From: a bacterium
GTDB lineage: Bacteria > Vulcanimicrobiota > Vulcanimicrobiia > Vulcanimicrobiales > Vulcanimicrobiaceae
NCBI GenBank assembly: GCA_021778415.1
Contig: JAJYCL010000003.1
Span: 1-64,000 of the forward strand
Reading direction: 5' to 3'
Length of the DNA: 64,000 nucleotides
Shown: positions 1 through 64,000 of the stretch, piece after piece
Numbering within the stretch: position 1 is the stretch's first letter
How the letters are laid out: each line of letters begins with the position of its first letter
Translations under genes and position numbers: made by a program
Notes under the pieces: generated by a model
Told to the model about the DNA's origin: nothing
Database searches by the model: none
The model's input: only the letters and a program-made list of their open reading frames with translations

Positions 1-170
1 ACGGACCCGTCCACTCTCGCCCTACATGCGGTCCTTCCGCAGGGTGACAGGGCCCTTCGAGACGCGCACTTCGTGCGCTCCTGGAGGGTGACAATGCCGT
101 CATGCTGAGGAGCGAGCGTAGCGAGCGTCTCGAAGCATTGGGAGCGAGCGTCTCGAAGCATGCGCAACTT
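1..170. repeat. Hairpin (REP-like) repeat cluster at window edge
   Basis: Two interspersed hairpin elements lie here. One, at about 53-90, reads CTTCGAGACGCGC...GTGCGCTCCT. The other, at 101-139, is in the opposite orientation, starts CATGCTGAGGAGCG and ends CGTCTCGAAGCAT; a partial copy follows at about 141-161. They share arms with the cluster at 13.4-13.95 kb but have a different inner palindrome. An open frame runs through the repeat into the alcohol dehydrogenase gene, but the dehydrogenase starts after it. Confidence 0.8.
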
Positions 171-200
171 TGCTGCTCATTCGTGGAGTTGTGGCGCTCG

Positions 201-1220
201 ATGAAAAGTATTCTTGTGCCATCGGCATCCGATCCGCAGCTTGTCGTAAGCGAGGTTGCCATCCCGGAACCGAAAAGCGGGACCGTCCGCATCCGTGTTG
301 AGGCATGCGGCGTCTGCCATAGCGATATGTTTACGGTCCACAATGCCTTTCCGGGAATCTCGTTTCCCCGTGCCCCTGGCCACGAAATCGCCGGCACGAT
401 CGACGCTCTTGGGGCGAACGTCGTCGGTTGGAACATCGGCGATCGTGTCGGGGTGGGCTGGCATGGTGGCCACTGCGGTCATTGCGATCGCTGCCGTCGC
501 GGTGATTTTCTCACCTGTCGTACGCTGCAGGTTCCGGGCATGGCGTATGACGGCGGCTATTCGGACTTCGTCATTGCGCCGGCGACGGCGCTCGCTCGTA
601 TACCGGAGGAGCTCGCTTTCGCTGAGGCCGCACCGCTCATGTGCGCCGGTGTCACGACGTTTAATGCCCTGCGCCACAGCAGCGCGCGGGCGGGTGACGT
701 TGTTGCGATCATCGGCATCGGAGGGCTCGGCCATCTCGCCGTGCAGTTTGCAGCGAAAATGGGGTTCAAAACGATTGCCATCGCACGCGGAAAAGAGAAA
801 GAAGCCTTGGCTCGCAAACTCGGTGCCGTCGCGTACATCGACAGTACCGCCGTCGACATCGGCGCTGCGCTGCAAGCACACGGCGGTGCAAAAGTTATTC
901 TCTCAACGGTGACTGCGGCCAAAGCCATCGAACCTGCACTCAACGGTCTTTGCATCGATGGGCAAATCGTCATCGTCGGTGCTTCCATGGAACCGTTGAC
1001 CGTCAACACGGTCGGAATGCTTGGCGGGCGCCACGACATCAAAGGCTGGCCTTCGGGAACCAATGTCGATTCCGAAGACACCATGAATTTCTGCGTGTTA
1101 ACCGGCGTTCGCGCTATGGCAGAAACCATGCCGCTGGAACGGGCACCGGAAGCCTATGCAAAAATGATGTCCGGGGCGGCTCGCTTTCGGATGGTCGTTT
1201 TGCCCCAACACACCGCCTAG
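201..1220 (+). CDS. Zinc-dependent alcohol dehydrogenase (MDR family)
   Basis: A 339-residue zinc-binding dehydrogenase that oxidises or reduces alcohols and aldehydes with NAD(P). The catalytic zinc ligands are Cys39 (in GVCHSD) and His61 (in PGHE). The structural zinc site is Cys92, Cys95, Cys98 and Cys106. The Rossmann motif GIGGLGHLAVQFA follows. The length matches AdhP/AdhA-type enzymes. I chose the ATG at 201 because the family N-terminus (MKSILVP) begins there and the 33 codons upstream lie in repeat DNA. The substrate cannot be read from sequence. The redox gene at 1256 follows after 35 bp and may be co-transcribed. Confidence 0.9.
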   Translation: MKSILVPSASDPQLVVSEVAIPEPKSGTVRIRVEACGVCHSDMFTVHNAFPGISFPRAPGHEIAGTIDALGANVVGWNIGDRVGVGWHGGHCGHCDRCRRGDFLTCRTLQVPGMAYDGGYSDFVIAPATALARIPEELAFAEAAPLMCAGVTTFNALRHSSARAGDVVAIIGIGGLGHLAVQFAAKMGFKTIAIARGKEKEALARKLGAVAYIDSTAVDIGAALQAHGGAKVILSTVTAAKAIEPALNGLCIDGQIVIVGASMEPLTVNTVGMLGGRHDIKGWPSGTNVDSEDTMNFCVLTGVRAMAETMPLERAPEAYAKMMSGAARFRMVVLPQHTA

Positions 1221-1255
1221 CCCCATCGCACCGACACCGAGGAGTACGACACACT

Positions 1256-1792
1256 ATGACGACGCTCGAAACGGAACGCATCGGACAGCCATTGCCAAAA
1301 ATGTTTGCCGATCTCAAACTCCCGCAACCCGCACTTTTCGTGTGGGTGCGCCACGTCGGTTGAACGTTTTTTGGAGAACCGCTCACGCAGTTGCGTGAGC
1401 TCGAAAGCGCGTTCACCGACGCCGGCATTGCCGTACGATTTTTTGTCATCGGGGATACGGAAAAGGTCAAAGCATTCGCCGAACCCTACGGTATGGCCGA
1501 TCGCTGTGTCGCCGATCCCGACAAGCGCTCGTTTCACGCCATGGGATTCGGGGATTACAACCTTCTCAAAATTTTCACCGATCCGGCGCTCAAAAAGCGA
1601 CGGCTCGAAAATAAAGCCGCGGGCTTTTCGCAGAACTGGGGAGCGACAAAACTCGCTGATGGAGCGCAACTTCCCGGTGCGGCTTTCGTCGATTCGCAGG
1701 GAATCGTTCGCTGGCTCTACGCCGGAAAGCATCCCGGCGATCTGCCGTCGATGAGCGAGATGCTGAAAATCGCAACCGACTTCGCGAAATAA
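1256..1792 (+). CDS. Peroxiredoxin-like (AhpC/TSA, SelL-related) redox protein, probable selenoprotein
   Basis: Reading from ATG 1256 to the stop ending at 1792 gives 178 residues interrupted by one in-frame TGA at 1361-1363, codon 36. Family similarity runs through both halves in the same frame. The segment before the TGA ends FVWVRHVG and the segment after begins TFFGEPLTQL. This matches the AhpC/TSA_2 (PRXL2/SelL-like) active-site region, where the residue after RHxG is the redox cysteine. The TGA therefore sits exactly on the catalytic position and is best read as selenocysteine. The usual second Cys of the CxxC is Phe here. A perfect hairpin follows at 1381-1400. A GAGGAG ribosome site lies about 10 bp upstream of the ATG. 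Likely role: thiol-dependent peroxide or disulfide chemistry in the cytoplasm. The alternative is a nonsense mutation or a sequencing error. Confidence 0.8.
1381..1400 (+). promoter_or_regulatory. Candidate bacterial SECIS hairpin
   Basis: GCTCACGCAGTTGCGTGAGC is a perfect inverted repeat starting 17 nt after the in-frame TGA. With the innermost A/T left open it forms an 8-bp stem with an AGUU apical loop, 25 nt downstream of the UGA. A stem of this size, a loop 16-37 nt from the UGA and a G in the first two loop bases are the published general features of bacterial SECIS elements. It lies inside the coding sequence, as bacterial SECIS elements do. Confidence 0.7.
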
Positions 1793-1800
1793 CAGGAGGC

Positions 1801-1834
1801 AGTGGGGCCCTTGCGAATCACGCAGAGCCCCACT
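1801..1834 (+). terminator. Candidate intrinsic terminator or leader hairpin
   Basis: AGTGGGGC at 1801-1808 pairs with GCCCCACT at 1827-1834 around an 18-nt loop. A TTTTT tract follows only at 1855-1859 after about 10 mixed bases (1845-1849 region GAATTTTT). It lies between the selenoprotein gene and the S1-domain gene, so it could end the first transcript or sit in the leader of the second. Confidence 0.45.
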
Positions 1835-1858
1835 TTCACCTGAATTTTTGAGCCGAAG

Positions 1859-2923
1859 ATGAACGAAATCGCAGACGGTCCACTCAGCGCGCCTCCTGAA
1901 GAGACGCCGCTCCCGCATTCCATCGAACACACGCACCCGGAGGTTTTGGCCACGGAAGCTCCTGTCATTGAAGCTTCCGACACCGAAGCGCCCGCGCTTG
2001 AGGCTTCCGTGCCTGAGGCTCCCGTTCTCGAGATGCCGATGGCGGAAAATCCCGTGCCCCAAACGCCGACTGCGGAAACTCCAGCGGATCCCGGACGGGC
2101 ACGTGCGCAGGCAAAGTGGGATCGACTCATCGCGGCAAAGGCAGCCGGCGAAATTGTGACTGGCCGAGTGAAAACAGCGGTGAAGGGTGGCCTCATCGTG
2201 GCCATCGATGATTTCCGCGCATTTCTTCCGGCCTCGCAGGCGCAACTTGAAAAAGATGCGCCGTTGGAAAGCCTGGTGAAGGCGACGATTCCTCTAAAGA
2301 TTATCGATGTCGACGAAAAGCGTCGTCGCTTTGTCGTCTCTCACCGTAAGGCGCTCGAAGCACAGCGAAAGGCCGGGCGCGAAGAGTTTCTTTCGACCTT
2401 GACCGTTGGCGAAGAACGCGAAGTCACCGTTGCGCGCTTAACTGATTTTGGGGCGTTCGTTGAGCTCGGATTCGGCGTCGATGCACTTATCCCGATGAGC
2501 GAACTCGCCATCGAGCGTGTGAATCGCGCAGAAGATGTTTTAAAACCGGGAGATGTCCTTAAAGTGCGCGTCTTACGTGTGGAACAGCGGGGCAAACGCA
2601 TCTCCGTCTCACGTAAAGCGCTCCTGTCCGATCCGTGGCGCGAGCATACCGGAAATCTCCGTGTCGGCAGCACGCTGACCGGCACGGTTGTTGCAATCGA
2701 CGACCGTCTCACCGTCGAGATTGCGCCGGGAATTACCGGAACGTTGTCCGATCGCGACGCAAACCCGGATGACTACACCATCGGCGAATCCATCGAAGTC
2801 ACGATCCGTTCCCTCGATCCCCGCACGCGACGCGTCCGGCTAGGAACGCCGCACAGCGCCGCTGCCGCTATCGCAACAACGTCCACCGGCTTCGCCCCGC
2901 TCGGTATCGAACTCAAGCGCTAG
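1859..2923 (+). CDS. S1-domain RNA-binding protein (ribosomal protein S1-like)
   Basis: A 354-residue protein with three S1 (OB-fold) domains. They lie at about residues 98-170 (GEIVTGRVK...VVSHRKAL), 180-255 (VGEEREVTVARLTDFGAFVEL...ISVSRKAL) and 265-335 (divergent, VGSTLTGTVVAI). The first 80 residues are low-complexity Glu/Pro/Ala-rich with repeated 'EAP' units and are probably disordered. Canonical S1 has four to six domains, so this is a short S1 of the type found outside Proteobacteria. It may recruit mRNA to the 30S subunit or act as an auxiliary RNA-binding factor. The ribosome site is weak (GAGCCGAAG). Confidence 0.85.
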   Translation: MNEIADGPLSAPPEETPLPHSIEHTHPEVLATEAPVIEASDTEAPALEASVPEAPVLEMPMAENPVPQTPTAETPADPGRARAQAKWDRLIAAKAAGEIVTGRVKTAVKGGLIVAIDDFRAFLPASQAQLEKDAPLESLVKATIPLKIIDVDEKRRRFVVSHRKALEAQRKAGREEFLSTLTVGEEREVTVARLTDFGAFVELGFGVDALIPMSELAIERVNRAEDVLKPGDVLKVRVLRVEQRGKRISVSRKALLSDPWREHTGNLRVGSTLTGTVVAIDDRLTVEIAPGITGTLSDRDANPDDYTIGESIEVTIRSLDPRTRRVRLGTPHSAAAAIATTSTGFAPLGIELKR

Positions 2924-2966
2924 GCCCCGCGGCGACGAAGAGCTGGGCGACAGCAGGACCACCGTG

Positions 2967-3077
2967 CTAGTGCGAGGGCCCGATCCAGCCACGCGCGATC
3001 GCAAACATCTTCGCGTTGATGACGAAAAATCGCCAGATTTGATACGGGATAAACGAGCGCCAAAAACGTCCCATCAT
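2967..3077 (-). CDS. Small basic/aromatic protein of unknown function (36 aa)
   Basis: A 36-residue frame (begins MMGRFWRSFIPYQ, ends WIGPSH) starts 6 nt after the stop of the flavoprotein gene. It is preceded by an AGGAG ribosome site that overlaps that stop. The peptide is rich in Trp, Phe, Arg and Ile, with no acidic residue, suggesting an amphipathic membrane-associated helix. It is probably the last gene of the operon that begins at 10688. I do not recognise a named family. The good Shine-Dalgarno spacing and operon position support translation. Confidence 0.6.
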   Translation of the reverse strand: MMGRFWRSFIPYQIWRFFVINAKMFAIARGWIGPSH

Positions 3078-3083
3078 CTTCTC

Positions 3084-4526
3084 CTATTCCGGGATCATCT
3101 GCCAGCCGGGCTTGGCCTGCAGTTTCCACATAAAAGCTTCATGTAAGAGGCGTTTCGTCCACGCGCCGGCTAAGCCGACATCCAGATCGCACAGTCCAAC
3201 GTCGCGCCCTGTTTCGGGATAGCGTTCAAAATCACGCACAATCGGCACCATCACAATGGACGCAGCAGATCCTGAAAGCAACGATTTGCCCATCGAGGCG
3301 ATGCAGGCTGCGGGCATCTCGCTCATGCGAGCATGGTGCGAGGGTTCACGTCCGGCCACTTGATCGGCGATATTCTGCGCCACGGCACGTCCCATTATTC
3401 CGGATGCCATTCCGGTTCTCGGAGGCGTCGCTTGAACGACCATACCATTCGCCGTTTTCTTTCCGCGCGAAATTGGATGCGGGGGCGCGAACGCGATTCC
3501 TGCAGCATAAAGATTCGCATAATATGGCGACCGATAAAGCGCCGGCCAGTCGCTTGCTTTGTACTCGTCGTATGTTTTCGGCGCGTACTCCGCATCGACG
3601 CGCATAAAACCATTTGGGAGCGTCATCTTTGCGGAAATATCGGTACCGTCGGCAGCAACATATTTCATCGGGATTCCGCGGAATTGCGGAATGAGCATCG
3701 CGAAATCGAAGTTCATTTCACTCGGGTCTCCTCCAACGACATCGTAGGAAATCGAATCCCCGTGAACCGCGCTAACGCCGGCGGCGATAATCGGCTTGAT
3801 CCCGGCCTCATCGAATAACATCCGGACCATACCGGCGCCCGTTACCATCACGCCGCCTTTTTTCGCCTCGATTCCGTCAACCCCGAAATCGCCGGCTTCC
3901 GGCTCATTGGTCAACCACACCAAATCGGCTTTGTCTCGCAGGCCGCGTCGCTGCAAATCCCAATGAACATTCATAATGTATTCAAAGGCAGCGCCTTCAC
4001 ACGTTGCCGCCGGATGTCCAACACCGATTACGATTTTTTGACGCTTCCCTTTTCTCATTTGATCGAGCGATGTGGTATATGCATCGCGAGCGCCTAATGC
4101 ATGTTCAACGGAACAGACGGATTGCGTTGCCCCAACTTTAGGCCCAAGCCCAGGAGTGCCCTCGAAATTGAGATAGGGCCCCGTCGCGTTGAGTAGATAA
4201 TCATAGGCCAACGTTTCCGTATGATCGTCGGCGTAACGAATCGTGACCGTCTGCGCATCCGGCGCAATCTCTTCGGCCCGAGCATCAAAATAGTGAATAC
4301 CGATTTTTTCATAGACGGGCTGCAACTCAAACCACGTTTGCTCCGCCGACATCGTTCCCGTCCCGACCCAAATCAGGCTAGGAAACCACGTAAATCGATT
4401 GCGAGGTGCGACGACGGAAATTTCCGCACTCCCCTTGACGAGATCGGACAGATGGAGTGCCGCAGTATGTCCGGCAAACCCCGCGCCGAGAATGATAATT
4501 TTCGGCAATCCCGATGATGTAGACAT
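3084..4526 (-). CDS. FAD-dependent oxidoreductase, sulfide:quinone oxidoreductase-like
   Basis: A 480-residue pyridine nucleotide-disulfide-type flavoprotein. It has an N-terminal FAD-binding motif GAGFAG at residues 14-19, a second ATG motif near 114 (NATGPYLNF) and a conserved Lys/Arg-rich C-terminal half. Cysteines at 138, 176, 408 and 446 are candidates for the catalytic pair of sulfide:quinone reductases, which oxidise sulfide to polysulfide or persulfide at the membrane and reduce quinone. An alternative is an NDH-2-like dehydrogenase. It starts 35 bp after the TolC gene with a GGGGG ribosome site, and its stop is coupled to the 36-residue gene. Its regulator resembles persulfide sensors, which fits sulfide handling. 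Confidence 0.8.
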   Translation of the reverse strand: MSTSSGLPKIIILGAGFAGHTAALHLSDLVKGSAEISVVAPRNRFTWFPSLIWVGTGTMSAEQTWFELQPVYEKIGIHYFDARAEEIAPDAQTVTIRYADDHTETLAYDYLLNATGPYLNFEGTPGLGPKVGATQSVCSVEHALGARDAYTTSLDQMRKGKRQKIVIGVGHPAATCEGAAFEYIMNVHWDLQRRGLRDKADLVWLTNEPEAGDFGVDGIEAKKGGVMVTGAGMVRMLFDEAGIKPIIAAGVSAVHGDSISYDVVGGDPSEMNFDFAMLIPQFRGIPMKYVAADGTDISAKMTLPNGFMRVDAEYAPKTYDEYKASDWPALYRSPYYANLYAAGIAFAPPHPISRGKKTANGMVVQATPPRTGMASGIMGRAVAQNIADQVAGREPSHHARMSEMPAACIASMGKSLLSGSAASIVMVPIVRDFERYPETGRDVGLCDLDVGLAGAWTKRLLHEAFMWKLQAKPGWQMIPE

Positions 4527-4561
4527 GATAGCCCCCTTAGTTTTTTTTTTACATCGCTACG

Positions 4562-5878
4562 CTATTGCAGTAACCCCGATGCGAAGCGCAATTCCACAAT
4601 AGCGACGCGTAGATCGCCTTGTGCCCGAGCAAGCGTTTCCCGCGCTGCCCGGTCTCCGAGGTCGGCATCTTCCAACTCAAGTTCGGTACCCACTCCGCCG
4701 CGATACCGCAAGGCGGACAAACGGCGCGTCTCGTCGCTCACGGTGACGAGTTTCTGTGCGGCGATCACCTGTTCGGCGGCAATTTGTTCACGCAGATAGG
4801 CTTGACGTATCTGCAATTGGATCCCGCTCTCTAACTGCGTGACACCCAGTTGCGCTTGGTGTAGCCCCGCTTCGGCAAGTGCAATACCATTTCGCGAATA
4901 GCCGTTATCGAAAAGCGTCCACACGGCGGTAAGACCTATTGCGAACTGGTTATGAAAACCGCCGACCACCGCCGGTTGTATGTTTCCATCAGAGATCATG
5001 GCATTGATGTGCGGAGCACGCGAACCCTTTGCAGCGTCGATACCCTTTCGCGCGGCGCGAACGGCAGCACGTGCCGCGGCAAGGTCTCCTCGTTGTGAGA
5101 GTGCTGTTTCGAGCAAGTTCGAAAGGACAAATGATGGTGGCGCCGTCGATAAGGGTTCGGTCAATCGATAGTGATTTGTCAGCGGAACGCCAAGCACCAT
5201 ATTGAGTTGATTTTCCGCCAATTTCACGCCTCCATCCGCTGCAATCATGCGAACCCGCTCATTTGCAAGTTCTGCCTGAGCGCGAAGGAGATCGGCCCTT
5301 GGTATGGTCCCATTCGCCAGAAACAATTTTGCTTCGCTTTCATGTCTGCGCGCCACGTCGACGGCGCGGTCGGCCACCTCACTCATTCGCTGTGCTATGA
5401 GCACACCGACGTAGGCCGAAGACACGGCCGCAATCGTCGCTCCTCGCGCCTGGACAAGTTGCGATTCGGCAGCCGAGAGTCCGGCCGCGGCCTGTCCGAC
5501 ATGCGCATTGCGAATTCCGCCGTCAAAAAGCGTGTATTGCATCGCAAGAATCGGACTGTTTGTCGCATTGACGGCGCTAAAGGGCAGCGCACCAATTGGC
5601 GTACTAAGTTTTGCAACGGTGCTGACGCTCTGATACGAATCCGATAACGCAACGCCAGGTAACAGCGGCGCTTCGGCTTGCCCAAGCTGTGCGCGGGCGG
5701 CAGCGACGCCCACGACGGCACTTGTGTATCCTGGATTCAATCGCAGAGCGATCGCAATCGCCTGGTCAAGACTCAACGATGGGTCGGATACTCCGTTCGT
5801 CGGCGTCGCAGCGCGAAGAGTGCCAACGGAGGCCAGCGTGAGCGTGAGGGCAAGAGCGGCAATGATGTGTTTACGCAC
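4562..5878 (-). CDS. TolC-family outer membrane efflux protein
   Basis: An outer membrane channel of about 438 residues for the RND pump encoded just upstream. It has an N-terminal signal peptide (KHIIAALALTLTLASVGTLRA), then the two OEP repeats with heptad-rich periplasmic helices: LSLDQAIAIALRLNPG near residue 35, and the C-terminal repeat with ALRYRGGVGTELELEDA. I prefer the GTG at 5878, which overlaps the pump gene by 8 bp and starts directly at the signal peptide. An ATG at 5905 would add nine residues. It is part of the operon driven from 10.7 kb. Confidence 0.88.
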   Translation of the reverse strand: MRKHIIAALALTLTLASVGTLRAATPTNGVSDPSLSLDQAIAIALRLNPGYTSAVVGVAAARAQLGQAEAPLLPGVALSDSYQSVSTVAKLSTPIGALPFSAVNATNSPILAMQYTLFDGGIRNAHVGQAAAGLSAAESQLVQARGATIAAVSSAYVGVLIAQRMSEVADRAVDVARRHESEAKLFLANGTIPRADLLRAQAELANERVRMIAADGGVKLAENQLNMVLGVPLTNHYRLTEPLSTAPPSFVLSNLLETALSQRGDLAAARAAVRAARKGIDAAKGSRAPHINAMISDGNIQPAVVGGFHNQFAIGLTAVWTLFDNGYSRNGIALAEAGLHQAQLGVTQLESGIQLQIRQAYLREQIAAEQVIAAQKLVTVSDETRRLSALRYRGGVGTELELEDADLGDRAARETLARAQGDLRVAIVELRFASGLLQ

Positions 5879-8800
5879 GGTCGAGTTCTTTCCATGTCGG
5901 TGCATTCTCGATGGAACGCAACGTGAGGTGTTGTGTGGAAGTCATAACGCCATACGCGCTTTGAATCTCGATCTCGGCCTTCTCCACACGATAGGGGCCG
6001 CTGAGGTAGGCAACCGCATCGCGGGCATCACCTTCGCCACGGAATATTTCCATATCGACATTGATGCTTTCGCCTTGCAGAACGCGCGGCAAAGCCGTCG
6101 ATTCTAACTCGACGCAATCGAGTTCCGGGAAGGTGACGATGCTGCGAACCCGTTCAGACTCAATCCCCGGCGTCGGCATGGATTCCGGCTCAAGCTTACG
6201 CCCGCCGGCGAGAAGACCGTAAAGCAAGGGAATGGCGAGAACGGAAAGCACTGCCGACATCGTCATTCCGAAGACCAGCGCCCAGGCCAGACCACTCCAC
6301 ACCGGGTCGGATGCGATGACGATCGATGAAAGAACGCCTGCGGCCGCGGTGAGGAAAATCGGCCGCGTTCGCGCAGTTGTCGCTTCAACTAACGCTTCAT
6401 TCAGTGGAATGCCTTCCTTGATTTTTGATTCGATAAAATCGAGCAAAATGATCGAGTTTCGAACGACAATCCCAATTAAGGCGATTAATCCAATCATCGC
6501 CGTTGCGGAGAAATAAATCCCAAACGGCGCGAGGAGTGCAAATCCGGGCAAGACGCCGATAACGGCGAGTGGCACCGCAGCGAGAACGACCAATGGGATG
6601 GTGAACGAGCGGAAGCGCGCTACTAACAGGAAGTAGATGAGAATGAAGGCCAAGAGCATTGCGCGACCGAGATCGGCAAAGACACGATTGGTCAGACTCC
6701 ATTCTCCACCCCAAGAGAGCGAGTATCCCGCAGGGAGCGGCTTGCGCATGAGTGCAAGTGCCATATCGATGACGGCATACGTCGAGCTACGACCGGCCAT
6801 GTCCGCACCGACATACGAGACGTTTTGAAAATCATCGCGGTAGAGTGGTCGATCGACATTCGTCGCTCGCGAAGTAACGACGGCCCGTAACGGCACTTGG
6901 GTTCCATTGCGCGAGGCAAGCATAAGCGAGTCAAGCGCAGCGGGATCCCCGCGATATTCTTGACCAAGTCGCAGAACGATTGACGTTGGCCGCGCTTGAT
7001 CGGGTACATGAAGAGTCGAAACGGGCGCTCCATGGATTTCCATTGCCAGCGTTTGAATTGCGTCGGTAACGGCCACGCCAGAAAGCGCCGCCTTCGTCGG
7101 ATCGACGTGCAGATTGAGCGCAGCTGGAAGATCCTTGAAACTCGAATCGATATCGACGACACCTTTTTCATTGTGCATCATCGATACAACGCGAGCGGCA
7201 ATCGATCGCCGAACTTCCGGATCCGGTCCGTAAATTTTGGCCAGAATCGTGTTACGCACCGGTGGTCCGGGCGGAACTTGCAAAATACGTAGCGAGGCTC
7301 CTCGAGCCGTCGCAACGGCTGCAAGCGCGGGACGGATTTGCGCTACGAATGGAGCCGATTCAATCGACCGCTCGTCTTTGGGAAGTAGCGATACGTGAAT
7401 TTCGGCTTGATTCGGTGCGTTGCGAAAGACCGTCCCTTGAAACAGAGCGGCAAGATCGGGCACCGCGTTCGTCCCCACAAAAATCTGATAGGAGCGAATT
7501 TGCGGATAGGTAGCAATTTTTTGCCCGACGGCCGTTGCGATTGCTTCGGTTTGCGCAACGGAGCTCGATGGCGGGGCATCCACGACGACGAGAAACGATG
7601 TCTCGTTCGCATCCGGAAGCATGCGGAATTTTACAAGCTTAAAGATCGGAAGCATGGCGGATACGATGAGGGCAAGGGCAAGTATCGCAAGAAATCTTTG
7701 CCCAAGCTTACGATCTTGTAACATTTTCGCAAGAGAATTTCGAAATGGAAGAATCCATTTCGGCGTTCCGTGCGATGCCTTGGGCTTCTGATTCCGCAGC
7801 AATGCATACGTTGCCCACGGTGTGATCGTAAATGCGATTAGCAGTGAGGCGATCATCGCAATCGGAACGTTTAATGGAATTGGGCGCATATACGGGCCCA
7901 TCATGCCGGTTACAAACAGCATGGGCAGAAAGGACAGCACGACGGTAATCGTTGCAAGAATAGTCGGATTACCAATTTCTTCGACGGCAAGAACTGTCGC
8001 TTCGGCTTTCGAGCGGTGGGGATTCACGACGTGATAATGGCGATGAATGTTTTCTACAATGACAATCGCTTGATCCACCAGCAAACCGAGTGAAAGAATC
8101 AGCGCGAACAGCGTAATGCGATTGATCGACTGACCGTCGATCATGCCGATTCCTAGTGTTACAAAAAGCGTCAGCGGAATTGCCGTTGCAACCACGAGTG
8201 CTTCGCGCCAGCCGAGAACGAGCAGGAGGGCGACGACAATGACGATCGCTTCCAGGAGCCGCTGAATGAGCTCATTAACGGCGAGATTTGCTTTGTTACC
8301 GTCATTTCTCGTGACGGTCAGCGTCACGCCCGGTGGCAAGGCAATCGTTTTCGCCGTAGCAAGAATTGCAGCGGCGACGGTGACGGCGTTGGTCCCCGCC
8401 TTTTTTGCTATAGCGATGCTAACGGCCGGGGCGACACCGCTTGGCGAACCTTTTTGCCCTGCCGCATATCCGAAGCTCGTCGCATTATCGCGAGGGGCGA
8501 GACCCATACTCACCGTCGCCACCTGGGCAAGCATTACTGGCTGCCCGTCGCTCACATTGACGATCTGATTACGAACGCCATCGATGGACGAAAGCGCATC
8601 GCCGGCGCGCACGACAAGACTATTTCCTTGATTGTGGATCGACCCAACGGGTTGCAAGGCGTTACTCGCGTTGAGCGCGGATGCGATCTGACCGGCAGAG
8701 AGACCATACGCCGCAAGTTTTACGGGATCGAGATTGACATTTACGATCTTCGGCCGCCCGCCAAACGTTTGTATCGTGGAGACTCCGGGAATGGCCCGAA

Positions 8801-9308
8801 CTTCGGCGATGACGCGCTGCGCCGTTTGATAGAGCTGCCCACGATTGAATTGCTTGCCATGGAGATTAAGAACGACAATCGGTACATCGTCGACGGAGAG
8901 CGGCGTTATGACCGGATGTGAGGCACCGGGCGGAAGATCGCCCAGATGTGCATTCACTTGATCGTAGAGCGAGACGAACGATTTGCTTGGGCTTTCACCG
9001 ACATGAAAGAGAACCGTTAAGAGCGAGTAATCTTGTGTCGTCGTCGCATAAATATGGGATACACCCGGTACTTCTTGCAAAACGCGTTCGCCGCGTTCGG
9101 TCACCAGCTTCTCAACTTCGCGTGCGGTCGCACCGGAATATTGCGTAAAAATGGTGGCTGCAGGCATGGTGATTTCTGGATTTTCCTGACGCGGGGTCAA
9201 GAGAATCGCAAGAATCCCCCATACGGAAATCGCGATAACGATGGTAGGCGTTAGTTTTGACGTGAGAAAATAGCGAGCCAAGCGCCCGATTCCAGTTAAT
9301 GGTTTCAT
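5871..9308 (-). CDS. RND efflux pump, inner membrane permease
   Basis: A 1145-residue AcrB/HAE-type proton-driven permease. TM1 is near residues 18-38. The large periplasmic loop starts PRQENPEI, and the TM4 region carries the proton-relay LGLLVDQAIVIVENIHRH. A second half with the same architecture ends with FGMTMSAVLSVLAIPLLYGL. The substrate is unknown. The ATGA overlap with the adaptor (9305-9308) shows translational coupling. Unusually, about 110 soluble residues (about 1035-1145) follow the last membrane helix, where most RND pumps end within 10-30 residues. This tail reads as mixed alpha/beta sequence with one Cys. Confidence 0.93.
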   Translation of the reverse strand: MKPLTGIGRLARYFLTSKLTPTIVIAISVWGILAILLTPRQENPEITMPAATIFTQYSGATAREVEKLVTERGERVLQEVPGVSHIYATTTQDYSLLTVLFHVGESPSKSFVSLYDQVNAHLGDLPPGASHPVITPLSVDDVPIVVLNLHGKQFNRGQLYQTAQRVIAEVRAIPGVSTIQTFGGRPKIVNVNLDPVKLAAYGLSAGQIASALNASNALQPVGSIHNQGNSLVVRAGDALSSIDGVRNQIVNVSDGQPVMLAQVATVSMGLAPRDNATSFGYAAGQKGSPSGVAPAVSIAIAKKAGTNAVTVAAAILATAKTIALPPGVTLTVTRNDGNKANLAVNELIQRLLEAIVIVVALLLVLGWREALVVATAIPLTLFVTLGIGMIDGQSINRITLFALILSLGLLVDQAIVIVENIHRHYHVVNPHRSKAEATVLAVEEIGNPTILATITVVLSFLPMLFVTGMMGPYMRPIPLNVPIAMIASLLIAFTITPWATYALLRNQKPKASHGTPKWILPFRNSLAKMLQDRKLGQRFLAILALALIVSAMLPIFKLVKFRMLPDANETSFLVVVDAPPSSSVAQTEAIATAVGQKIATYPQIRSYQIFVGTNAVPDLAALFQGTVFRNAPNQAEIHVSLLPKDERSIESAPFVAQIRPALAAVATARGASLRILQVPPGPPVRNTILAKIYGPDPEVRRSIAARVVSMMHNEKGVVDIDSSFKDLPAALNLHVDPTKAALSGVAVTDAIQTLAMEIHGAPVSTLHVPDQARPTSIVLRLGQEYRGDPAALDSLMLASRNGTQVPLRAVVTSRATNVDRPLYRDDFQNVSYVGADMAGRSSTYAVIDMALALMRKPLPAGYSLSWGGEWSLTNRVFADLGRAMLLAFILIYFLLVARFRSFTIPLVVLAAVPLAVIGVLPGFALLAPFGIYFSATAMIGLIALIGIVVRNSIILLDFIESKIKEGIPLNEALVEATTARTRPIFLTAAAGVLSSIVIASDPVWSGLAWALVFGMTMSAVLSVLAIPLLYGLLAGGRKLEPESMPTPGIESERVRSIVTFPELDCVELESTALPRVLQGESINVDMEIFRGEGDARDAVAYLSGPYRVEKAEIEIQSAYGVMTSTQHLTLRSIENAPTWKELDRA

Positions 9309-10453
9309 TGAGCGGAAACCGTAACGGCGGTCCCGTCGGTAAGTTGCGAGAGTCCAGTCACGATAATCGTCGAGCCTTCAGAAAGCCCGGTGACGATGGC
9401 CGAACGCGTATCGCTCACCACCGACTCGACGGGGAGAAACACGGCCTTGGAATTACGCACCGCGAAGACACCCGTTTGATCGGCGCGCACGACGAGGGCC
9501 GACAGCGGCACGAGCGTGCCACGTTGGCTCGGAACGCGAATGACCACACGAGCAAACATCCCGGGAAGAAGTCCCGGATGCGATGGTAGGTCGATACGAA
9601 CCATCGCCGAGCGTAAGGCCGGATTGTCCGAGGGCGCAACCGAGCGCACGGTTCCGGGTAACGACGTCACACCAAGTGCATCGACGTGGACCGACACCTC
9701 GCGTTGCGATCGAATTGCCGCAAGATCGGTAAGCGGAATTGCAACCTGTAATTCCAAGAGTCCGTCACTTTCAATGCGGACAACGGGGCTTCCAGCTCCG
9801 ACGACTTCTCCTTGTCGCACAAATGTTTTCGTCACTATGCCATCAAACGGCGCCACGATCGTTGCATCGTTAACCGGCACGCCAGCGGCCACAACACCAG
9901 CTTGCGCAGCGGCAACGCCGCCGGAAGCCGCATCAACTTGGGCACGTGCTTGTGCAACGCCGGCGCGGGCAATTGCAAGCTGCGTGGCAACTTGATCACG
10001 TTGTTCTTTTGAAATTGCACCGGCAGCATACAGATTGCCCATCCTCTGAGCAGTTTTTGCCGCCAAATCATATCGACTCTGGGCCTGCGCAAGTCCGGCT
10101 GCCGCAGCAGTCGATCCAGCTCCGGCTGCACTGACTCCGGCACGAGCGCCAGCCAACATTGCCGCGTACTGCGCACTATCGACCCGAGCAAGCGTCTGTC
10201 CTTGGGCCACGCGATCACCGGCGTGGACCACAACGGTCGCAATCCGGCCCGGCGTGAGCGCGCCAACTGTGGCGCGATGCACAGCTATGAGCGATCCGGA
10301 AAAATCAGTCGTCGTATCGAGCGAACCGCGATGCACCGTAACGGTTCGCACGAAAATCGCCGGGGCAGCCTCGGTTGACGCCGTGTTTCCACCGCACGCC
10401 TGCAATGGAAGCATAAGCGCCAGGCCGAGGGTCAAAAGACCGCTATGCTTCAC
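9305..10453 (-). CDS. RND periplasmic adaptor (membrane fusion protein), lipoprotein
   Basis: About 382 residues linking the RND pump to TolC. It has a lipoprotein signal peptide ending LPLQAC, so it is anchored in the inner membrane. A biotinyl-lipoyl half (GRIATVVVHAGDRVAQGQTLARV) is followed by an Ala/Gln-rich alpha-hairpin and then a beta-barrel (IVAPFDGIVTKTFVRQGEVV...). I chose GTG 10453, which has a GGGGGA ribosome site 8 bp upstream and overlaps the previous gene by 11 bp. An ATG at 10483 would place ten extra residues before the signal. Confidence 0.9.
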   Translation of the reverse strand: MKHSGLLTLGLALMLPLQACGGNTASTEAAPAIFVRTVTVHRGSLDTTTDFSGSLIAVHRATVGALTPGRIATVVVHAGDRVAQGQTLARVDSAQYAAMLAGARAGVSAAGAGSTAAAAGLAQAQSRYDLAAKTAQRMGNLYAAGAISKEQRDQVATQLAIARAGVAQARAQVDAASGGVAAAQAGVVAAGVPVNDATIVAPFDGIVTKTFVRQGEVVGAGSPVVRIESDGLLELQVAIPLTDLAAIRSQREVSVHVDALGVTSLPGTVRSVAPSDNPALRSAMVRIDLPSHPGLLPGMFARVVIRVPSQRGTLVPLSALVVRADQTGVFAVRNSKAVFLPVESVVSDTRSAIVTGLSEGSTIIVTGLSQLTDGTAVTVSAQ

Positions 10454-10688
10454 GCTTGTTTCCCCCAAGGCCAAACAAAGCAAGCAGGTTTGACATCAGA
10501 CACCAGCCGGTAAGCGACGACTGAAAGAGATTGAGACCGACGAACGCGGTGAGGAAGAGCCAGCGGCGATCAAGCATCGAGAGCGCAACGCTGAGAAGAA
10601 TCAGCGTACCCGCCACTCCGCGCACGGTTGCTTCAATCTGCCAACCACGCTCGCGCGCCGGGCACAGTAAGGTATCGGTCAAACGCAT
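10443..10688 (-). CDS. DUF2892/YgaP-like small membrane protein
   Basis: An 81-residue protein with two hydrophobic segments (about residues 22-40 and 43-60; sequence RGVAGTLILLSVALSML and LFLTAFVGLNLFQSSLTGWC). This is the pattern of the YgaP transmembrane domain (DUF2892), often found with rhodaneses and sulfur-stress genes. The ATG at 10688 has a good AGGAGA ribosome site. It is the first gene of the operon that runs to 2967. Two Cys residues (C10 and the C of GWC) are present; their role is unknown. Confidence 0.8.
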   Translation of the reverse strand: MRLTDTLLCPARERGWQIEATVRGVAGTLILLSVALSMLDRRWLFLTAFVGLNLFQSSLTGWCLMSNLLALFGLGGNKREA

Positions 10689-10725
10689 CTGATGTCTCCT
10701 GAAAATGACGGGAAAGAACTTCCTC

Positions 10726-10754
10726 ATAATACTATACCCCCTAGGGTATTGCAA
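10726..10754 (-). promoter_or_regulatory. Operon promoter with CsoR-family operator in the spacer
   Basis: On the minus strand a TTGCAA -35 box (10754-10749) and a TATTAT -10 box (10731-10726) are separated by exactly 17 bp. The dyad ATACCCCCTAGGGTAT at 10734-10749 fills that spacer. C-tract/G-tract dyads of this shape are typical CsoR/CstR operators, so the repressor encoded next door would block RNA polymerase here. Predicted +1 is about 10719, giving a 30-nt leader. Confidence 0.75.
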
Positions 10755-10784
10755 GTGGGGTACACTACGGGGTAGAGTATCGCC
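10749..10784 (+). promoter_or_regulatory. Probable csoR-like gene promoter, leaderless transcript
   Basis: TTGCAA is its own reverse complement, so the same hexamer can serve as the -35 for the plus strand. A TAGAGT -10 at 10773-10778 would place the start at about 10785, the A of the regulator's ATG. There is no ribosome site before that ATG. Two GGGGTA half-sites (10757-10762 and 10769-10774) lie between the boxes and may serve autoregulation. Confidence 0.5.
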
Positions 10785-11099
10785 ATGGCAACGAAGTCAC
10801 GCAGTTCACATAAGAGTCCCGACACCCTCGATCTCGATCCGGAAACGACCCGACAAATTTTGGCTCGGCTGGGTCGCGTCGAGGGCCAAGTCCGCGCGAT
10901 CGCTCGCATGATCGAGCAAAAGCGTGATTGCCATGCCATCGCGCAACAGATGGGTGCCGCAAAATCTGCCCTCGAGCGGGCGACGCTCCAGTTGATGGCC
11001 TCGAGCCTCGTCCAGTGTATTCGCCCCAAAGGCGATCTCGATTTCGACCAAAAGGAAGTCACCCGGCTCACCGATACCTTTGTGAAAATCCTGGGATAG
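10785..11099 (+). CDS. CsoR/FrmR-family transcriptional repressor, CstR-like ligand set
   Basis: A 104-residue four-helix DUF156 repressor (RLGRVEGQVRAIARMIEQ signature). The two conserved cysteines are present at Cys49 (in RDCHAI) and Cys78 (in VQCIR), 29 residues apart as Cys36/Cys65 of M. tuberculosis CsoR. The residue at the position of the Cu(I)-binding His61 is Ser74. Loss of this His with both Cys kept is the pattern of CstR, which senses persulfides rather than copper. It is divergent from the YgaP-like/RND/flavoprotein operon, whose promoter has a matching dyad. Confidence 0.88.
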   Translation: MATKSRSSHKSPDTLDLDPETTRQILARLGRVEGQVRAIARMIEQKRDCHAIAQQMGAAKSALERATLQLMASSLVQCIRPKGDLDFDQKEVTRLTDTFVKILG

Positions 11100-11196
11100 C
11101 CCCACTCAAAAGGATTTTGGCAGCGCAGCGGCAACTCGACAGACTAACTTACTCGTACGCAGGAGAGAGCCGATCGCTGCGATAGTTCGCGGATCT

Positions 11197-13374
11197 TTGA
11201 TCGTTGCTGCATTTATTGCGGCTTCGTTGTGCTTTGATCTGCTCGGTAGCGGGACAGGGGCGATGGACCCGACCACTGCATGGCATTTCGGGGCCGCTCT
11301 GACGCTCTATCTTCTCTTCACGTTCGGTTTTCGCTATGCGTTCGCTCCGCTTCTGGCGGCTCTCATCGGCCCAGTGCTGTTTTTACCGATCGCGCTTGGT
11401 ACGATCACCTCTCGTCTTGAAGCGGCCGGCATTGGAATCGTCGTCTATGGTGCAGCGGCCCTACTCCTGCGCCGTACCCTCGCCGTTCGCGAACCATTTC
11501 TTCGCCTAAGAAATTTTCTCGCATACGTCCTGATCGGGGCGGCCGCTGTATCGGCGGCGAGCGCTGCGGTCACCATGATGCACACATCCGGTGCCATCTC
11601 CGCTTCAGCTCTGGCCGAGTTTGCAACGTTAGCGATTGGAAGTTTCGTCGCGTTACTTACCATTTTCCCGATGCTCGCCGTCTTCGTTACGCCGCTTTTT
11701 TCGCGGATGCCGTTTGACGAACATGACGCGCAACCGCCGCTCCCGCACTATGAAATACTCATTGCCTCGGGTCTCCTCTTGGCCAGCACCTACATCGGAT
11801 TTCGCTTCATCGATGTCAGCAACTCAGCGCCCATCTATTACTTTCTCTTTCTTCCTCTGTTATGGTTGGCCGCGCGAGGAGGCCTTCGCTATGCCGTCGC
11901 GGGAATTTTTCTCACCGATCTTTCGATCATAGCGATGAATGCGGTTTTCCACCTTCACGTTTCGGAATCGATTACGTACCAGGCCTATCTCGCGGCCTCG
12001 GCACTTACCGCGCTCACACTAGGGGTCATTGTATCTCAGCGGCGTCGCGAGGTTCGCGAATCGCTGGAGAGGGCCCGTTGCGACAGCGTGACTGGCCTTC
12101 CATCACCACAGGCTCTTGACGCGTGGTTTTCTCATCCGCGAGCAAATAGCTATGCGACGTTGACGCTCCTTTTAATTGAAATCGATAATATCCGTTGGGT
12201 GAACGAAGGCCTCCACCGCGCCGCAATCGACGATTTCATGCGTGGTGTCGGAGATCGATTACGTAATGCGCATGTTGGGGCGTTATTTTTGGCACACGTT
12301 AGTGGGCACGAGTTTGCCGTCATTCTCGATAACGTCGATCGCAACGGTGCTGCACTCGTTGCCGAAAAAATTCGACGTGGTTTCGAGCGCCCCATTCCAG
12401 TCGAAAACGAAGAATTCTACGCAACGATTTCCGTTGGCATTGCCACTTGTCAGCCGGCGACCGAAGAGCCACGCCTGCTCGTACCGCATGCCGAGCAAGC
12501 ACTCGATGCGGCTCGCGTTCGCGGCCTTGAGTCCGTCGCGTTTTATGCCGGCGAAAAACCACGCGAACGGCTCTTTTCCCTAGCAACTCAATTGCATGAT
12601 GCCTTACGCGGTGGCGAGTTCGATCTCTGGTTCCAACCGCTCTTTGAAGTCAGCGCGACAAGCGATGTCCGCAGTCAAAATGGACGCCGTATCATAGGAG
12701 CTGAAGCACTCCTACGCTGGAACCATCCACGACGCGGCCTTATCGAGCCGGAATCGTTTCTCGACATGCTGGATTCGATGAGCCTCTCGGAGCGCGTCGG
12801 CGGCTGGGTCTTGGATAACGCGCTGATGCATGTTTCGAACTGGCGCAAACGCGGCCATGATGTAGCGGTCTGGATCAATGTTTTTGGAAGACAACTCGTC
12901 GATCCTGAATTTTTCGGCTCCCTTCGCGGTAGGCTGTTGCGACATGGGCTAACCCCAGCGAGCGTTGTCGTTGAAGTTACCGAACGCATCATTGCTCGCG
13001 AAGAGACCGAAGTCGTCGCGATCGTCAACAAACTTCGCTCTGCCGGCGTCCGCGTTGCCATCGATGATTTTGGAACCGGCCATTCAACGCTGGCCCGACT
13101 GCAAAACATCCCTTTTGACATCGTAAAAATCGATCAGTCGTTTATCCGAGGAATCGAAGCCGATTCGCGCTCATCGGGAGTCGTGACGACGCTCATCGCT
13201 CTCGCTCGCGAACTCGATGCAACCATCGTTGCCGAAGGCATCGAAACCGACGGACAACTTGAATTTCTCGTTCGAAACGGCTGCACGACAATTCAAGGCT
13301 ATCGCCTTGGGCTCCCCATGCCCGCCTCCGATTTCGAAAGCTTTCTTCGCCGCACGAACATCGCCTCACCGTAA
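11197..13374 (+). CDS. Membrane-bound GGDEF-EAL protein, probable c-di-GMP phosphodiesterase
   Basis: About 725 residues. Residues 1-280 form a MASE1-like array of about eight membrane helices. A GGDEF domain follows, whose active-site motif is degenerate (SGHEF at nt 12301-12315, residue 369). The EAL domain is intact: EALLRW at residue 503, DDFGTG near 623 and AEGIE in the last third. The expected activity is c-di-GMP hydrolysis, with the GGDEF domain as a GTP-binding or structural part. The start is uncertain. The first classical start codon is TTG at 11197, but an AGGAGAG ribosome site lies at 11161-11167, so translation may begin at a rare codon near 11173-11182. Confidence 0.9.
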   Translation: MIVAAFIAASLCFDLLGSGTGAMDPTTAWHFGAALTLYLLFTFGFRYAFAPLLAALIGPVLFLPIALGTITSRLEAAGIGIVVYGAAALLLRRTLAVREPFLRLRNFLAYVLIGAAAVSAASAAVTMMHTSGAISASALAEFATLAIGSFVALLTIFPMLAVFVTPLFSRMPFDEHDAQPPLPHYEILIASGLLLASTYIGFRFIDVSNSAPIYYFLFLPLLWLAARGGLRYAVAGIFLTDLSIIAMNAVFHLHVSESITYQAYLAASALTALTLGVIVSQRRREVRESLERARCDSVTGLPSPQALDAWFSHPRANSYATLTLLLIEIDNIRWVNEGLHRAAIDDFMRGVGDRLRNAHVGALFLAHVSGHEFAVILDNVDRNGAALVAEKIRRGFERPIPVENEEFYATISVGIATCQPATEEPRLLVPHAEQALDAARVRGLESVAFYAGEKPRERLFSLATQLHDALRGGEFDLWFQPLFEVSATSDVRSQNGRRIIGAEALLRWNHPRRGLIEPESFLDMLDSMSLSERVGGWVLDNALMHVSNWRKRGHDVAVWINVFGRQLVDPEFFGSLRGRLLRHGLTPASVVVEVTERIIAREETEVVAIVNKLRSAGVRVAIDDFGTGHSTLARLQNIPFDIVKIDQSFIRGIEADSRSSGVVTTLIALARELDATIVAEGIETDGQLEFLVRNGCTTIQGYRLGLPMPASDFESFLRRTNIASP

Positions 13375-13960
13375 AGCATCGCCCCCCAACGACGCACGCT
13401 CCTCATGCTTCGAGACGCGTGTTACGCACGCTCCTCATGCTTCGAGACGCGTGTTACGCACGCTCCTCAGCATGACAGGGCATTTTCACCCTGAGGAGCG
13501 CACGAAGTGCGCGTCTCGAAGGGCGCTCCGCGCTAATGATCGCTTTGATTCCAGCCTGCTTCGAGACGCGTGCTGCGCACGCTCCTAAGCATGACAGGGC
13601 TGTCACCCTGAGGAGCGCACGAAGTGCGCGTCTCGAAGGGCGCTCCGCGCTAACGATCACGTCGTTTCCAGCCTGCTTCCAGACGCGTGCTGCGCACGCT
13701 CCTCATGCTTCGAGACTCGTGCTGCACACGCTCCTCAGCATGACAGGGCATTGTCACCCTGAGGAGCGCACGAAGTGCGCGTCTCGAAGGGCGCTCCGCG
13801 CTAACGATCGCTTTGATTCCAGCCTGCTTCGAGACGCGTGCTGCGCACGCTCCTCATGCTTCGAGACGCGTGCTGCGCACGCTCCTCATGCTTCGAGACG
13901 CGTGCTGCGCACGCTCCTCAGCATGACAGGAAACGAACGCTCCTCTGCATGATACGGTTG
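13375..13960. repeat. Cluster of hairpin (REP-like) repeats
   Basis: About 580 bp made of copies of one hairpin element in both orientations. Three identical 35-bp copies (CCCTGAGGAGCGCACGAAG plus its palindromic partner, ending CTCGAAGGG) lie at 13489-13523, 13606-13640 and 13757-13791. Reverse-oriented relatives beginning CTTCGAGACGCGTG and ending CGCTCCTCA lie between them, with tandem pairs or triplets at about 13404-13475 and 13824-13925. The outer arms are fixed while the inner stem varies but stays self-complementary. No gene is supported inside; open frames here are repeat translations. Confidence 0.9.
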
Positions 13961-13997
13961 CGATTTGGCGACGCGTGGCTTTTATCGCGCCTTTATG

Positions 13998-15131
13998 CTA
14001 CGTCGTTTGGCCTAAGAGATGCTTGGCGATACGTTCGATGCCTGTTTGCGATTTTTCGCCACCGGCAACCCAACTCAAACGGAGCCAACCTTCAAAACTT
14101 GATCCGAAAGCAATTCCGGGAATGGTCACGACATCGACCTCATCGATGAGGTTTAAAGCCGTTTGCAATGAGGATACTTTATCAGGCACTTGAATACAGG
14201 CGTAGAACGAACCATCAATCGGTAAAGAGCGTAACCCGGATGCTGCGAGGGCGTTCGTCACCGTCGTCTGTACGTCGGAATACCAGCCGACGTGTTCACG
14301 AATCCCACCAGCCGTTTCGAAAATACTTTTCCCGACCGCTTGAGCAAACGTATCGGCGCACGACGTTACCCATGCGTGACATTTAATCATCGCATCCATC
14401 TCAAGGCGTGGGGCGATAATCCACCCTAAACGCAACCCCGTCAGCGCATTCGATTTTGATAGCGAGTTCGTAACAATGGTATGATCATACAGCTTCGCTA
14501 GCTCGGCCGCATCATCGATGAACGACTGTTCACGATAGATCTCATCATGCAGCAACCATATCGGATCTCCACCGCGTGAACGTAATCCGGCAACGAGTTT
14601 CTCCGCTTCGACCCGTGAAATACTACGTCCGGTCGGATTACAGGGCGAACAAATGACGATCGCCCGCGTTCGTGGCGTGATTCCTCCGAGAATTCGTTCG
14701 GCATCGAAAGCGAAGTCGTCACTTTCGCGCATCACGCTTGTCGTTACCGTTATCCCTTCCAACGCGGCCATTTTGACATATGATGGAAAGGCCGGCTCGA
14801 CGACGAGAAGGTCGTCGGTCGCCGGATTCACTATCGATTTAATGACCACATACATCGCCTCTTGCGAGCCTGTCGTCACGCATACATTCTCTGCCTCCGA
14901 CATGCCCGGATAGCGATAATGGTTGGCGATGAGAGCTCGTAATTCAGGATCGCCTGCATTTTGCGTATAGCGCAAGCCATGCGTCCGAACGTACGCCATT
15001 GCCGCATCCAAGTGCATCTGTGTGGGCATTAATGACGGTTCGCCTAAGCCGAGGTCAATTGACGTCGCGCGTTTTTTTGCCGCAATTTGACGAATGAGCG
15101 ATCCCGGAATCGCTTCAACCCGAGGATTCAC
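13998..15131 (-). CDS. dapC: Class I/II aminotransferase, probable N-succinyl-diaminopimelate aminotransferase
   Basis: A fold-type I PLP enzyme of about 377 residues. The PLP lysine is in SLSKSNALTGLRLGWI, the phosphate-binding region in TTGSQEAMYVVIKS, and the NPTGR motif in CSPCNPTGRSIS. It lies directly after dapD: GTG 15131 is one base after the dapD stop codon. Therefore the succinyl-DAP aminotransferase step of lysine/diaminopimelate synthesis is the likely role. Sequence alone would also allow an aspartate or aromatic aminotransferase. An ATG at 15206 exists but would overlap dapD by 74 bp. Confidence 0.82.
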   Translation of the reverse strand: MNPRVEAIPGSLIRQIAAKKRATSIDLGLGEPSLMPTQMHLDAAMAYVRTHGLRYTQNAGDPELRALIANHYRYPGMSEAENVCVTTGSQEAMYVVIKSIVNPATDDLLVVEPAFPSYVKMAALEGITVTTSVMRESDDFAFDAERILGGITPRTRAIVICSPCNPTGRSISRVEAEKLVAGLRSRGGDPIWLLHDEIYREQSFIDDAAELAKLYDHTIVTNSLSKSNALTGLRLGWIIAPRLEMDAMIKCHAWVTSCADTFAQAVGKSIFETAGGIREHVGWYSDVQTTVTNALAASGLRSLPIDGSFYACIQVPDKVSSLQTALNLIDEVDVVTIPGIAFGSSFEGWLRLSWVAGGEKSQTGIERIAKHLLGQTT

Positions 15132-15132
15132 G

Positions 15133-15969
15133 TTAGACCGCAACTTCGTAATGGCGAAGGGTCGCTTCAAGCGAGGTCTTTCGATCCGTGGCTTCCGAAC
15201 GTTCACCGATAATCAGCGCGCACGGAACTCCAAATTCCCCCGCGGGAAAGTGTTTAGGAACAGTGCCTGGAATCACGACGCTTCGCGCGGGAATCTTACC
15301 CGTGCTTCGAACGGCTGTCGTCCCGCGAACATCGATAATCGGTGTCGATGCGGTGAGCACGACGCTAGCACCAAGCACGGCTTCACGTCCGACATGGACG
15401 CCTTCAACGACGATACAACGCGAACCGATAAATGCGCCATCTTCGATGATGACGGGTGCCGCCTGCGGAGGTTCGAGAACACCGCCGATGCCCACTCCGC
15501 CGGAAAGATGCACATCCTTGCCGATCTGCGCACACGATCCCACTGTAGCCCACGTATCGATCATCGTGTTCTCACCGACATACGCACCAATGTTTACATA
15601 CCCCGGCATTAAAATGACACCGGGAGCAAGATAGGCTCCGAAGCGCGCCACTCCTGGCGGAACGCAACGCACTTTTGCCTGGTCGTAGTTGTTTTTGATC
15701 GGCAGCTTATCGAAATAGGCCGGAACGCCGCTGTCAGGATCACCCATCCAAACGACATCGCGCCGACGAAAATAGATCAGGATCGCCTGTTTAACCCACG
15801 CATGTACCGTCCAGGAACCGTCGCCATTCGGCTCGGCGACACGTAACTCACCGCGATCCAGCGCGCCGATGACATCATCGATGACACTGCCGGCCTGCGA
15901 GCGAGGATCGGCACCTGTGGCAAGAAATGAATGTACGGCGCGTTCCAACGACTCTAACACGAGGCGCAT
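15133..15969 (-). CDS. dapD: Tetrahydrodipicolinate N-succinyltransferase
   Basis: 278 residues, the usual length. An N-terminal helical domain (with KQAILIYFRRR) is followed by a left-handed beta-helix of hexapeptide repeats (about residues 105-220: GVARFGAYLAPGVILMPG, NIGAYVGENTMIDTWATVGSC, HLSGGVGIGGVLEP). It transfers succinyl from succinyl-CoA to tetrahydrodipicolinate, the first step of the succinylase branch to meso-DAP and lysine. It is followed by the aminotransferase for the next step. A hairpin lies just ahead of the start codon. Confidence 0.95.
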   Translation of the reverse strand: MRLVLESLERAVHSFLATGADPRSQAGSVIDDVIGALDRGELRVAEPNGDGSWTVHAWVKQAILIYFRRRDVVWMGDPDSGVPAYFDKLPIKNNYDQAKVRCVPPGVARFGAYLAPGVILMPGYVNIGAYVGENTMIDTWATVGSCAQIGKDVHLSGGVGIGGVLEPPQAAPVIIEDGAFIGSRCIVVEGVHVGREAVLGASVVLTASTPIIDVRGTTAVRSTGKIPARSVVIPGTVPKHFPAGEFGVPCALIIGERSEATDRKTSLEATLRHYEVAV

Positions 15970-15971
15970 CT

Positions 15972-16002
15972 TGCTCGCAGTGGCATTCCTACCCTGCGAG
16001 CA
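15972..16002 (-). promoter_or_regulatory. Inverted repeat just upstream of dapD
   Basis: TGCTCGCAG (15972-15980) and CTGCGAGCA (15994-16002) form a 9-bp perfect stem with a 13-nt loop. It ends 3 bp before the dapD start and 16 bp after the receptor stop. The only purine-rich AGGA stretch before dapD is in the loop. It may be a terminator without a U-tract for the receptor gene, or a structure affecting dapD translation. Confidence 0.4.
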
Positions 16003-16017
16003 CGATGCACTCCGACC

Positions 16018-18666
16018 TTAATTCCCGAAGGAAACCGAGAACTGAACTTCTCTTGGAGCCCCAGGATCGGCAAGGATTCCGCCTGCGCCGATTGGCGTTC
16101 CCTGGCCATCACCACCGGCAAAGTAGTTTCCGGAGGTGACGTATTCAAATGGATTGTACTGCTTATCGAAGAGATTCGTCACCGAAAGACCGAGTGTCAC
16201 TGGCTTTGCGCCGCTTCGAACGGTATAGCTGAGCCCAGCGTTCACCAAGTTGTACGAGGGAATTTGGAGGCCCGTTAAACTTGGCGTTCCATTGTTGTTA
16301 TCCCACATTGCCTGCGGCCCGGTAAAGGCATCCGCAATACGACCAACAAGCAAATTTTTGCCGACGGGGACATCGTAGGACATACCAACGTTAAAGGTTG
16401 ACGTTGGCGTTTGCGTTACCGGAAGACCACTGTAACTCGTGCCACCGCTAACATAATTCACGAAGATCGCGTGCGTAACGGAATACGATCCGAACAATGC
16501 AACGTTGGATGTTGGGTCAAACGCGAAGCTCGATGTTAATCCGCTATATCGTGAGGACCCACTTGCCGAAGATTGTTTTCCACCGGATCCGCCAACCGAG
16601 ATCGGAATCCATTGATTGAGAAAATTCTCATTGAAAAACCCTAGCGTGAACGAAGCAAAACGCGGTTTTCCTTCTAGCGTGGCCCCGCCAAGTCGACGGA
16701 GAAATTTTGTTCCGACTTCGGCATCATCGCCAATTTCAGGCAAAAGCCCATTGACCGAAACTTTTTGGTAAGGACCGCCGGGTGACGTCGGTGGATTACG
16801 CAACGACCGAGCTAACGACGCATAAAACGCCAAGGACGGTGTTGCATCGAAATGCGTGGAAATCGAGGGTTCGACAGCTCGAAAGAGCGTTTGCGAATTA
16901 GGCTCGATGGTTTGATTATTCGTACACGTTCCATCCGGATTCTTATAGCATCCCGGGAACGCCGCATCGCCATTATTGACGAATGACGTAGCGAGTCCGA
17001 TATAGCGCAATCCTGGAGTGATTCGAAAACGAGGACCGGCTTGAATTTGATCTTGCAGAAAGACGCTAAGATTATTGAGATAGAAATCATTGCTTCGGAA
17101 TTTGGCCGGATTAGTAATGGTTGTCGGCGGGAAATTGCCTGGGCCAATAGGATTTGCATTCCAAAACGCGTTTCTTGTTTGATACTGAGCGTAAAACCCC
17201 TCAACTCCGAGGCCGAGTAAGTTTGCGCCAAGCCGATCCGATACGACGAGACGATCCGAATACGCATTCGAAAATGGGTTGTTATATTCGAACCGTTGCG
17301 TATTATCTTGCTGATCGAAATTCAAATCTTTGACATGTAGACGATCTCCATGCCGGAATGAGAGAAGATTTGAGAGGCTCACATGATCGTTAATTTGATA
17401 TTGATAATCGGCAGCCATCACGCGCGTTGAATTTTGCGTTGTTTTGTTCCAAACGTTTAGAGGAAGAGCGCAATAATATCCACACGTTGCCTGGCTATAC
17501 AAAGCTCCGGGAATGGCGTTTCCATTCGTGTCGAAGCCATTGACGGTAACAACTTGTGTCGGATTTGCCGGGCCATTTGTCAGCGGAGTCAACGGAACCA
17601 AATTCGGGCGCATCGCCGTTCCGTTTGTGTTATAGCCCATCAATGTCAACGTTCCGCGATCGAAGGAGTTCTTATATTCGAGAAGCGTTGCGTATCCGGT
17701 GCCGGGAGCAATCGCTCCGCCACCGTAGATTTGCCGAAAGCTATTTCCGAACTGACGCCCCTGAGCAAAGAGAAGCGCCGAGTGTGGCGTCAGCGGGGTA
17801 TTAAAGCGCACTCCGTAGGTTTGCGCGCCATATGAGCCGACAGCCGACGAGACGTGGAGAGTTTGCCGCTGCGATGGGCTCAACGTAAAGAAGTCAATGG
17901 TTCCGCCGATGCTGTCGAACGTGCGATTAAACGGGTCGCCTGGACCGTAGGTGACGACGGCACCAGCCAACGTCGAGAGGTCCGGAATTTCGTTCGGTTC
18001 CCAAATCCCGGTTTGCGGGTTGTTGAGATACACTCCATTGAGCGTTACGCCGATCGTCCCGTTTTCAACGATACCGGCGTTATTCGCCCAGCCTTGTTTG
18101 AGGCCGCGAACGCTCAGCATTCCCTTGGCATTTCCAAGCGAAGAATAGCTCACATATTGCACTCCCGGTGCCGTCGCTAAAAGCGCCCCCGAGCCATAGG
18201 TCGGCTGCAGCATAGCAACCTGCTCTTGCCCTAGAACGACCTGGGTTTGCGAGCTGTTATGCGTATCTTGCGGAGAAATTAACCGCGCACCTGGATGCGT
18301 TGTAAGAATCAAATGAGCAATGACAGCCACAACCTCGATGCGCGCACTGCTTTCTTCGCCCAAAAATACCGGTGTAATGATCGGCGCGCTTTGGGAATAG
18401 CGACGATCCCGGACGATCATACGATACTGTCCCGGTGCGACATCGGAAAACGAGTAGGAACCGTGAACATCGGTATGCGTGGTCAAGGTTTGATTGGTTC
18501 CGATACCAAGAGCCTCGACAACGACATCGGCGACCGGCACGTGCGAAACGGTACGCACCACGACGCCACGAATTCCGGTCGGCATTCCGGCGGCTTGGAC
18601 AGTCCCGATTGTGCCAAAAGACAACGTTGCCGCAACTATCGCGCAAACGCTCAAAAATTTCTTCAT
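16018..18666 (-). CDS. TonB-dependent receptor with carboxypeptidase-regulatory-like N-domain
   Basis: An outer membrane receptor of about 882 residues. It has a signal peptide (KKFLSVCAIVAATLSFGTIGTVQA), then a CarboxypepD_reg-like beta-sandwich (GIRGVVVRTVSHVPVADVVVEALG, to about residue 115). A plug domain follows (GVQYVSYSSLGNAKGMLSVRGLKQ, NGVYLNNPQTG) and then a 22-stranded barrel ending near ...EVQFSVSFGN. Substrate unknown; siderophore, cobalamin or glycan uptake are all possible. I chose ATG 18666 because it starts at the signal peptide; an ATG at 18741 adds 25 unrelated residues. No TonB/ExbBD genes are in the window. Confidence 0.9.
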   Translation of the reverse strand: MKKFLSVCAIVAATLSFGTIGTVQAAGMPTGIRGVVVRTVSHVPVADVVVEALGIGTNQTLTTHTDVHGSYSFSDVAPGQYRMIVRDRRYSQSAPIITPVFLGEESSARIEVVAVIAHLILTTHPGARLISPQDTHNSSQTQVVLGQEQVAMLQPTYGSGALLATAPGVQYVSYSSLGNAKGMLSVRGLKQGWANNAGIVENGTIGVTLNGVYLNNPQTGIWEPNEIPDLSTLAGAVVTYGPGDPFNRTFDSIGGTIDFFTLSPSQRQTLHVSSAVGSYGAQTYGVRFNTPLTPHSALLFAQGRQFGNSFRQIYGGGAIAPGTGYATLLEYKNSFDRGTLTLMGYNTNGTAMRPNLVPLTPLTNGPANPTQVVTVNGFDTNGNAIPGALYSQATCGYYCALPLNVWNKTTQNSTRVMAADYQYQINDHVSLSNLLSFRHGDRLHVKDLNFDQQDNTQRFEYNNPFSNAYSDRLVVSDRLGANLLGLGVEGFYAQYQTRNAFWNANPIGPGNFPPTTITNPAKFRSNDFYLNNLSVFLQDQIQAGPRFRITPGLRYIGLATSFVNNGDAAFPGCYKNPDGTCTNNQTIEPNSQTLFRAVEPSISTHFDATPSLAFYASLARSLRNPPTSPGGPYQKVSVNGLLPEIGDDAEVGTKFLRRLGGATLEGKPRFASFTLGFFNENFLNQWIPISVGGSGGKQSSASGSSRYSGLTSSFAFDPTSNVALFGSYSVTHAIFVNYVSGGTSYSGLPVTQTPTSTFNVGMSYDVPVGKNLLVGRIADAFTGPQAMWDNNNGTPSLTGLQIPSYNLVNAGLSYTVRSGAKPVTLGLSVTNLFDKQYNPFEYVTSGNYFAGGDGQGTPIGAGGILADPGAPREVQFSVSFGN

Positions 18667-18890
18667 TCCGTGTCGAAGCCTTTCGTTCGTCACTCTATTG
18701 CAAGAAAAAATACGGGTAGCTCCCGCTACCGTCTCGAGCACGTTATCAAGGGCTGATTAATTTCTCGTTATTGCAAATGAGGCGTCTATTAAGAGGGCTT
18801 CAAGGAGACATTATTTCCCGCAAGCGGTAAGGAACGTGCGCGTCGCGGCGAAGAACCCAGTCTAGCGCCAATCGTTCCGGAGGGATCATC
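18667..18890. other. Divergent intergenic region between receptor and pentose-phosphate operon
   Basis: About 220 bp separate the receptor start from the transketolase start. Promoters for both directions must lie here. I see no clear repeat or operator dyad. A GGAGGG ribosome site at about 18878-18883 belongs to tkt. Confidence 0.6.
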
Positions 18891-20840
18891 GTGCCGAACT
18901 CACCAGAGGTCGAAGCCCGCATCAATGCCATCCGCTTTTTAGCCTGCGATGCAGTGCAAAAGGCCAACTCCGGTCACCCGGGCATGCCACTCGGGGCCGC
19001 TGCCACCGCCTATACCTTATGGACAAACCACCTCCGTTTCGACCCAAGTGAGCCCGCTTGGTTCGACCGTGATCGCTATGTCCTCTCGGCCGGGCACGGA
19101 TCGGCGATGCTGTACGCCCTCCTTCACCTTTATGGCTACGATGTCACGCTCGACGACCTTAAAGCGTTCCGGCAATGGGGCAGCAAGACGCCGGGACACC
19201 CCGAGTTCCGGCATACGCCTGGCGTCGAGGCAACAACCGGACCACTCGGGCAGGGCATTGCAAATGCCGTCGGGATGGCCATCGCGGCGGCCCATGAAGC
19301 CGCGCTCTATAATCGTGATGGCAAGGCAATCGTCAATCGACGCATTTACGCTCATTGCGGCGACGGCGATTTAATGGAGGGCATCAGCCAGGAGGCGATT
19401 TCGCTGGCCGGTCATCTGCGTCTCGGCAATCTGACGTTCATCTATGATGATAACCGCGTTTCTCTGGCCGGGCCGACGGACCTCACCTATGACGAGAATC
19501 GCGATGAACGCTTCGAGGCCAGCGGTTGGCATGTCGAATCGATCAAAGTCAAGCATGGCAATGACGTCGAGTCGATCGATGAGGCACTCGCTCGAATCAA
19601 AAAAATCACCGATAGGCCCACCTTACTCCGCGTCCGTACGCATATCGGCTATGGATCGCCTCTGCAAGATTCGTTTAAAGCGCATGGCGAGCCACTGGGT
19701 GCGGAAAATCTTGCGAAGACGAAAACAACGCTCGGCTGGCCGGTCGAACTGAGTTTTTTGGTTCCCGATGAGGTCGCCGCATTTTTCACAAAACTCGCCT
19801 CGCAAAAAAAACAGGAACGTCGCGCGTGGGAAACGCTTACGGGGAACTTTTCACCGCCACCGATGGCAACACACCTTCCCTGGCCTGATTTTGATGCAAG
19901 CAACGGCGCTCTTGCTACGCGAGATGCCGGCGGAATCGTGATGAACGCCGTCGCATCGGCACTCCCGCAACTTATTGGCGGCAGCGCCGATCTCGATCCG
20001 TCGACAAAAACGTACCTAAAGGACTGTGGAGATTTCGAGCCGGGCCAGTTTGACGGGAGAAACGTTCACTTTGGCGTGCGCGAACACGTCATGGGCGCGA
20101 TCGCCAACGGCATCGCCTATCATGGGGGTTTCCTGCCGTTCACTGCGACCTTCTTTAATTTTCTCGATTATATGAAGCCCGCGGTTCGACTCGCCGCGCT
20201 GGCACAACTTCACACAGTTTTTGTGTATACGCACGACTCGATTTTTCTTGGCGAGGATGGACCGACGCATCAACCGGTCGAACAACTCGCAACGCTGCGA
20301 GCCACACCCGGTCTTACCGTTTTCCGTCCTGCCGATGCCATTGAAACACGCGATGCATGGCGCTTTGCCGTCGAAAACGCCGACGGCCCGACGGTCATCG
20401 TTCTCACGCGCCAAAAAGTCCCTTTCCTCGGGGCGCGCAGCAGCGATGCAGCGCAAGGCGCCTACGTCATTGCCGACGCGGAGGGAGCGCAACTCGCCAT
20501 CATTGCCACCGGTTCGGAAGTCAGTCTCGCCTGCGAAGCAAAGAAACTCCTCGATGCAAAGGGAGTAGCTACGCGTGTGGTCTCAATGCCGTCGTGGGAG
20601 CGCTTCGAAGCGCAATCGATCGACTATCGTGAGAGCGTTCTTCCTGCCTCGCTCAAACAACGTGCCTCCCTTGAAGCGGGATCAACCCTCGGGTGGCATC
20701 GCTGGATCGGAGCCGACGGTTTAGCAATCGGCGTCGACCGCTTCGGGGCATCCGCACCGATGGCATCAATCGCCGAACACTATGGATTTACTGCGACGCA
20801 AGTCGCCGACAACATCCTCGCCCATTTTCCCACTCGTTAG
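18891..20840 (+). CDS. tkt: Transketolase
   Basis: A 649-residue thiamine-diphosphate enzyme moving two-carbon units between sugar phosphates. Seen: the N-terminal ANSGHPGMPLG, the ThDP-binding GDGDLMEG..N (GCHCGDGDLMEGIS region near residue 160), and the family 2 signature EDGPTHQPVEQLA. It starts with GTG preceded by a strong GGAGGG site. It is the first gene of a six-gene pentose-phosphate operon, and its stop overlaps the TAGGAG ribosome site of the next gene. Length is typical. Confidence 0.96.
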   Translation: MPNSPEVEARINAIRFLACDAVQKANSGHPGMPLGAAATAYTLWTNHLRFDPSEPAWFDRDRYVLSAGHGSAMLYALLHLYGYDVTLDDLKAFRQWGSKTPGHPEFRHTPGVEATTGPLGQGIANAVGMAIAAAHEAALYNRDGKAIVNRRIYAHCGDGDLMEGISQEAISLAGHLRLGNLTFIYDDNRVSLAGPTDLTYDENRDERFEASGWHVESIKVKHGNDVESIDEALARIKKITDRPTLLRVRTHIGYGSPLQDSFKAHGEPLGAENLAKTKTTLGWPVELSFLVPDEVAAFFTKLASQKKQERRAWETLTGNFSPPPMATHLPWPDFDASNGALATRDAGGIVMNAVASALPQLIGGSADLDPSTKTYLKDCGDFEPGQFDGRNVHFGVREHVMGAIANGIAYHGGFLPFTATFFNFLDYMKPAVRLAALAQLHTVFVYTHDSIFLGEDGPTHQPVEQLATLRATPGLTVFRPADAIETRDAWRFAVENADGPTVIVLTRQKVPFLGARSSDAAQGAYVIADAEGAQLAIIATGSEVSLACEAKKLLDAKGVATRVVSMPSWERFEAQSIDYRESVLPASLKQRASLEAGSTLGWHRWIGADGLAIGVDRFGASAPMASIAEHYGFTATQVADNILAHFPTR

Positions 20841-20848
20841 GAGCATCT

Positions 20849-23686
20849 ATGTCGAGTCCAATGAACGATCTTCTCGCTGCGGGCCAATCCGTTTGGCTTG
20901 ATAACCTCCGGCGAAGCATGTTTGCCTCCGGCGAATTAGCACGCCTCATAGAATCCGGCCTACGCGGCATGACCTCAAACCCGACGATTTTCGAGAAAGC
21001 AATCGGCACAGGGAATGATTATGATGCGCAGTTACAATCGCTCATTGGAACTCAGCGCGATCCCGATGCGCTTTTCTGGGATCTTGCCATCGAAGATATC
21101 CAGCATGCTTGCGATGCTTTTCACCAACTCTACGAATCATCGGAAGCCGGCGATGGCTACGTTAGCCTTGAAGTCTCGCCATTACTCGCGGCCGACACAG
21201 CCGGTACGATCGCGATGGCAAAAGACCTTTGGAAGCGCGTCAATCGTCCGAATCTGATGGTGAAAATCCCGGGAACGAACGAAGGCATCGCCGCAATCGA
21301 AGAATGTATTTACGCCGGAATTAACGTCAATGTCACGCTCATTTTTGCCATCGAAATGTACGAGAAAACTGCACGTGCATATATTCGCGGCTTAGAACGT
21401 CGCCTGGCCGACGGCAAGCCGATCACTCGGATTCGTTCGGTGAACAGCGTCTTCGTTTCGCGTATCGATACGGCGGTGGACAAACTCCTCGAGGCACGCA
21501 TCGCAAAGGGCGATAAGCTTACGGGCTTGCTTGGGAAAGCCGGGATTGCAAATCTCAAACTTACCTACGCAAAATTTAAAGAACTTTTCCTCGGGGATGC
21601 GTTCGCGCACATCGCCTCCGCCGGCGGGCATCCGCAGCGCCCACTCTGGGCATCGACGTCGACGAAAAATCCGGCCTATCCGGATCTCCTTTACGTCGAT
21701 ACAGTCGTCGGAAAGCACACCGTCAATACCATGCCTCCAAATACCCTCGATGCACTTCTCGATCATGGGAAAATCGTCCCGGATACCGTCGAAAGTAACC
21801 TTGAGCAGGCACGTTCGACGATGCAGGCTCTCGCGGATGCTCAAATTTCGTTTTTCGAGGTAACGCATCAATTACAAATTGAGGGTGTTCAATCGTTTTC
21901 CGATTCGTTCGTCGCCCTACAAGCTGCGATTGCCTATAAACGCGACCACCTTGCAACAGGCAAAGAACGGGTGGCACTTTCGCTCGGTTCCTACGCAAAT
22001 CAATACAACAACGGCATTGAGTCGCTCGTCGCAAAGAATGCATTGACGCGCTTATGGAGCCACGACGCAAGTTTATGGTCGGATGCCCCGGAACATCGCG
22101 CAATCATTGAAAAATCGCTTGGTTGGCTTGATATTGCCGCGCGTCTCCACGAGGAGGTTCCGAAGCTTCAAGCGTTTGCAAACACGGTCCGACAGTCGTT
22201 CTCCCACGTTGTCGTTCTCGGAATGGGCGGAAGTTCGCTCGCGCCGGATATTTTGCACGATACCTTTGGGAACAAACATGGGTATCCGACGATGCATGTT
22301 CTGGATTCAACCGATCCACAACAAATCGCCGAACTCGAAGCCGCCCTGGATATTGCACGCACGCTTTTCATCGTTGCGTCAAAAAGCGGAACGACCACCG
22401 AACCGGACGCATTCTATCGCTATTTCCACGCGCGAGTATCTGCCGTCGTCGGTGCGGCAAAAGCCGGCGGGCATTTCGTCGCCATCACCGACCCGGGAAC
22501 GCAACTTGCCGCCGAAGCCAAGAGCAACGGGTTTCTCGCCTGCTACGAAAACGATGCGAATATCGGCGGACGTTACTCGGCGCTCTCCTACGTCGGCATT
22601 CTCCCTTCGGCACTCTGCGGATACGATATCGCACTCTTGCTCGATCGTGCTATCGGAGCGATGCACGAGAACGACCGTAGCGTGGCGGCATCCGATGCAC
22701 CGGCGATTCGTTTCGGCGCGGCCATCGGCTCCTTAGCGAAGGCCGGAAGAGATAAACTGACGATTATCACGCACCCCACGATCAAGGCCTTCGGAGCCTG
22801 GTGCGAACAACTCATTGCTGAATCGACGGGCAAACTCGGGACCGGCATTATCCCCATCGAAAGCGAACCGTTAGGCGCACCCGCTGTCTACGGCGATGAT
22901 CGCCTCTTCGTTTATGTCGGAAGTGGGCTCCCGAACGCAGATGCAGCGGACGAAGCAAAACTCGCAGCTCTTGAGGCCGCCGGGCATCCCATCATTCGTC
23001 TCGCTATGAACGACGCATATGATCTTGGCGAGCAGTTTTTGCGTTGGGAAATGGCGACGGCGTTTGCCGGCGTTATTCTGGGCATCGACGCATTCGATCA
23101 GCCGAACGTGCAAGAATCAAAAGATAATACGAAAGCCTTACTGTCACAATTTGCGACGACCGGAAAACTTCCGCAGCCGAGCGTCGTGGTCGGCAACGAT
23201 CATTGCGAAGCATCGCTGCTCAAAGGAAGTCTCGGCGTCGGCGCTCACTCCATCGAGCAAGCCATCGCCTCAGTTCTCGCGCAACTCAAAGCCGGCGACT
23301 ATCTCACGTTCTCGGCGTATGTCGCCCGCAATGAAACGCACGAACATCTCTTGCAGAATCTACGAACCCGAGTCCGCGACGCGAAACATGTCGCGACAAC
23401 CGTCGGATTCGGCCCTCGCTTCCTCCATTCGACCGGGCAGCTTCACAAAGGCGGGCCCGATTCCGTGCTCACGGTACAAATCGTCCACGACTCAGCTCAC
23501 GATCCGATGATCCCAGGTATGCATGTCGGATTCCGAACGCTGATTGCCGCTCAATCGTTAGGTGATTGGCAGTCGCTTGATTCTCGGAACCGACGCGGAA
23601 TTCGCATCCATATTATCGGTGATCTTGCTAACGGCTTACGCGATTTTACCAACCTCTTGGAAGAAGCACTCGCCTCGCGCGTTTAA
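20849..23686 (+). CDS. Bifunctional transaldolase / glucose-6-phosphate isomerase fusion
   Basis: A 945-residue fusion. Residues 1 to about 370 are transaldolase: MTSNPTIFEKAI at 41, Schiff-base lysine Lys139 in LMVKIPGTNEG, and SVNSVFVSRID. Residues from about 385 to the end are phosphoglucose isomerase: VVLGMGGSSLAPDIL, the SIS-type loop SKSGTTTEPDAF and the active-site GGRYSALSYVG. The fusion lets one protein join the non-oxidative pentose phosphate pathway to glucose-6-phosphate. Such tal-pgi fusions are known in some Cyanobacteria, Actinobacteria and Acidobacteria. ATG 20849 is 8 bp after tkt with TAGGAG upstream; the frame is open further upstream inside tkt but is not coding there. Confidence 0.94.
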   Translation: MSSPMNDLLAAGQSVWLDNLRRSMFASGELARLIESGLRGMTSNPTIFEKAIGTGNDYDAQLQSLIGTQRDPDALFWDLAIEDIQHACDAFHQLYESSEAGDGYVSLEVSPLLAADTAGTIAMAKDLWKRVNRPNLMVKIPGTNEGIAAIEECIYAGINVNVTLIFAIEMYEKTARAYIRGLERRLADGKPITRIRSVNSVFVSRIDTAVDKLLEARIAKGDKLTGLLGKAGIANLKLTYAKFKELFLGDAFAHIASAGGHPQRPLWASTSTKNPAYPDLLYVDTVVGKHTVNTMPPNTLDALLDHGKIVPDTVESNLEQARSTMQALADAQISFFEVTHQLQIEGVQSFSDSFVALQAAIAYKRDHLATGKERVALSLGSYANQYNNGIESLVAKNALTRLWSHDASLWSDAPEHRAIIEKSLGWLDIAARLHEEVPKLQAFANTVRQSFSHVVVLGMGGSSLAPDILHDTFGNKHGYPTMHVLDSTDPQQIAELEAALDIARTLFIVASKSGTTTEPDAFYRYFHARVSAVVGAAKAGGHFVAITDPGTQLAAEAKSNGFLACYENDANIGGRYSALSYVGILPSALCGYDIALLLDRAIGAMHENDRSVAASDAPAIRFGAAIGSLAKAGRDKLTIITHPTIKAFGAWCEQLIAESTGKLGTGIIPIESEPLGAPAVYGDDRLFVYVGSGLPNADAADEAKLAALEAAGHPIIRLAMNDAYDLGEQFLRWEMATAFAGVILGIDAFDQPNVQESKDNTKALLSQFATTGKLPQPSVVVGNDHCEASLLKGSLGVGAHSIEQAIASVLAQLKAGDYLTFSAYVARNETHEHLLQNLRTRVRDAKHVATTVGFGPRFLHSTGQLHKGGPDSVLTVQIVHDSAHDPMIPGMHVGFRTLIAAQSLGDWQSLDSRNRRGIRIHIIGDLANGLRDFTNLLEEALASRV

Positions 23687-23715
23687 GCGCATCGCACAAC
23701 CGAAAAGGATTCCAA

Positions 23716-24624
23716 ATGCACATTGCCATGGTCGGACTCGGAAAAATGGGCGCGAATATGACGACGCGACTGCTCGCCGGAGGGCATCATGTTGCCGTCT
23801 ACGATCGTAGCGATTCCGCCGTTGCCGCATGCGTCGCCGGCGGCGCTATGGGGAGCACATCGCTTGCCGATCTCGTCGGGAAACTGACCGAATCGCCGAA
23901 AGTCGTGTGGGTGATGGTGCCTTCGGGCAAGCCGACAGACGACACCATCGATGCGCTCGCCGCGCTTCTGACGCCGGGCGATATTATTATCGACGGCGGT
24001 AACACCAATTACAAAGACGGTCTTGCCGCATACGAACGCTGCAAATCCAAGTCCATCGCTCTCGTTGATGCGGGAACGAGTGGTGGAATTTGGGGCCTCA
24101 AAGAAGGCTACTGCCTCATGGTGGGCGGCGACGAGGTTGCGGTTCGCACGTGCGAACCGATCTTTCTCACCCTTGCTCCCCCAAACGGCTATGCACATGT
24201 TGGCCCGGCGGGAGCCGGCCACTTCTCGAAGATGGTGCACAACGGTATTGAATACGGATTACTGCAAGCCTACGGCGAAGGATTTGAAATCCTAGAAAAA
24301 TCGCCGTTTGATTTCGATCTTAAACAGCTTGCCGAAGTTTGGCGCAATGGAAGCGTCGTGCGCTCGTGGCTCCTCGATCTGGCCGCTCTCGCTTTTACTG
24401 AAGACGCAAAACTTGCATCTATTCGCGGGTACGTTGATGACACCGGAGAAGGTCGCTGGACCATCCAAGCCGCACTTGAAGAAAACGTTCCGGCGCCGGT
24501 CATCACACTTTCACTCCTTGCGCGGTTTGCCTCACGACAAGATGAATCATTTAGCGCCAAATTTGTCGCCGCGCTTCGCAATCAATTCGGCGGACATGCC
24601 GTAAAAAGTGAACCTAAAGCATGA
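23716..24624 (+). CDS. gnd: 6-phosphogluconate dehydrogenase, short (YqeC/GntZ-type) form
   Basis: 302 residues. N-terminal Rossmann motif GLGKMGANM at 7-15; substrate region DAGTSGGIWGL and GAGHFSKMVHNGIEYG carrying the catalytic Lys. It lacks about 170 C-terminal residues of the E. coli enzyme and matches the short decarboxylating class, which is often NAD-preferring. It makes ribulose-5-phosphate from 6-phosphogluconate. It starts 29 bp after the fusion gene with AAAAGGA upstream, and its stop overlaps zwf (ATGA). Confidence 0.94.
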   Translation: MHIAMVGLGKMGANMTTRLLAGGHHVAVYDRSDSAVAACVAGGAMGSTSLADLVGKLTESPKVVWVMVPSGKPTDDTIDALAALLTPGDIIIDGGNTNYKDGLAAYERCKSKSIALVDAGTSGGIWGLKEGYCLMVGGDEVAVRTCEPIFLTLAPPNGYAHVGPAGAGHFSKMVHNGIEYGLLQAYGEGFEILEKSPFDFDLKQLAEVWRNGSVVRSWLLDLAALAFTEDAKLASIRGYVDDTGEGRWTIQAALEENVPAPVITLSLLARFASRQDESFSAKFVAALRNQFGGHAVKSEPKA

Positions 24625-26165
24625 CAGATGTGATGACCGCACCAACTCGCCGCGCGACGAACCCATTGCGCACCGGCCTTGCCACAGATCGACTTGCCGA
24701 CCCGTGCAGCATCGTCTTCTTCGGCGCATCGGGTGATCTATTCAAGAGAATGCTCTTCCCAGCGATCTATGCGCTGCGTGAAAAAGGTATGTTGCCTGCC
24801 GCATTCGGACTCGTTGGATTTTCACGCTCGAAATATAGCGACGACGCCTTTCGTCAATACTGCCACGATCAACTCTCGCAATTTTCTGCGAACGGTGCTC
24901 CTTCAGCTGATATGTGGGATGAATTCTCCGAACGCATCTCCTACGTGAGCGCCGATTTCGACGACGAGCGTCATTACGCAGATCTCAAGGCGATTCTTGA
25001 ACACAATGATGAGACACTTCGAACCGGTTCTAATCGTCTGTTCTATCTTTCAACGCCACCGTCGCTCTTTCCGAAAATCGTCAAGAACCTTGCTGCTGTT
25101 GGCCTTGATCCACGGAGCAACACCAAAGGCTGGACACGGATTATTATTGAAAAACCGTTCGGCATAGATCTCGCATCGGCGCGAGCTTTACAGGCAGAAA
25201 TCGAAGAATTTTTTGATGAACGGTCGATCTATCGCATCGATCACTATCTCGGGAAAGAACCCGTACAGGATCTTCTCGCGCTGCGTTTCGCAAATACGAT
25301 TTTCGAACCGATCTGGAATCGAAATTACGTCGATAACGTCCAGATCACCGCCGCCGAGACGCTCGGTGTCGAATCCCGCGGCGGGTATTATGAAACCTCG
25401 GGAGCGCTGCGCGACATGTTGCAGAATCACGTGTTGAACTTGCTTGCTCTCGTTGCGATGGAGCCGCCGACCGACTCGGGTGCAGATGCCATTCGCACCG
25501 AAAAATACAAGGTCTTTGCGGCGATTGAACCCCCAACGACCCGCGATTTCGCGTCGATTAGTGCCCGCGGACAGTATGGGCCAGGGAGCGTTTCCGGGGA
25601 CGCCGTTCCCGGCTATCGTACCGAAGCCGATGTCGATCCCGCTTCGAATACCGAGACGTTCGCGGCCTTAAAACTCTTCGTGCAAAATTGGCGGTGGGCC
25701 GGAGTTCCATTTTACGTTCGCAGCGGGAAGCGCCTGGCTCGGAAATGCAGCGAAATTGCCGTCACCTTTAAACCCGTTCCACATCGACTGTATGGCGAGC
25801 GCACCGATTCCATCGAGCCCAACGTCCTGGTCGCAAAAATTCAACCGGATGAGGGCATCTCGCTCCGCTTTGAAGCGAAGGTCCCGGGGCCGAAGCAACA
25901 TATCCGCAGCGTCTTCATGGATTTCAACTATGGGAGCGGCTTCGGCATTGAATCCCCGCCGGCATATGAGCGCCTCCTTGCCGACGCGATGCGAGGAGAT
26001 CAAACGCTCTTCACGCGATGGGATGCCGTCGAAAAGGCCTGGGAAATCGTCGAACCCGTTCTTGAATATTGGCGCTCCACGCCGGCTGAGTTCCCGAACT
26101 ATGAGGCAGGGGGGCAAGGCCCGAAATCGGCTTTTGATCTCTTCGCAGGATGGCGGCAGCTCTAA
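24621..26165 (+). CDS. zwf: Glucose-6-phosphate 1-dehydrogenase
   Basis: A 514-residue enzyme of the first oxidative pentose phosphate step. Motifs: nucleotide-binding FGASGDLFKRMLFPAIYAL (residues 34-52), and active-site RIDHYLGKEPVQ with the catalytic His relay. The C-terminal domain has PFYVRSGKRL. It overlaps gnd by 4 bp (ATGA) and opcA by 1 bp (TAATG), so the three are translationally coupled. Confidence 0.96.
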   Translation: MTDVMTAPTRRATNPLRTGLATDRLADPCSIVFFGASGDLFKRMLFPAIYALREKGMLPAAFGLVGFSRSKYSDDAFRQYCHDQLSQFSANGAPSADMWDEFSERISYVSADFDDERHYADLKAILEHNDETLRTGSNRLFYLSTPPSLFPKIVKNLAAVGLDPRSNTKGWTRIIIEKPFGIDLASARALQAEIEEFFDERSIYRIDHYLGKEPVQDLLALRFANTIFEPIWNRNYVDNVQITAAETLGVESRGGYYETSGALRDMLQNHVLNLLALVAMEPPTDSGADAIRTEKYKVFAAIEPPTTRDFASISARGQYGPGSVSGDAVPGYRTEADVDPASNTETFAALKLFVQNWRWAGVPFYVRSGKRLARKCSEIAVTFKPVPHRLYGERTDSIEPNVLVAKIQPDEGISLRFEAKVPGPKQHIRSVFMDFNYGSGFGIESPPAYERLLADAMRGDQTLFTRWDAVEKAWEIVEPVLEYWRSTPAEFPNYEAGGQGPKSAFDLFAGWRQL

Positions 26166-27043
26166 TGGACGCGCGCGTCGCCCCGCGAACAACGAGCATC
26201 GTCCTCGTCGCATTCGTCGATGATGCCGAGATCGAACGGTGGCTTCACGAGCGACTTGAAGCATTCGCGACAAAGCATCCAGCGCGCATCATACTGCTCG
26301 ATGCGTCGTGCAACGCAACGGCCGACCGCGATGAAGATCTCTGGTCGATTCGCGGCGTGCGCGATGTCGATGTCCTCGATCTCTGTGCGCTCGTACGGGA
26401 ACTCGCTCCCTATGGCCGCCATTTGAGCTTGCTCTGGGCAGCTCGATCGATCTCCGATCCGCGTTTCATCGAGCTTGCCGACGAAGCCGATTCAATACTG
26501 CTTGATAGTTCACGCAGCGTCACCGATATTTCCGATTTGAGCGCACTTATTGCTTACATTCGCGACCACGATGAGCGTCTCGTGCATGATCTGGCGTATC
26601 TTCGTCTGCATCCTTGGCAAGAAATGATTGCAAGTTGTTTTGATGAACGCGTCCATCTCGATCTCATCGATTCGGTCACTACCATCGAAATTACCGCCGG
26701 ATCGGATGCCGAATCGTGGTACCTGTTGGCTTGGATATGCGATCGCATCGGTCACAGGATCCCCCATAGATTTTATCGTGAAGGCACCGCTCGTCGGGTA
26801 CGTTCCGTGGCCTTGGTAGCCCCTCATGCGCGATTTTGCGCGGAACTTATCGAGGGCGAGGAAGTCCGCATAAGTATTACCGGATCGCAACCGCGAGCGC
26901 CGAGAACCGAGCGACTCAACGACGTCGATATTCTCGCATTGCTCGAACGCGCAATTCTGGCAAAAGAAAGCGACCCACTCTTCCACCCGACACTTCGCGA
27001 GCTAGGCAGTCTCCTCGCAGCAGAACATTCAAACCCTGAATGA
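26165..27043 (+). CDS. opcA: Glucose-6-phosphate dehydrogenase assembly protein OpcA
   Basis: About 292 residues resembling OpcA (OpcA_G6PD_assem family), a redox-sensitive allosteric partner of G6PDH in Cyanobacteria also encoded beside zwf in Actinobacteria. The N-terminal half has RTTSIVLVAFVD and PARIILLDAS; the C-terminal half has DSVTTIEITAGSDAESWYLLAWI. ATG 26165 overlaps the zwf stop by one base; an in-frame ATG at 26150 would add five residues. The assignment depends partly on position between zwf and pgl. Confidence 0.85.
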   Translation: MDARVAPRTTSIVLVAFVDDAEIERWLHERLEAFATKHPARIILLDASCNATADRDEDLWSIRGVRDVDVLDLCALVRELAPYGRHLSLLWAARSISDPRFIELADEADSILLDSSRSVTDISDLSALIAYIRDHDERLVHDLAYLRLHPWQEMIASCFDERVHLDLIDSVTTIEITAGSDAESWYLLAWICDRIGHRIPHRFYREGTARRVRSVALVAPHARFCAELIEGEEVRISITGSQPRAPRTERLNDVDILALLERAILAKESDPLFHPTLRELGSLLAAEHSNPE

Positions 27044-27789
27044 CATTTGAGATTTTCAATACCGCAATCGATGTCGCGACCGAACAAACAGATCGCATTA
27101 TTCGCGACGCACAGGAAGCCATTGCAACGCGCGGACGTTTCACCATTGCCTTAGCCGGTGGATCGACACCGAAGGCAACCTACGGCCTCTTGGCGCAACA
27201 CCCATATCGCGCGGCGGTAGATTGGACGCGCGTTCATATCTATTTCGGGGACGAACGCTGTGTGCCACCAAGCGATCCGCAATCGAATTTTCGCATGGCC
27301 TCGGACGCGTTACTCGATCATGTTCCAATTCCGCGAGGACAGATCCATCGTATGCGCGGCGAGGACGACCCAACACAAGCGGCAGTTTCCTATGCGAACG
27401 AAATGACACGAGAGCTCGGCGAAATGCCGGTATTCGATTGCGTCCTCTTGGGCATGGGGCCAGACGGACATACCGCATCACTTTTTCCCGGATGCGATCC
27501 CTTCACCGAATCGGAGCGACTCGTTCGTGCCGTGTACGCAGATACGTTTGCCATGTGGCGCATTACCCTGACCCCGACGGTTTTCAATGCCGCGCGCCAC
27601 GTCCTCTTTGCCGTGACGGGCGCCGAGAAATCACGTGCGCTGCAGATAATTCGTCAAGGCCATGCCGCAAGCGAATCCTACCCTGCAGCAGCAATCAATC
27701 CGAGTAACGGAACGCTTACCTGGCTCCTTGACCGAACGGCCGCTGGCGAAGATACGTCTCCAGCGCCAGAGCATAGGCCAAAGCACTAA
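27040..27789 (+). CDS. pgl: 6-phosphogluconolactonase
   Basis: 249 residues of the DevB/SOL family. Seen: ALAGGSTPKATYGLLA near residue 35, the FGDERCVPPSDPQSNF motif and GMGPDGHTASLFPG. It hydrolyses 6-phosphogluconolactone and completes the oxidative branch. It overlaps opcA by 4 bp (ATGA). The last about 25 residues are encoded opposite a small minus-strand frame. Confidence 0.95.
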   Translation: MTFEIFNTAIDVATEQTDRIIRDAQEAIATRGRFTIALAGGSTPKATYGLLAQHPYRAAVDWTRVHIYFGDERCVPPSDPQSNFRMASDALLDHVPIPRGQIHRMRGEDDPTQAAVSYANEMTRELGEMPVFDCVLLGMGPDGHTASLFPGCDPFTESERLVRAVYADTFAMWRITLTPTVFNAARHVLFAVTGAEKSRALQIIRQGHAASESYPAAAINPSNGTLTWLLDRTAAGEDTSPAPEHRPKH

Positions 27790-27850
27790 GCTCATCGGCC
27801 ATTAGCAGCTCCGAGTCGCGCATCCAATGAGCGCCCATGCGATGCTTCAT
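27716..27850 (-). CDS. Possible 44-aa protein coupled to TolC gene
   Basis: A 44-residue frame begins MKHRMGAHWMRD and ends RPFGQGAR. Its ATG overlaps the stop of the TolC-like gene (ATGA), the coupling used by other genes of this operon. It runs antisense into the last 74 bp of pgl. It has an Ala/Leu-rich middle (ELSALAYALALETYL) and no recognised family. It could be chance, because pgl is conserved on the other strand. Confidence 0.35.
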   Translation of the reverse strand: MKHRMGAHWMRDSELLMADELSALAYALALETYLRQRPFGQGAR

Positions 27851-29655
27851 TTTTTGCCTGTTCCCTTTCCAATGTTGTCAACCGAAATATGATTTATCGA
27901 TAGAATCGACCCTGTGGCTTGCTCCAAACCAACGACGGCTTTATTGAGATTCGTTTGCGCCTGCAGTTCAAGCCCGCGACTCTCCGCAAGTTGCACCTGG
28001 CGTTGCAAGACGAGAAATGTCGTCGATACGCCATTCTTAAATTTTCGCACTTCACTTGCATAGACTGCTTCGCTTGCCTGACGCGCGCTACGTGCGGCGG
28101 CAAGGCTCGCCAATGCCGTCTGATAATTCTGCACCGCATTCTGCACATCGACGACGATGCGCGATATGGTGCCGGCTTCTTGAATGTTTGCAATCCGCTC
28201 TTGCTGCTTAGCGATGCCAACTAAACCTTTGGCCGTGCGATTTCCGAACGGCAAACTGACATTGATCGTCGCAGAATACGTCGGAAAGCGATTTTCCAAC
28301 AAGTTCGTGATCGATTGCGAGAGACCGCCGGTCAGATAGGCCGGCGTCGGCGTATTGCCACCGGCTAAGAGAGGGATCTGTTGCGCAGGAGGCAAGGTTT
28401 TGTTCACTGCCACGATGAGCGCATCGATCGCCTGGTCCTGTTGTACGGTCTGCAAAGTAAACGGATTCGTCGGCGCTTGCGAACCGGCAAATCCATTCGT
28501 CTGATATCCCAACGTCAGGTCAACTTGTGGCTTGAGCTGATCGTGGGCAAAGGCGTATTGCACATCGGCACTCCGTCGTGCATCGATGGCTTCTCTCATT
28601 TCGGGACGATTCGCAAGCGCCATTTTGACGAGTTCGTCCAGCGGCGCAACCGTCGGAAGACGGAGAACCGGCGATGTCGGCACGAGGTTAGCTCGCCAAA
28701 TCGGATCCGACGGATCGGAAACGAGGAGCCCTTTGAGACGATTCTGCAAAACGACAACCGATTGTAAGGCGACAAAAACGTTCTCTTGAAAAATCGATAC
28801 TTGTGTCGATGATTCAACGGCCTCGATTGGGGCTGCCGCTCCACTCTTGGCCAAGCGAAGATTCGAACGCTGTTGCACAACGGCTTGCCGGAGCGCCGAT
28901 TCCCGAATGGCGACGTTGCGCCACGCAGCGACGAGATCCCAATAGGTATTCTCGACGTCTCCAAGCGTTTGGGATGCGTTCGCCAATGCTTGAGCCGATG
29001 TGACATCGGATCCGATGACCGCTAAGCGATACCCCTTCCGTGCCGAATCGATTGCTGCTCCGCGAAGAATTGGTTGCATAAACGAGACCGAAAGGTTCGA
29101 GGGATAATACGGATTAAATGTATTGAAAACGGTGTTGTTATCCACTCGGGAAGACGAAACCGAAACGCTGTACGTTTGACCGCCTGCAAGCGCCCCGCCG
29201 ATTCCGCCCGCCAACGTCTGCTGATTCTGAACAATTGGGCCAAAATTCGGCCCCGCAAAAAAACTGTTCGTCGGTGGCTGCTTCGAATAGCTGACCGAAG
29301 GTGCAATTTGAAAGTGCACGTCGTAGGCACCTGACGCCGCAACTATTTGATAACGCGCGATACGAACGTTCGCTCGGGCAATTTGTACATTCGGATTTTT
29401 CGCCAGGGCCATGCCGATGGCGTCTTCAAGCGAAAGGCCAACAAACGGTTGCGAGGTGATCCCGGTAACATTGGCAAGTGTCGTTTTTGCATTGGGAGCC
29501 CGATAACCGCGTGCCACGTCGGGAACCTTCGGCAAAATTGGCGCGCTGGGAGATGGCGGCAAAACAACGTGCTTGACATGCGCGGCAGTAACTGCCAGCA
29601 CAGGCGTTGGAAGTAGTGAAGCGATGACAAACAATGCGAGCAGCGAGTATTTCAC
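27847..29655 (-). CDS. TolC-family outer membrane protein of EmrAB-type system
   Basis: A 602-residue outer membrane factor with signal peptide (KYSLLALFVIASLLPTPVLA) and two OEP repeats: LEDAIGMALAKNPNVQIA near residue 75 and the C-terminal KGLVGIAKQQERI...VYASEVRKFKNGVSTTFLVLQRQ. Longer than usual TolC because of inserted barrel/loop sequence (for example SYSKQPPTNSFFAGPNFG). It is 9 bp after the MFS gene and completes a tripartite exporter. Confidence 0.9.
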   Translation of the reverse strand: MKYSLLALFVIASLLPTPVLAVTAAHVKHVVLPPSPSAPILPKVPDVARGYRAPNAKTTLANVTGITSQPFVGLSLEDAIGMALAKNPNVQIARANVRIARYQIVAASGAYDVHFQIAPSVSYSKQPPTNSFFAGPNFGPIVQNQQTLAGGIGGALAGGQTYSVSVSSSRVDNNTVFNTFNPYYPSNLSVSFMQPILRGAAIDSARKGYRLAVIGSDVTSAQALANASQTLGDVENTYWDLVAAWRNVAIRESALRQAVVQQRSNLRLAKSGAAAPIEAVESSTQVSIFQENVFVALQSVVVLQNRLKGLLVSDPSDPIWRANLVPTSPVLRLPTVAPLDELVKMALANRPEMREAIDARRSADVQYAFAHDQLKPQVDLTLGYQTNGFAGSQAPTNPFTLQTVQQDQAIDALIVAVNKTLPPAQQIPLLAGGNTPTPAYLTGGLSQSITNLLENRFPTYSATINVSLPFGNRTAKGLVGIAKQQERIANIQEAGTISRIVVDVQNAVQNYQTALASLAAARSARQASEAVYASEVRKFKNGVSTTFLVLQRQVQLAESRGLELQAQTNLNKAVVGLEQATGSILSINHISVDNIGKGTGKK

Positions 29656-29664
29656 GGTACGCTC

Positions 29665-31203
29665 CTATTCAGCCGGTAGTGGGCCGTCGAGGCGAGGTTT
29701 GTTGAGCAATAAGACGAGTGGTGCAAGGGCAATGGAGAGAATTCCGACAACGCGTGACGTATCCGCATACGAAAGCACCAACGCCTGGGACGAGACGATG
29801 TTCTCAAGATTCGCCCGCGCGATGGGCGAATGTTGTCCACCATTCGCCGCCAAAAAATCGCGGGTAACGGGTCGCGCCAGCGTGGTGCCGGCAGCCAACT
29901 CCGCTTGGTGAGTGGTCACTCCGCGGACGAGCATCGTCACCAAAATCGCAGTAGCAATCGATCCACCGACCTGGCGGGAGAGATTGAAAAAGGCGGAGGT
30001 CGAGGGGACATCCTTTTGCGGAACGCCTCCTAGCACCGCCATCGAGAGTGGCACGAAGATCTGCGACATGCCGATCCCGCTAATAATAAGGGTCAGAATA
30101 AAATTCGGAAACTGAGATTCCGGCGTCGTAACATTTGCCAGCATCCAATTGGAAACACCCAAGAGCACGAATCCCAACGCGGTCGAGATACGCACATCGA
30201 TAATACCTCGTCCGGCGAGTATCGCCGTAATCGGAGTAAAGATCATCACGGCCAAGGCGCGTACAAAAATCGTCAGTCCTGAAAGCGTCGCGGTAAAACC
30301 AAGTGAATTTTGCAGATATTGCGGCAAGACAAGGATCGATCCGTAGAGACTGATTCCGAGCACCGCCCCCAATAGGCTCCCGGCCACCACCTGACGCAGA
30401 CGCAATACGTGTAAGTCGACAACGGGGATGCCCGAACGTAGCGTCCAGATGACGAAACTTACGATACCAACGACCGCTAACCCGGTAAACAAGCGAATTC
30501 CGCCATCGGAGAACCAATCGTTTTGCTGGCCCTGATCGAGCACGTATTGCAGCGATCCAAGCCCCATCGCGAGCAACGCAAGTCCAATCCAATCCAATTT
30601 TGAGGCCGTCGGTTTTTCGGGATTACGCATGTAAAAATACGTCAGAAGCGCGGCCATGATTCCGATGGGAAGATTGATAAAAAACGCCCATCTCCAGGTG
30701 AGATTATCGGTGATAAAGCCGCCGAGAACCGGGCCCATCGCCGGGCCGACGATCACGCCCATCGCAAAGATTCCCTGAGCTGCGCCTTGACGATTCATTG
30801 GAAACGTATCTCGCAGCGTTGCCTGCGAAGTCGAAATCAATCCGCCCCCGCCCAGACCTTGAATGATTCGCCAAAAGACGAGTGCGCCGAAGCTTGGCGC
30901 GAGGCCGCACATCAACGATGCAATCGTGAATATGACAATCGAAGCAAAGAAGTACTGACGTCGCCCAAATCTTCGTGCAAGCCACGGGGTAATCGGAATC
31001 ACGACAACGTTCGCAATGATGTAGCCCGTAACGATCCATGCACCCTGATCGACCGGAACGCCGAAATTCCCCTGAATATTCGGCAACGCAACGTTGACAA
31101 TCGTTGTATCGATAATCTCCAGCAACGTTGCCGAGATCACAGCGATGACAACAAGCACCCGGCGTAGCCCGTATTCGACGACTACGCTTTCTTCAGGTTG
31201 CAC
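29665..31203 (-). CDS. DHA2-family (EmrB/QacA) MFS multidrug transporter
   Basis: 512 residues with 14 predicted membrane helices. Signatures: motif D1 ATLLEIIDTTIVNVALPNIQGNFG, TGYIIANVVVIPITPWLARRFGRR (motif A), and motif C-like GPAMGPVLGGFI. It is a proton-coupled drug exporter. It starts 9 bp after the HlyD-type adaptor, so the pair plus TolC is an EmrAB-TolC-like pump spanning both membranes. A close paralogue is encoded at 51587. Confidence 0.93.
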   Translation of the reverse strand: MQPEESVVVEYGLRRVLVVIAVISATLLEIIDTTIVNVALPNIQGNFGVPVDQGAWIVTGYIIANVVVIPITPWLARRFGRRQYFFASIVIFTIASLMCGLAPSFGALVFWRIIQGLGGGGLISTSQATLRDTFPMNRQGAAQGIFAMGVIVGPAMGPVLGGFITDNLTWRWAFFINLPIGIMAALLTYFYMRNPEKPTASKLDWIGLALLAMGLGSLQYVLDQGQQNDWFSDGGIRLFTGLAVVGIVSFVIWTLRSGIPVVDLHVLRLRQVVAGSLLGAVLGISLYGSILVLPQYLQNSLGFTATLSGLTIFVRALAVMIFTPITAILAGRGIIDVRISTALGFVLLGVSNWMLANVTTPESQFPNFILTLIISGIGMSQIFVPLSMAVLGGVPQKDVPSTSAFFNLSRQVGGSIATAILVTMLVRGVTTHQAELAAGTTLARPVTRDFLAANGGQHSPIARANLENIVSSQALVLSYADTSRVVGILSIALAPLVLLLNKPRLDGPLPAE

Positions 31204-31212
31204 GGTGCAGGC

Positions 31213-32376
31213 CTATTTAACCTTGACGTTCGTTTCGACGGACATACCTGTTCGTAGCGGCATATCGGCGCGCTGATCATCGATCGATATACGAACCGGA
31301 ACACGCTGCGTTACCTTTACGAAATTGCCGGTTGCATTTTGCGAAGGAACAAGAGCGTACGTATTTTGCGAGGCCGGATTGATAGACACTAACGTGCCAT
31401 GAAAGGTCACCGACGGATACGCATCGACGGAAATATCTACTGGCTGCCCCGGCTTCATATCGGTAAGCTGAGTTTCTTTATAGTTTGCCGTGATATACAA
31501 ATTCTTGGCCGGAATAATCGTCATCAACGTCAAGCCGGCTCCAACCGTTTGCCCCACTTCCGCGCTTTTTTCGCCGACATATCCATCGATCGGCGAAACA
31601 ATATGCGTATAGGAAAACGCCAACTTCGCTTGATTGAGCGCGGCAAGAGCCGCCTGGACTTGGCTATCGTTCGAGCTTTGCGCAAGCTTGCCGTTTGCCG
31701 TGGTGACACCACCTTGAGCCCCGCCGACGCGTTGACTCGCGGCAGTGACGTTTGCATCGGCAACGCCGACTTGCTGACGGGCAGCCGCCAGTTGTGCGGC
31801 CGCAGCCGCAGCCGCAGCACGGGCGGCATCAAGCTGAGAACTGGCAACATCCCCGGTGGCGACCAACGACTGCGTGCGACGGAGATCAGCCGATGCCTTA
31901 TCGTAGGCTTCTAATGCAGCAGGAACCTGCGCACTCGCAACGGCTACTTGCGCCTGCGCAGCGGCAACCTGCGCCACAGAACCGGCGACATCCGCATTGG
32001 CAACGGCAAGACCACCCTGGCTCTGCTCCACCTGCGTACGCTGATTTGCGACGGCAAAATTGTAATTCGCTTGCGCCTGTGCAAGGCGCGCCTTTTCATC
32101 GGCATCATCCAAAACGACCAATATCTGGCCTTTGTGAACGTACTGGTTGGTTGTGACGGTGATACTATCGATGCGTTCGTTGATTTTACTCGTGATCGCA
32201 ACGACATCGGCATCGATGCGAGCGTCGTCGGTACTTTCATGCACGGATGCATAGGCATACCATTTCAACCCGAAAATGATGAGAACCACGGCAGCTATAC
32301 CGCCGATTATGCCAAAAATGACCCTTTTTCGCGGTCCGCCGTTCGAACCGTCCTGCTCCGTCTGGGGGTTCTCCAT
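31213..32376 (-). CDS. EmrA/HlyD-family efflux adaptor
   Basis: 387 residues with one N-terminal membrane helix (RVIFGIIGGIAAVVLIIFGLK). The EmrA-type STDDARIDADVVAITSKINERI segment follows, then a long Ala/Gln-rich coiled coil (about residues 95-225) and the returning lipoyl/barrel half (SYTHIVSPIDGYVGEKSAEVGQTV). Anchored in the inner membrane, it links the MFS transporter to TolC. It begins 6 bp after the TetR gene. Confidence 0.93.
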   Translation of the reverse strand: MENPQTEQDGSNGGPRKRVIFGIIGGIAAVVLIIFGLKWYAYASVHESTDDARIDADVVAITSKINERIDSITVTTNQYVHKGQILVVLDDADEKARLAQAQANYNFAVANQRTQVEQSQGGLAVANADVAGSVAQVAAAQAQVAVASAQVPAALEAYDKASADLRRTQSLVATGDVASSQLDAARAAAAAAAAQLAAARQQVGVADANVTAASQRVGGAQGGVTTANGKLAQSSNDSQVQAALAALNQAKLAFSYTHIVSPIDGYVGEKSAEVGQTVGAGLTLMTIIPAKNLYITANYKETQLTDMKPGQPVDISVDAYPSVTFHGTLVSINPASQNTYALVPSQNATGNFVKVTQRVPVRISIDDQRADMPLRTGMSVETNVKVK

Positions 32377-32382
32377 GGTTAC

Positions 32383-33018
32383 CTAGCTCCTTACGCCGTT
32401 GAGGAAGACATCGATATAGAAACGTAGTGAGGCCTCCGGGTTTGCATATACTTCAGGATCCGGAAATTTCAACTGGGACATCACATGTGAAAAAACCAAT
32501 CCCATGAACACGCGTGAAAGCCTCTTTGCATCGCCTTTGAGCTCGCCGGTGGCGATTCGTCGGCTCATATACTCCATAAGCACATGCTGGATCGCCTCCG
32601 GAGCTCGCCAAGCCTGATCGCCGAGGGAGATGAGCGGTTCATCCAGGGGATCGTGCTGCTCAACCATCGACCAGCGGATCATATCCTGAAGGCCTTCCAT
32701 GCGTTCCATGAGGACGCGACCAAGCTCAAAGAGATCTTCATCGATGTTTCCGGAGAGCTTGGTGGCTATCGCTTGGAGTTCGACTGCCGGGCAGAAGCGC
32801 TGCGCAACGGCGGCGACAATGCCTTCCTTATTTCCGAAATGCCGAAAGATCGTCGCCTCGTTGACTCCGGCCATTTCGGCGATTTCACGCGTCGTAGCAC
32901 CGCGCTTGCCTTTGCGGCCCATGACCTCGCGGGCGGCCACGACAATACGCTCGCGCGTGAGATCGGGAGAGCTTATCCGTAGCTCATGCGGTGGAGGTGT
33001 CGACTGCATCACGTTCAT
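32383..33018 (-). CDS. TetR-family transcriptional regulator
   Basis: 211 residues. The N-terminal helix-turn-helix reads TTREIAEMAGVNEATIFRHFGNKEGIV (about residues 40-66), and the C-terminal ligand domain is typical of TetR. It overlaps the upstream LolA-like gene by 4 bp and is co-transcribed with the efflux genes. The two 18-bp dyads at 33.97 and 34.02 kb are the obvious candidate operators, making this the local drug-responsive repressor. Confidence 0.92.
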   Translation of the reverse strand: MNVMQSTPPPHELRISSPDLTRERIVVAAREVMGRKGKRGATTREIAEMAGVNEATIFRHFGNKEGIVAAVAQRFCPAVELQAIATKLSGNIDEDLFELGRVLMERMEGLQDMIRWSMVEQHDPLDEPLISLGDQAWRAPEAIQHVLMEYMSRRIATGELKGDAKRLSRVFMGLVFSHVMSQLKFPDPEVYANPEASLRFYIDVFLNGVRS

Positions 33019-33665
33019 TGGCGGTGGAACACCGCATCGCTTACCGCGACGTTCGTCTGATACGGATCATATGATGAATCGGCGACCGCACGGACATGCG
33101 GAATATCGATTTCGGCGTGCTGCGAAACGATGACTGAATATCCGCCTTCAAGTGCATAGCGTTGCGTCATCACGATGCGACCGCCAGAGGTGTAATGCCA
33201 CTCCATCCGGTCCAACGTATACGATTTCGGATTCACGTAGGCGAGCGCATAATCCAAGATCGTGCTGTGAATCTTTTTCGTAAGTTTCAGCACAAGATAT
33301 GGCTTTCCATCAAGCGCCGTCGGAGCCAATAACTCAATGTTTTCGGTGCGTAGCCATGATGTTGGATCGCCGACATCATCAAATAACCGGGGAAACGATT
33401 TTGCATACCACGGCACTTTATCGAAGACCACTTCATAGTTGTTCGGACGTTTAAAATATGACGTTCCGTCAAGATTTGACGCGTACCACGGAAAATTATT
33501 CATCTTGAAATGAATATGAACGCGGGCGCGATACGACGATAGCGACGGGTTTCGAGCGATCATTCTGTCGACGACGGTTTGCGCGTCGGTCGCCTCGGCC
33601 GTACGCCCGAGCGTTGGAACGAGCAACGCGAGAATGAGCATCATCCCTGCAAATACGCGCTTCAT
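33015..33665 (-). CDS. Secreted LolA/outer-membrane-lipoprotein-sorting-like protein
   Basis: 216 residues with a signal peptide (MKRVFAGMMLILALLVPTLGRTAEA). The mature protein (TVVDRMIARNPSLSSYRARVHIHF... SYFKRPNNYEVVFDKVP) resembles the half-barrel LolA/LolB/RseB-type fold that binds acyl chains. The exact family is uncertain. Its place in an efflux operon suggests periplasmic handling of a lipid or drug, or sensing of envelope stress. Its start overlaps the stop of the STAS-like gene by one base and its end overlaps tetR by 4 bp. Confidence 0.6.
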   Translation of the reverse strand: MKRVFAGMMLILALLVPTLGRTAEATDAQTVVDRMIARNPSLSSYRARVHIHFKMNNFPWYASNLDGTSYFKRPNNYEVVFDKVPWYAKSFPRLFDDVGDPTSWLRTENIELLAPTALDGKPYLVLKLTKKIHSTILDYALAYVNPKSYTLDRMEWHYTSGGRIVMTQRYALEGGYSVIVSQHAEIDIPHVRAVADSSYDPYQTNVAVSDAVFHRQ

Positions 33666-33940
33666 TATGCCGCCGCCTCACGACGCCGAAGGGGAATCAG
33701 CCGATCCAATCCCGCGCGTACAAAATCCTCGCGCACTGCGGCAGTCGTCGTTTCGGCGAGCATATCAAGATTCAGCCGGCGGGCTTCCCGCAAGAGCGTG
33801 ATCAACCCCCGGATCGCCTCGTCGGGAAGACTGGCCCAGCCGTCGAGATCCAGGACGACCTGGGTATAGCCCGCCTCAGCGGCCGCATCCAGTTCACGGG
33901 CAACGTTGGAAAGCGCTTGGGGCCCATACGAAAGACCCAT
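33665..33940 (-). CDS. STAS-domain-like small protein
   Basis: 91 residues resembling anti-sigma-factor antagonist STAS domains: TQVVLDLDGWASLPDEAIRGLITLLREARR then DMLAETTTAAVREDFVRAGLDRLIPL. The serine that is phosphorylated in SpoIIAA-type proteins is replaced (LPDEA), so it may not be phospho-regulated. First gene of the TetR-controlled efflux operon, with weak GAGA before ATG 33940. An upstream in-frame ATG at 33961 is possible but would leave little leader after the predicted -10. Confidence 0.6.
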   Translation of the reverse strand: MGLSYGPQALSNVARELDAAAEAGYTQVVLDLDGWASLPDEAIRGLITLLREARRLNLDMLAETTTAAVREDFVRAGLDRLIPLRRREAAA

Positions 33941-33968
33941 TGTTCGTCTCTTTACTATCATAATTCTC

Positions 33969-33986
33969 TGCAAGTAAGTACTTGCA
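33969..33986. promoter_or_regulatory. Operator dyad 1 (TetR candidate)
   Basis: TGCAAGTAAGTACTTGCA: 8-bp arms around a 2-bp centre. It lies 29 bp before the STAS-like start on the minus strand. A TATGAT -10-like box for the efflux operon lies at about 33964-33959, immediately downstream, so a bound repressor would cover the promoter spacer. Confidence 0.75.
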
Positions 33987-34015
33987 TGCCGAGAATAGCA
34001 TCTTCCCTCAATGCA

Positions 34016-34033
34016 TGCAAGTACCCACTTGCA
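34016..34033. promoter_or_regulatory. Operator dyad 2 (TetR candidate)
   Basis: TGCAAGTACCCACTTGCA repeats dyad 1 at 14 of 18 or more positions, with centres 47 bp apart. It is 40 bp before the start of the plus-strand beta-lactamase-like gene. Two matched dyads between divergent genes suggest that the TetR protein controls both directions. Confidence 0.75.
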
Positions 34034-34072
34034 CAGCAGGGCCGCCGCGCGTTCGGCGCGCAGGAGAGCCCC

Positions 34073-34846
34073 ATGGACCAATCCACCTTGGCCTCATTGC
34101 AGATACAAGCGGGCCTCGTTCCCGGGAGCATCGTTCTCGATGACCTCTCCGGAGTGCCAATCGCCATCGACGCCGACGCGCCGATCTATCCGGCCTCCAT
34201 CATCAAGGTACCGCTCGTCGCCGCGGCCCTGACGCTCGTTGAGGCGAAGGAGCTTGATCTTGGCCAATCGGTGACGATTGCCGAGCGAAATATGACGACC
34301 AACGACGCGGAGTCTCCGCTCGTCCCGGGCTTTACGACCACCCTTGAGGATCTGTGCGAGCGGGCCATCAGGCGCTCCGATAACGTCGCGACAAACGAGC
34401 TCTTCGACCGTATCGGGCGAGCTCGCGCAACGGCGATCGCTCATGACCTCGGTTTGACAAACACGCTCTTCGCGCGAAAACTTTCCGGAAGCGACCCCTT
34501 AATTGTCGATCCGGAGTGGAATGGAACGTCGCGCAACGCGCATCCCGCTAGCGATGCGGCAAGGCTTCTCCGCTCCGTTGCGCTGCACGAATACACATGG
34601 TCAGCGCGCATTGGAGCGATGTTACGCGCACAGGTCTGGAACGACAAACTCTCCATCGGCACATTCCCCGGCGATACGTTTGCGCATAAAACGGGCGATA
34701 CCAGTGCGGTCACCCACGACGCCGGCATCCTGAAAACGCACGATGGCCGCGTTTACGTACTTGTCGTCTACGCGGCCATCGAATCGAATGAGGCGAATAA
34801 CGCGCGTTTTGGCGCGTTTATGCGGGCCCTACGGCCCTTGCTCTAG
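34073..34846 (+). CDS. Class A beta-lactamase-like serine hydrolase
   Basis: 257 residues with the full serine penicillin-recognising set: SIIK at 42-45 (nucleophile Ser42), SDN at 102-104 and KTG at 206-208. The omega-loop reads DPEWN at 146-150 where class A enzymes have EPELN, so the general-base Glu166 is replaced by Asp. No signal peptide is seen from ATG 34073 (ribosome site AGGAG, 8 bp away). The protein may be cytoplasmic or use a different export route. It may hydrolyse beta-lactams weakly or another ester/amide. It is divergent from the efflux operon, with shared operators. Confidence 0.85.
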   Translation: MDQSTLASLQIQAGLVPGSIVLDDLSGVPIAIDADAPIYPASIIKVPLVAAALTLVEAKELDLGQSVTIAERNMTTNDAESPLVPGFTTTLEDLCERAIRRSDNVATNELFDRIGRARATAIAHDLGLTNTLFARKLSGSDPLIVDPEWNGTSRNAHPASDAARLLRSVALHEYTWSARIGAMLRAQVWNDKLSIGTFPGDTFAHKTGDTSAVTHDAGILKTHDGRVYVLVVYAAIESNEANNARFGAFMRALRPLL

Positions 34847-34848
34847 GG

Positions 34849-35268
34849 TTACTGCGCGTCCCCGTCGTTATCGTTTTTCTTCGTCTTCTTCATCATCATG
34901 CCGCCCGCAGCGTGATATCCGGCTGCTTTTGCAGCGGACGCGCACATGAATTTCCCATGCTTGGTTTTGCCATACATCGCATCGCCAGCCAAGTGGTAGA
35001 CCTTGGTCTTCGTATTTGCCCAGACAGGCTTTGTTGCTCCGCAATGCATGTTTGCGGGGGCCATCATTCCGGCAGCGTTGCTCATCGAGCCCGTCGATCC
35101 CGGGGTCCCGCCCGCTTCTGGAGTGGTTGGGGCGGCACTAGCAGTACTGGCAGCAGTAGCAGTCGCCGTAGCACCGGTCGATGTCGAGGCCGCATTTTTC
35201 GCAGCGCCGCAACCCGTGACCAACACGGCCAATGCAACAAGTGCGGTGAGTTTCGAAAGTGATTTCAT
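34849..35268 (-). CDS. Lipoprotein with sunset-type YHxxGD...YG domain
   Basis: 139 residues: lipoprotein signal ([16 protein letters not shown]), a Thr/Ala/Ser-rich linker of about 55 residues, then a compact domain with [20 protein letters not shown] and [19 protein letters not shown]. This pattern matches small 'sunset'-like domains found on secreted proteins; function unknown. It ends in a Met/Lys-rich tail. ATG 35268 has GGGAGG 10 bp upstream; a longer in-frame ORF lies antisense to nothing and lacks a signal. It follows the hutF-like gene by 28 bp. Confidence 0.7.
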
Positions 35269-35296
35269 CGTCGTTCTTCCTCCCAAGCGAGAGTCG

Positions 35297-36586
35297 TTAG
35301 CAAATGAGGCGCCTGGCGATAGCAGCAGTAGCTTGTCGCGCGCGGACCTCGAGATCGCTGGCTTCGCCGATAAAAACGCGCCTCCCGCCCACAAACGCTG
35401 CTTGAACCCATGATGATTCTGCGCGGTAAACCAAGCCATTCAGCGGCTTATTCCAAGGATCGATCCCCTGGGCATCCATGACGAGGAAATCGGCGAAATT
35501 GCCAACGGCAAAATCGCCGGCAGCAATACCAAGCGCCCGTGCCCCTTGTGCAGTCCCGAGATCAAATGCGACACGAGCCCCGAGTGCCGCGCCATCGCGT
35601 CGATCGACTTTTTGCAAATACGATGCCGCCCGAATCTCGTCGATGAGCGACGGCTTCACATCTGCGTCCGTTCCCAATCCCATCGTCACGCCCAACGCTT
35701 GCAAACCGATGACATCGCAGACACCATCGCCTAAATACATGTTCGTCACGGGATTGTGAACAACGGCGGACCGGCGTTCGGCCAGCAAGCGCTTCTCTTC
35801 TTCGCTGATAAAAATTGCGTGCACCGCAACCGTCCGCTCATTGAGCGCATCGAGACGGTCCAAAAGCATCACCGGTGTCGCGCCGTGGGCCGCCAGGGTC
35901 TGCTCGCCTTCGTACGCGGCCTCGGCAACGTGAATGTGCATTTTACATCCATACTCGGCTGCGTATTGTGAGGCGATGCGAATCATTTCGGGGGAGGCGG
36001 CATGGAGCGAATGCGGCGCAATGCAGACATTTGCTTCCGGGAATCGCACACGGAGATCATCGGTTCGCGCGATCGCATCGTCGATGGACTCGCGGAATGC
36101 ATTGGGAGCATAGTCGGCGTCCATCCAGGTTCGTGCAAAAACCAAACGGATTCCGGTTGCAGCCGCAGCGGCAATCGCGGCCTCCGCGTGCGCGTTCCCT
36201 GAACCATTGAGATAAAAGAACTCCGTCACGGTTGTGATGCCGGCCGCGAGCATTTCACAAAACGCGCTCACAAAAACGGCATAAATATCGTCTGGAGTAA
36301 GGTGCGGAATGACGCGGTAGAGCGCATCGCTTCTCCAGGTTGCAAATGGAAGATCATCCGCCCAACCGCGTAAGAGAATTTGATACGCGTGGCTATGCCC
36401 ATTAATAAAACCGGGAACGAGCAAGCGCGTCGATGGAAATGATCGTTCGGCAACGCCAGGATGACGATCCCGAACAGCAACATAATCGCCAGTATCGGCT
36501 ATGCGACCACCTTCGATAACGAAGGCAAAATCGTCATACGTAGTTCCACTGACGATCGCTCGCGCTGCGCGAATCAGTTCACTCAC
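35297..36586 (-). CDS. hutF: Amidohydrolase, probable formimidoylglutamate deiminase
   Basis: About 429 residues of the metallo-dependent amidohydrolase superfamily. Metal motif NGHSHAYQ, then [47 protein letters not shown] and [10 protein letters not shown]. These resemble HutF, which turns N-formimino-glutamate into N-formylglutamate and ammonia. Sequence alone could fit other cyclic or formimino amidohydrolases; the position in a hut operon favours HutF. GTG 36586 overlaps the hutI stop by 4 bp (GTGA). HutG, the next enzyme, is not in the window. Confidence 0.75.
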
Positions 36587-37839
36587 GCGACTAACATTCC
36601 GGCTCGGTAGACGGCCGTTGCAAGATTTCCTCCGAATTGCCATCCGAACTCATCGGGCGCTTCGATAGTAAGCACGACGAAATCGGCAGGAGCGCCGACG
36701 CGCAACACGCCTGCATCGACGCGCATCGATGCGGCAGCTGCTCTGGTGACGCCGTAAAGCGCTTCCGGTGAGCTAACGCCAAACTCGGCTCGCGCAAAAT
36801 ACGCCACCGTCTGCAAATTCATGCAAGGCGATGTACCGGGGTTAAAATCACTCGCAAAAGCAACACTGCCACCCCGATCGAGCAACGCACGTACAGGGGC
36901 GCGCTGCGAAAGACCCAGATACGCAATCGTCGCCGGGCAGGCAACCGTCACGGCCTTCGTTGCGACCACCGCTGCAATATCGGCCTCGGTGATACAATTC
37001 GCATGATCGACGGCATCAACGCCAATCTCGCACGCCATTTCGGCTGCGTGACCATAGGCCATTTCGTCGCAATGGACGCGCAAACGTAATCCATGAGCGC
37101 GTGCCGCTAACAAATACCGACGTGTCTGTTCGGCAGAAAAAAATCCCGGCTCACAAAACGCATCGGCGTAGACCGCTCCATGTGCGACCGCCGCGGGGAT
37201 CACTTGATCGATGAGATAATCGATAAAATCGATTTCGTTCCGAAATTCGGGAGGCAAGGCATGCGCTCCCAAAAAAGTCGGCAGCAATCTCGGCAACCCG
37301 GGATCGTCGCGATGCTCGTGGGCAAGATCAAGCAGTGCAAACTCACCGGGCGCATGAAGGGCATAGCCGGTTTTTGTTTCAAGCGTCGTCGTGCCGTGTT
37401 TGGCCATGAGCGCGAGGCGCGGTTGCACAATATTCGTCCAGAACGCTTCCCTATCAAGCAATGCATCCCGCGTTTGCTCGACGGTGTAGAGCATTCCAAG
37501 CGCCGGTTTTTCGCCTCGCAACCGCGAGCTGAAATCCGGCTCGCGATTCCCGGCAAAGAGCGGGTGCGCGTGCGCATCGACAAATCCCGGAACGATCGTC
37601 TCATGGATATAATCGACGACGTCAAGATCGTCGGTCATTCCCGCATAGCGTGAGAGAACCAACTGTTCGACATCCTTCTGCGGACCGACGGCAACGATAA
37701 TCCCGTCTTCAATGAGCACTGCGCCATTGCGATGCAATCCCAATGCCTCCCAGGATATTCCGCCTCCCGACTGATCCGTCGAACACGTTACGAGGTTCCC
37801 AGCTCGGACAAGGGTCGCTCGTTTCGAAACTACAGTCGC
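36583..37839 (-). CDS. hutI: Imidazolonepropionase
   Basis: About 418 residues. Motifs: [49 protein letters not shown] and [18 protein letters not shown]. It hydrolyses imidazolone propionate to formiminoglutamate, third step of histidine breakdown. The start is not certain. No ATG lies between the hutU stop and the first conserved residues; TTG 37839, overlapping hutU by 10 bp, is the most economical choice, while ATG 37920 would overlap by 91 bp. Confidence 0.93.
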
Positions 37840-39491
37840 CAATCGATGCCGCGTTCGTCTGCCGTGTCGATCGCTTCGACGTACCCCGCATCCGCGTGAC
37901 GCACGACACCCATGCCGCAATCGGTATCGAGCACAGTCGAAAGCCGCTCCTGAGCGTCATCGCTTCCATCGGCGACGACGACCATGCCCGCGTGCAAACT
38001 ATAGCCCATACCGACGCCACCACCGTGATGGAAGGAAACCCAGTGGGCTCCGGCCGCCGTATTGAGTAGCGCATTGAGAATCGGCCAATCCGCAACAGCA
38101 TCGCTGCCATCGCGCATCGCTTCCGTTTCGCGATAGGGCGACGCAACCGAACCGGTATCGAGATGATCGCGCCCGATCACAATCGGTGCGCTCAATTCAC
38201 CGCTGCGCACGAGTTCGTTAAAGCGCAGTCCGGCTTTCTTGCGATCTCCGTATCCCAACCAACAGATACGCGCGGGAAGTCCTTGGAATTCGATGCGTTC
38301 CTGCGCGAGTCGAATCCAGCGATGGAGGTGATGATCCTCCGGAAACAGGGCGAGCAATTCAGCATCGCAACGGTGAATATCCGCCGGATATCCGGAAAGC
38401 GCGACAAAACGGAACGGGCCGCTTCCTCGGCAAAAGAGTGGGCGAATATACGCCGGCACAAATCCCGGAAAATCAAACGCCCGCGCAAAACCGGCAACGC
38501 GTGCCGCCTCGCGTAAATTATTTCCATAATCGAAAACGACGGCACCGGCATCGCGAAAGGCAATCATCGCTCCGACATGGGCTGCAGCCGTTGCGTAAGC
38601 ACGTCGTTCGTATTCTTCGACATCGCTCGTGCGCAAGGCATGGGCCTCATCAAGCGTCATGCCCATCGGAACGTAGCCGTTGACCATATCGTGAGCCGAC
38701 GTTTGATCCGTAACAATATCCGGGCGAAAACCCGCATCAAACAACGTTTGGAACTCTTCTCCCGCATTGCCGACATAGCCGACGGAGAGCGCTTCGCCTT
38801 CGTATTTCGCCTTTGCAACGATGGCCAACGCTTCTTCTCGCGAATCGGCAACGCAATCGAGATACCGAATCTCTTTACGACGTTCCAGCCGGGTACGATC
38901 GACATCGACGACTAAGGCGACGCCGCCATTCATGGTAATGGCCAGCGGTTGCGCTCCACCCATCCCGCCGATACCGGCGGTTAAGGCAACGCGACAGTTG
39001 AGCGTACCGCCGTAATGTTGGCGCGCGAGCTCGGCGAAGGTCTCGTAGGTGCCTTGAACGATTCCCTGGGTTCCAATGTAGATCCATGACCCGGCCGTCA
39101 TCTGGCCGTACATCATCAACCCTTTGGCTTCTAATTCGCGAAAGTGTTCCCACGTAGCCCACTTCCCGACCAAATTGGAATTCGCCAGGATCACGCGCGG
39201 GGCGTGCGTATGGGTTTTCCAGACGGCGACCGGCTTGCCCGATTGCACGACAAGCGTCTCATCGGATTTTAAACGCTGCAAGGTGCGAACGATCGCATCG
39301 AATGCAGGCCAATCGCGCGCTGCTTTCCCGCTCCCGCCATAGACGACCAGATCATCCGGCCGTTCGGCGACATCGGGATCCAAATTATTCATCAGCATCC
39401 GGAGGGCCGCTTCTTGCGGCCACCCCAAACACGATAAGGTCGTACCCCGGGCGGCGCGCACCGGGCGTGGGCCGGAAAGTGTGGTCGTCAT
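37830..39491 (-). CDS. hutU: Urocanate hydratase
   Basis: About 553 residues, typical length. Motifs: [45 protein letters not shown] (NAD binding) and [15 protein letters not shown]; near the C-terminus, [15 protein letters not shown]. It converts urocanate to imidazolone propionate. I use ATG 39491 rather than the TTG at 39512. It lies downstream of the radical SAM gene in the same orientation. Confidence 0.96.
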
Positions 39492-39546
39492 CCGGGGAAG
39501 AGTACGCCGCAAGGCCTAGCCCTTCCCTGGCCCGGCGAGCGATGAG

Positions 39547-40611
39547 CTAGCGCGCTGCGACCAAAACCTCGCGCAGATATTCCGGAATATACGCGCACGT
39601 CGGCTCCGATTCAAACGCATCGCCTGTGACGGTAAATGCCCGCGCCCGGCTACCGCCGCAGAGCCGATTATACTCACACACGCCGCATTTTCCGGCAAAC
39701 GTCCACGGCTGACGAAGACGCTGCATGAAGGGGTGATTTTTATAGACATCGATCAGCGATTCCGATCGCACATTTCCGCAGTTCTGCTCTAAGAATCCGC
39801 TGGGGAAAATCTCGCCCTTGTGCGAGACGAAAACAAAGCCCCGGCCGTCACCAATATTTCCCAACTGCGACGGGTCGGCACCATGCTCAACGAGATAGCG
39901 ACGATAATGCGGCCCTTCGGTTGTTTTGATCGGAAGGTTCAGCGCATGAGAAATCGCGTCGAGACGCGCAAACAGCTGCTCGCATTGATCGGCATCAAGC
40001 AACATGCTCGTCGTTGCCCGGCCAACCGGAACCAAAAAGAAAACGCTCCAGAGAACGGCCTTCTCGGCCGCGACGAGTTCGGCGATGCGTTCGACATCAT
40101 CGATATTAAAGCGCGAAACGCTGGTGTTTATTTGGACCGTCATCCCGACGGATTGCGCCGCGCGAATGCCGTTCATCGTGCGCTCGAACGACCCCTGAAC
40201 GCCGCGGAACGAATCGTGCAACGACGCTTCGTGGCTATCCAAGCTTAAAGAGATGCGCTGGCATCCGGCTTTCGCCAGTTCCGCCAATGCTTCGCGACGC
40301 AAGCGGCCGGTCGCACTCGGGGAAAGCGCCGCGTGCAAGCCTTTATCGCGCGCGTACCGCACAATTTCGGCAAGATCCGGACGCATCAATGGATCACCGC
40401 CGGTAATGATGAAAATCCGCGCTCCGCTGGCCGCGATTTCATCGACGAGTCGGAATGCCTCGGTTGTGCTCAGTTCTTCCGGGTTGCGATGGGGGATGGC
40501 TTGGGCTCGGCAATGTCGACAGGCCAAAGCACAAGCTCGCGTTGCCTCCCAAATAACGATCACCGGCGCGTCATCATGCAGCGGCAGATGCTCGAGAGCG
40601 GCGTTTTTCAT
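39547..40611 (-). CDS. Radical SAM/SPASM protein
   Basis: 354 residues. The radical SAM cluster motif is CALACRHC (CxxxCxxC) near residue 28, followed by FIITGGDPLMRPDL. A C-terminal SPASM-type cysteine set (QNCGNV, GKCGVCEYNRLCGGSRARA, EPTCAY) binds an auxiliary FeS cluster. It resembles the TIGR04053/heme-modification (AhbD, NirJ-like) group, but the substrate is unknown. ATG overlaps the stop of the membrane-protein gene by one base (TGATG), so the two act as a unit placed inside the hut cluster. Confidence 0.82.
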   Translation of the reverse strand: MKNAALEHLPLHDDAPVIVIWEATRACALACRHCRAQAIPHRNPEELSTTEAFRLVDEIAASGARIFIITGGDPLMRPDLAEIVRYARDKGLHAALSPSATGRLRREALAELAKAGCQRISLSLDSHEASLHDSFRGVQGSFERTMNGIRAAQSVGMTVQINTSVSRFNIDDVERIAELVAAEKAVLWSVFFLVPVGRATTSMLLDADQCEQLFARLDAISHALNLPIKTTEGPHYRRYLVEHGADPSQLGNIGDGRGFVFVSHKGEIFPSGFLEQNCGNVRSESLIDVYKNHPFMQRLRQPWTFAGKCGVCEYNRLCGGSRARAFTVTGDAFESEPTCAYIPEYLREVLVAAR

Positions 40612-41882
40612 CAGATACTTCCCCCTGTGGTGATGCGGCGCGCGTTTTCCGCGGCCGAGAGTACGAAAACGACGGCCAGAACGACGTTCATCATCCCAAC
40701 ATCGCCGGCAATGCGATAGGCGATCGCGTAACCTGTGAATACTGCAAGCAGAGCCGAAAGAACGGTCGCCTGTGCGACGATAAAAAACAGCGTGGCGACA
40801 CGCGCATCGATCAACACCTTCGGCGACGTGGTATCGTCTGCTCCTAAGACGAGCGTCGCGATCAAACGAATGCCGACATGTGCGATGTGTGCATACGCCG
40901 TCTGCCCAATCCATCCCATAATTCCTACAACCAGCATCGCGAAGAACGCGCGCTGGCTGCCAAGAAGCGCAAGCACGCCTAAGGCCGCCGTCACAAACAA
41001 CCAGATCTGCGAAGCGGCGATAAACAATCGTGGAAACACCGCGCCCCCAACGCTTCGCAAGGCCAACACATTGTCGACACCATAGATTCCGGCACCCGCG
41101 ACGAGCACACCGACGCCAAAAATATTCGCGAGCGGCACATTCGTCGCAGCTGCCAAAAGGAGAAGCGCTAAGCCGAGCCATGCGCACATACCGACGATGA
41201 TATGAACGTGTTTCCGTGAACGCGACCGGCCAAGGAGCCGATTAAACGTCCGCGCGGAAACGCCGACAACCAGAACGGCCAGCCAGCCGACGAGCCCAAG
41301 AGCAGCATGCACGTGAACGATGCGAAGCGACGTCAACCAACCATGCGCTAACATTTGCGCGATCAGCGAGCCGACAACAACGGTGGCCAGAAGCACGACA
41401 ATCGTAATGCCGAGTGCTCGCGCGACAGCCCGCACCGAGAGTTCATCGGATTTCATCGCGTCGAGAACGGTTCGCAGCGCCGAGATGGAAAAGAACACGA
41501 CGCTCACGGTGATGGTCCATCCGCCGACCACCAGAAAGAGCGTTTGCGATTGGGCAAAACCTACGAGCAGGACCGCCACGCCGGCGAGATAGCTCCAGAG
41601 GCTCATACGTGCGAGACGTTCGTACCGAAGTTTCACGTCGGTAAACGTCGGCAGCACGTGAACGAGGAAGGCCAGCGACGTCGCAGTGAGCCAACCCAAT
41701 ACCATCGCGTGAAGCCACACGAGCATCCAGGGCGACAACGACGCATCGCCCAGCATCCCGAACGCGGCCCATGCAACCCCCTGAGCGAGCAGCCCGAACG
41801 CCAAAGGCACGGGTGGAATCCACGCCTTACCGTCGGCCAAGCGACGACGCCGCTCGAAATGAGATTCTACGACCTGCTGCAT
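40611..41882 (-). CDS. Polytopic membrane protein, NnrS / heme-copper oxidase subunit I-like
   Basis: 423 residues with about 12 membrane helices. Conserved-looking histidines lie inside helices: WLHAMVLGW, AFLVHVLPTFTD, IVHVHAALGLVGW and YAHIAHVGIRL. This arrangement is like NnrS and oxidase subunit I folds, which bind heme or copper and are linked to nitric oxide. The neighbouring radical SAM protein is of a heme-modifying type, supporting a heme-binding membrane protein. Family assignment is tentative. Confidence 0.55.
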   Translation of the reverse strand: MQQVVESHFERRRRLADGKAWIPPVPLAFGLLAQGVAWAAFGMLGDASLSPWMLVWLHAMVLGWLTATSLAFLVHVLPTFTDVKLRYERLARMSLWSYLAGVAVLLVGFAQSQTLFLVVGGWTITVSVVFFSISALRTVLDAMKSDELSVRAVARALGITIVVLLATVVVGSLIAQMLAHGWLTSLRIVHVHAALGLVGWLAVLVVGVSARTFNRLLGRSRSRKHVHIIVGMCAWLGLALLLLAAATNVPLANIFGVGVLVAGAGIYGVDNVLALRSVGGAVFPRLFIAASQIWLFVTAALGVLALLGSQRAFFAMLVVGIMGWIGQTAYAHIAHVGIRLIATLVLGADDTTSPKVLIDARVATLFFIVAQATVLSALLAVFTGYAIAYRIAGDVGMMNVVLAVVFVLSAAENARRITTGGSI

Positions 41883-41947
41883 CCCCCGTAGGGTACGGTC
41901 AAGCCGAGAAGTTCCGGCGAAGGTTGCGCAGAGTCCGAGAAGACGGA

Positions 41948-43444
41948 CTACCCGGCGATGAGCGCTTCGGGCATGCCAAGAATCTCTCGGGCGGCCTCGA
42001 TATCGGGCGCGGGGCTGCGATCCGTCGTCCAGGGCGCAATGCGCGTGCGGGCGAGATCATAGAGCCGTTGCGTCCCCGTGCCTGAACGTAACGGGCGGCG
42101 GAAATCCGTTGCGGCGAGCGCTCCAAGAAGTTCACACGCCAACGCACCTTCAACATTATCGAGCACTCGGGCGAGATTATTGGCACTCGTCATGCCCATA
42201 CTCACATGGTCTTCTTGACCTGCCGACGTCGGAATCGTATCCACCGACGAGGGCCAGCAGAGCCCCTTATTATCGTTCACCAGGGATGCCGAGGCATATT
42301 GCACGATCATCAACCCGGATTGTAAGCCGGAGCGTCCGGTGAGAAAAAGTGGAAGTCCGCGATCTTCTGCATTGAGCAACAGATAGAGGCGTCGCTCGCT
42401 CATCGATGCCAACTCCGCAATCGCGATTTTCAAGAAATCCATCACTAAAGCGATAGGTTCGCCGTGGAAGTTTCCGCCTGAAAGAAAGACGCCATCCTCG
42501 GGAAAGACCAACGGATTATCGGTAACGGAATTTGCCTCGACGAGCGTGACGCGGCGCACGTGCGCGATAGAATCGCGCACCGCACCGTGGACAACGGGAA
42601 TGCAGCGGAATGAATACGGATCTTGGACACGACCACATTCGGCGTGCGACTGGACGATCTCCGAGCCGTCCAAAAGTTCACGCAGGTGGCGCGCAACATC
42701 GGCTTGTCCGGGATGCGGTCGCAACGAATTGATGCGATCGTCAAAAACCCGCTCGCTTCCAAGAAATGCTTCGAGCGACATCGCCGCAATCACATCGGCG
42801 ATCCGAGCCAAGCGCATCGCACGCAACACCGAGAGCGAGGCGATGCCGGTCATCACTTGCGTTCCGTTGATCAGCGCGAGCCCTTCTTTTGCACCCAGCG
42901 TCACGGGGTGCAAACCGGCGCGGCGCAATGCCTCGGCACTCGTCATTCGCTCGCCGCGATAATAGGCATCACCTTCGCCGATCAACGTGAGTGACATATG
43001 CGCCAAGGGTGCGAGATCACCCGAGGCTCCGACGGAGCCCTTGGATGGAACGACCGGCGTAATATCGTTATTGAGAAGAGCGACGAGCAAATCCAAGGTT
43101 GCCGGTGCGATGCCGCTGTGCCCGGCGGCCAGCGAATTCACGCGAAGTGCTCCCGCGGCGCGGACAAAGCGACGATCCAAGGGCTCTCCGGTCCCGGCCG
43201 CATGCGAACGCACGAGATTGAGTTGCAGCATTCCGGCATCCGCCGGATCGATCTGCACATTCGCCAAACGCCCAAACCCGGTGGTCACACCATAAATCGG
43301 CGTGCCATCTGCGAAGCGATCTTCAACGAACCGTCGACAGAAGGCCACGCGTTCGCGCGCTTCCGCCGCGATTTCTACCTGCGCTCCATCGGCAATCGCT
43401 TCGATGGATTCCAAGGCGAGAGAACGGCCATCGAGCGTAATCAC
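41948..43444 (-). CDS. hutH: Histidine ammonia-lyase
   Basis: 498 residues. The MIO-forming Ala-Ser-Gly is in SVGASGDLAPLAHMSL, YGVTTGFG is near residue 50, and GNFHGEP and the C-terminal TSAGQEDHVSMG are present. It deaminates histidine to urocanate. GTG 43444 overlaps the stop of the upstream lipoprotein gene by one base (TAGTG), and the longer frame upstream is antisense-like noise inside that gene. Confidence 0.96.
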   Translation of the reverse strand: MITLDGRSLALESIEAIADGAQVEIAAEARERVAFCRRFVEDRFADGTPIYGVTTGFGRLANVQIDPADAGMLQLNLVRSHAAGTGEPLDRRFVRAAGALRVNSLAAGHSGIAPATLDLLVALLNNDITPVVPSKGSVGASGDLAPLAHMSLTLIGEGDAYYRGERMTSAEALRRAGLHPVTLGAKEGLALINGTQVMTGIASLSVLRAMRLARIADVIAAMSLEAFLGSERVFDDRINSLRPHPGQADVARHLRELLDGSEIVQSHAECGRVQDPYSFRCIPVVHGAVRDSIAHVRRVTLVEANSVTDNPLVFPEDGVFLSGGNFHGEPIALVMDFLKIAIAELASMSERRLYLLLNAEDRGLPLFLTGRSGLQSGLMIVQYASASLVNDNKGLCWPSSVDTIPTSAGQEDHVSMGMTSANNLARVLDNVEGALACELLGALAATDFRRPLRSGTGTQRLYDLARTRIAPWTTDRSPAPDIEAAREILGMPEALIAG

Positions 43445-43998
43445 TACAGGCGAGTCCAATCGGCGGATTTCGCCTTGCCCTGCGGCAGCCCGGCATTGAT
43501 GACGATCTCCTGCCGATCGGCTAACACGATTTTGCGCGGATCGCCTGAATACGGCTTGCCGTTCACCGTTATCGCTAAGCCCGTCGGAGCGACGGCGCTT
43601 GCCGCATGGGTGCGATCCAGCGGTTGCGACCAAATATCGAAAAACTCACCTAGCGTGAAGGCTTGTTTTACCGGAGATTCGATGTGGATGATTCCGTCAT
43701 TTGCATGCGTGTGCAGCCAATAGAGACAGAGACCCGTCGTGGGAATGCCGATTTGTGCCGGAACAACCAGCACTTTGCCGTGCAAAAATATCTGTAAGTG
43801 GCTATGAATGTGCTCGACGGCACCCTCTTGGCTATCGCAACGTATGCCGTCAATCGGCAGCGCACCAAAATATGGTGCTGCCGTCGGCGTTGCCGGGGCG
43901 GCCGGCGACGCATTCGCGGCTGTTGTCGTGTTCGTTTGCGATTTAGCGCATGCGCTTAGGGCCACGAGTAAAAGCGTGGCAACGATTCGGCGTGTCAT
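43444..43998 (-). CDS. Lipoprotein with HxH and LHTHANDGIIHIESP motifs, unknown function
   Basis: 184 residues. Lipobox signal (IVATLLLVALSAC), Thr/Ala-rich linker, then EHIHSHLQIFLHGK, CLYWLHTHANDGIIHIESP and FTLGEFFDIWSQPL. The histidine and acidic spacing suggests a metal-binding extracytoplasmic domain of a conserved but unnamed family. The final part has a small LADRQEIVINAG strand. It is the first gene of the hut run and is coupled to hutH (TAGTG). Confidence 0.7.
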   Translation of the reverse strand: MTRRIVATLLLVALSACAKSQTNTTTAANASPAAPATPTAAPYFGALPIDGIRCDSQEGAVEHIHSHLQIFLHGKVLVVPAQIGIPTTGLCLYWLHTHANDGIIHIESPVKQAFTLGEFFDIWSQPLDRTHAASAVAPTGLAITVNGKPYSGDPRKIVLADRQEIVINAGLPQGKAKSADWTRL

Positions 43999-44279
43999 AG
44001 CCTCCAGAGATTGTCGATAAGCGGTGGATATTCCGCCTCACGGCGTGGATAGAAGAAAACTTGTTGTGGATACCCTGCGAGTAAGAGGCTGGCAACCTTG
44101 CGAGGATAACTTCTGTCGTGCTACGCTCGTCGGACTTCGTTCCGTGCGAAGGACGGCTGGCGTACCAAGCCGTGACCGAGAGGGCGATACCTATTGTCCG
44201 CGGTCAAAGGTCGCATCGTCTGTCGGATCGCGTGTAGGGCGCGATCAGGGCGCCACGAAATCGCGGCAACGTACGATTG
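43999..44279. other. Intergenic region, no gene seen
   Basis: About 280 bp between the lipoprotein start and the WYL terminator. It must hold the promoter of the lipoprotein-hut operon. It contains local inverted repeats (for example CTTCG/CGAAG near 44136-44155, with flanking CGTC/GACG). I found no supported reading frame and no match by eye to RNase P, SRP, tmRNA or a riboswitch core. Confidence 0.5.
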
Positions 44280-44309
44280 AAACCCGCCGAGACACAACCC
44301 GGCGGGTTT
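44280..44309 (-). terminator. Intrinsic terminator after WYL gene
   Basis: AAACCCGCCG (44280-44289) and CGGCGGGTTT (44300-44309) form a 10-bp perfect stem with a 10-nt loop, 6 bp after the WYL gene stop. The stem carries three A on one side and three T on the other, so it could act in both directions. Confidence 0.75.
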
Positions 44310-44315
44310 CGTACG

Positions 44316-45314
44316 TTACGCCCCGGAGCCGTATTGTGCAAGAAGACTTTTTGCGATACTGACCAAGCGTTTGCGCGCGGCCGCCGGCCCAAGCAATTCC
44401 GCCTGCGCTCCCCAGCCGAGCACCCAACGGACGAGTTCATCGACATCGGCCACGTGATAGGCGATTTCGACGGATCCGTTCTCATCCGGGGTGATTTGTG
44501 CTTGCGCGACCGGACGCGCGGCGACGGCTGCCTTCGCCACCCGGGCCGCGAAGCGAACCCGCACGGCGGTCGTCTTTTTTGCATCGAGCACACCGCTAAT
44601 CGAATCGGCGGCAAAGGCTTCGATATCAAAGCCGGCCGGACGCACGAACGTTCCCCCCAGCGCTTCGACATCACTTGCATTATCGATCGCAAAGGTGCGC
44701 ATTGCCTTGCGCGCATGATCGAAGCCGACGCAATAGATACGCCCATTGCCGACGATAAAGCCATAGGGATCGACCGTGCGCCGGGTCGTTCGCCGTTCTT
44801 TATCGACGTAGGAAAACCGCACGGTTCGCGTGGCTCGTTCGGCAGCCGAGAGGAGCGAAAATGCGTGTTCCACCGAAGCGTCCATTTGAACGCGATCGAC
44901 GCGAAATGCGATGGGTGGCGTCGCCGATTCGAGCTTCGCGCGCGCCGTTCGCGACGCGGATTCAAGCAGGCGACGCGTGATATCGCTTACGGCATCGGCG
45001 ATCGATCCGCCCATCGATTCACCCATCGAGCGCAGCGCAACCAGACCGAATAATTCACGATGAGAAAGATCGAGACGCCGGAGACTATAGCCATCAACGA
45101 AGCGGTAGCAATTCAGCTTGCGTTCGAAATAAAAAGGAAATCCGGCCGTCTGCAACGTCGCGAGATGGCGACGCATGGTGCGGATCGCCGGCATCTTACC
45201 ATCTTCGCTTATGCGTTCCCGCAACGAATCCATCGAGTGACGCCCTTCATCGATCGCCGAGAGGAGGCGCATGAGAATGACGATTTTCGAATCGGGTTTC
45301 GGTTCGTCGCTCAT
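44316..45314 (-). CDS. HTH-WYL transcriptional regulator
   Basis: 332 residues: N-terminal winged helix (MDSLRERI...AIRTMRRHLATLQTAGFPFYFE) then a WYL domain (VRFSYVDKERRTTRRTVDPYGFIVGNGRIYCVGFDH) and a C-terminal WCX-like extension. WYL proteins bind DNA or RNA ligands and often control stress or defence genes. ATG 45314 overlaps the upstream stop by 4 bp. It is the last gene of a clpC-led operon; no defence genes are next to it. Confidence 0.88.
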   Translation of the reverse strand: MSDEPKPDSKIVILMRLLSAIDEGRHSMDSLRERISEDGKMPAIRTMRRHLATLQTAGFPFYFERKLNCYRFVDGYSLRRLDLSHRELFGLVALRSMGESMGGSIADAVSDITRRLLESASRTARAKLESATPPIAFRVDRVQMDASVEHAFSLLSAAERATRTVRFSYVDKERRTTRRTVDPYGFIVGNGRIYCVGFDHARKAMRTFAIDNASDVEALGGTFVRPAGFDIEAFAADSISGVLDAKKTTAVRVRFAARVAKAAVAARPVAQAQITPDENGSVEIAYHVADVDELVRWVLGWGAQAELLGPAAARKRLVSIAKSLLAQYGSGA

Positions 45315-46780
45315 TGTGGAAAACACCCATCCTTGGCGCGTATCGGCGGTGCATGCACGACGGGAATCGTCGTGCCAAGACCAATGAGCAGCGGATAGTT
45401 CGATCCGCCATCGGTCATGGTCTTGACGACGACGCGATACTGCATTCTCGGCGCAAGTTCAAATGGCGTGATCAAATACTCCTTCGGAACTCGGACGCAG
45501 CCGAGTTGGACCAATGTCCCGTCGACAAGAAAACTTGAACGCACGATCCCACCAAGCGGTTTTTCATAAAGATAGATTTCCCGTGGTTGCGTCGATGGAT
45601 TATGCACGGCAAAAACGATGGTCCGCAACACGCCATAGTCACCGAGGTCTCGGCCCTTTTCGCCGGGCTTCGTCGGCGGAGGCGGATGATTTCGCATACC
45701 GTATTCAACGGTCGCATCGGCTCCGCCAACCGTGTACGAGCTGTGCGACGTATCGAACGGCTCGATAGAGAACACTCCGCGCCGTGCTTTTCCATCACCG
45801 GGCAAAACAGCAAGCTGCAAGCCATCGAGTGGATTCATCGCGAGAGGAAGCGCCATCGTCGTGAGTGCTATCACCGATGATGAAGTGAGGACGCGCACAT
45901 CGAGCGTTTCGGCAACGGCATCGCGCGCCCCGAGGGTATCGTCGAGCACCACATAGGGGATGCCAGGCGCAACCGTTACGATCACGCCTTCGTTGATCGG
46001 TTGTTGCGTGAGAAAATCGCGCGTGGTCGCGTGGCCGACCGACATCACGTCGCCTGATGGCCCGGCGGGCGCGGCGATAAGCGCAACGCGAACGGGACGA
46101 GAACTCGGGGACGTTAGCGCCACGACAAAGCGACGCGGGGTGCGACCGTTTTGATGATACGAATAGAGTCGAATCGGAGAACCGCTTCGCACCGTCACGT
46201 CACTCACGCGCCCGACCGCATGCAATTGTTCGGGATCGTCATCGTACGCCAGAAGCGGTGGCGTAAACGATGGCGCATCGACGTGACGGATACGCACAAG
46301 CGTCGTCCCTCGGACGGAAAAACGTTGCGCGTCGCCCCCGATACGTACCGGAAAGACCGGCGTTGCAGTCTTCCCTAGCGGAGGTGGCGCAACAGCCGGA
46401 TGCGCCGTTCCGATGTTCGCCTCGGCGCCGGGAGCCACGAGCACAACGCGCGCCAACAGATCGTGTACGCGCTGCATCAACCAGGTCACCGATACGGGAT
46501 CGCCGGTTACGCGTAGCGTGACGCGAGCGGGAATGGTTCCGGCGTTGAGCGCGATGCGCACCGGGAGCGCGAACGCGCGTTGTGCCGTGCGCAACTCCAA
46601 GGTATCGTTCCCCGTCTGCCCACGCGCGGTAAGAACGATGGTGTGAGCAACCTCATTGACGCGAACCGCAAATAACCCATGTGCAGACCGCGCGGAGACG
46701 GGAAACGAACTGGGCAGCAAACGAACGCTGCGTTGCTGCCCAGGATTGAGTGCGATGGCGAGTGCGATCGCGTGAATCAC
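45311..46780 (-). CDS. Exported protein of unknown function
   Basis: 489 residues, rich in beta-strand-like sequence, with a short hydrophobic N-terminus (MIHAIALAIALNPG) that could be a signal. Segments VTWLMQRVHDLLARVVLV and GDYGVLRTIVFAVHNPSTQPREIYLYEKPLGG suggest several beta-sandwich domains. Near the end there is HPPPPTKPGEKGRDLGDYG, possibly a linker, and two Cys residues. I do not recognise a family. It begins one base after clpC and is coupled to the WYL gene. Confidence 0.65.
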   Translation of the reverse strand: MIHAIALAIALNPGQQRSVRLLPSSFPVSARSAHGLFAVRVNEVAHTIVLTARGQTGNDTLELRTAQRAFALPVRIALNAGTIPARVTLRVTGDPVSVTWLMQRVHDLLARVVLVAPGAEANIGTAHPAVAPPPLGKTATPVFPVRIGGDAQRFSVRGTTLVRIRHVDAPSFTPPLLAYDDDPEQLHAVGRVSDVTVRSGSPIRLYSYHQNGRTPRRFVVALTSPSSRPVRVALIAAPAGPSGDVMSVGHATTRDFLTQQPINEGVIVTVAPGIPYVVLDDTLGARDAVAETLDVRVLTSSSVIALTTMALPLAMNPLDGLQLAVLPGDGKARRGVFSIEPFDTSHSSYTVGGADATVEYGMRNHPPPPTKPGEKGRDLGDYGVLRTIVFAVHNPSTQPREIYLYEKPLGGIVRSSFLVDGTLVQLGCVRVPKEYLITPFELAPRMQYRVVVKTMTDGGSNYPLLIGLGTTIPVVHAPPIRAKDGCFPQ

Positions 46781-46781
46781 G

Positions 46782-49277
46782 TTAGTTCGACGAGCTAACG
46801 GCCTCGGGAATCGCCGGCGGTTCGATCGACGGTATCTTTGTGAATTTCAGCTTTTCCGCATTATCGGAATCGACATCGCCCAGGATGTGATCTCCGGAGA
46901 CGAACGTCCCACGCAGCATCTCCTCGGCAATTTCGTCTTCAACCATGCGTTGAATTGCCCGACGAAGCGGCCGCGCACCGAACTGCGGATCCCAACCCTT
47001 GGTCGCGAGAACGGCCTTGGCCGCATCGGTTACTTTCAGGCTCATCTCTTGCGCCTTCACTTCGCGAACGACTTTTTCTAGTTCGAGCGTGACGATCTGT
47101 TCGATCTGCGGTTTCGTGAGCTGGTGGAAGACCACGACTTCATCGACGCGATTGAGAAACTCGGGCCGGAACGTCTGTTTGACTTCCTCCATGATCTTGT
47201 TTTTCATCCGATCATAGGCCTTGGTCTCGTCTTCGCCTTCCATTTTTTGCGTACGGAAGCCGATATCGCTCGTGGTGGTAATGCCCATCGCACCGGCATT
47301 CGAAGTCATAATGATGACGGTGTTTTTAAAATCGACTTTACGACCTTGCGAATCGGTGAGGTGCCCATCATCGAGCATCTGCAAGAGCAGATTGAAAACG
47401 TCCGGATGCGCCTTTTCGATTTCATCGAGCAGGACGACCGTATACGGTTTACGACGAACGGCTTCTGTGAGCTGTCCGCCTTCTTCGTAGCCGACATATC
47501 CCGGAGGTGCGCCGACGAGACGAGAGACTGCGTATTTCTCCATATACTCCGACATATCGATGCGCACCATCGAATCGTCGTCATCAAAGAGAAACTCGGC
47601 GACGCTGCGAGCAACTTCCGTCTTACCTACGCCTGTCGGCCCGAGGAAAATGAACGATCCGATCGGCCGATTCGGACTCTTGAGGCCGGCGCGCGAACGA
47701 CGAATCGCACGCGTGATAACTTCGACGGCCTCATCTTGCCCAACGACGCGCGTATGCAGCTGATCTTTCATGTTGAGGAGTTTTTCCGTTTCCGCTTGTG
47801 CCAAACGGCTCACCGGAATACGCGTCCAGGACGACACGATGTAGGCAATATCATCTTCGCCGACGACAAGCTCTCCTTGTGCGGCTTTCTTGGCCTTCCA
47901 CTCCGTTTCGAGCGTGGCTCGCTTGAGACGGAGTTGTTCTTCTTCTTCGCGCAGCGCCGTCGCTTCTTCGAAATCCGCGCCTTTGACGAGCGCTTCACGA
48001 CGATCGTTCATCCGCCGAAGACGCTCATCGATTTCACGCAATTCCGGTGGCGGGAGCGTCGCCTGCAAACGAACGCGGGAACTCGCTTCGTCGATAAGAT
48101 CGACGGCCTTATCCGGCAAGAAGCGATCGGTAATATAACGATCGCCGAAGCGAACGGCAGCGGCCAGGGCTTGATCGGTGATGCGAACTTTATGATGCAG
48201 TTCGTACCGCGCACGCAGACCTTTTAAGATTTCCACGGCCTCTTCAAGCGACGGCTCGCCCACCATGACAGGTTGGAAACGCCGTTCGAGCGCGGAATCT
48301 TTTTCGATATGCTTACGGAACTCGTTGAGCGTCGTCGCCCCGATGCATTGCAATTCACCGCGAGCCAAGGCCGGCTTGATGATATTTGACGCGTCGATTG
48401 CGCCTTCGGCAGCACCCGCACCGACAAGCGTATGGAGCTCATCGATGAAGAGAATGATCTCACCGGCTGCGTTGCGGATTTCATCCATTACGCGCTTCAT
48501 CCGCTCCTCGAATTCGCCACGATATTTCGTTCCGGCAACCAAGCCGGCAAGATCTAACGTGATGACGCGCTTATCGCGAAGCGGTTCGGGAATATCTCCC
48601 GAGATAACGCGCTGCGCAAGACCTTCGGCAATTGCCGTCTTTCCGACACCGGGTTCACCGATCAGCGCCGGATTGTTTTTGGTACGTCGAGCGAGAATCT
48701 GAATCACGCGCTCAATTTCGCTGCTGCGACCGATGACCGGGTCCAACTTATTCTCGCGAGCAAGCTGGGTGAGATCACGACCGTAGGAATCGAGCGTCGG
48801 CGTTTTCGATTTGCCTTTGGGTGCAGGTGGTTGACCTTCGGCTCCAAGCAACGATGTCGTTTGCACGCGCACTTTCGCCGGATCGACACCGAGATTGGTG
48901 AGTACGCGGGCCGCAACACCTTCGCCCTCGCGAATCAAGCCGAGCAACAGGTGTTCGGTGCCGATATAATTGTGATTGAGTTGCCGGGCCTCTTCGAAGG
49001 CCAATTCGATAACGCGTTTCGCGCGCGGCGTAAAGACCATTTCTTGCTGCACGGTTTGACCACCGCGTCCAACAATGGCCTCAACTTCTTGACGCACCTT
49101 TGCCAGATTCACGCCAAGCGATTCGAGCACTTTTGCCGCGAGAGATTCGCCTTCGGAAATAATTCCGAGCAAGATATGCTCCGTGCCGATGTAGTTGTTC
49201 CCAAGGCGCTGCGCTTCTTCTTGCGCTAGCACGATGGATCGGCGCGCGCGCTCGGTGAACGGTTCCCACATTGACAT
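46782..49277 (-). CDS. clpC: ATP-dependent Clp protease ATP-binding subunit ClpC
   Basis: 831 residues. Two Clp-N repeats ([50 protein letters not shown]) are followed by AAA-1 with Walker A GEPGVGKT and Walker [14 protein letters not shown]/middle domain with coiled coil lies around residues 410-470, then AAA-2 with GPTGVGKT and [11 protein letters not shown]. It unfolds substrates for ClpP. ClpP and McsA/B are not nearby. M3 is an alternative start. Confidence 0.96.
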
Positions 49278-49359
49278 TTTCGACTCCCTACCTCCGCTAC
49301 CGCGGACGACCTGTTACCAAGTTACTATCCCTATGACACGTATTTGGTTGCGTTTGCCC

Positions 49360-49815
49360 CTAAAACGTAAAACGCAGTCCTAAAAATCCAACCGTCGATC
49401 CCGAATCGTGCAACGCCTGATATGCCCGCACCTCAATCGAGGTAAACGGGGCAATGGACTTTCCGGCAAAAACCGTAACGACCGTCCCGATCTGGTGATC
49501 CCGAGCGATATTCCCGATGCCGAGGCCCCCGCCAAAATAGGCGCCGCCGAAGCCGCCGCCCGTGAGGCCGCGGATTTCTGCCGTAACGGCATAGCCGCCG
49601 ACCCGTGAGGCCAGGCCGAGGACGCTGCCCTGCACTTCGATAGGCAGGCTGGGCAGCGGAGCCCGAGAGGTGAGAATGATGGCACCCCCCAGCGAACCTG
49701 GGGAGCCCGAGGCGGTGATGCCGCCTGCGACAGAGGCCGCTTTGGCGACCCCTCCGAGCTGGATCGTTGCCAGCAGAGTGATCAAAAGGGTGGCGTATAG
49801 ACGGCGGTGCGACAT
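49360..49815 (-). CDS. Small secreted beta-rich protein, possible outer membrane barrel
   Basis: 151 residues with signal peptide (YATLLITLLATIQLGGVAKA). The mature part is Gly-rich with alternating hydrophobic strands (IEVQGSVLGLASRVGGYAVTAEIRG) and ends in Phe (FLGLRFTF), the usual C-terminal signal for beta-barrel assembly. No family recognised. It is 83 bp upstream of clpC and read in the same direction, and probably has its own promoter region at 49816-49861. Confidence 0.65.
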   Translation of the reverse strand: MSHRRLYATLLITLLATIQLGGVAKAASVAGGITASGSPGSLGGAIILTSRAPLPSLPIEVQGSVLGLASRVGGYAVTAEIRGLTGGGFGGAYFGGGLGIGNIARDHQIGTVVTVFAGKSIAPFTSIEVRAYQALHDSGSTVGFLGLRFTF

Positions 49816-49861
49816 TGCGTGGGGGTGTTGGCGGTGCCCTCATGCAAATCTTCCCTTTACT

Positions 49862-50173
49862 ATGCCAACCGTCGAACAGATTCGCGAAGCGCTCGTCGAA
49901 GTCAAAGATCCAGAACTCAATATCGGTATCCTCGAACTCGGCCTTGTCTATGATGTGGCAGTCGATGGAGAAAATGGCGAGCATGCCACCGTCACGATGA
50001 CGCTTACCTCACCGATGTGCCCCGTCGGACCGATGTTCAAAAAATCCGTCGAAGATCACGTCAAAGCCGTCGACGGCGTCAAAACCGCCAACGTCGAGAT
50101 AACCTTCACGCCGCCGTGGGATCCGAAAATCCACGCTAGCGACGATGTAAAGGTTATGCTCGGGATTTGGTAG
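49862..50173 (+). CDS. MIP18-family (DUF59) iron-sulfur assembly protein
   Basis: 103 residues. EQIREALVEVKDPELNIGILELGLVYDV is the family signature, and TSPMCPVGPMF carries the conserved Cys. Such proteins (SufT/PaaD-like) aid FeS cluster maturation. The start ATG 49862 has no clear ribosome site. The gene stands alone, divergent from the 49360 gene and overlapping the hydrolase gene tail-to-tail by 20 bp. Confidence 0.92.
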   Translation: MPTVEQIREALVEVKDPELNIGILELGLVYDVAVDGENGEHATVTMTLTSPMCPVGPMFKKSVEDHVKAVDGVKTANVEITFTPPWDPKIHASDDVKVMLGIW

Positions 50174-51023
50174 CGATCGCCTCAACGTAATCGAAAATGA
50201 TCGGCCATGTGGCGGCATTTTGGGGGCGGAAGAGACCGAGATGTTCGATGGATGGCAAAGCAAAATCACTTGGGACAATGATTTTCTGCGTCACGTCGGC
50301 ATGTGGAAAATCGGCAACCATGCGGTGCATTGCGGCTTCCGATGCCCATTCGTCGTCGCTGACATGAATCACTAAGGTCGGTGCGACAATGCGTGCGGCA
50401 CGCTCGCCGGCCCCGAGTTTTGGATCGTCGAAAAAATACCCCGGCATCGCAATCCAGCGTGCCCATTGGGCCCACATCGTCGTTGCAATCGACCACGTGA
50501 AGCCGACGCTTTTTCCCGGGACATATCCTAACACGCGTCCGATGGTCGGCACGGCCGTGCCCAACCATAAGCGCAAAAACGGATTACGCCGAACCCGTTC
50601 ATTCCACCAATAGCCGGCATGCGCGGCAACCATCACGATCCCATCGACGGTATCGTTTCCCGGCATCAATTCGACGGCATGTCCGCCAAACGAGTGGCCG
50701 ATGAGAATCACCGGATTTTGCGGATAGAGCGTGCGCATGTGCGAGATCGCTTCGGGAAGATCGTGTTCGGGGATATCTTGCATGCGCGCTCGTGATGCGC
50801 GCAGCCGAGCAAGATCATCTCCAACGCCCCGGTAATCATGCGTGAGAACGGCAAATCCCCGACCTGCGAGTTCGCGGGCAAAGGCGCCGTAAAAGCGCGC
50901 CGGAACTCCATAGGCGTTACTGATGACGATGCTAGCGCGCGGCTCGTCGTGAGCGAAGAGCGTCGCGCTCCGCTCGGTTCCATCGACCGACGCAAGCGTC
51001 AGCCCGACTTCAAGATAATCCAA
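50154..51023 (-). CDS. Alpha/beta hydrolase
   Basis: About 289 residues. The nucleophile elbow is GHSFGGHA, with THDYRGVG upstream; the acid (SDDEW) and His (EHLGLF) follow. Likely an esterase or lipase; substrate unknown. The first plausible start is TTG 51023, overlapping the thioesterase stop by 14 bp. Earlier in-frame ATGs lie inside the thioesterase gene, so the N-terminus is uncertain. Confidence 0.85.
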   Translation of the reverse strand: MDYLEVGLTLASVDGTERSATLFAHDEPRASIVISNAYGVPARFYGAFARELAGRGFAVLTHDYRGVGDDLARLRASRARMQDIPEHDLPEAISHMRTLYPQNPVILIGHSFGGHAVELMPGNDTVDGIVMVAAHAGYWWNERVRRNPFLRLWLGTAVPTIGRVLGYVPGKSVGFTWSIATTMWAQWARWIAMPGYFFDDPKLGAGERAARIVAPTLVIHVSDDEWASEAAMHRMVADFPHADVTQKIIVPSDFALPSIEHLGLFRPQNAATWPIIFDYVEAIATKSRA

Positions 51024-51522
51024 GGCTCGCAGCGATGGCGGACGAATCGATGATCGCAAACGTGGCTGTGGCGTGTGCCACGAGTTTGCCTCGCGCATCG
51101 GTGACTTTTCCCTCGGTGGTCGCAAAGGTCGATCCAAGATGCACGACGCTTCCCGTCGCCGTTATTTCACCGTCGTCGACAAACGCCGGGCGCGTAAAAT
51201 AGGTGGTGAGGCTTGTCGTCGTCGGCATTTTCCCGGCAGGGAGCTTTGTGAAGATGGCACAGGTCATTGCCGAATCGAGCAGGGTCATCGGAACGCCGCC
51301 GTGCAACGTGCCCATGGGATTCGCCATCCACGCACGGCCATGCGAAGTAAAGGAGACCACTCCGTCGGTGATCGTGATGTTGCCAAAATCGAGCGTCGCG
51401 CCGATATTCGGTCCGGGAATATGCCCGTCGCGCATCGCCAATAACCAGGTCATGCCCGGTTGCGTCAGCACGGTGCGCGCAATCGCATTCGGGTCGGCAA
51501 ATGTATAGGTCCGTTCGTGCAC
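51010..51522 (-). CDS. Hotdog-fold thioesterase (PaaI-like)
   Basis: About 170 residues. NPMGTLHGGVPMTLLDSAM is the PaaI-type active-site helix, and TTSLTTYFTRPAFVDDGEITATG the second conserved strand. It hydrolyses acyl-CoA thioesters. GTG 51522 is at the start of the conserved part; ATG further upstream would run into the divergent transporter gene. Coupled with the following hydrolase. Confidence 0.85.
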   Translation of the reverse strand: MHERTYTFADPNAIARTVLTQPGMTWLLAMRDGHIPGPNIGATLDFGNITITDGVVSFTSHGRAWMANPMGTLHGGVPMTLLDSAMTCAIFTKLPAGKMPTTTSLTTYFTRPAFVDDGEITATGSVVHLGSTFATTEGKVTDARGKLVAHATATFAIIDSSAIAASLGLS

Positions 51523-51586
51523 GCCTGCCCGTTCCGGGCACTGCGCGAAACCCCTTTTGCTCCATACGAGGTCTCTAGGCGCGATT

Positions 51587-53116
51587 ATGCATGATTCTCC
51601 GCTCGTCGAGTATGGAACACGACGTACACTCATTGTTATCGGAGTGATGGCGGCAACAGTGCTGCAAGTCCTTGATGCAACGATCGTCAACGTCGCACTT
51701 CCCACGATTCAAGGCAACTTCGGCGCGAATTTCGACGAAGGCGCGTGGATTGTGACGTCCTATATTATTGCCGCCGTCATTGTCATTCCGTTGACACCGT
51801 GGCTCCAGCAACTCTTTGGGCGGCGACAATATTATGTCGCGGCGATCATCGGCTTCACGCTCACCAGCGCGCTCTGCGGTCTCAGCACGTCGCTCTCGGA
51901 ATTGATCTTCTTTCGCGTCTTGCAAGGTCTTTGCGGCGGCGGCCTGATTTCAACCGGGCAAGCGATCATGCGCGATACGTTTCCAACCCGGCAACTCGGA
52001 TTGAGCCAAGCCTTGACTTCGATCGGCGCGATCGTCGGGCCCTCGATTGGACCGACGCTCGGCGGCATTCTTACCGATTCGTTTTCGTGGAATTGGATTT
52101 TCTATATCAACGTCATTCCCGGAATTGCGTCGGGGTTACTCTGCGCGTTTTTACTTCGCAATCCGGCACGTCAAGGTCGCGTCTCGATCGATGGGGTAGG
52201 CTTGGCATTGATGGCGCTCGGCCTCGGCTCCTTACAATACGTGCTCGATGAAGGAGAACGATACGGCTGGTTTAGCGATTCGCACATTCTGGGAATCGCA
52301 ATAACCAGTTTCGTCTCGCTGGCAATTTTTGCATATTGGGAATTACGCGTTGTAAAAAATCCCATTGTCGATTTACGCATCCTCTTCACCAATCGAACGG
52401 TTGCGGCCGGATGTTTACTGGCCATGGCTCTGGCCTTCAGCCTTTTTGGCGGCGTCATTTTGGCGCCGCAATTTCAGCAAGGGATACTCGGATTTACCGC
52501 AACGCTTTCGGGACTCTCAATCCTCATGCGTGCAGGCGCAATCATGGTGATGACACCGATCACACTCATTCTTCTCACGCGCATCCGTATCCATCCGCAG
52601 ATTCTCCTTGCCGTCGGCTTTCTGATTGTTGCCATTGCAAATATTTGGACGTATAGCACGGTGACCACGCAATCCGATTTCGGCACCTTCGTTCTTCCGC
52701 TGATGTTCGGCGGACTGGGTTTCGGGATGATTTTCGTCCCGCTCTCCGTGGCGATTTTGGGCAGCGTGCACGGGGCCGACACACAGAAAGCGACATCGCT
52801 GCAAAGCCTTGCACAACAACTCGGCGGTTCGATTGCCACGGCAACGTTAGTGACGCTGCTCGATCGACGGGGTGCCTTTCATCTCGATGTCATTGCCTCG
52901 ACCATGAACCTTCATAGCGTGGCGATGCAGCGCGCGCTAGCGGCGCACTTCCCGCTTTCGGCCCTCGCCGGAATCGCCTCGCAACAAGCCGCTACAATGG
53001 CCTTTGCCGATGCTTTTTATGTCCTCGGAATAACCACCATCATTTTGCTTCCGCTCGTCTTGCTGCTCAAATCGCCGAAACGCGGCGACGCTCCGGTTGC
53101 GCTCCCGGCGGATTAA
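51587..53116 (+). CDS. DHA2-family MFS transporter
   Basis: 509 residues and about 14 membrane helices. MAATVLQVLDATIVNVALPTIQ and SYIIAAVIVIPLTPWLQQLFGRR are EmrB/QacA signatures. The protein is a paralogue of the transporter at 29665-31203, sharing the N-terminal YGTRRTLIVIGVMAAT/YGLRRVLVVIAVISAT block. Unlike that gene it has no adaptor, TolC or TetR next to it. ATG 51587 is used; an earlier in-frame ATG at 51557 overlaps the divergent thioesterase promoter zone. It ends 4 bp into the convergent OstA-like gene. Confidence 0.92.
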   Translation: MHDSPLVEYGTRRTLIVIGVMAATVLQVLDATIVNVALPTIQGNFGANFDEGAWIVTSYIIAAVIVIPLTPWLQQLFGRRQYYVAAIIGFTLTSALCGLSTSLSELIFFRVLQGLCGGGLISTGQAIMRDTFPTRQLGLSQALTSIGAIVGPSIGPTLGGILTDSFSWNWIFYINVIPGIASGLLCAFLLRNPARQGRVSIDGVGLALMALGLGSLQYVLDEGERYGWFSDSHILGIAITSFVSLAIFAYWELRVVKNPIVDLRILFTNRTVAAGCLLAMALAFSLFGGVILAPQFQQGILGFTATLSGLSILMRAGAIMVMTPITLILLTRIRIHPQILLAVGFLIVAIANIWTYSTVTTQSDFGTFVLPLMFGGLGFGMIFVPLSVAILGSVHGADTQKATSLQSLAQQLGGSIATATLVTLLDRRGAFHLDVIASTMNLHSVAMQRALAAHFPLSALAGIASQQAATMAFADAFYVLGITTIILLPLVLLLKSPKRGDAPVALPAD

Positions 53117-54546
53117 CGAATAACGAAAAATCCGAGTGTCGGGCGCGGATTGATGCCGATTCCACCTGCGCCGTAGCTACCGTCAACTTCAAACGAGATT
53201 CCGCGTTTTCGATGGACCCGCAGTGCGAATGACTGTGTAAAGACGCCTCGGCCGATACCGAAAAACTGCGGATAATCGTGAGCATAACTCAGCGCAGTAA
53301 AAAGCGACCATGGAGCATGCGGCCGATAACCGACGGATGCCGAAAGCGTGCGTTGCGTACTACGCGGATAGGGGCCGATGACATCATTGTATTGCGCAAG
53401 CGTCAGTCCGGCACTCAATTGCAAAACGCGCCCGAAGCTGCGAGTCGCAAAGGTTCCAAGCGAGGCATTGCCGCTTCGCCGACCGTAGGTGTACATCGTG
53501 CCTCCGAGACTTCCCTGAAAGGACACTGCGGCAGACGCGATATGGATCGACTGCGTCGATAGCGTCACGCTCGCACCGGAGCGCGCATCTTGGGTAATGG
53601 CATAGTCGAACGGATGAACATCGTGCCCTACATCGGTCGATACCGTGAGAAACAGTGCCGAACCGACGGCGAGCCGCGGCGTCGAATAGACCAGATCGTC
53701 GCTGCGCGATGCAAGATTTTGGACCACGATACCTTGCAAGGAACCGCGCCGACCGAATGAGGTCAACGCATAACGCGCAAAGCGCAAACCCGGTGCTCGC
53801 GCGGCTGCAAAGGTCTGTGTTAAACCCGGTCTGATATTTCCTAGCGCGGCGAGATCGTAGCGCGTATAGTGCTGCGTCGGGGTTGCGGCTAACGCGATAT
53901 AGCCGCGGTTGGAATTGGCGAGATGCGCTTCTACCGATGCTCCAAAACCGCCAAGATAGCGATCATACTGGCCATCGCCATAGACGAACCAGCGCGTCGA
54001 TTGGGCAAGGCGCACGGGAAGTTCGAGGGCCGCTCCCTGCGTCACCGGTGGACCGAAGTTTCGTGCATGAACGGCGAGAAGCGGAAACGTATAGGTTGAT
54101 GCCGGCTGCGAGCCATTGGCCCCGTAAAGCGTTGCCGATGTAAAGCGCAGATCGACTCCCGGGCGAATGACCATCTGCTGTGCCGTGACCAATGGCGAGG
54201 TCGCGACAACGTTCTCCACCGAAGTTGTGGCGAGCAGTTGGCCATGTTCGTTTGCAAGATCGAGCCGATAACTCTGCCCGGTGTGCGTTGTCCCCGCAAT
54301 TTTTTCAGTGATTCCACCATACAGAATCAGCGTATGCGCAACGAGATCGAGCATCGCATGCGGAGCGCTCAGGGTAACCTGCCCAAACGTGACGACCACG
54401 CCGCCGTCAGCTAAGACGACGTTTCGATCATTGTACAACGCGATCGTTTGGGCAGTAACGGCGATGTCGGTCGGTGCAGCGGACGCTCGGAATGCGCAGG
54501 CAACGACGAAAACCGCGACGCACAGAGCACGGGTGGAGCGGAGCAT
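53113..54546 (-). CDS. OstA/LptD-like outer membrane protein
   Basis: 477 residues: signal peptide (RALCVAVFVVACAFRASA), then an OstA/LptA-like region (ALYNDRNVVLADGGVVVTFGQVTLSAPHAMLD, about residues 30-100) and a long barrel-like portion ending TLGFFVIR. It resembles LptD-type proteins but is shorter (LptD is usually over 700 residues), so it is a minimal or divergent relative. It may handle lipopolysaccharide or another glycolipid. ATG 54546. Confidence 0.6.
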   Translation of the reverse strand: MLRSTRALCVAVFVVACAFRASAAPTDIAVTAQTIALYNDRNVVLADGGVVVTFGQVTLSAPHAMLDLVAHTLILYGGITEKIAGTTHTGQSYRLDLANEHGQLLATTSVENVVATSPLVTAQQMVIRPGVDLRFTSATLYGANGSQPASTYTFPLLAVHARNFGPPVTQGAALELPVRLAQSTRWFVYGDGQYDRYLGGFGASVEAHLANSNRGYIALAATPTQHYTRYDLAALGNIRPGLTQTFAAARAPGLRFARYALTSFGRRGSLQGIVVQNLASRSDDLVYSTPRLAVGSALFLTVSTDVGHDVHPFDYAITQDARSGASVTLSTQSIHIASAAVSFQGSLGGTMYTYGRRSGNASLGTFATRSFGRVLQLSAGLTLAQYNDVIGPYPRSTQRTLSASVGYRPHAPWSLFTALSYAHDYPQFFGIGRGVFTQSFALRVHRKRGISFEVDGSYGAGGIGINPRPTLGFFVIR

Positions 54547-54635
54547 GACGCAGGTGTGCGCGTTTGACTTTCCCGGGCCCTTCCACCGGGCGACAGGTCG
54601 GCCTCCCACCGACGGCGCACTTTGTCCCACTGACG

Positions 54636-56189
54636 ATGAAAACGCACCACGACAAATACGAAGAACTCGCCGCCAAATCAGCCCTCGCCCTTGCACCAGC
54701 CGGGGCGGCTGCAATCGCCAAACAACACGAACGCGGCAAACTTTCGGCGCGCGAGCGCATCACTGCGCTCGTCGATGAGGGATCGTTTACCGAACTCGAT
54801 CGCTTCGTCGTCCATCGGACCGATGCGGCGGCAATGGCCGATAAAGATTTTCTCGGTGATGGCGTAATTACCGGCCGCGCGACCATCGACGGCCGTCAGG
54901 TCTTTCTCTTCTCGCAAGATTTTACAGTTCTCGGCGGATCACTCGGTGAGGCCTACGCGGAAAAAATCTGCAAGGTGATGGATCTCGCCATACGCACCGG
55001 TTCGCCGATGATCGGCATTAACGATTCCGGCGGAGCGCGCATTCAAGAAGGCGTCGTCTCCCTCGGCGGCTATGCAGAAATTTTCTGGCGCAACGTGCAA
55101 GCGAGCGGCGTCATCCCGCAAATTAGTCTCATCGCCGGGCCCTGTGCCGGCGGCGCCGTGTACTCTCCGGCGATCACCGATTTCATTATCATGACCGAAG
55201 GCATCTCGCAGATGTTTATCACCGGTCCTGAAATCATCAAGACCGTGACCGGCGAGGATGTCACCTTCGAAGAACTTGGCGGAGCGCATACGCATGCCGC
55301 AAAGAGCGGAGTTGCGCACCTCGTCGCAACGGATGAAGACGACGCCGTCGCACTTACCAAAACATTGCTATCATATATCCCGCAAAACAATCTCGATGAT
55401 CCGCCGGAATTCGCCTGCGATGATGATCCGCATCGTGAAATTCCCGAACTCGACGACGTGATTCCCGATTCGGCGAACAAACCGTATGATATGCACGATG
55501 TCATCGGACCGATTCTCGACAACGACGATTTCTTCGAAATTCACGGCGAATATGCGCGTAACATCATCTGCGGCTTCGGGCGAATTGCCGGACGTAGCGT
55601 CGGGGTCGTCGCTAACCAGCCGAACGTATTAGCCGGCGTACTCGATATTGCTTCGTCGATTAAGGCGGCGCGTTTCGTGCGTTTTTGCGACGCGTTCAAC
55701 ATACCACTGCTCACATTTGTCGATGTTCCCGGGTTTCTACCCGGTACGGATCAAGAATTCGGCGGCATCATTCTGCACGGAGCGAAGCTCCTCTATGCCT
55801 ACGCGGAAGCCACGGTGCCGAAAATCACCGTGATCACACGCAAAGCATACGGCGGAGCGTACGATGTTATGGCATCAAAACATATCCGCGCCGATATCAA
55901 CCTCGCCTGGCCAACTGCAGAGATCGCCGTCATGGGGGCTGAGGGCGCGGTGAAAGTCATCAATCGTCGAGAACTTGCCGCCGGAAGCGACAAAGACGCA
56001 ACGATGAAAGCGTTAATCGATGATTACAACGATCGTTTTGCCAATCCGTACATTGCCGCACAACGCGGCTACGTCGACGATGTCATCGAAGCGCGTCGCA
56101 CACGCGGCGCAATCGCCGACGCCTTAGTCATGTTAGCCGATAAACGTGTTGATCGGCCCAAACGCAAACACGGGAACATACCTCTCTAA
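54636..56189 (+). CDS. Acyl-CoA carboxylase carboxyltransferase (beta) subunit
   Basis: 517 residues with two crotonase-fold halves: [23 protein letters not shown] (oxyanion hole) and [36 protein letters not shown]. It is most like propionyl-CoA carboxylase beta (PccB/MmdA-type); together with the alpha subunit at 57829 it makes methylmalonyl-CoA from propionyl-CoA. It may also serve as an acetyl-CoA carboxylase, as in Actinobacteria. Its epsilon-like partner lies at 57686. Confidence 0.94.
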
Positions 56190-56210
56190 TTTCAAAAAAG
56201 GAGCACGAAC

Positions 56211-56855
56211 GTGACGACACGCAAAGATTTTCTGGCTGCAGGCACAGGCATCGCAGCGTTTGCCGCATTGTCCGACGTAGCGACGGCGGCTCCGGCGCCC
56301 GTCCCACCATCGAGTTCGGGATTCACGTTCGATCAAGCCGGCTTTGCCGCGATTGTCGGCAAAGCGGCAAAGCATAAGTTGGGTTTCGGCGCCAAAGATC
56401 CGAGCGACGGCGATATCGGCGACGTCATGGCTATGGTCGGTACGGTCTGGCAAAAAGATCTCGGTGTCGCTGTACGTGATATTCATGCTGTCGGAATCTT
56501 CTATCACGTCGGTGCCGTTCTCGGATTTAACGATGCATTGTGGAACGAGATTTTTCCGTATCGCGAAAAAATTGCAATGCTCTCCAAGACATTTGAATCG
56601 ACAGAGGCCGGCGCTGGAAATCCATACAAAACGCAGCTAGATGCTCTCGCCAAGCGCGGCGCCTCATTTCTCGTGTGTAATAACGCGATTACCGGCATCG
56701 CTCACGCCATAGCGCACATCGAAGGCAAAAGTCCCAGTGCGACGGCGGAGCGTTTTCGCGCCTCGCTGGTACCGGGAAGCCTCGTCGTACCTGCAGGGGT
56801 GTGGGCGATTGGTGCGATCCAAGAGGCAGGATTCACCTACCAGCGCGTGAGTTAG
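56211..56855 (+). CDS. DsrE-like protein with Tat-like N-terminus
   Basis: 214 residues. The N-terminus TTRKDFLAAGTGIAAFAALSDVATAA looks like an export signal. The rest resembles DsrE/DsrF-like sulfur-carrier folds: RDIHAVGIFYHVG, FLVCNNAITGIAHAIAHIEG with a single Cys, and PAGVWAIGAIQEAGFTYQRV. GTG 56211 has a GGAG site. It lies between the carboxylase and fabI genes; the reason is unclear. Moderately confident in the fold. Confidence 0.55.
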   Translation: MTTRKDFLAAGTGIAAFAALSDVATAAPAPVPPSSSGFTFDQAGFAAIVGKAAKHKLGFGAKDPSDGDIGDVMAMVGTVWQKDLGVAVRDIHAVGIFYHVGAVLGFNDALWNEIFPYREKIAMLSKTFESTEAGAGNPYKTQLDALAKRGASFLVCNNAITGIAHAIAHIEGKSPSATAERFRASLVPGSLVVPAGVWAIGAIQEAGFTYQRVS

Positions 56856-56900
56856 CACGATTCGCGGGACCGCCATGCCTGATGGCGAAACCGCATCGGT

Positions 56901-57689
56901 GTGAAACTCTTAGACGGAAAGCGCATTCTTGTTACGGGCGTTGCGAACCGCTGGTCCATCGCCTATGGCATTGCACATCGCTTACATGCGCACGGTGCCT
57001 CCCTCGCATTGACCTACCAGGGCGAACGCGTTCGCGGTGAAGTGGAGAAACTCGCCGCCGAACTCGGTGGCGGCCCTGTCGTCGAATGCGATGTCACATC
57101 CGGCGAGTCGCTCAGCGCCATGCGCGATTCGATCGCTGCCGATTTCGGCCATCTCGATGGCCTCGTTCATTCCATCGCCATGGTGAACAAAGACGATCTC
57201 TCGGGCAAAGTATACGATACATCGCGCCAAGGCTTTGCCATGGCCTTGGATATTTCGTCATACTCGCTGATCGCACTCGTGCAAACGTTACGCGAAACGA
57301 TGAACGACGGGGCAAGCATCATGGCCCTAACGTATCTCGGCGCAACGCAGATCGTCCCGAATTACAATATCGCCGGCATCGCCAAAGCGGCGCTCGAATC
57401 GATTATGCGCTATCTCGCGTATGATCTGGGCGATCGCGGCATTCGCGTCAATGCAATCTCGGCGGGCCCGATTAAAACCGCGAGTTCGCGACAGGTCGGC
57501 GGATTCTCGCGCATTCTCGATGTCGTACCGAAAGTCGCGCCGCTGAAGCGAAATGTTACGGCCGAAGATGTCGGCGATTGTGCGGTCTATCTCGCTTCGG
57601 ATCTTTCCCGATCAATCACCGCAGACGTGCATTTTGTCGATGCCGGATACCATGCCATGGGGATGTATCCACCGGATTTTTCCTCGTGA
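56901..57689 (+). CDS. fabI: Enoyl-[acyl-carrier-protein] reductase (FabI)
   Basis: 262 residues of the short-chain dehydrogenase superfamily. GVANRWSIAYGIA is the FabI nucleotide site, VHSIAMVNKDDL follows, and the catalytic Tyr-6-Lys is seen in VPNYNIAGIAKAALE. It reduces enoyl-ACP in fatty acid elongation. GTG start without a strong ribosome site. Its stop overlaps the next gene (GTGA). Confidence 0.93.
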   Translation: MKLLDGKRILVTGVANRWSIAYGIAHRLHAHGASLALTYQGERVRGEVEKLAAELGGGPVVECDVTSGESLSAMRDSIAADFGHLDGLVHSIAMVNKDDLSGKVYDTSRQGFAMALDISSYSLIALVQTLRETMNDGASIMALTYLGATQIVPNYNIAGIAKAALESIMRYLAYDLGDRGIRVNAISAGPIKTASSRQVGGFSRILDVVPKVAPLKRNVTAEDVGDCAVYLASDLSRSITADVHFVDAGYHAMGMYPPDFSS

Positions 57690-57829
57690 TCATCTCCCCC
57701 GCTCCGAGCGCCGATGAAATTGCAGCAATTCTCACCGTTCTTGCCGCACATGCTGCCACGACGAACGTCGAACGGGTGAAGCCCTCGGCATGGCGACAAG
57801 CGGCTCGGCGCGAGTCGATCGACGCCTAA
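57686..57829 (+). CDS. Acyl-CoA carboxylase epsilon subunit-like small protein
   Basis: 47 residues beginning MIISPAPSADEIAAILTVLA and ending with Trp-Arg-rich RVKPSAWRQAARRESIDA. This is the layout of actinobacterial acyl-CoA carboxylase epsilon subunits: a short TPEELAALLAVL-like helix then Trp and basic residues. Its GTG overlaps fabI by 4 bp and its stop overlaps the alpha subunit start by one base (TAATG), so it is tightly coupled. In Actinobacteria the epsilon protein stabilises the alpha-beta complex. Confidence 0.75.
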   Translation: MIISPAPSADEIAAILTVLAAHAATTNVERVKPSAWRQAARRESIDA

Positions 57830-59559
57830 TGTTCTCAAAAATTCTGATTGCCAATCGTGGCGAAATTGCCGTGCGCATCCTTCGCACGGCCAAAGAGATG
57901 GGCATCGCCGTTGTCGCCGTGTATTCTGATGCAGATCGAGATGCATTGCATGTTCGAATGGCCGATGAAGCCTACCGATTAGGTCCGGCGGCACCGTCGC
58001 AGAGCTATCTCAACATCGCAGCGCTGCTTGAGATCGCGGCGAAAAGCGGCGCACAAGCCATTCATCCGGGCTACGGTTTTCTCGCAGAAAACGCGGGCTT
58101 TGCTCGCGCGGTCGTTGCTGCCGGGCTTACCTGGATCGGTCCGCACGCAGATGCAATCGATGCCATGGGTGATAAACTTCGTGCGCGTCAAGCAATGCAA
58201 AAGGCCGGCGTTCCCTTCGTTCCCGGCGGTACCGAAGCAATTGCCGATGTGGCCGCGGCCCATAAAGCAGCGGAACGTTACGGACTTCCACTCGCCTTAA
58301 AAGCGTCGGGAGGCGGTGGTGGCAAAGGCCTGAAAGTGGCACGAACGAGAGAAGAAATCGAATCGGCATTTTCGACGGCGACGCGCGAAGCCGAGGCCTA
58401 CTTTAAAAACGGCACGATTTACGCCGAACGATATCTCGATAATCCAAAACACGTCGAGTTGCAAATTTTAGCCGATAAACACGGGAACGTCGTGCATATC
58501 GGCGAGCGCGACTGCTCTTTGCAACGTCGCCACCAAAAACTCTGGGAAGAGGCCCCGGCGCAGATTCCAAACCGTGTGCGCGATGCCATGCGCGACGCGG
58601 GCTTGCGAGCAGTTCGCGCGATCAACTACGACTCGGTCGGCACCATCGAATGTTTGGTCCAGGGTGATGAGTTCTTCTTCTTGGAAATGAACACACGCAT
58701 TCAAGTCGAGCACACGGTAAGCGAAATGATCTCCGGCATCGATCTTATTCGCGAGCAGATTCGCGTCGCGGCCGGCGAGCAACTCGGCTATACCCAAGAC
58801 GACATCACATTTCGTGGCGTTGCCATCGAAGGTCGCGTCAACGCAGAAGATCCGGCAGATAATTTTCGTCCGGCACCGGGAACGCTCACTGTATATCGTG
58901 AGCCGGCGGGCCTCGGCGTGCGGATCGATTCTGCCGCCTACCCCGGAATGACCATTTCGGCCGATTACGATTCGATGATCGCAAAACTCATCGTCTGGGC
59001 TCCCACCCGCGAAGGAGCCATCGCGCGCCTGCGTCGCGCAACGGCCGAATACGAGATTCGTGGAGTCCCGACGACACTCGGTCTTCTGAATGCGCTCTGC
59101 GATCACGCGCCGGTGCGCGATGCGAGTTACGGAACCGCAACGCTTGAGGCGTTTGCCACGTCGATCGCGGACGCTCCGGAGACGGTGCAGCAATCCTCTA
59201 CGCACGTCGCGGAGTCAGGCGAAAATATCGTGCGCGTCGAAGTGAACGGCAAACTCTTCTCCGTTCGTCTGCTCGATGACGCGCGAGCCTCGGGCTCGGC
59301 GAAAGCCCGCCCCGCAAAAACGCGCAAGACGGCTCGCGTGGCAACGGGCAACGATATCATCTCACCGATGCATGGTGCCGTTGTCGAACTTCGCGTCACG
59401 CAAGGCGCGAGCGTCGCCGCCGGCGATGTCGTCGCCGTCATCGAGGCGATGAAAATGATGAACGAACTCCGCGCTCATAAAGCCGGAACCGTCGCCACCA
59501 TTCACGCCGAAGTCGGCGCGACGATTGAAGCAAATGCGCCGATTTTAACGCTTGGGTAA
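57829..59559 (+). CDS. Acyl-CoA carboxylase alpha subunit (biotin carboxylase plus BCCP)
   Basis: 576 residues. Biotin carboxylase part: FSKILIANRGEIAVRI, ATP-grasp GGGGKGLK and the FFLEMNTRIQVEHTVSE active-site block. Around residues 505-576 a biotinyl domain with AMKM carries the biotin lysine about 35 residues from the end. It carboxylates biotin for the beta subunit at 54636. ATG 57829 (TAATG). Length is typical for the combined BC-BCCP subunit. Confidence 0.96.
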   Translation: MFSKILIANRGEIAVRILRTAKEMGIAVVAVYSDADRDALHVRMADEAYRLGPAAPSQSYLNIAALLEIAAKSGAQAIHPGYGFLAENAGFARAVVAAGLTWIGPHADAIDAMGDKLRARQAMQKAGVPFVPGGTEAIADVAAAHKAAERYGLPLALKASGGGGGKGLKVARTREEIESAFSTATREAEAYFKNGTIYAERYLDNPKHVELQILADKHGNVVHIGERDCSLQRRHQKLWEEAPAQIPNRVRDAMRDAGLRAVRAINYDSVGTIECLVQGDEFFFLEMNTRIQVEHTVSEMISGIDLIREQIRVAAGEQLGYTQDDITFRGVAIEGRVNAEDPADNFRPAPGTLTVYREPAGLGVRIDSAAYPGMTISADYDSMIAKLIVWAPTREGAIARLRRATAEYEIRGVPTTLGLLNALCDHAPVRDASYGTATLEAFATSIADAPETVQQSSTHVAESGENIVRVEVNGKLFSVRLLDDARASGSAKARPAKTRKTARVATGNDIISPMHGAVVELRVTQGASVAAGDVVAVIEAMKMMNELRAHKAGTVATIHAEVGATIEANAPILTLG

Positions 59560-59608
59560 CGTTTAGGAAACACTGCCCTCACACGCACGTTGTAGTCTAT
59601 CCACAGAT

Positions 59609-59950
59609 ATGTCGACTTATCAACAGGCATTCAACAAGGCAATCCACAAGCCAATCTGCGACAACTCCCGAGCCATGGTTGACGAAATTTTTACCATCAT
59701 CCTTTCGAACGGATCTATATCGGTTTCTCGTGAGGATGCTCAAAGGATTGTTGACGCGATGTGCCTTCGTGAGAGTTTCCTTACGGTAACGCCCATCGGC
59801 GCCGAATCGACCGGATGCGCAATGACGACCGTCGATGTGCGTTGCATCCTTACGATCATCGAACACCGGGCCATAAACTTAAGTCCGTTAGCTCGCTGGT
59901 GGAACCATCGCGAAAACGTTCATCATCTTAGGGCCGAGGTGTTCGCTTAG
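59609..59950 (+). CDS. Hypothetical protein (113 aa)
   Basis: 113 residues beginning MSTYQQAFNKAIHKPICDN and containing a Cys/His set (C, C, C, H) without a familiar motif. Base composition looks more AT-rich than the neighbours. No ribosome site is visible before ATG 59609. It may be part of the HNH islet or spurious. Confidence 0.4.
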   Translation: MSTYQQAFNKAIHKPICDNSRAMVDEIFTIILSNGSISVSREDAQRIVDAMCLRESFLTVTPIGAESTGCAMTTVDVRCILTIIEHRAINLSPLARWWNHRENVHHLRAEVFA

Positions 59951-59965
59951 CGGAATGGGTTGAAG

Positions 59966-60742
59966 CTAGCCCCGGCTTTCCGCATTTGATTCATTTCTTG
60001 AAATATGTGCCCGCACAGTTCTCACGACTTCGATAAACGCATGCAACTCCGCTAAACGCTCGTTTTCATTTTTACGTCGGTCGGAAAAAATCCAACGAAC
60101 GTAAATACTGACAAGATCGTAGGCATCGATAAAGCGATCCTTTCGATTGGAGTTGCACTCCACACAAGCAGTAACCAGCCATTCCTTCGATGCGAAATCA
60201 AATTGCTCGGGAGAGAGTTTTTCTCGGATTTGTTTCGTGATCGCACGGGGAATGACGTGATCCGGAACTAATCCAAAAAACTCGTAAACGGAATCCAGCG
60301 ATAATTGCGTCATTTGTAACGCATCGCGGATGGCCGGTTCAGGGATTTCCAACGACAACTTTGCGCCCAAGTTCGGCTCCTGAATTCGCGAAAGGATTTC
60401 AGACCTTCGTTCCCTTGCACGTTCATTCGATTCACAATACACGCACCGATATTCATCGCGTTCGAAGATCGCCATTCGGTTACGCGAGGTAAAATCGGGA
60501 TCGCCATGACCGTTTTTTTTCGTTTTCGCTTTTTTTCTCAGTCGTTCGAAATGGTGCCCATACGTGTCATGAGGCAAATAACGCGTATTGAAACACCTCG
60601 TACACTCGGCTTTGATGGTATTCGGCCCGGGTAAATACCATGCGCGCACTTCCACTCCGCCACAGCAACTATTCGGATGATCAAGAGTTATCAGTTTCGT
60701 CCCTACTGCCGAGGGGATGCCGCCAGAAAACAGGCTATCCAC
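59966..60742 (-). CDS. HNH endonuclease-like protein
   Basis: 258 residues. CVYCESN and [13 protein letters not shown] provide two zinc-binding CxxC pairs, with DHVIPRA between them as the nuclease core (HNH/treble clef). An N-terminal part has CTRCF and CCGG, possibly a second zinc ribbon. The middle stretch (residues about 110-160) is variable. Such proteins occur in phage-defence and selfish elements; nothing in the window shows which. It lies alone between the carboxylase and mutase genes. Confidence 0.78.
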
Positions 60743-60822
60743 AGCAAAGGAACTTCCTCTTTTCTTATTCCATTCCTCGCCACCCGGAGGGATACGCCCT
60801 CACACCGAATCGTGGCATTGCT

Positions 60823-62406
60823 ATGGCAACCTCGTTGAATAACGCCTCGGGAATACCGATTTCGCCTTGTTACGATGAGGTGGACGGGCCGCTTCACGAT
60901 CTTGGCTCGCCGGGCGCGTTTCCGTTTGGACGGGGCGTGCGTGCGGATATGTATCGTGGGCGACTTTGGACGATGCGGCAGTATGCGGGATTTGCGACGG
61001 CGGCCGAATCGAACGCACGCTATCGATATCTCCTGGAACGTGGCACGACCGGCTTATCGGTCGCCTTCGATCTGCCGACGCAACTCGGGCACGATTCGGA
61101 TGCGCCGCTAGCACGCGGCGAAGTCGGGAAAGTCGGTGTGGCCATCGATAGCGTTGCCGATATGGAAACGCTTTTTGAGGGCATTCCACTCGATAGCGTC
61201 ACCGTCTCCATGACCATCAATGCTCCGGCATCGATCATCCTCGCAATGCTGTTGGCGGTCGCCCGCCGGCGCGGGATTCCCTTCGAGAAGCTTGGCGGCA
61301 CCATTCAAAACGATGTACTCAAAGAATACGCCGCTCGGGGAACCTACATTTATCCGCCGACGCAATCGATGCGCCTTGTTACCGATGTGATGGCATATTG
61401 CGCCGAACATGTCCCGCAGTGGAATACGATTTCCATTTCCGGTTACCATATTCGCGAAGCCGGCTCAACGGCGCTTGAAGAGATCGCCTTTACGCTTTCC
61501 AATGCCAAGGCGTATCTACGGGCGGCCCGCGATACCGGAATCGATCTCGATGCGGTTGCACCGCGTCTTTCGTTTTTTTGGAACGCCCATAACGACTTTT
61601 TTGAAGAGATCGCCAAATTCCGCGCGGCCCGCTATCTTTGGGCGCACATCACCCGCGATGAGTTCGGCTGTAAAGATCCGCGCTCGCAAATGCTTCGCTT
61701 TCACACCCAGACAGCCGGTTCGACGTTAACCGCGCAGGAACCCGATAATAATGTCGTTCGCGTGACGCTTCAAGCACTGGCCGCGGTTCTGGGCGGCACG
61801 CAGTCGTTGCACACCAACGGCAAGGACGAAGCCTTGGCCTTGCCAACGGCAGATTCAGCCAAACTCGCGTTACGGACCCAACAGATTATCGGCTATGAAA
61901 GTGGCGTCGCGTCGGTCGCCGATCCGTTGGCCGGATCGTATTACGTTGAATCGCTCACTAACGCACTGATCGAACGCGCTACGCAGTTGATCGCGCAAGT
62001 CGATGACCTCGGCGGATCGGTTGCGGCCATTGAATCCGGCTGGATGCAAGGGCGCATCGCCGACTCATCCTACGCTGCGCAACAAGCGATCGAACGCGGA
62101 GAAAGCGTCGTTGTCGCCGTCAACAAATTCGTCGAATCAAACGCGAATGCAGCATCAATGCCTCTGCAGCGTATCGATGACCGCATCGAACGCGAACAAG
62201 TTGACCGCCTCCAAACGTATCGGCAGCAACGTGACGCAGCCGAGACAACACGCAGACTCGAATGCGTTCGCAATGCGGCACACACCGGAGAAAACCTCAT
62301 GCCGCATTTCCTCGAGGCCGTGGATGCCGGGGCTACGTTAGGCGAAGTGTGCAACGTCCTTCGCGATGTCTTCGGAACCTATCACGCAAAAGAAGTTGTG
62401 GCCTAA
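60823..62406 (+). CDS. Methylmalonyl-CoA mutase, large (substrate-binding) chain
   Basis: 527 residues. TIM-barrel part only: [74 protein letters not shown]. The cobalamin-binding DxHxxG domain (about 130 residues at the C-terminus of full-length mutases) is absent, so it needs a separate B12 subunit. It rearranges methylmalonyl-CoA to succinyl-CoA. The ATG 60823 begins the conserved chain. Confidence 0.93.
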
Positions 62407-62407
62407 C

Positions 62408-62803
62408 ATGCAGATCGATCATATCGCCATTGTTGTCGCCGACCTTGAGGCAACGCTTGCCCTGTATACGAAAACTCTCGGGTTCAACCAAGTCTACCGC
62501 GAGGTCATCGCCGATCAGGGAGTCGAAGCCGTCGGCTTACAGGCCGGCGAATCGATCATCGAATTGCTCCGGCCTCTCGATGAATCTTCGCCGATCGCAC
62601 GATTTCGCGGCGATGCCGCAACGAAGCTCCATCACACCGCATATCGCGTCGATCAGCTCGAAACAAAGCTCGCCGAGCTCCGCGCCGCGGGGATTCGCCT
62701 GATCGATGAGGTACCGCGAAAAGGCGCCCATGGAAATCGCATTGCCTTTTTGCATCCGAAATCCACGGGCGGCGTCCTGATCGAACTCTGTAGCCGCGAG
62801 TAA
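62408..62803 (+). CDS. mce: Methylmalonyl-CoA epimerase
   Basis: 131 residues of the VOC (glyoxalase) superfamily. QIDHIAIVVADLEATLALYTKTLGF, LHHTAYRVDQLE and GVLIELC carry the usual metal-site His, His and Glu. It interconverts the methylmalonyl-CoA epimers made by the carboxylase and used by the mutase. ATG 62408 follows the mutase stop by 1-2 bp. Confidence 0.94.
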   Translation: MQIDHIAIVVADLEATLALYTKTLGFNQVYREVIADQGVEAVGLQAGESIIELLRPLDESSPIARFRGDAATKLHHTAYRVDQLETKLAELRAAGIRLIDEVPRKGAHGNRIAFLHPKSTGGVLIELCSRE

Positions 62804-62805
62804 CG

Positions 62806-63570
62806 CTACCAGGAGCCGCTAGCACCACCGCCGCCAAAGCCGCCTCCACCGCCGGAAAAGCCGCCTCCGCCACCACCACCAAAGCCCCCGCCGCCAAAGA
62901 ATCCACCTCCGCCTCCACTTCCCGGCGGATTGACGAACATGAACGCATCAAGCCAATCGCCGTGGCGTTTTCCACGCCGGGCAATCGTGACGATGATGGC
63001 AAAAATGAGGCCGCCCCCGATAATAAGCGTCAACAGCACGAAGACGATTGCGCCCATCGTATCGTCGGAAGACGAGGTGTCGCTCGATGCCGCCGGTGCG
63101 TTTTTCTTTCCCGACAGAAAGCTGGGATCAATCGCGGTGAGCATCGCGTCGACTCCGCCGGTTATGGCGGCATCGGTGTCCCCATTTTTCATCGCCGGAG
63201 CGATCGTATCGGAGATGATGTTCGCAGAAATGGCATCGGTCAGTCTGCCTTCAAGCCCGTAACCAACCTCAATGCGCACCCGATGATCGCGCATAAAGAC
63301 AAAGAGAACGGCACCGTTATCCCGTCCTTTTTGGCCGACTCTCCACTTCTCCGCGGCGTTGACGGTCCATGTTTGCAGCGGTTCTCCGTCTGTGGATTGC
63401 CCGATCCAAACAATAACCTGCCGGTGCGTTTTGGTATCGAAGTTATGAAGCTCGGTTTCGAGATTCCGCCGCGTCGATGCCGAGAGTGCGTTGGCATTAT
63501 CCGTCACGTACTGCGTCGGCGACGGGGGAATGACGGCTAAAATCGCGCCGAGAATATAGGCTTGTATCAT
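62806..63570 (-). CDS. TPM-domain membrane protein (YgcG family)
   Basis: 254 residues: N-terminal export signal, TPM domain (TQYVTDNANALSASTRRNLETELHNFD ... GYGLEGRLTDA), a membrane helix (AIVFVLLTLIIGGGLIFAIIV), then a Gly-rich tail ending ASGSW. Such proteins often sit with LemA. It overlaps the next TPM gene by 4 bp and ends 3 bp from the convergent epimerase gene. Confidence 0.85.
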   Translation of the reverse strand: MIQAYILGAILAVIPPSPTQYVTDNANALSASTRRNLETELHNFDTKTHRQVIVWIGQSTDGEPLQTWTVNAAEKWRVGQKGRDNGAVLFVFMRDHRVRIEVGYGLEGRLTDAISANIISDTIAPAMKNGDTDAAITGGVDAMLTAIDPSFLSGKKNAPAASSDTSSSDDTMGAIVFVLLTLIIGGGLIFAIIVTIARRGKRHGDWLDAFMFVNPPGSGGGGGFFGGGGFGGGGGGGFSGGGGGFGGGGASGSW

Positions 63571-63938
63571 TGGGCAAAATGCTCGTGGAAGGCTACGCCA
63601 AGATGATCGAGACCGGCCACGACCGCGCCCGGGATATCGCCGACGGCAAACCGCGACCGCATCGCAGCTATTCCGTCTTTCCAGAATGCATCGCTGACGC
63701 GAGCATGTAATTCGCGATCGCCGATCATGGCGAATTGCCGCGCGTTCGGAGCCACAAGGATGAGCGCTGCGTTGTGATGTTTGTGCGTGTGCATCTGCTG
63801 CTGCTCGAATTCCGCTTTCGCTCGCTCGAATGCATCCACATTCCTATCGTTGACAAAACGGACGGCGACGCGAGCAGTCGTCCCGCTCTCGGCCCGCGCC
63901 ATCGCAAAATGAATCCGCGCTTTATCTTCCGGCGTCAT
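63567..63938 (-). CDS. TPM-domain protein, short
   Basis: 123 residues with a single TPM domain and no signal or membrane helix: RIHFAMARAESGTTARVAVRFVND, AALILVAPNARQFAMIGDRELHARV. A His-rich stretch (MHTHKHH) lies in the middle. It is coupled at both ends (ATGA overlaps), part of the LemA-TPM-TPM operon. Confidence 0.8.
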   Translation of the reverse strand: MTPEDKARIHFAMARAESGTTARVAVRFVNDRNVDAFERAKAEFEQQQMHTHKHHNAALILVAPNARQFAMIGDRELHARVSDAFWKDGIAAMRSRFAVGDIPGAVVAGLDHLGVAFHEHFAQ

Positions 63939-64000
63939 GGCGAGAAATTGACCGTCGGCACTTTTTGCGCGCCGGCATCGGCGGCAAAATAGACCTTTTC
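63935..64000 (-). CDS. C-terminal end of LemA-family protein (partial)
   Basis: The last 21 codons of a minus-strand gene that begins beyond the window. The frame reads YFAADAGAQKVPTVNFSP then stop, like the C-terminus of LemA proteins (F.A..GA...P.V.F). It overlaps the TPM gene start (ATGA). The usual partnership of LemA with TPM proteins supports the call. Confidence 0.7.
   Translation of the reverse strand, partial: EKVYFAADAGAQKVPTVNFSP

Follow-up and report, generated by a model that had tools for sequence, protein, structure and literature searches.

Eukaryotic selenoprotein L (SelL) is a peroxiredoxin-like protein with two selenocysteine (Sec) residues in a UxxU motif and a eukaryotic SECIS element. 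Among prokaryotes, the family closest to the one considered here is an AhpC/TSA selenoprotein with a UxxS motif, taken together with the SelL-related proteins; the original work on this UxxS protein is reportedly that of Zhang and Gladyshev in 2007. The UxxS form, from the Delta symbiont of Olavius algarvensis, is the one AhpC-TSA_2 (pfam13911/cd02970) selenoprotein listed in reviews of prokaryotic selenoproteins (PMC9312934, PMC13188914). Forms of one domain that differ in their Sec motif are treated as separate subfamilies (PMC9312934).

The locus described here lies in a 64,000-nucleotide stretch of DNA (the window) from a genome of Candidatus Eremiobacterota/Vulcanimicrobiota (2.59 Mb, 61 contigs, ~96% complete). 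Its predicted product belongs to the same Pfam family as the Olavius selenoprotein, with Sec placed first in a CxxC-like motif and a non-thiol residue in place of the second Cys. It is set apart, by the published description of the motif, in having UxxF (UTFF), and it comes from a different phylum. As PMC9312934 separates subfamilies by Sec motif, we count the UxxF form as a new variant within the known AhpC-TSA_2 selenoproteins; the term UxxF is absent from the newer review (PMC13188914). With eukaryotic SelL the window protein shares a peroxiredoxin-like thioredoxin fold and an active-site Sec, but it has a single Sec, reads UTFF where the SelL motif is UxxU, and carries an in-frame bacterial SECIS. 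Bacterial Sec-peroxiredoxins (PF00578, TxxU) have the AhpC/TSA superfamily fold and a redox Sec, whereas the window protein lacks PxxxTxxU and scores 24.1 against PF00578, below the cut-off of 26. A limited literature search linking Eremiobacterota, WPS-2 or Vulcanimicrobiota to selenoproteins found nothing relevant, which is weak evidence of novelty.

RESULTS

An in-frame UGA at the predicted active site of a SelL-related protein

The first-pass annotation had described a single in-frame TGA interrupting an otherwise continuous AhpC/TSA_2 gene, and the reading frame bears this out: it opens with ATG at 1256, closes with TAA at 1790-1792, and has the TGA of codon 36 as its sole internal stop (Table 1). 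Around that codon the protein reads MTTLETERIGQPLPKMFADLKLPQPALFVWVRHVG-U-TFFGEPLTQLRELES....

Table 1. Features of the predicted selenoprotein gene, in window coordinates
Feature	Position	Strand	Basis
Predicted selenoprotein gene, AhpC-TSA_2/SelL-related, peroxiredoxin-like, 178 aa, ATG to TAA	1256..1792	+	Translation with TGA as Sec; PF13911; 21 other genes of the Sec form in the phylum
Shine-Dalgarno-like GAGGAG, 11 nt 5' of ATG	1239..1244	+	Sequence; putative role
Predicted Sec codon TGA, residue 36, RHVG-U-TFF	1361..1363	+	TGA in 22/22 subfamily members; TGC (Cys) in homologue L054
Putative bacterial SECIS hairpin, arms 1381-1388 and 1393-1400, AGUU loop 1389-1392	1381..1400	+	Kept in 22/22; synonymous codons frozen; consistent with the bSECIS model as cited in PMC13188914
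Cys84 codon TGT, invariant, candidate resolving cysteine	1505..1507	+	Cys in 22 Sec forms and Cys form L054; putative role

Two other interpretations of the open frames were rejected. A pair of separate proteins, the second being an ORF at 1391-1792 starting from TTG, does not fit an N-terminal half that is conserved as protein and codons 43 to 48 that are constrained as RNA. A 342-aa antisense ORF (1217-2245), with similar antisense ORFs at other loci, was attributed to codon bias. The gene is flanked by those for a zinc alcohol dehydrogenase (102-1220) and an S1-domain protein (1859-2923), a neighborhood not found around the Sec gene in other genera. No operon partner was found to be conserved across genera, shared neighbors being confined to the ten loci of genus g24. 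Elsewhere in the window, the minus strand at 3084-9308 carries genes for a pyridine-nucleotide-disulphide oxidoreductase, an outer-membrane efflux protein and an AcrB-type RND pump.

The window protein matches PF13911 (AhpC-TSA_2) with 36.7 bits against a gathering cut-off of 27, and all nine members of our alignment (A1) match the family at E <= 0.1. All nine also match the NCBIfam model SelL_rel_redox (NF040769), the best member with E = 2.3e-28. The window protein does so over nearly its full length (E = 1.2e-21), but its 77.1 bits fall below the curated cut-off of 120. The proposed SelL relationship is therefore fair as kinship: the protein is a SelL relative and not a curated NF040769 member.

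An AlphaFold model (pLDDT 88, pTM 0.84) was compared with solved structures by Foldseek. The top PDB match is human prostamide/prostaglandin F (PGF) synthase (PRXL2B; E = 4.6e-6, 16% identity), solved as a C44S/C47S mutant; this is a CxxC enzyme (C44/C47) without Sec and far in sequence. The other PDB matches listed are mostly peroxiredoxins, and a profile search of PDB sequences gave no match at E 0.01. In the model, residue 36 lies just before helix 40-48, which comes after the first core strand (26-33); the predicted Sec36 would sit where the peroxidatic or nucleophilic Cys is usually found.

The second Cys of the usual CxxC is replaced by Phe39, as had been noted. Cys84 is found without exception in the 22 Sec forms and also in the Cys-containing homologue L054, while Cys75 is present in most members and is Ala in the window. 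The earlier description of a one-selenol enzyme holds at the motif, but the invariant Cys84 may act as a distant resolving thiol. Since the canonical peroxiredoxin motif PxxxTxxC/U is absent (the window reads VWVRHVGU), peroxidase activity is not assured; fold and motif suggest a selenol peroxidase or reductase. The protein could be a selenoprotein that works as a thiol:disulfide oxidoreductase or as a reductase like prostamide/PGF synthase instead of a peroxidase, a question of function that leaves the Sec assignment intact. The closest solved fold and the missing PxxxTxxC both lean that way, and members of AhpC-TSA_2 have varied or unknown functions. However, the motif (UxxF) has a single redox residue, which would fit the chemistry of a selenol peroxidase or 1-Cys enzyme more readily than disulfide exchange of the CxxC type, and we consider the reductase function a serious but rather unlikely one.

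The UGA recurs across nine genera

Across the phylum, with 149 genomes searched, TGA stands at the codon-36 column in 22 subfamily genes, the window gene included, from 21 genomes and nine genera. Identity to the window protein extends down to 41% in the nine-sequence alignment, and U[TR]FF is present in all 22 Sec forms. The close relatives in named records are Candidatus Eremiobacterota MAGs. Plasmid searches with the Sec form and with the Cys form gave no match.

One homologue (L054, in genome G128), 43% identical, has TGC, and hence Cys, at the Sec column (RHFGCRFYPE) and no hairpin. tRNA-Sec was not found in its genome, which is 73% complete. The first-pass annotation had placed the TGA at the redox position after RHVG, where relatives would carry Cys or Sec, and had called for a comparison of orthologues at codon 36; the 21 further genes with TGA and the single Cys replacement agree with it. 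Two distant AhpC-TSA_2 proteins (L055 in G135 and L056 in G138), belonging to another family of the phylum, have TGA in a UxxC motif (RHFG-U-IFC). Their hairpins are unlike that of the window, with a GG-type loop. A Cys paralogue (L059) occurs in G138 as well.

The genome encodes the Sec machinery

The window genome has selA, selB, selC (tRNA-Sec) and selD, a complete set for Sec decoding, as the search suggested earlier was meant to establish. The tRNA-Sec scores 68.5 bits and has the anticodon TCA. selA is found at C8:41875-43185 (493 bits). selB begins directly after it (MHIIGTAGHVDHGKS) and is cut off by the end of contig C8 (locus L018). The remainder of selB, its C-terminal part included, is a 551-residue open frame that extends from the end of contig C59 (locus L017), and we infer that the two pieces are one selB gene cut by the assembly. 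selD lies on the same contig as the window, at C12:85315-86238 (353 bits; locus L098, C12:84500-87500). It has an in-frame TGA at the usual Cys/Sec site (LTHLSSCAG-U-AGK) and is itself a predicted selenoprotein gene. A formate-dehydrogenase-like (FdhA-like) gene on C52 (~17.5-18.3 kb; L090/L099) has an in-frame TGA at the usual Sec site (NQARI-U-H), followed by a strong stem with the loop-region sequence GGTCT, known also from E. coli fdhF. Among the carriers, tRNA-Sec is present in the window genome and in 8 of 8 tested genomes with completeness of 90% or more and contamination of no more than 5%, one of them carrying the distant UxxC form; it was not seen in four less complete Sec carriers (69-88%).

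These genes bear on whether the UGA is read as some other amino acid, be it Trp or, through the Sec machinery, Cys, or whether it is a regulated stop, with the hairpin serving as a general readthrough element. Some Sec systems are known to use thiophosphate to insert Cys at UGA, and the evidence at hand is that of sequence. Yet UGA is an ordinary stop in this genome, ending 4 of the 28 long window ORFs, and it also terminates four of the orthologues (L033, L034, L036 and L044). Cys stands at the codon-36 position in L054, and the genome's own SelD and FdhA-like genes have TGA at usual Sec sites. All of this makes decoding as another amino acid, or a regulated stop, very improbable.

A conserved SECIS-like hairpin follows the UGA

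The hairpin (Table 1) reads GCTCACGC-AGTT-GCGTGAGC. From the TGA it is 17 nt to the stem and 25 nt to the loop, and the local MFE over the 45 nt after the TGA is -16.0 kcal/mol. The AGUU loop and the 17-nt distance are as first proposed, whereas the stem, given before as 8 to 9 bp, has 8 Watson-Crick pairs, the adjoining bases being unpaired. Bacterial SECIS elements are modeled with a loop of 3-9 nt, a stem of 4-16 bp, a G within the first two loop positions, a distance of 16-37 nt from the UGA and an MFE <= -7.5 (PMC13188914). The window hairpin agrees with every one of these published constraints (4-nt loop, 8 bp, 25 nt spacing), in favor of the first reading. An Rfam search gave no family match.

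The first reading had also held that such a TGA and hairpin would rarely coincide by chance. The two strands of the window hold 1713 TGA triplets, of which 6 (0.35%) are followed by a hairpin that conforms to the model and has 8 or more Watson-Crick pairs, and the codon-36 TGA ranks first among TGAs interrupting long open frames. The decisive point, though, is conservation in all 22 members. The hairpin is nearly identical across the 22 genes, with an invariant AGTT loop. Synonymous variation is absent at Leu43 (CTC), Ala44 (GCG where Ala), Gln45 (CAG), Leu46 (TTG, 22/22) and Glu48 (GAG); TTG accounts for 18% of the Leu codons in the window. Arg47 uses only CGC or CGT, which keeps a G-C or G-U pair except in the window (A-U) and in L041 (mismatch). 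Codons vary freely just outside the hairpin (Phe38, Phe39 and Glu41) and at the conserved Leu27, Arg32, Arg115, Gly123 and Leu163. As the 22 genes are related, this freezing of synonymous codons is given without a probability.

The fifth stem pair is A-U in the window and G-C or G-U in most others, a single compensatory change. In a covariation test, 124 of 500 shuffles reached the observed score; because the stem is almost invariant, with one double change only, there is too little compensatory variation for a statistical proof of pairing. Outside the hairpin, the Gly35 codon directly 5' of the UGA (1358-1360) is GGT in 22 of 22 genes, possibly a context effect on UGA recoding.

Although a lone in-frame stop in one assembly, and a fragmented one of 61 contigs, would by itself allow a nonsense mutation or a miscall with a coincidental hairpin, we give that reading next to no chance, because every one of the 22 genes retains this TGA and the hairpin while both protein halves are conserved and synonymous codons vary outside the hairpin, so that all the independent assemblies would need a shared error.

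DISCUSSION

The UGA at codon 36 almost certainly encodes Sec, judging from comparative sequence evidence, and the first reading was correct in its central claim. The TGA and hairpin kept in 22 genes, the frozen synonymous sites and a Cys homologue without the hairpin argue for a real selenoprotein gene and against a pseudogene or an error, and the Sec machinery and the fold prediction are in keeping with them. For the reading as a whole, namely one 178-residue AhpC-TSA_2/SelL-related selenoprotein of thioredoxin fold, with UGA 36 decoded via SelB and the hairpin and with a likely redox-active Sec36, we put the probability at about 96%.

Recruited by the hairpin that starts 17 nt after the UGA, SelB and Sec-tRNA would insert Sec at codon 36. 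Sec36, the likely redox-active residue, would then probably reduce peroxide or another oxidized substrate and form a selenenic acid. As the usual second motif Cys is Phe39, resolution of this selenenic acid may fall to Cys84, which would form a selenenylsulfide, or to an external thiol, for instance that of thioredoxin or of a low-molecular-weight compound.

The chances are about even that this is a Sec subfamily apparently confined to Eremiobacterota, as judged from a cross-phylum scan for close peptide patterns only, with no second motif thiol (UxxF), dependent on the remote Cys84 or an external reductant, and keeping Sec in nearly all members though Cys forms are common in the wider family.

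In an ordinary annotation the TGA would cause this gene to be divided in two or dropped. Its recognition provides a conserved and testable selenoprotein candidate for a little-studied phylum for which we found no selenoprotein literature. It also extends the AhpC-TSA_2 group, in which UxxS is the one bacterial Sec form listed, by a putative active site with a lone selenol (UxxF). The Sec and Cys forms, with and without the hairpin, would make a natural pair for studying what Sec gives the enzyme. With strong comparative evidence for a selenoprotein gene, the predicted protein represents a genuine, modest extension of known selenoprotein diversity.
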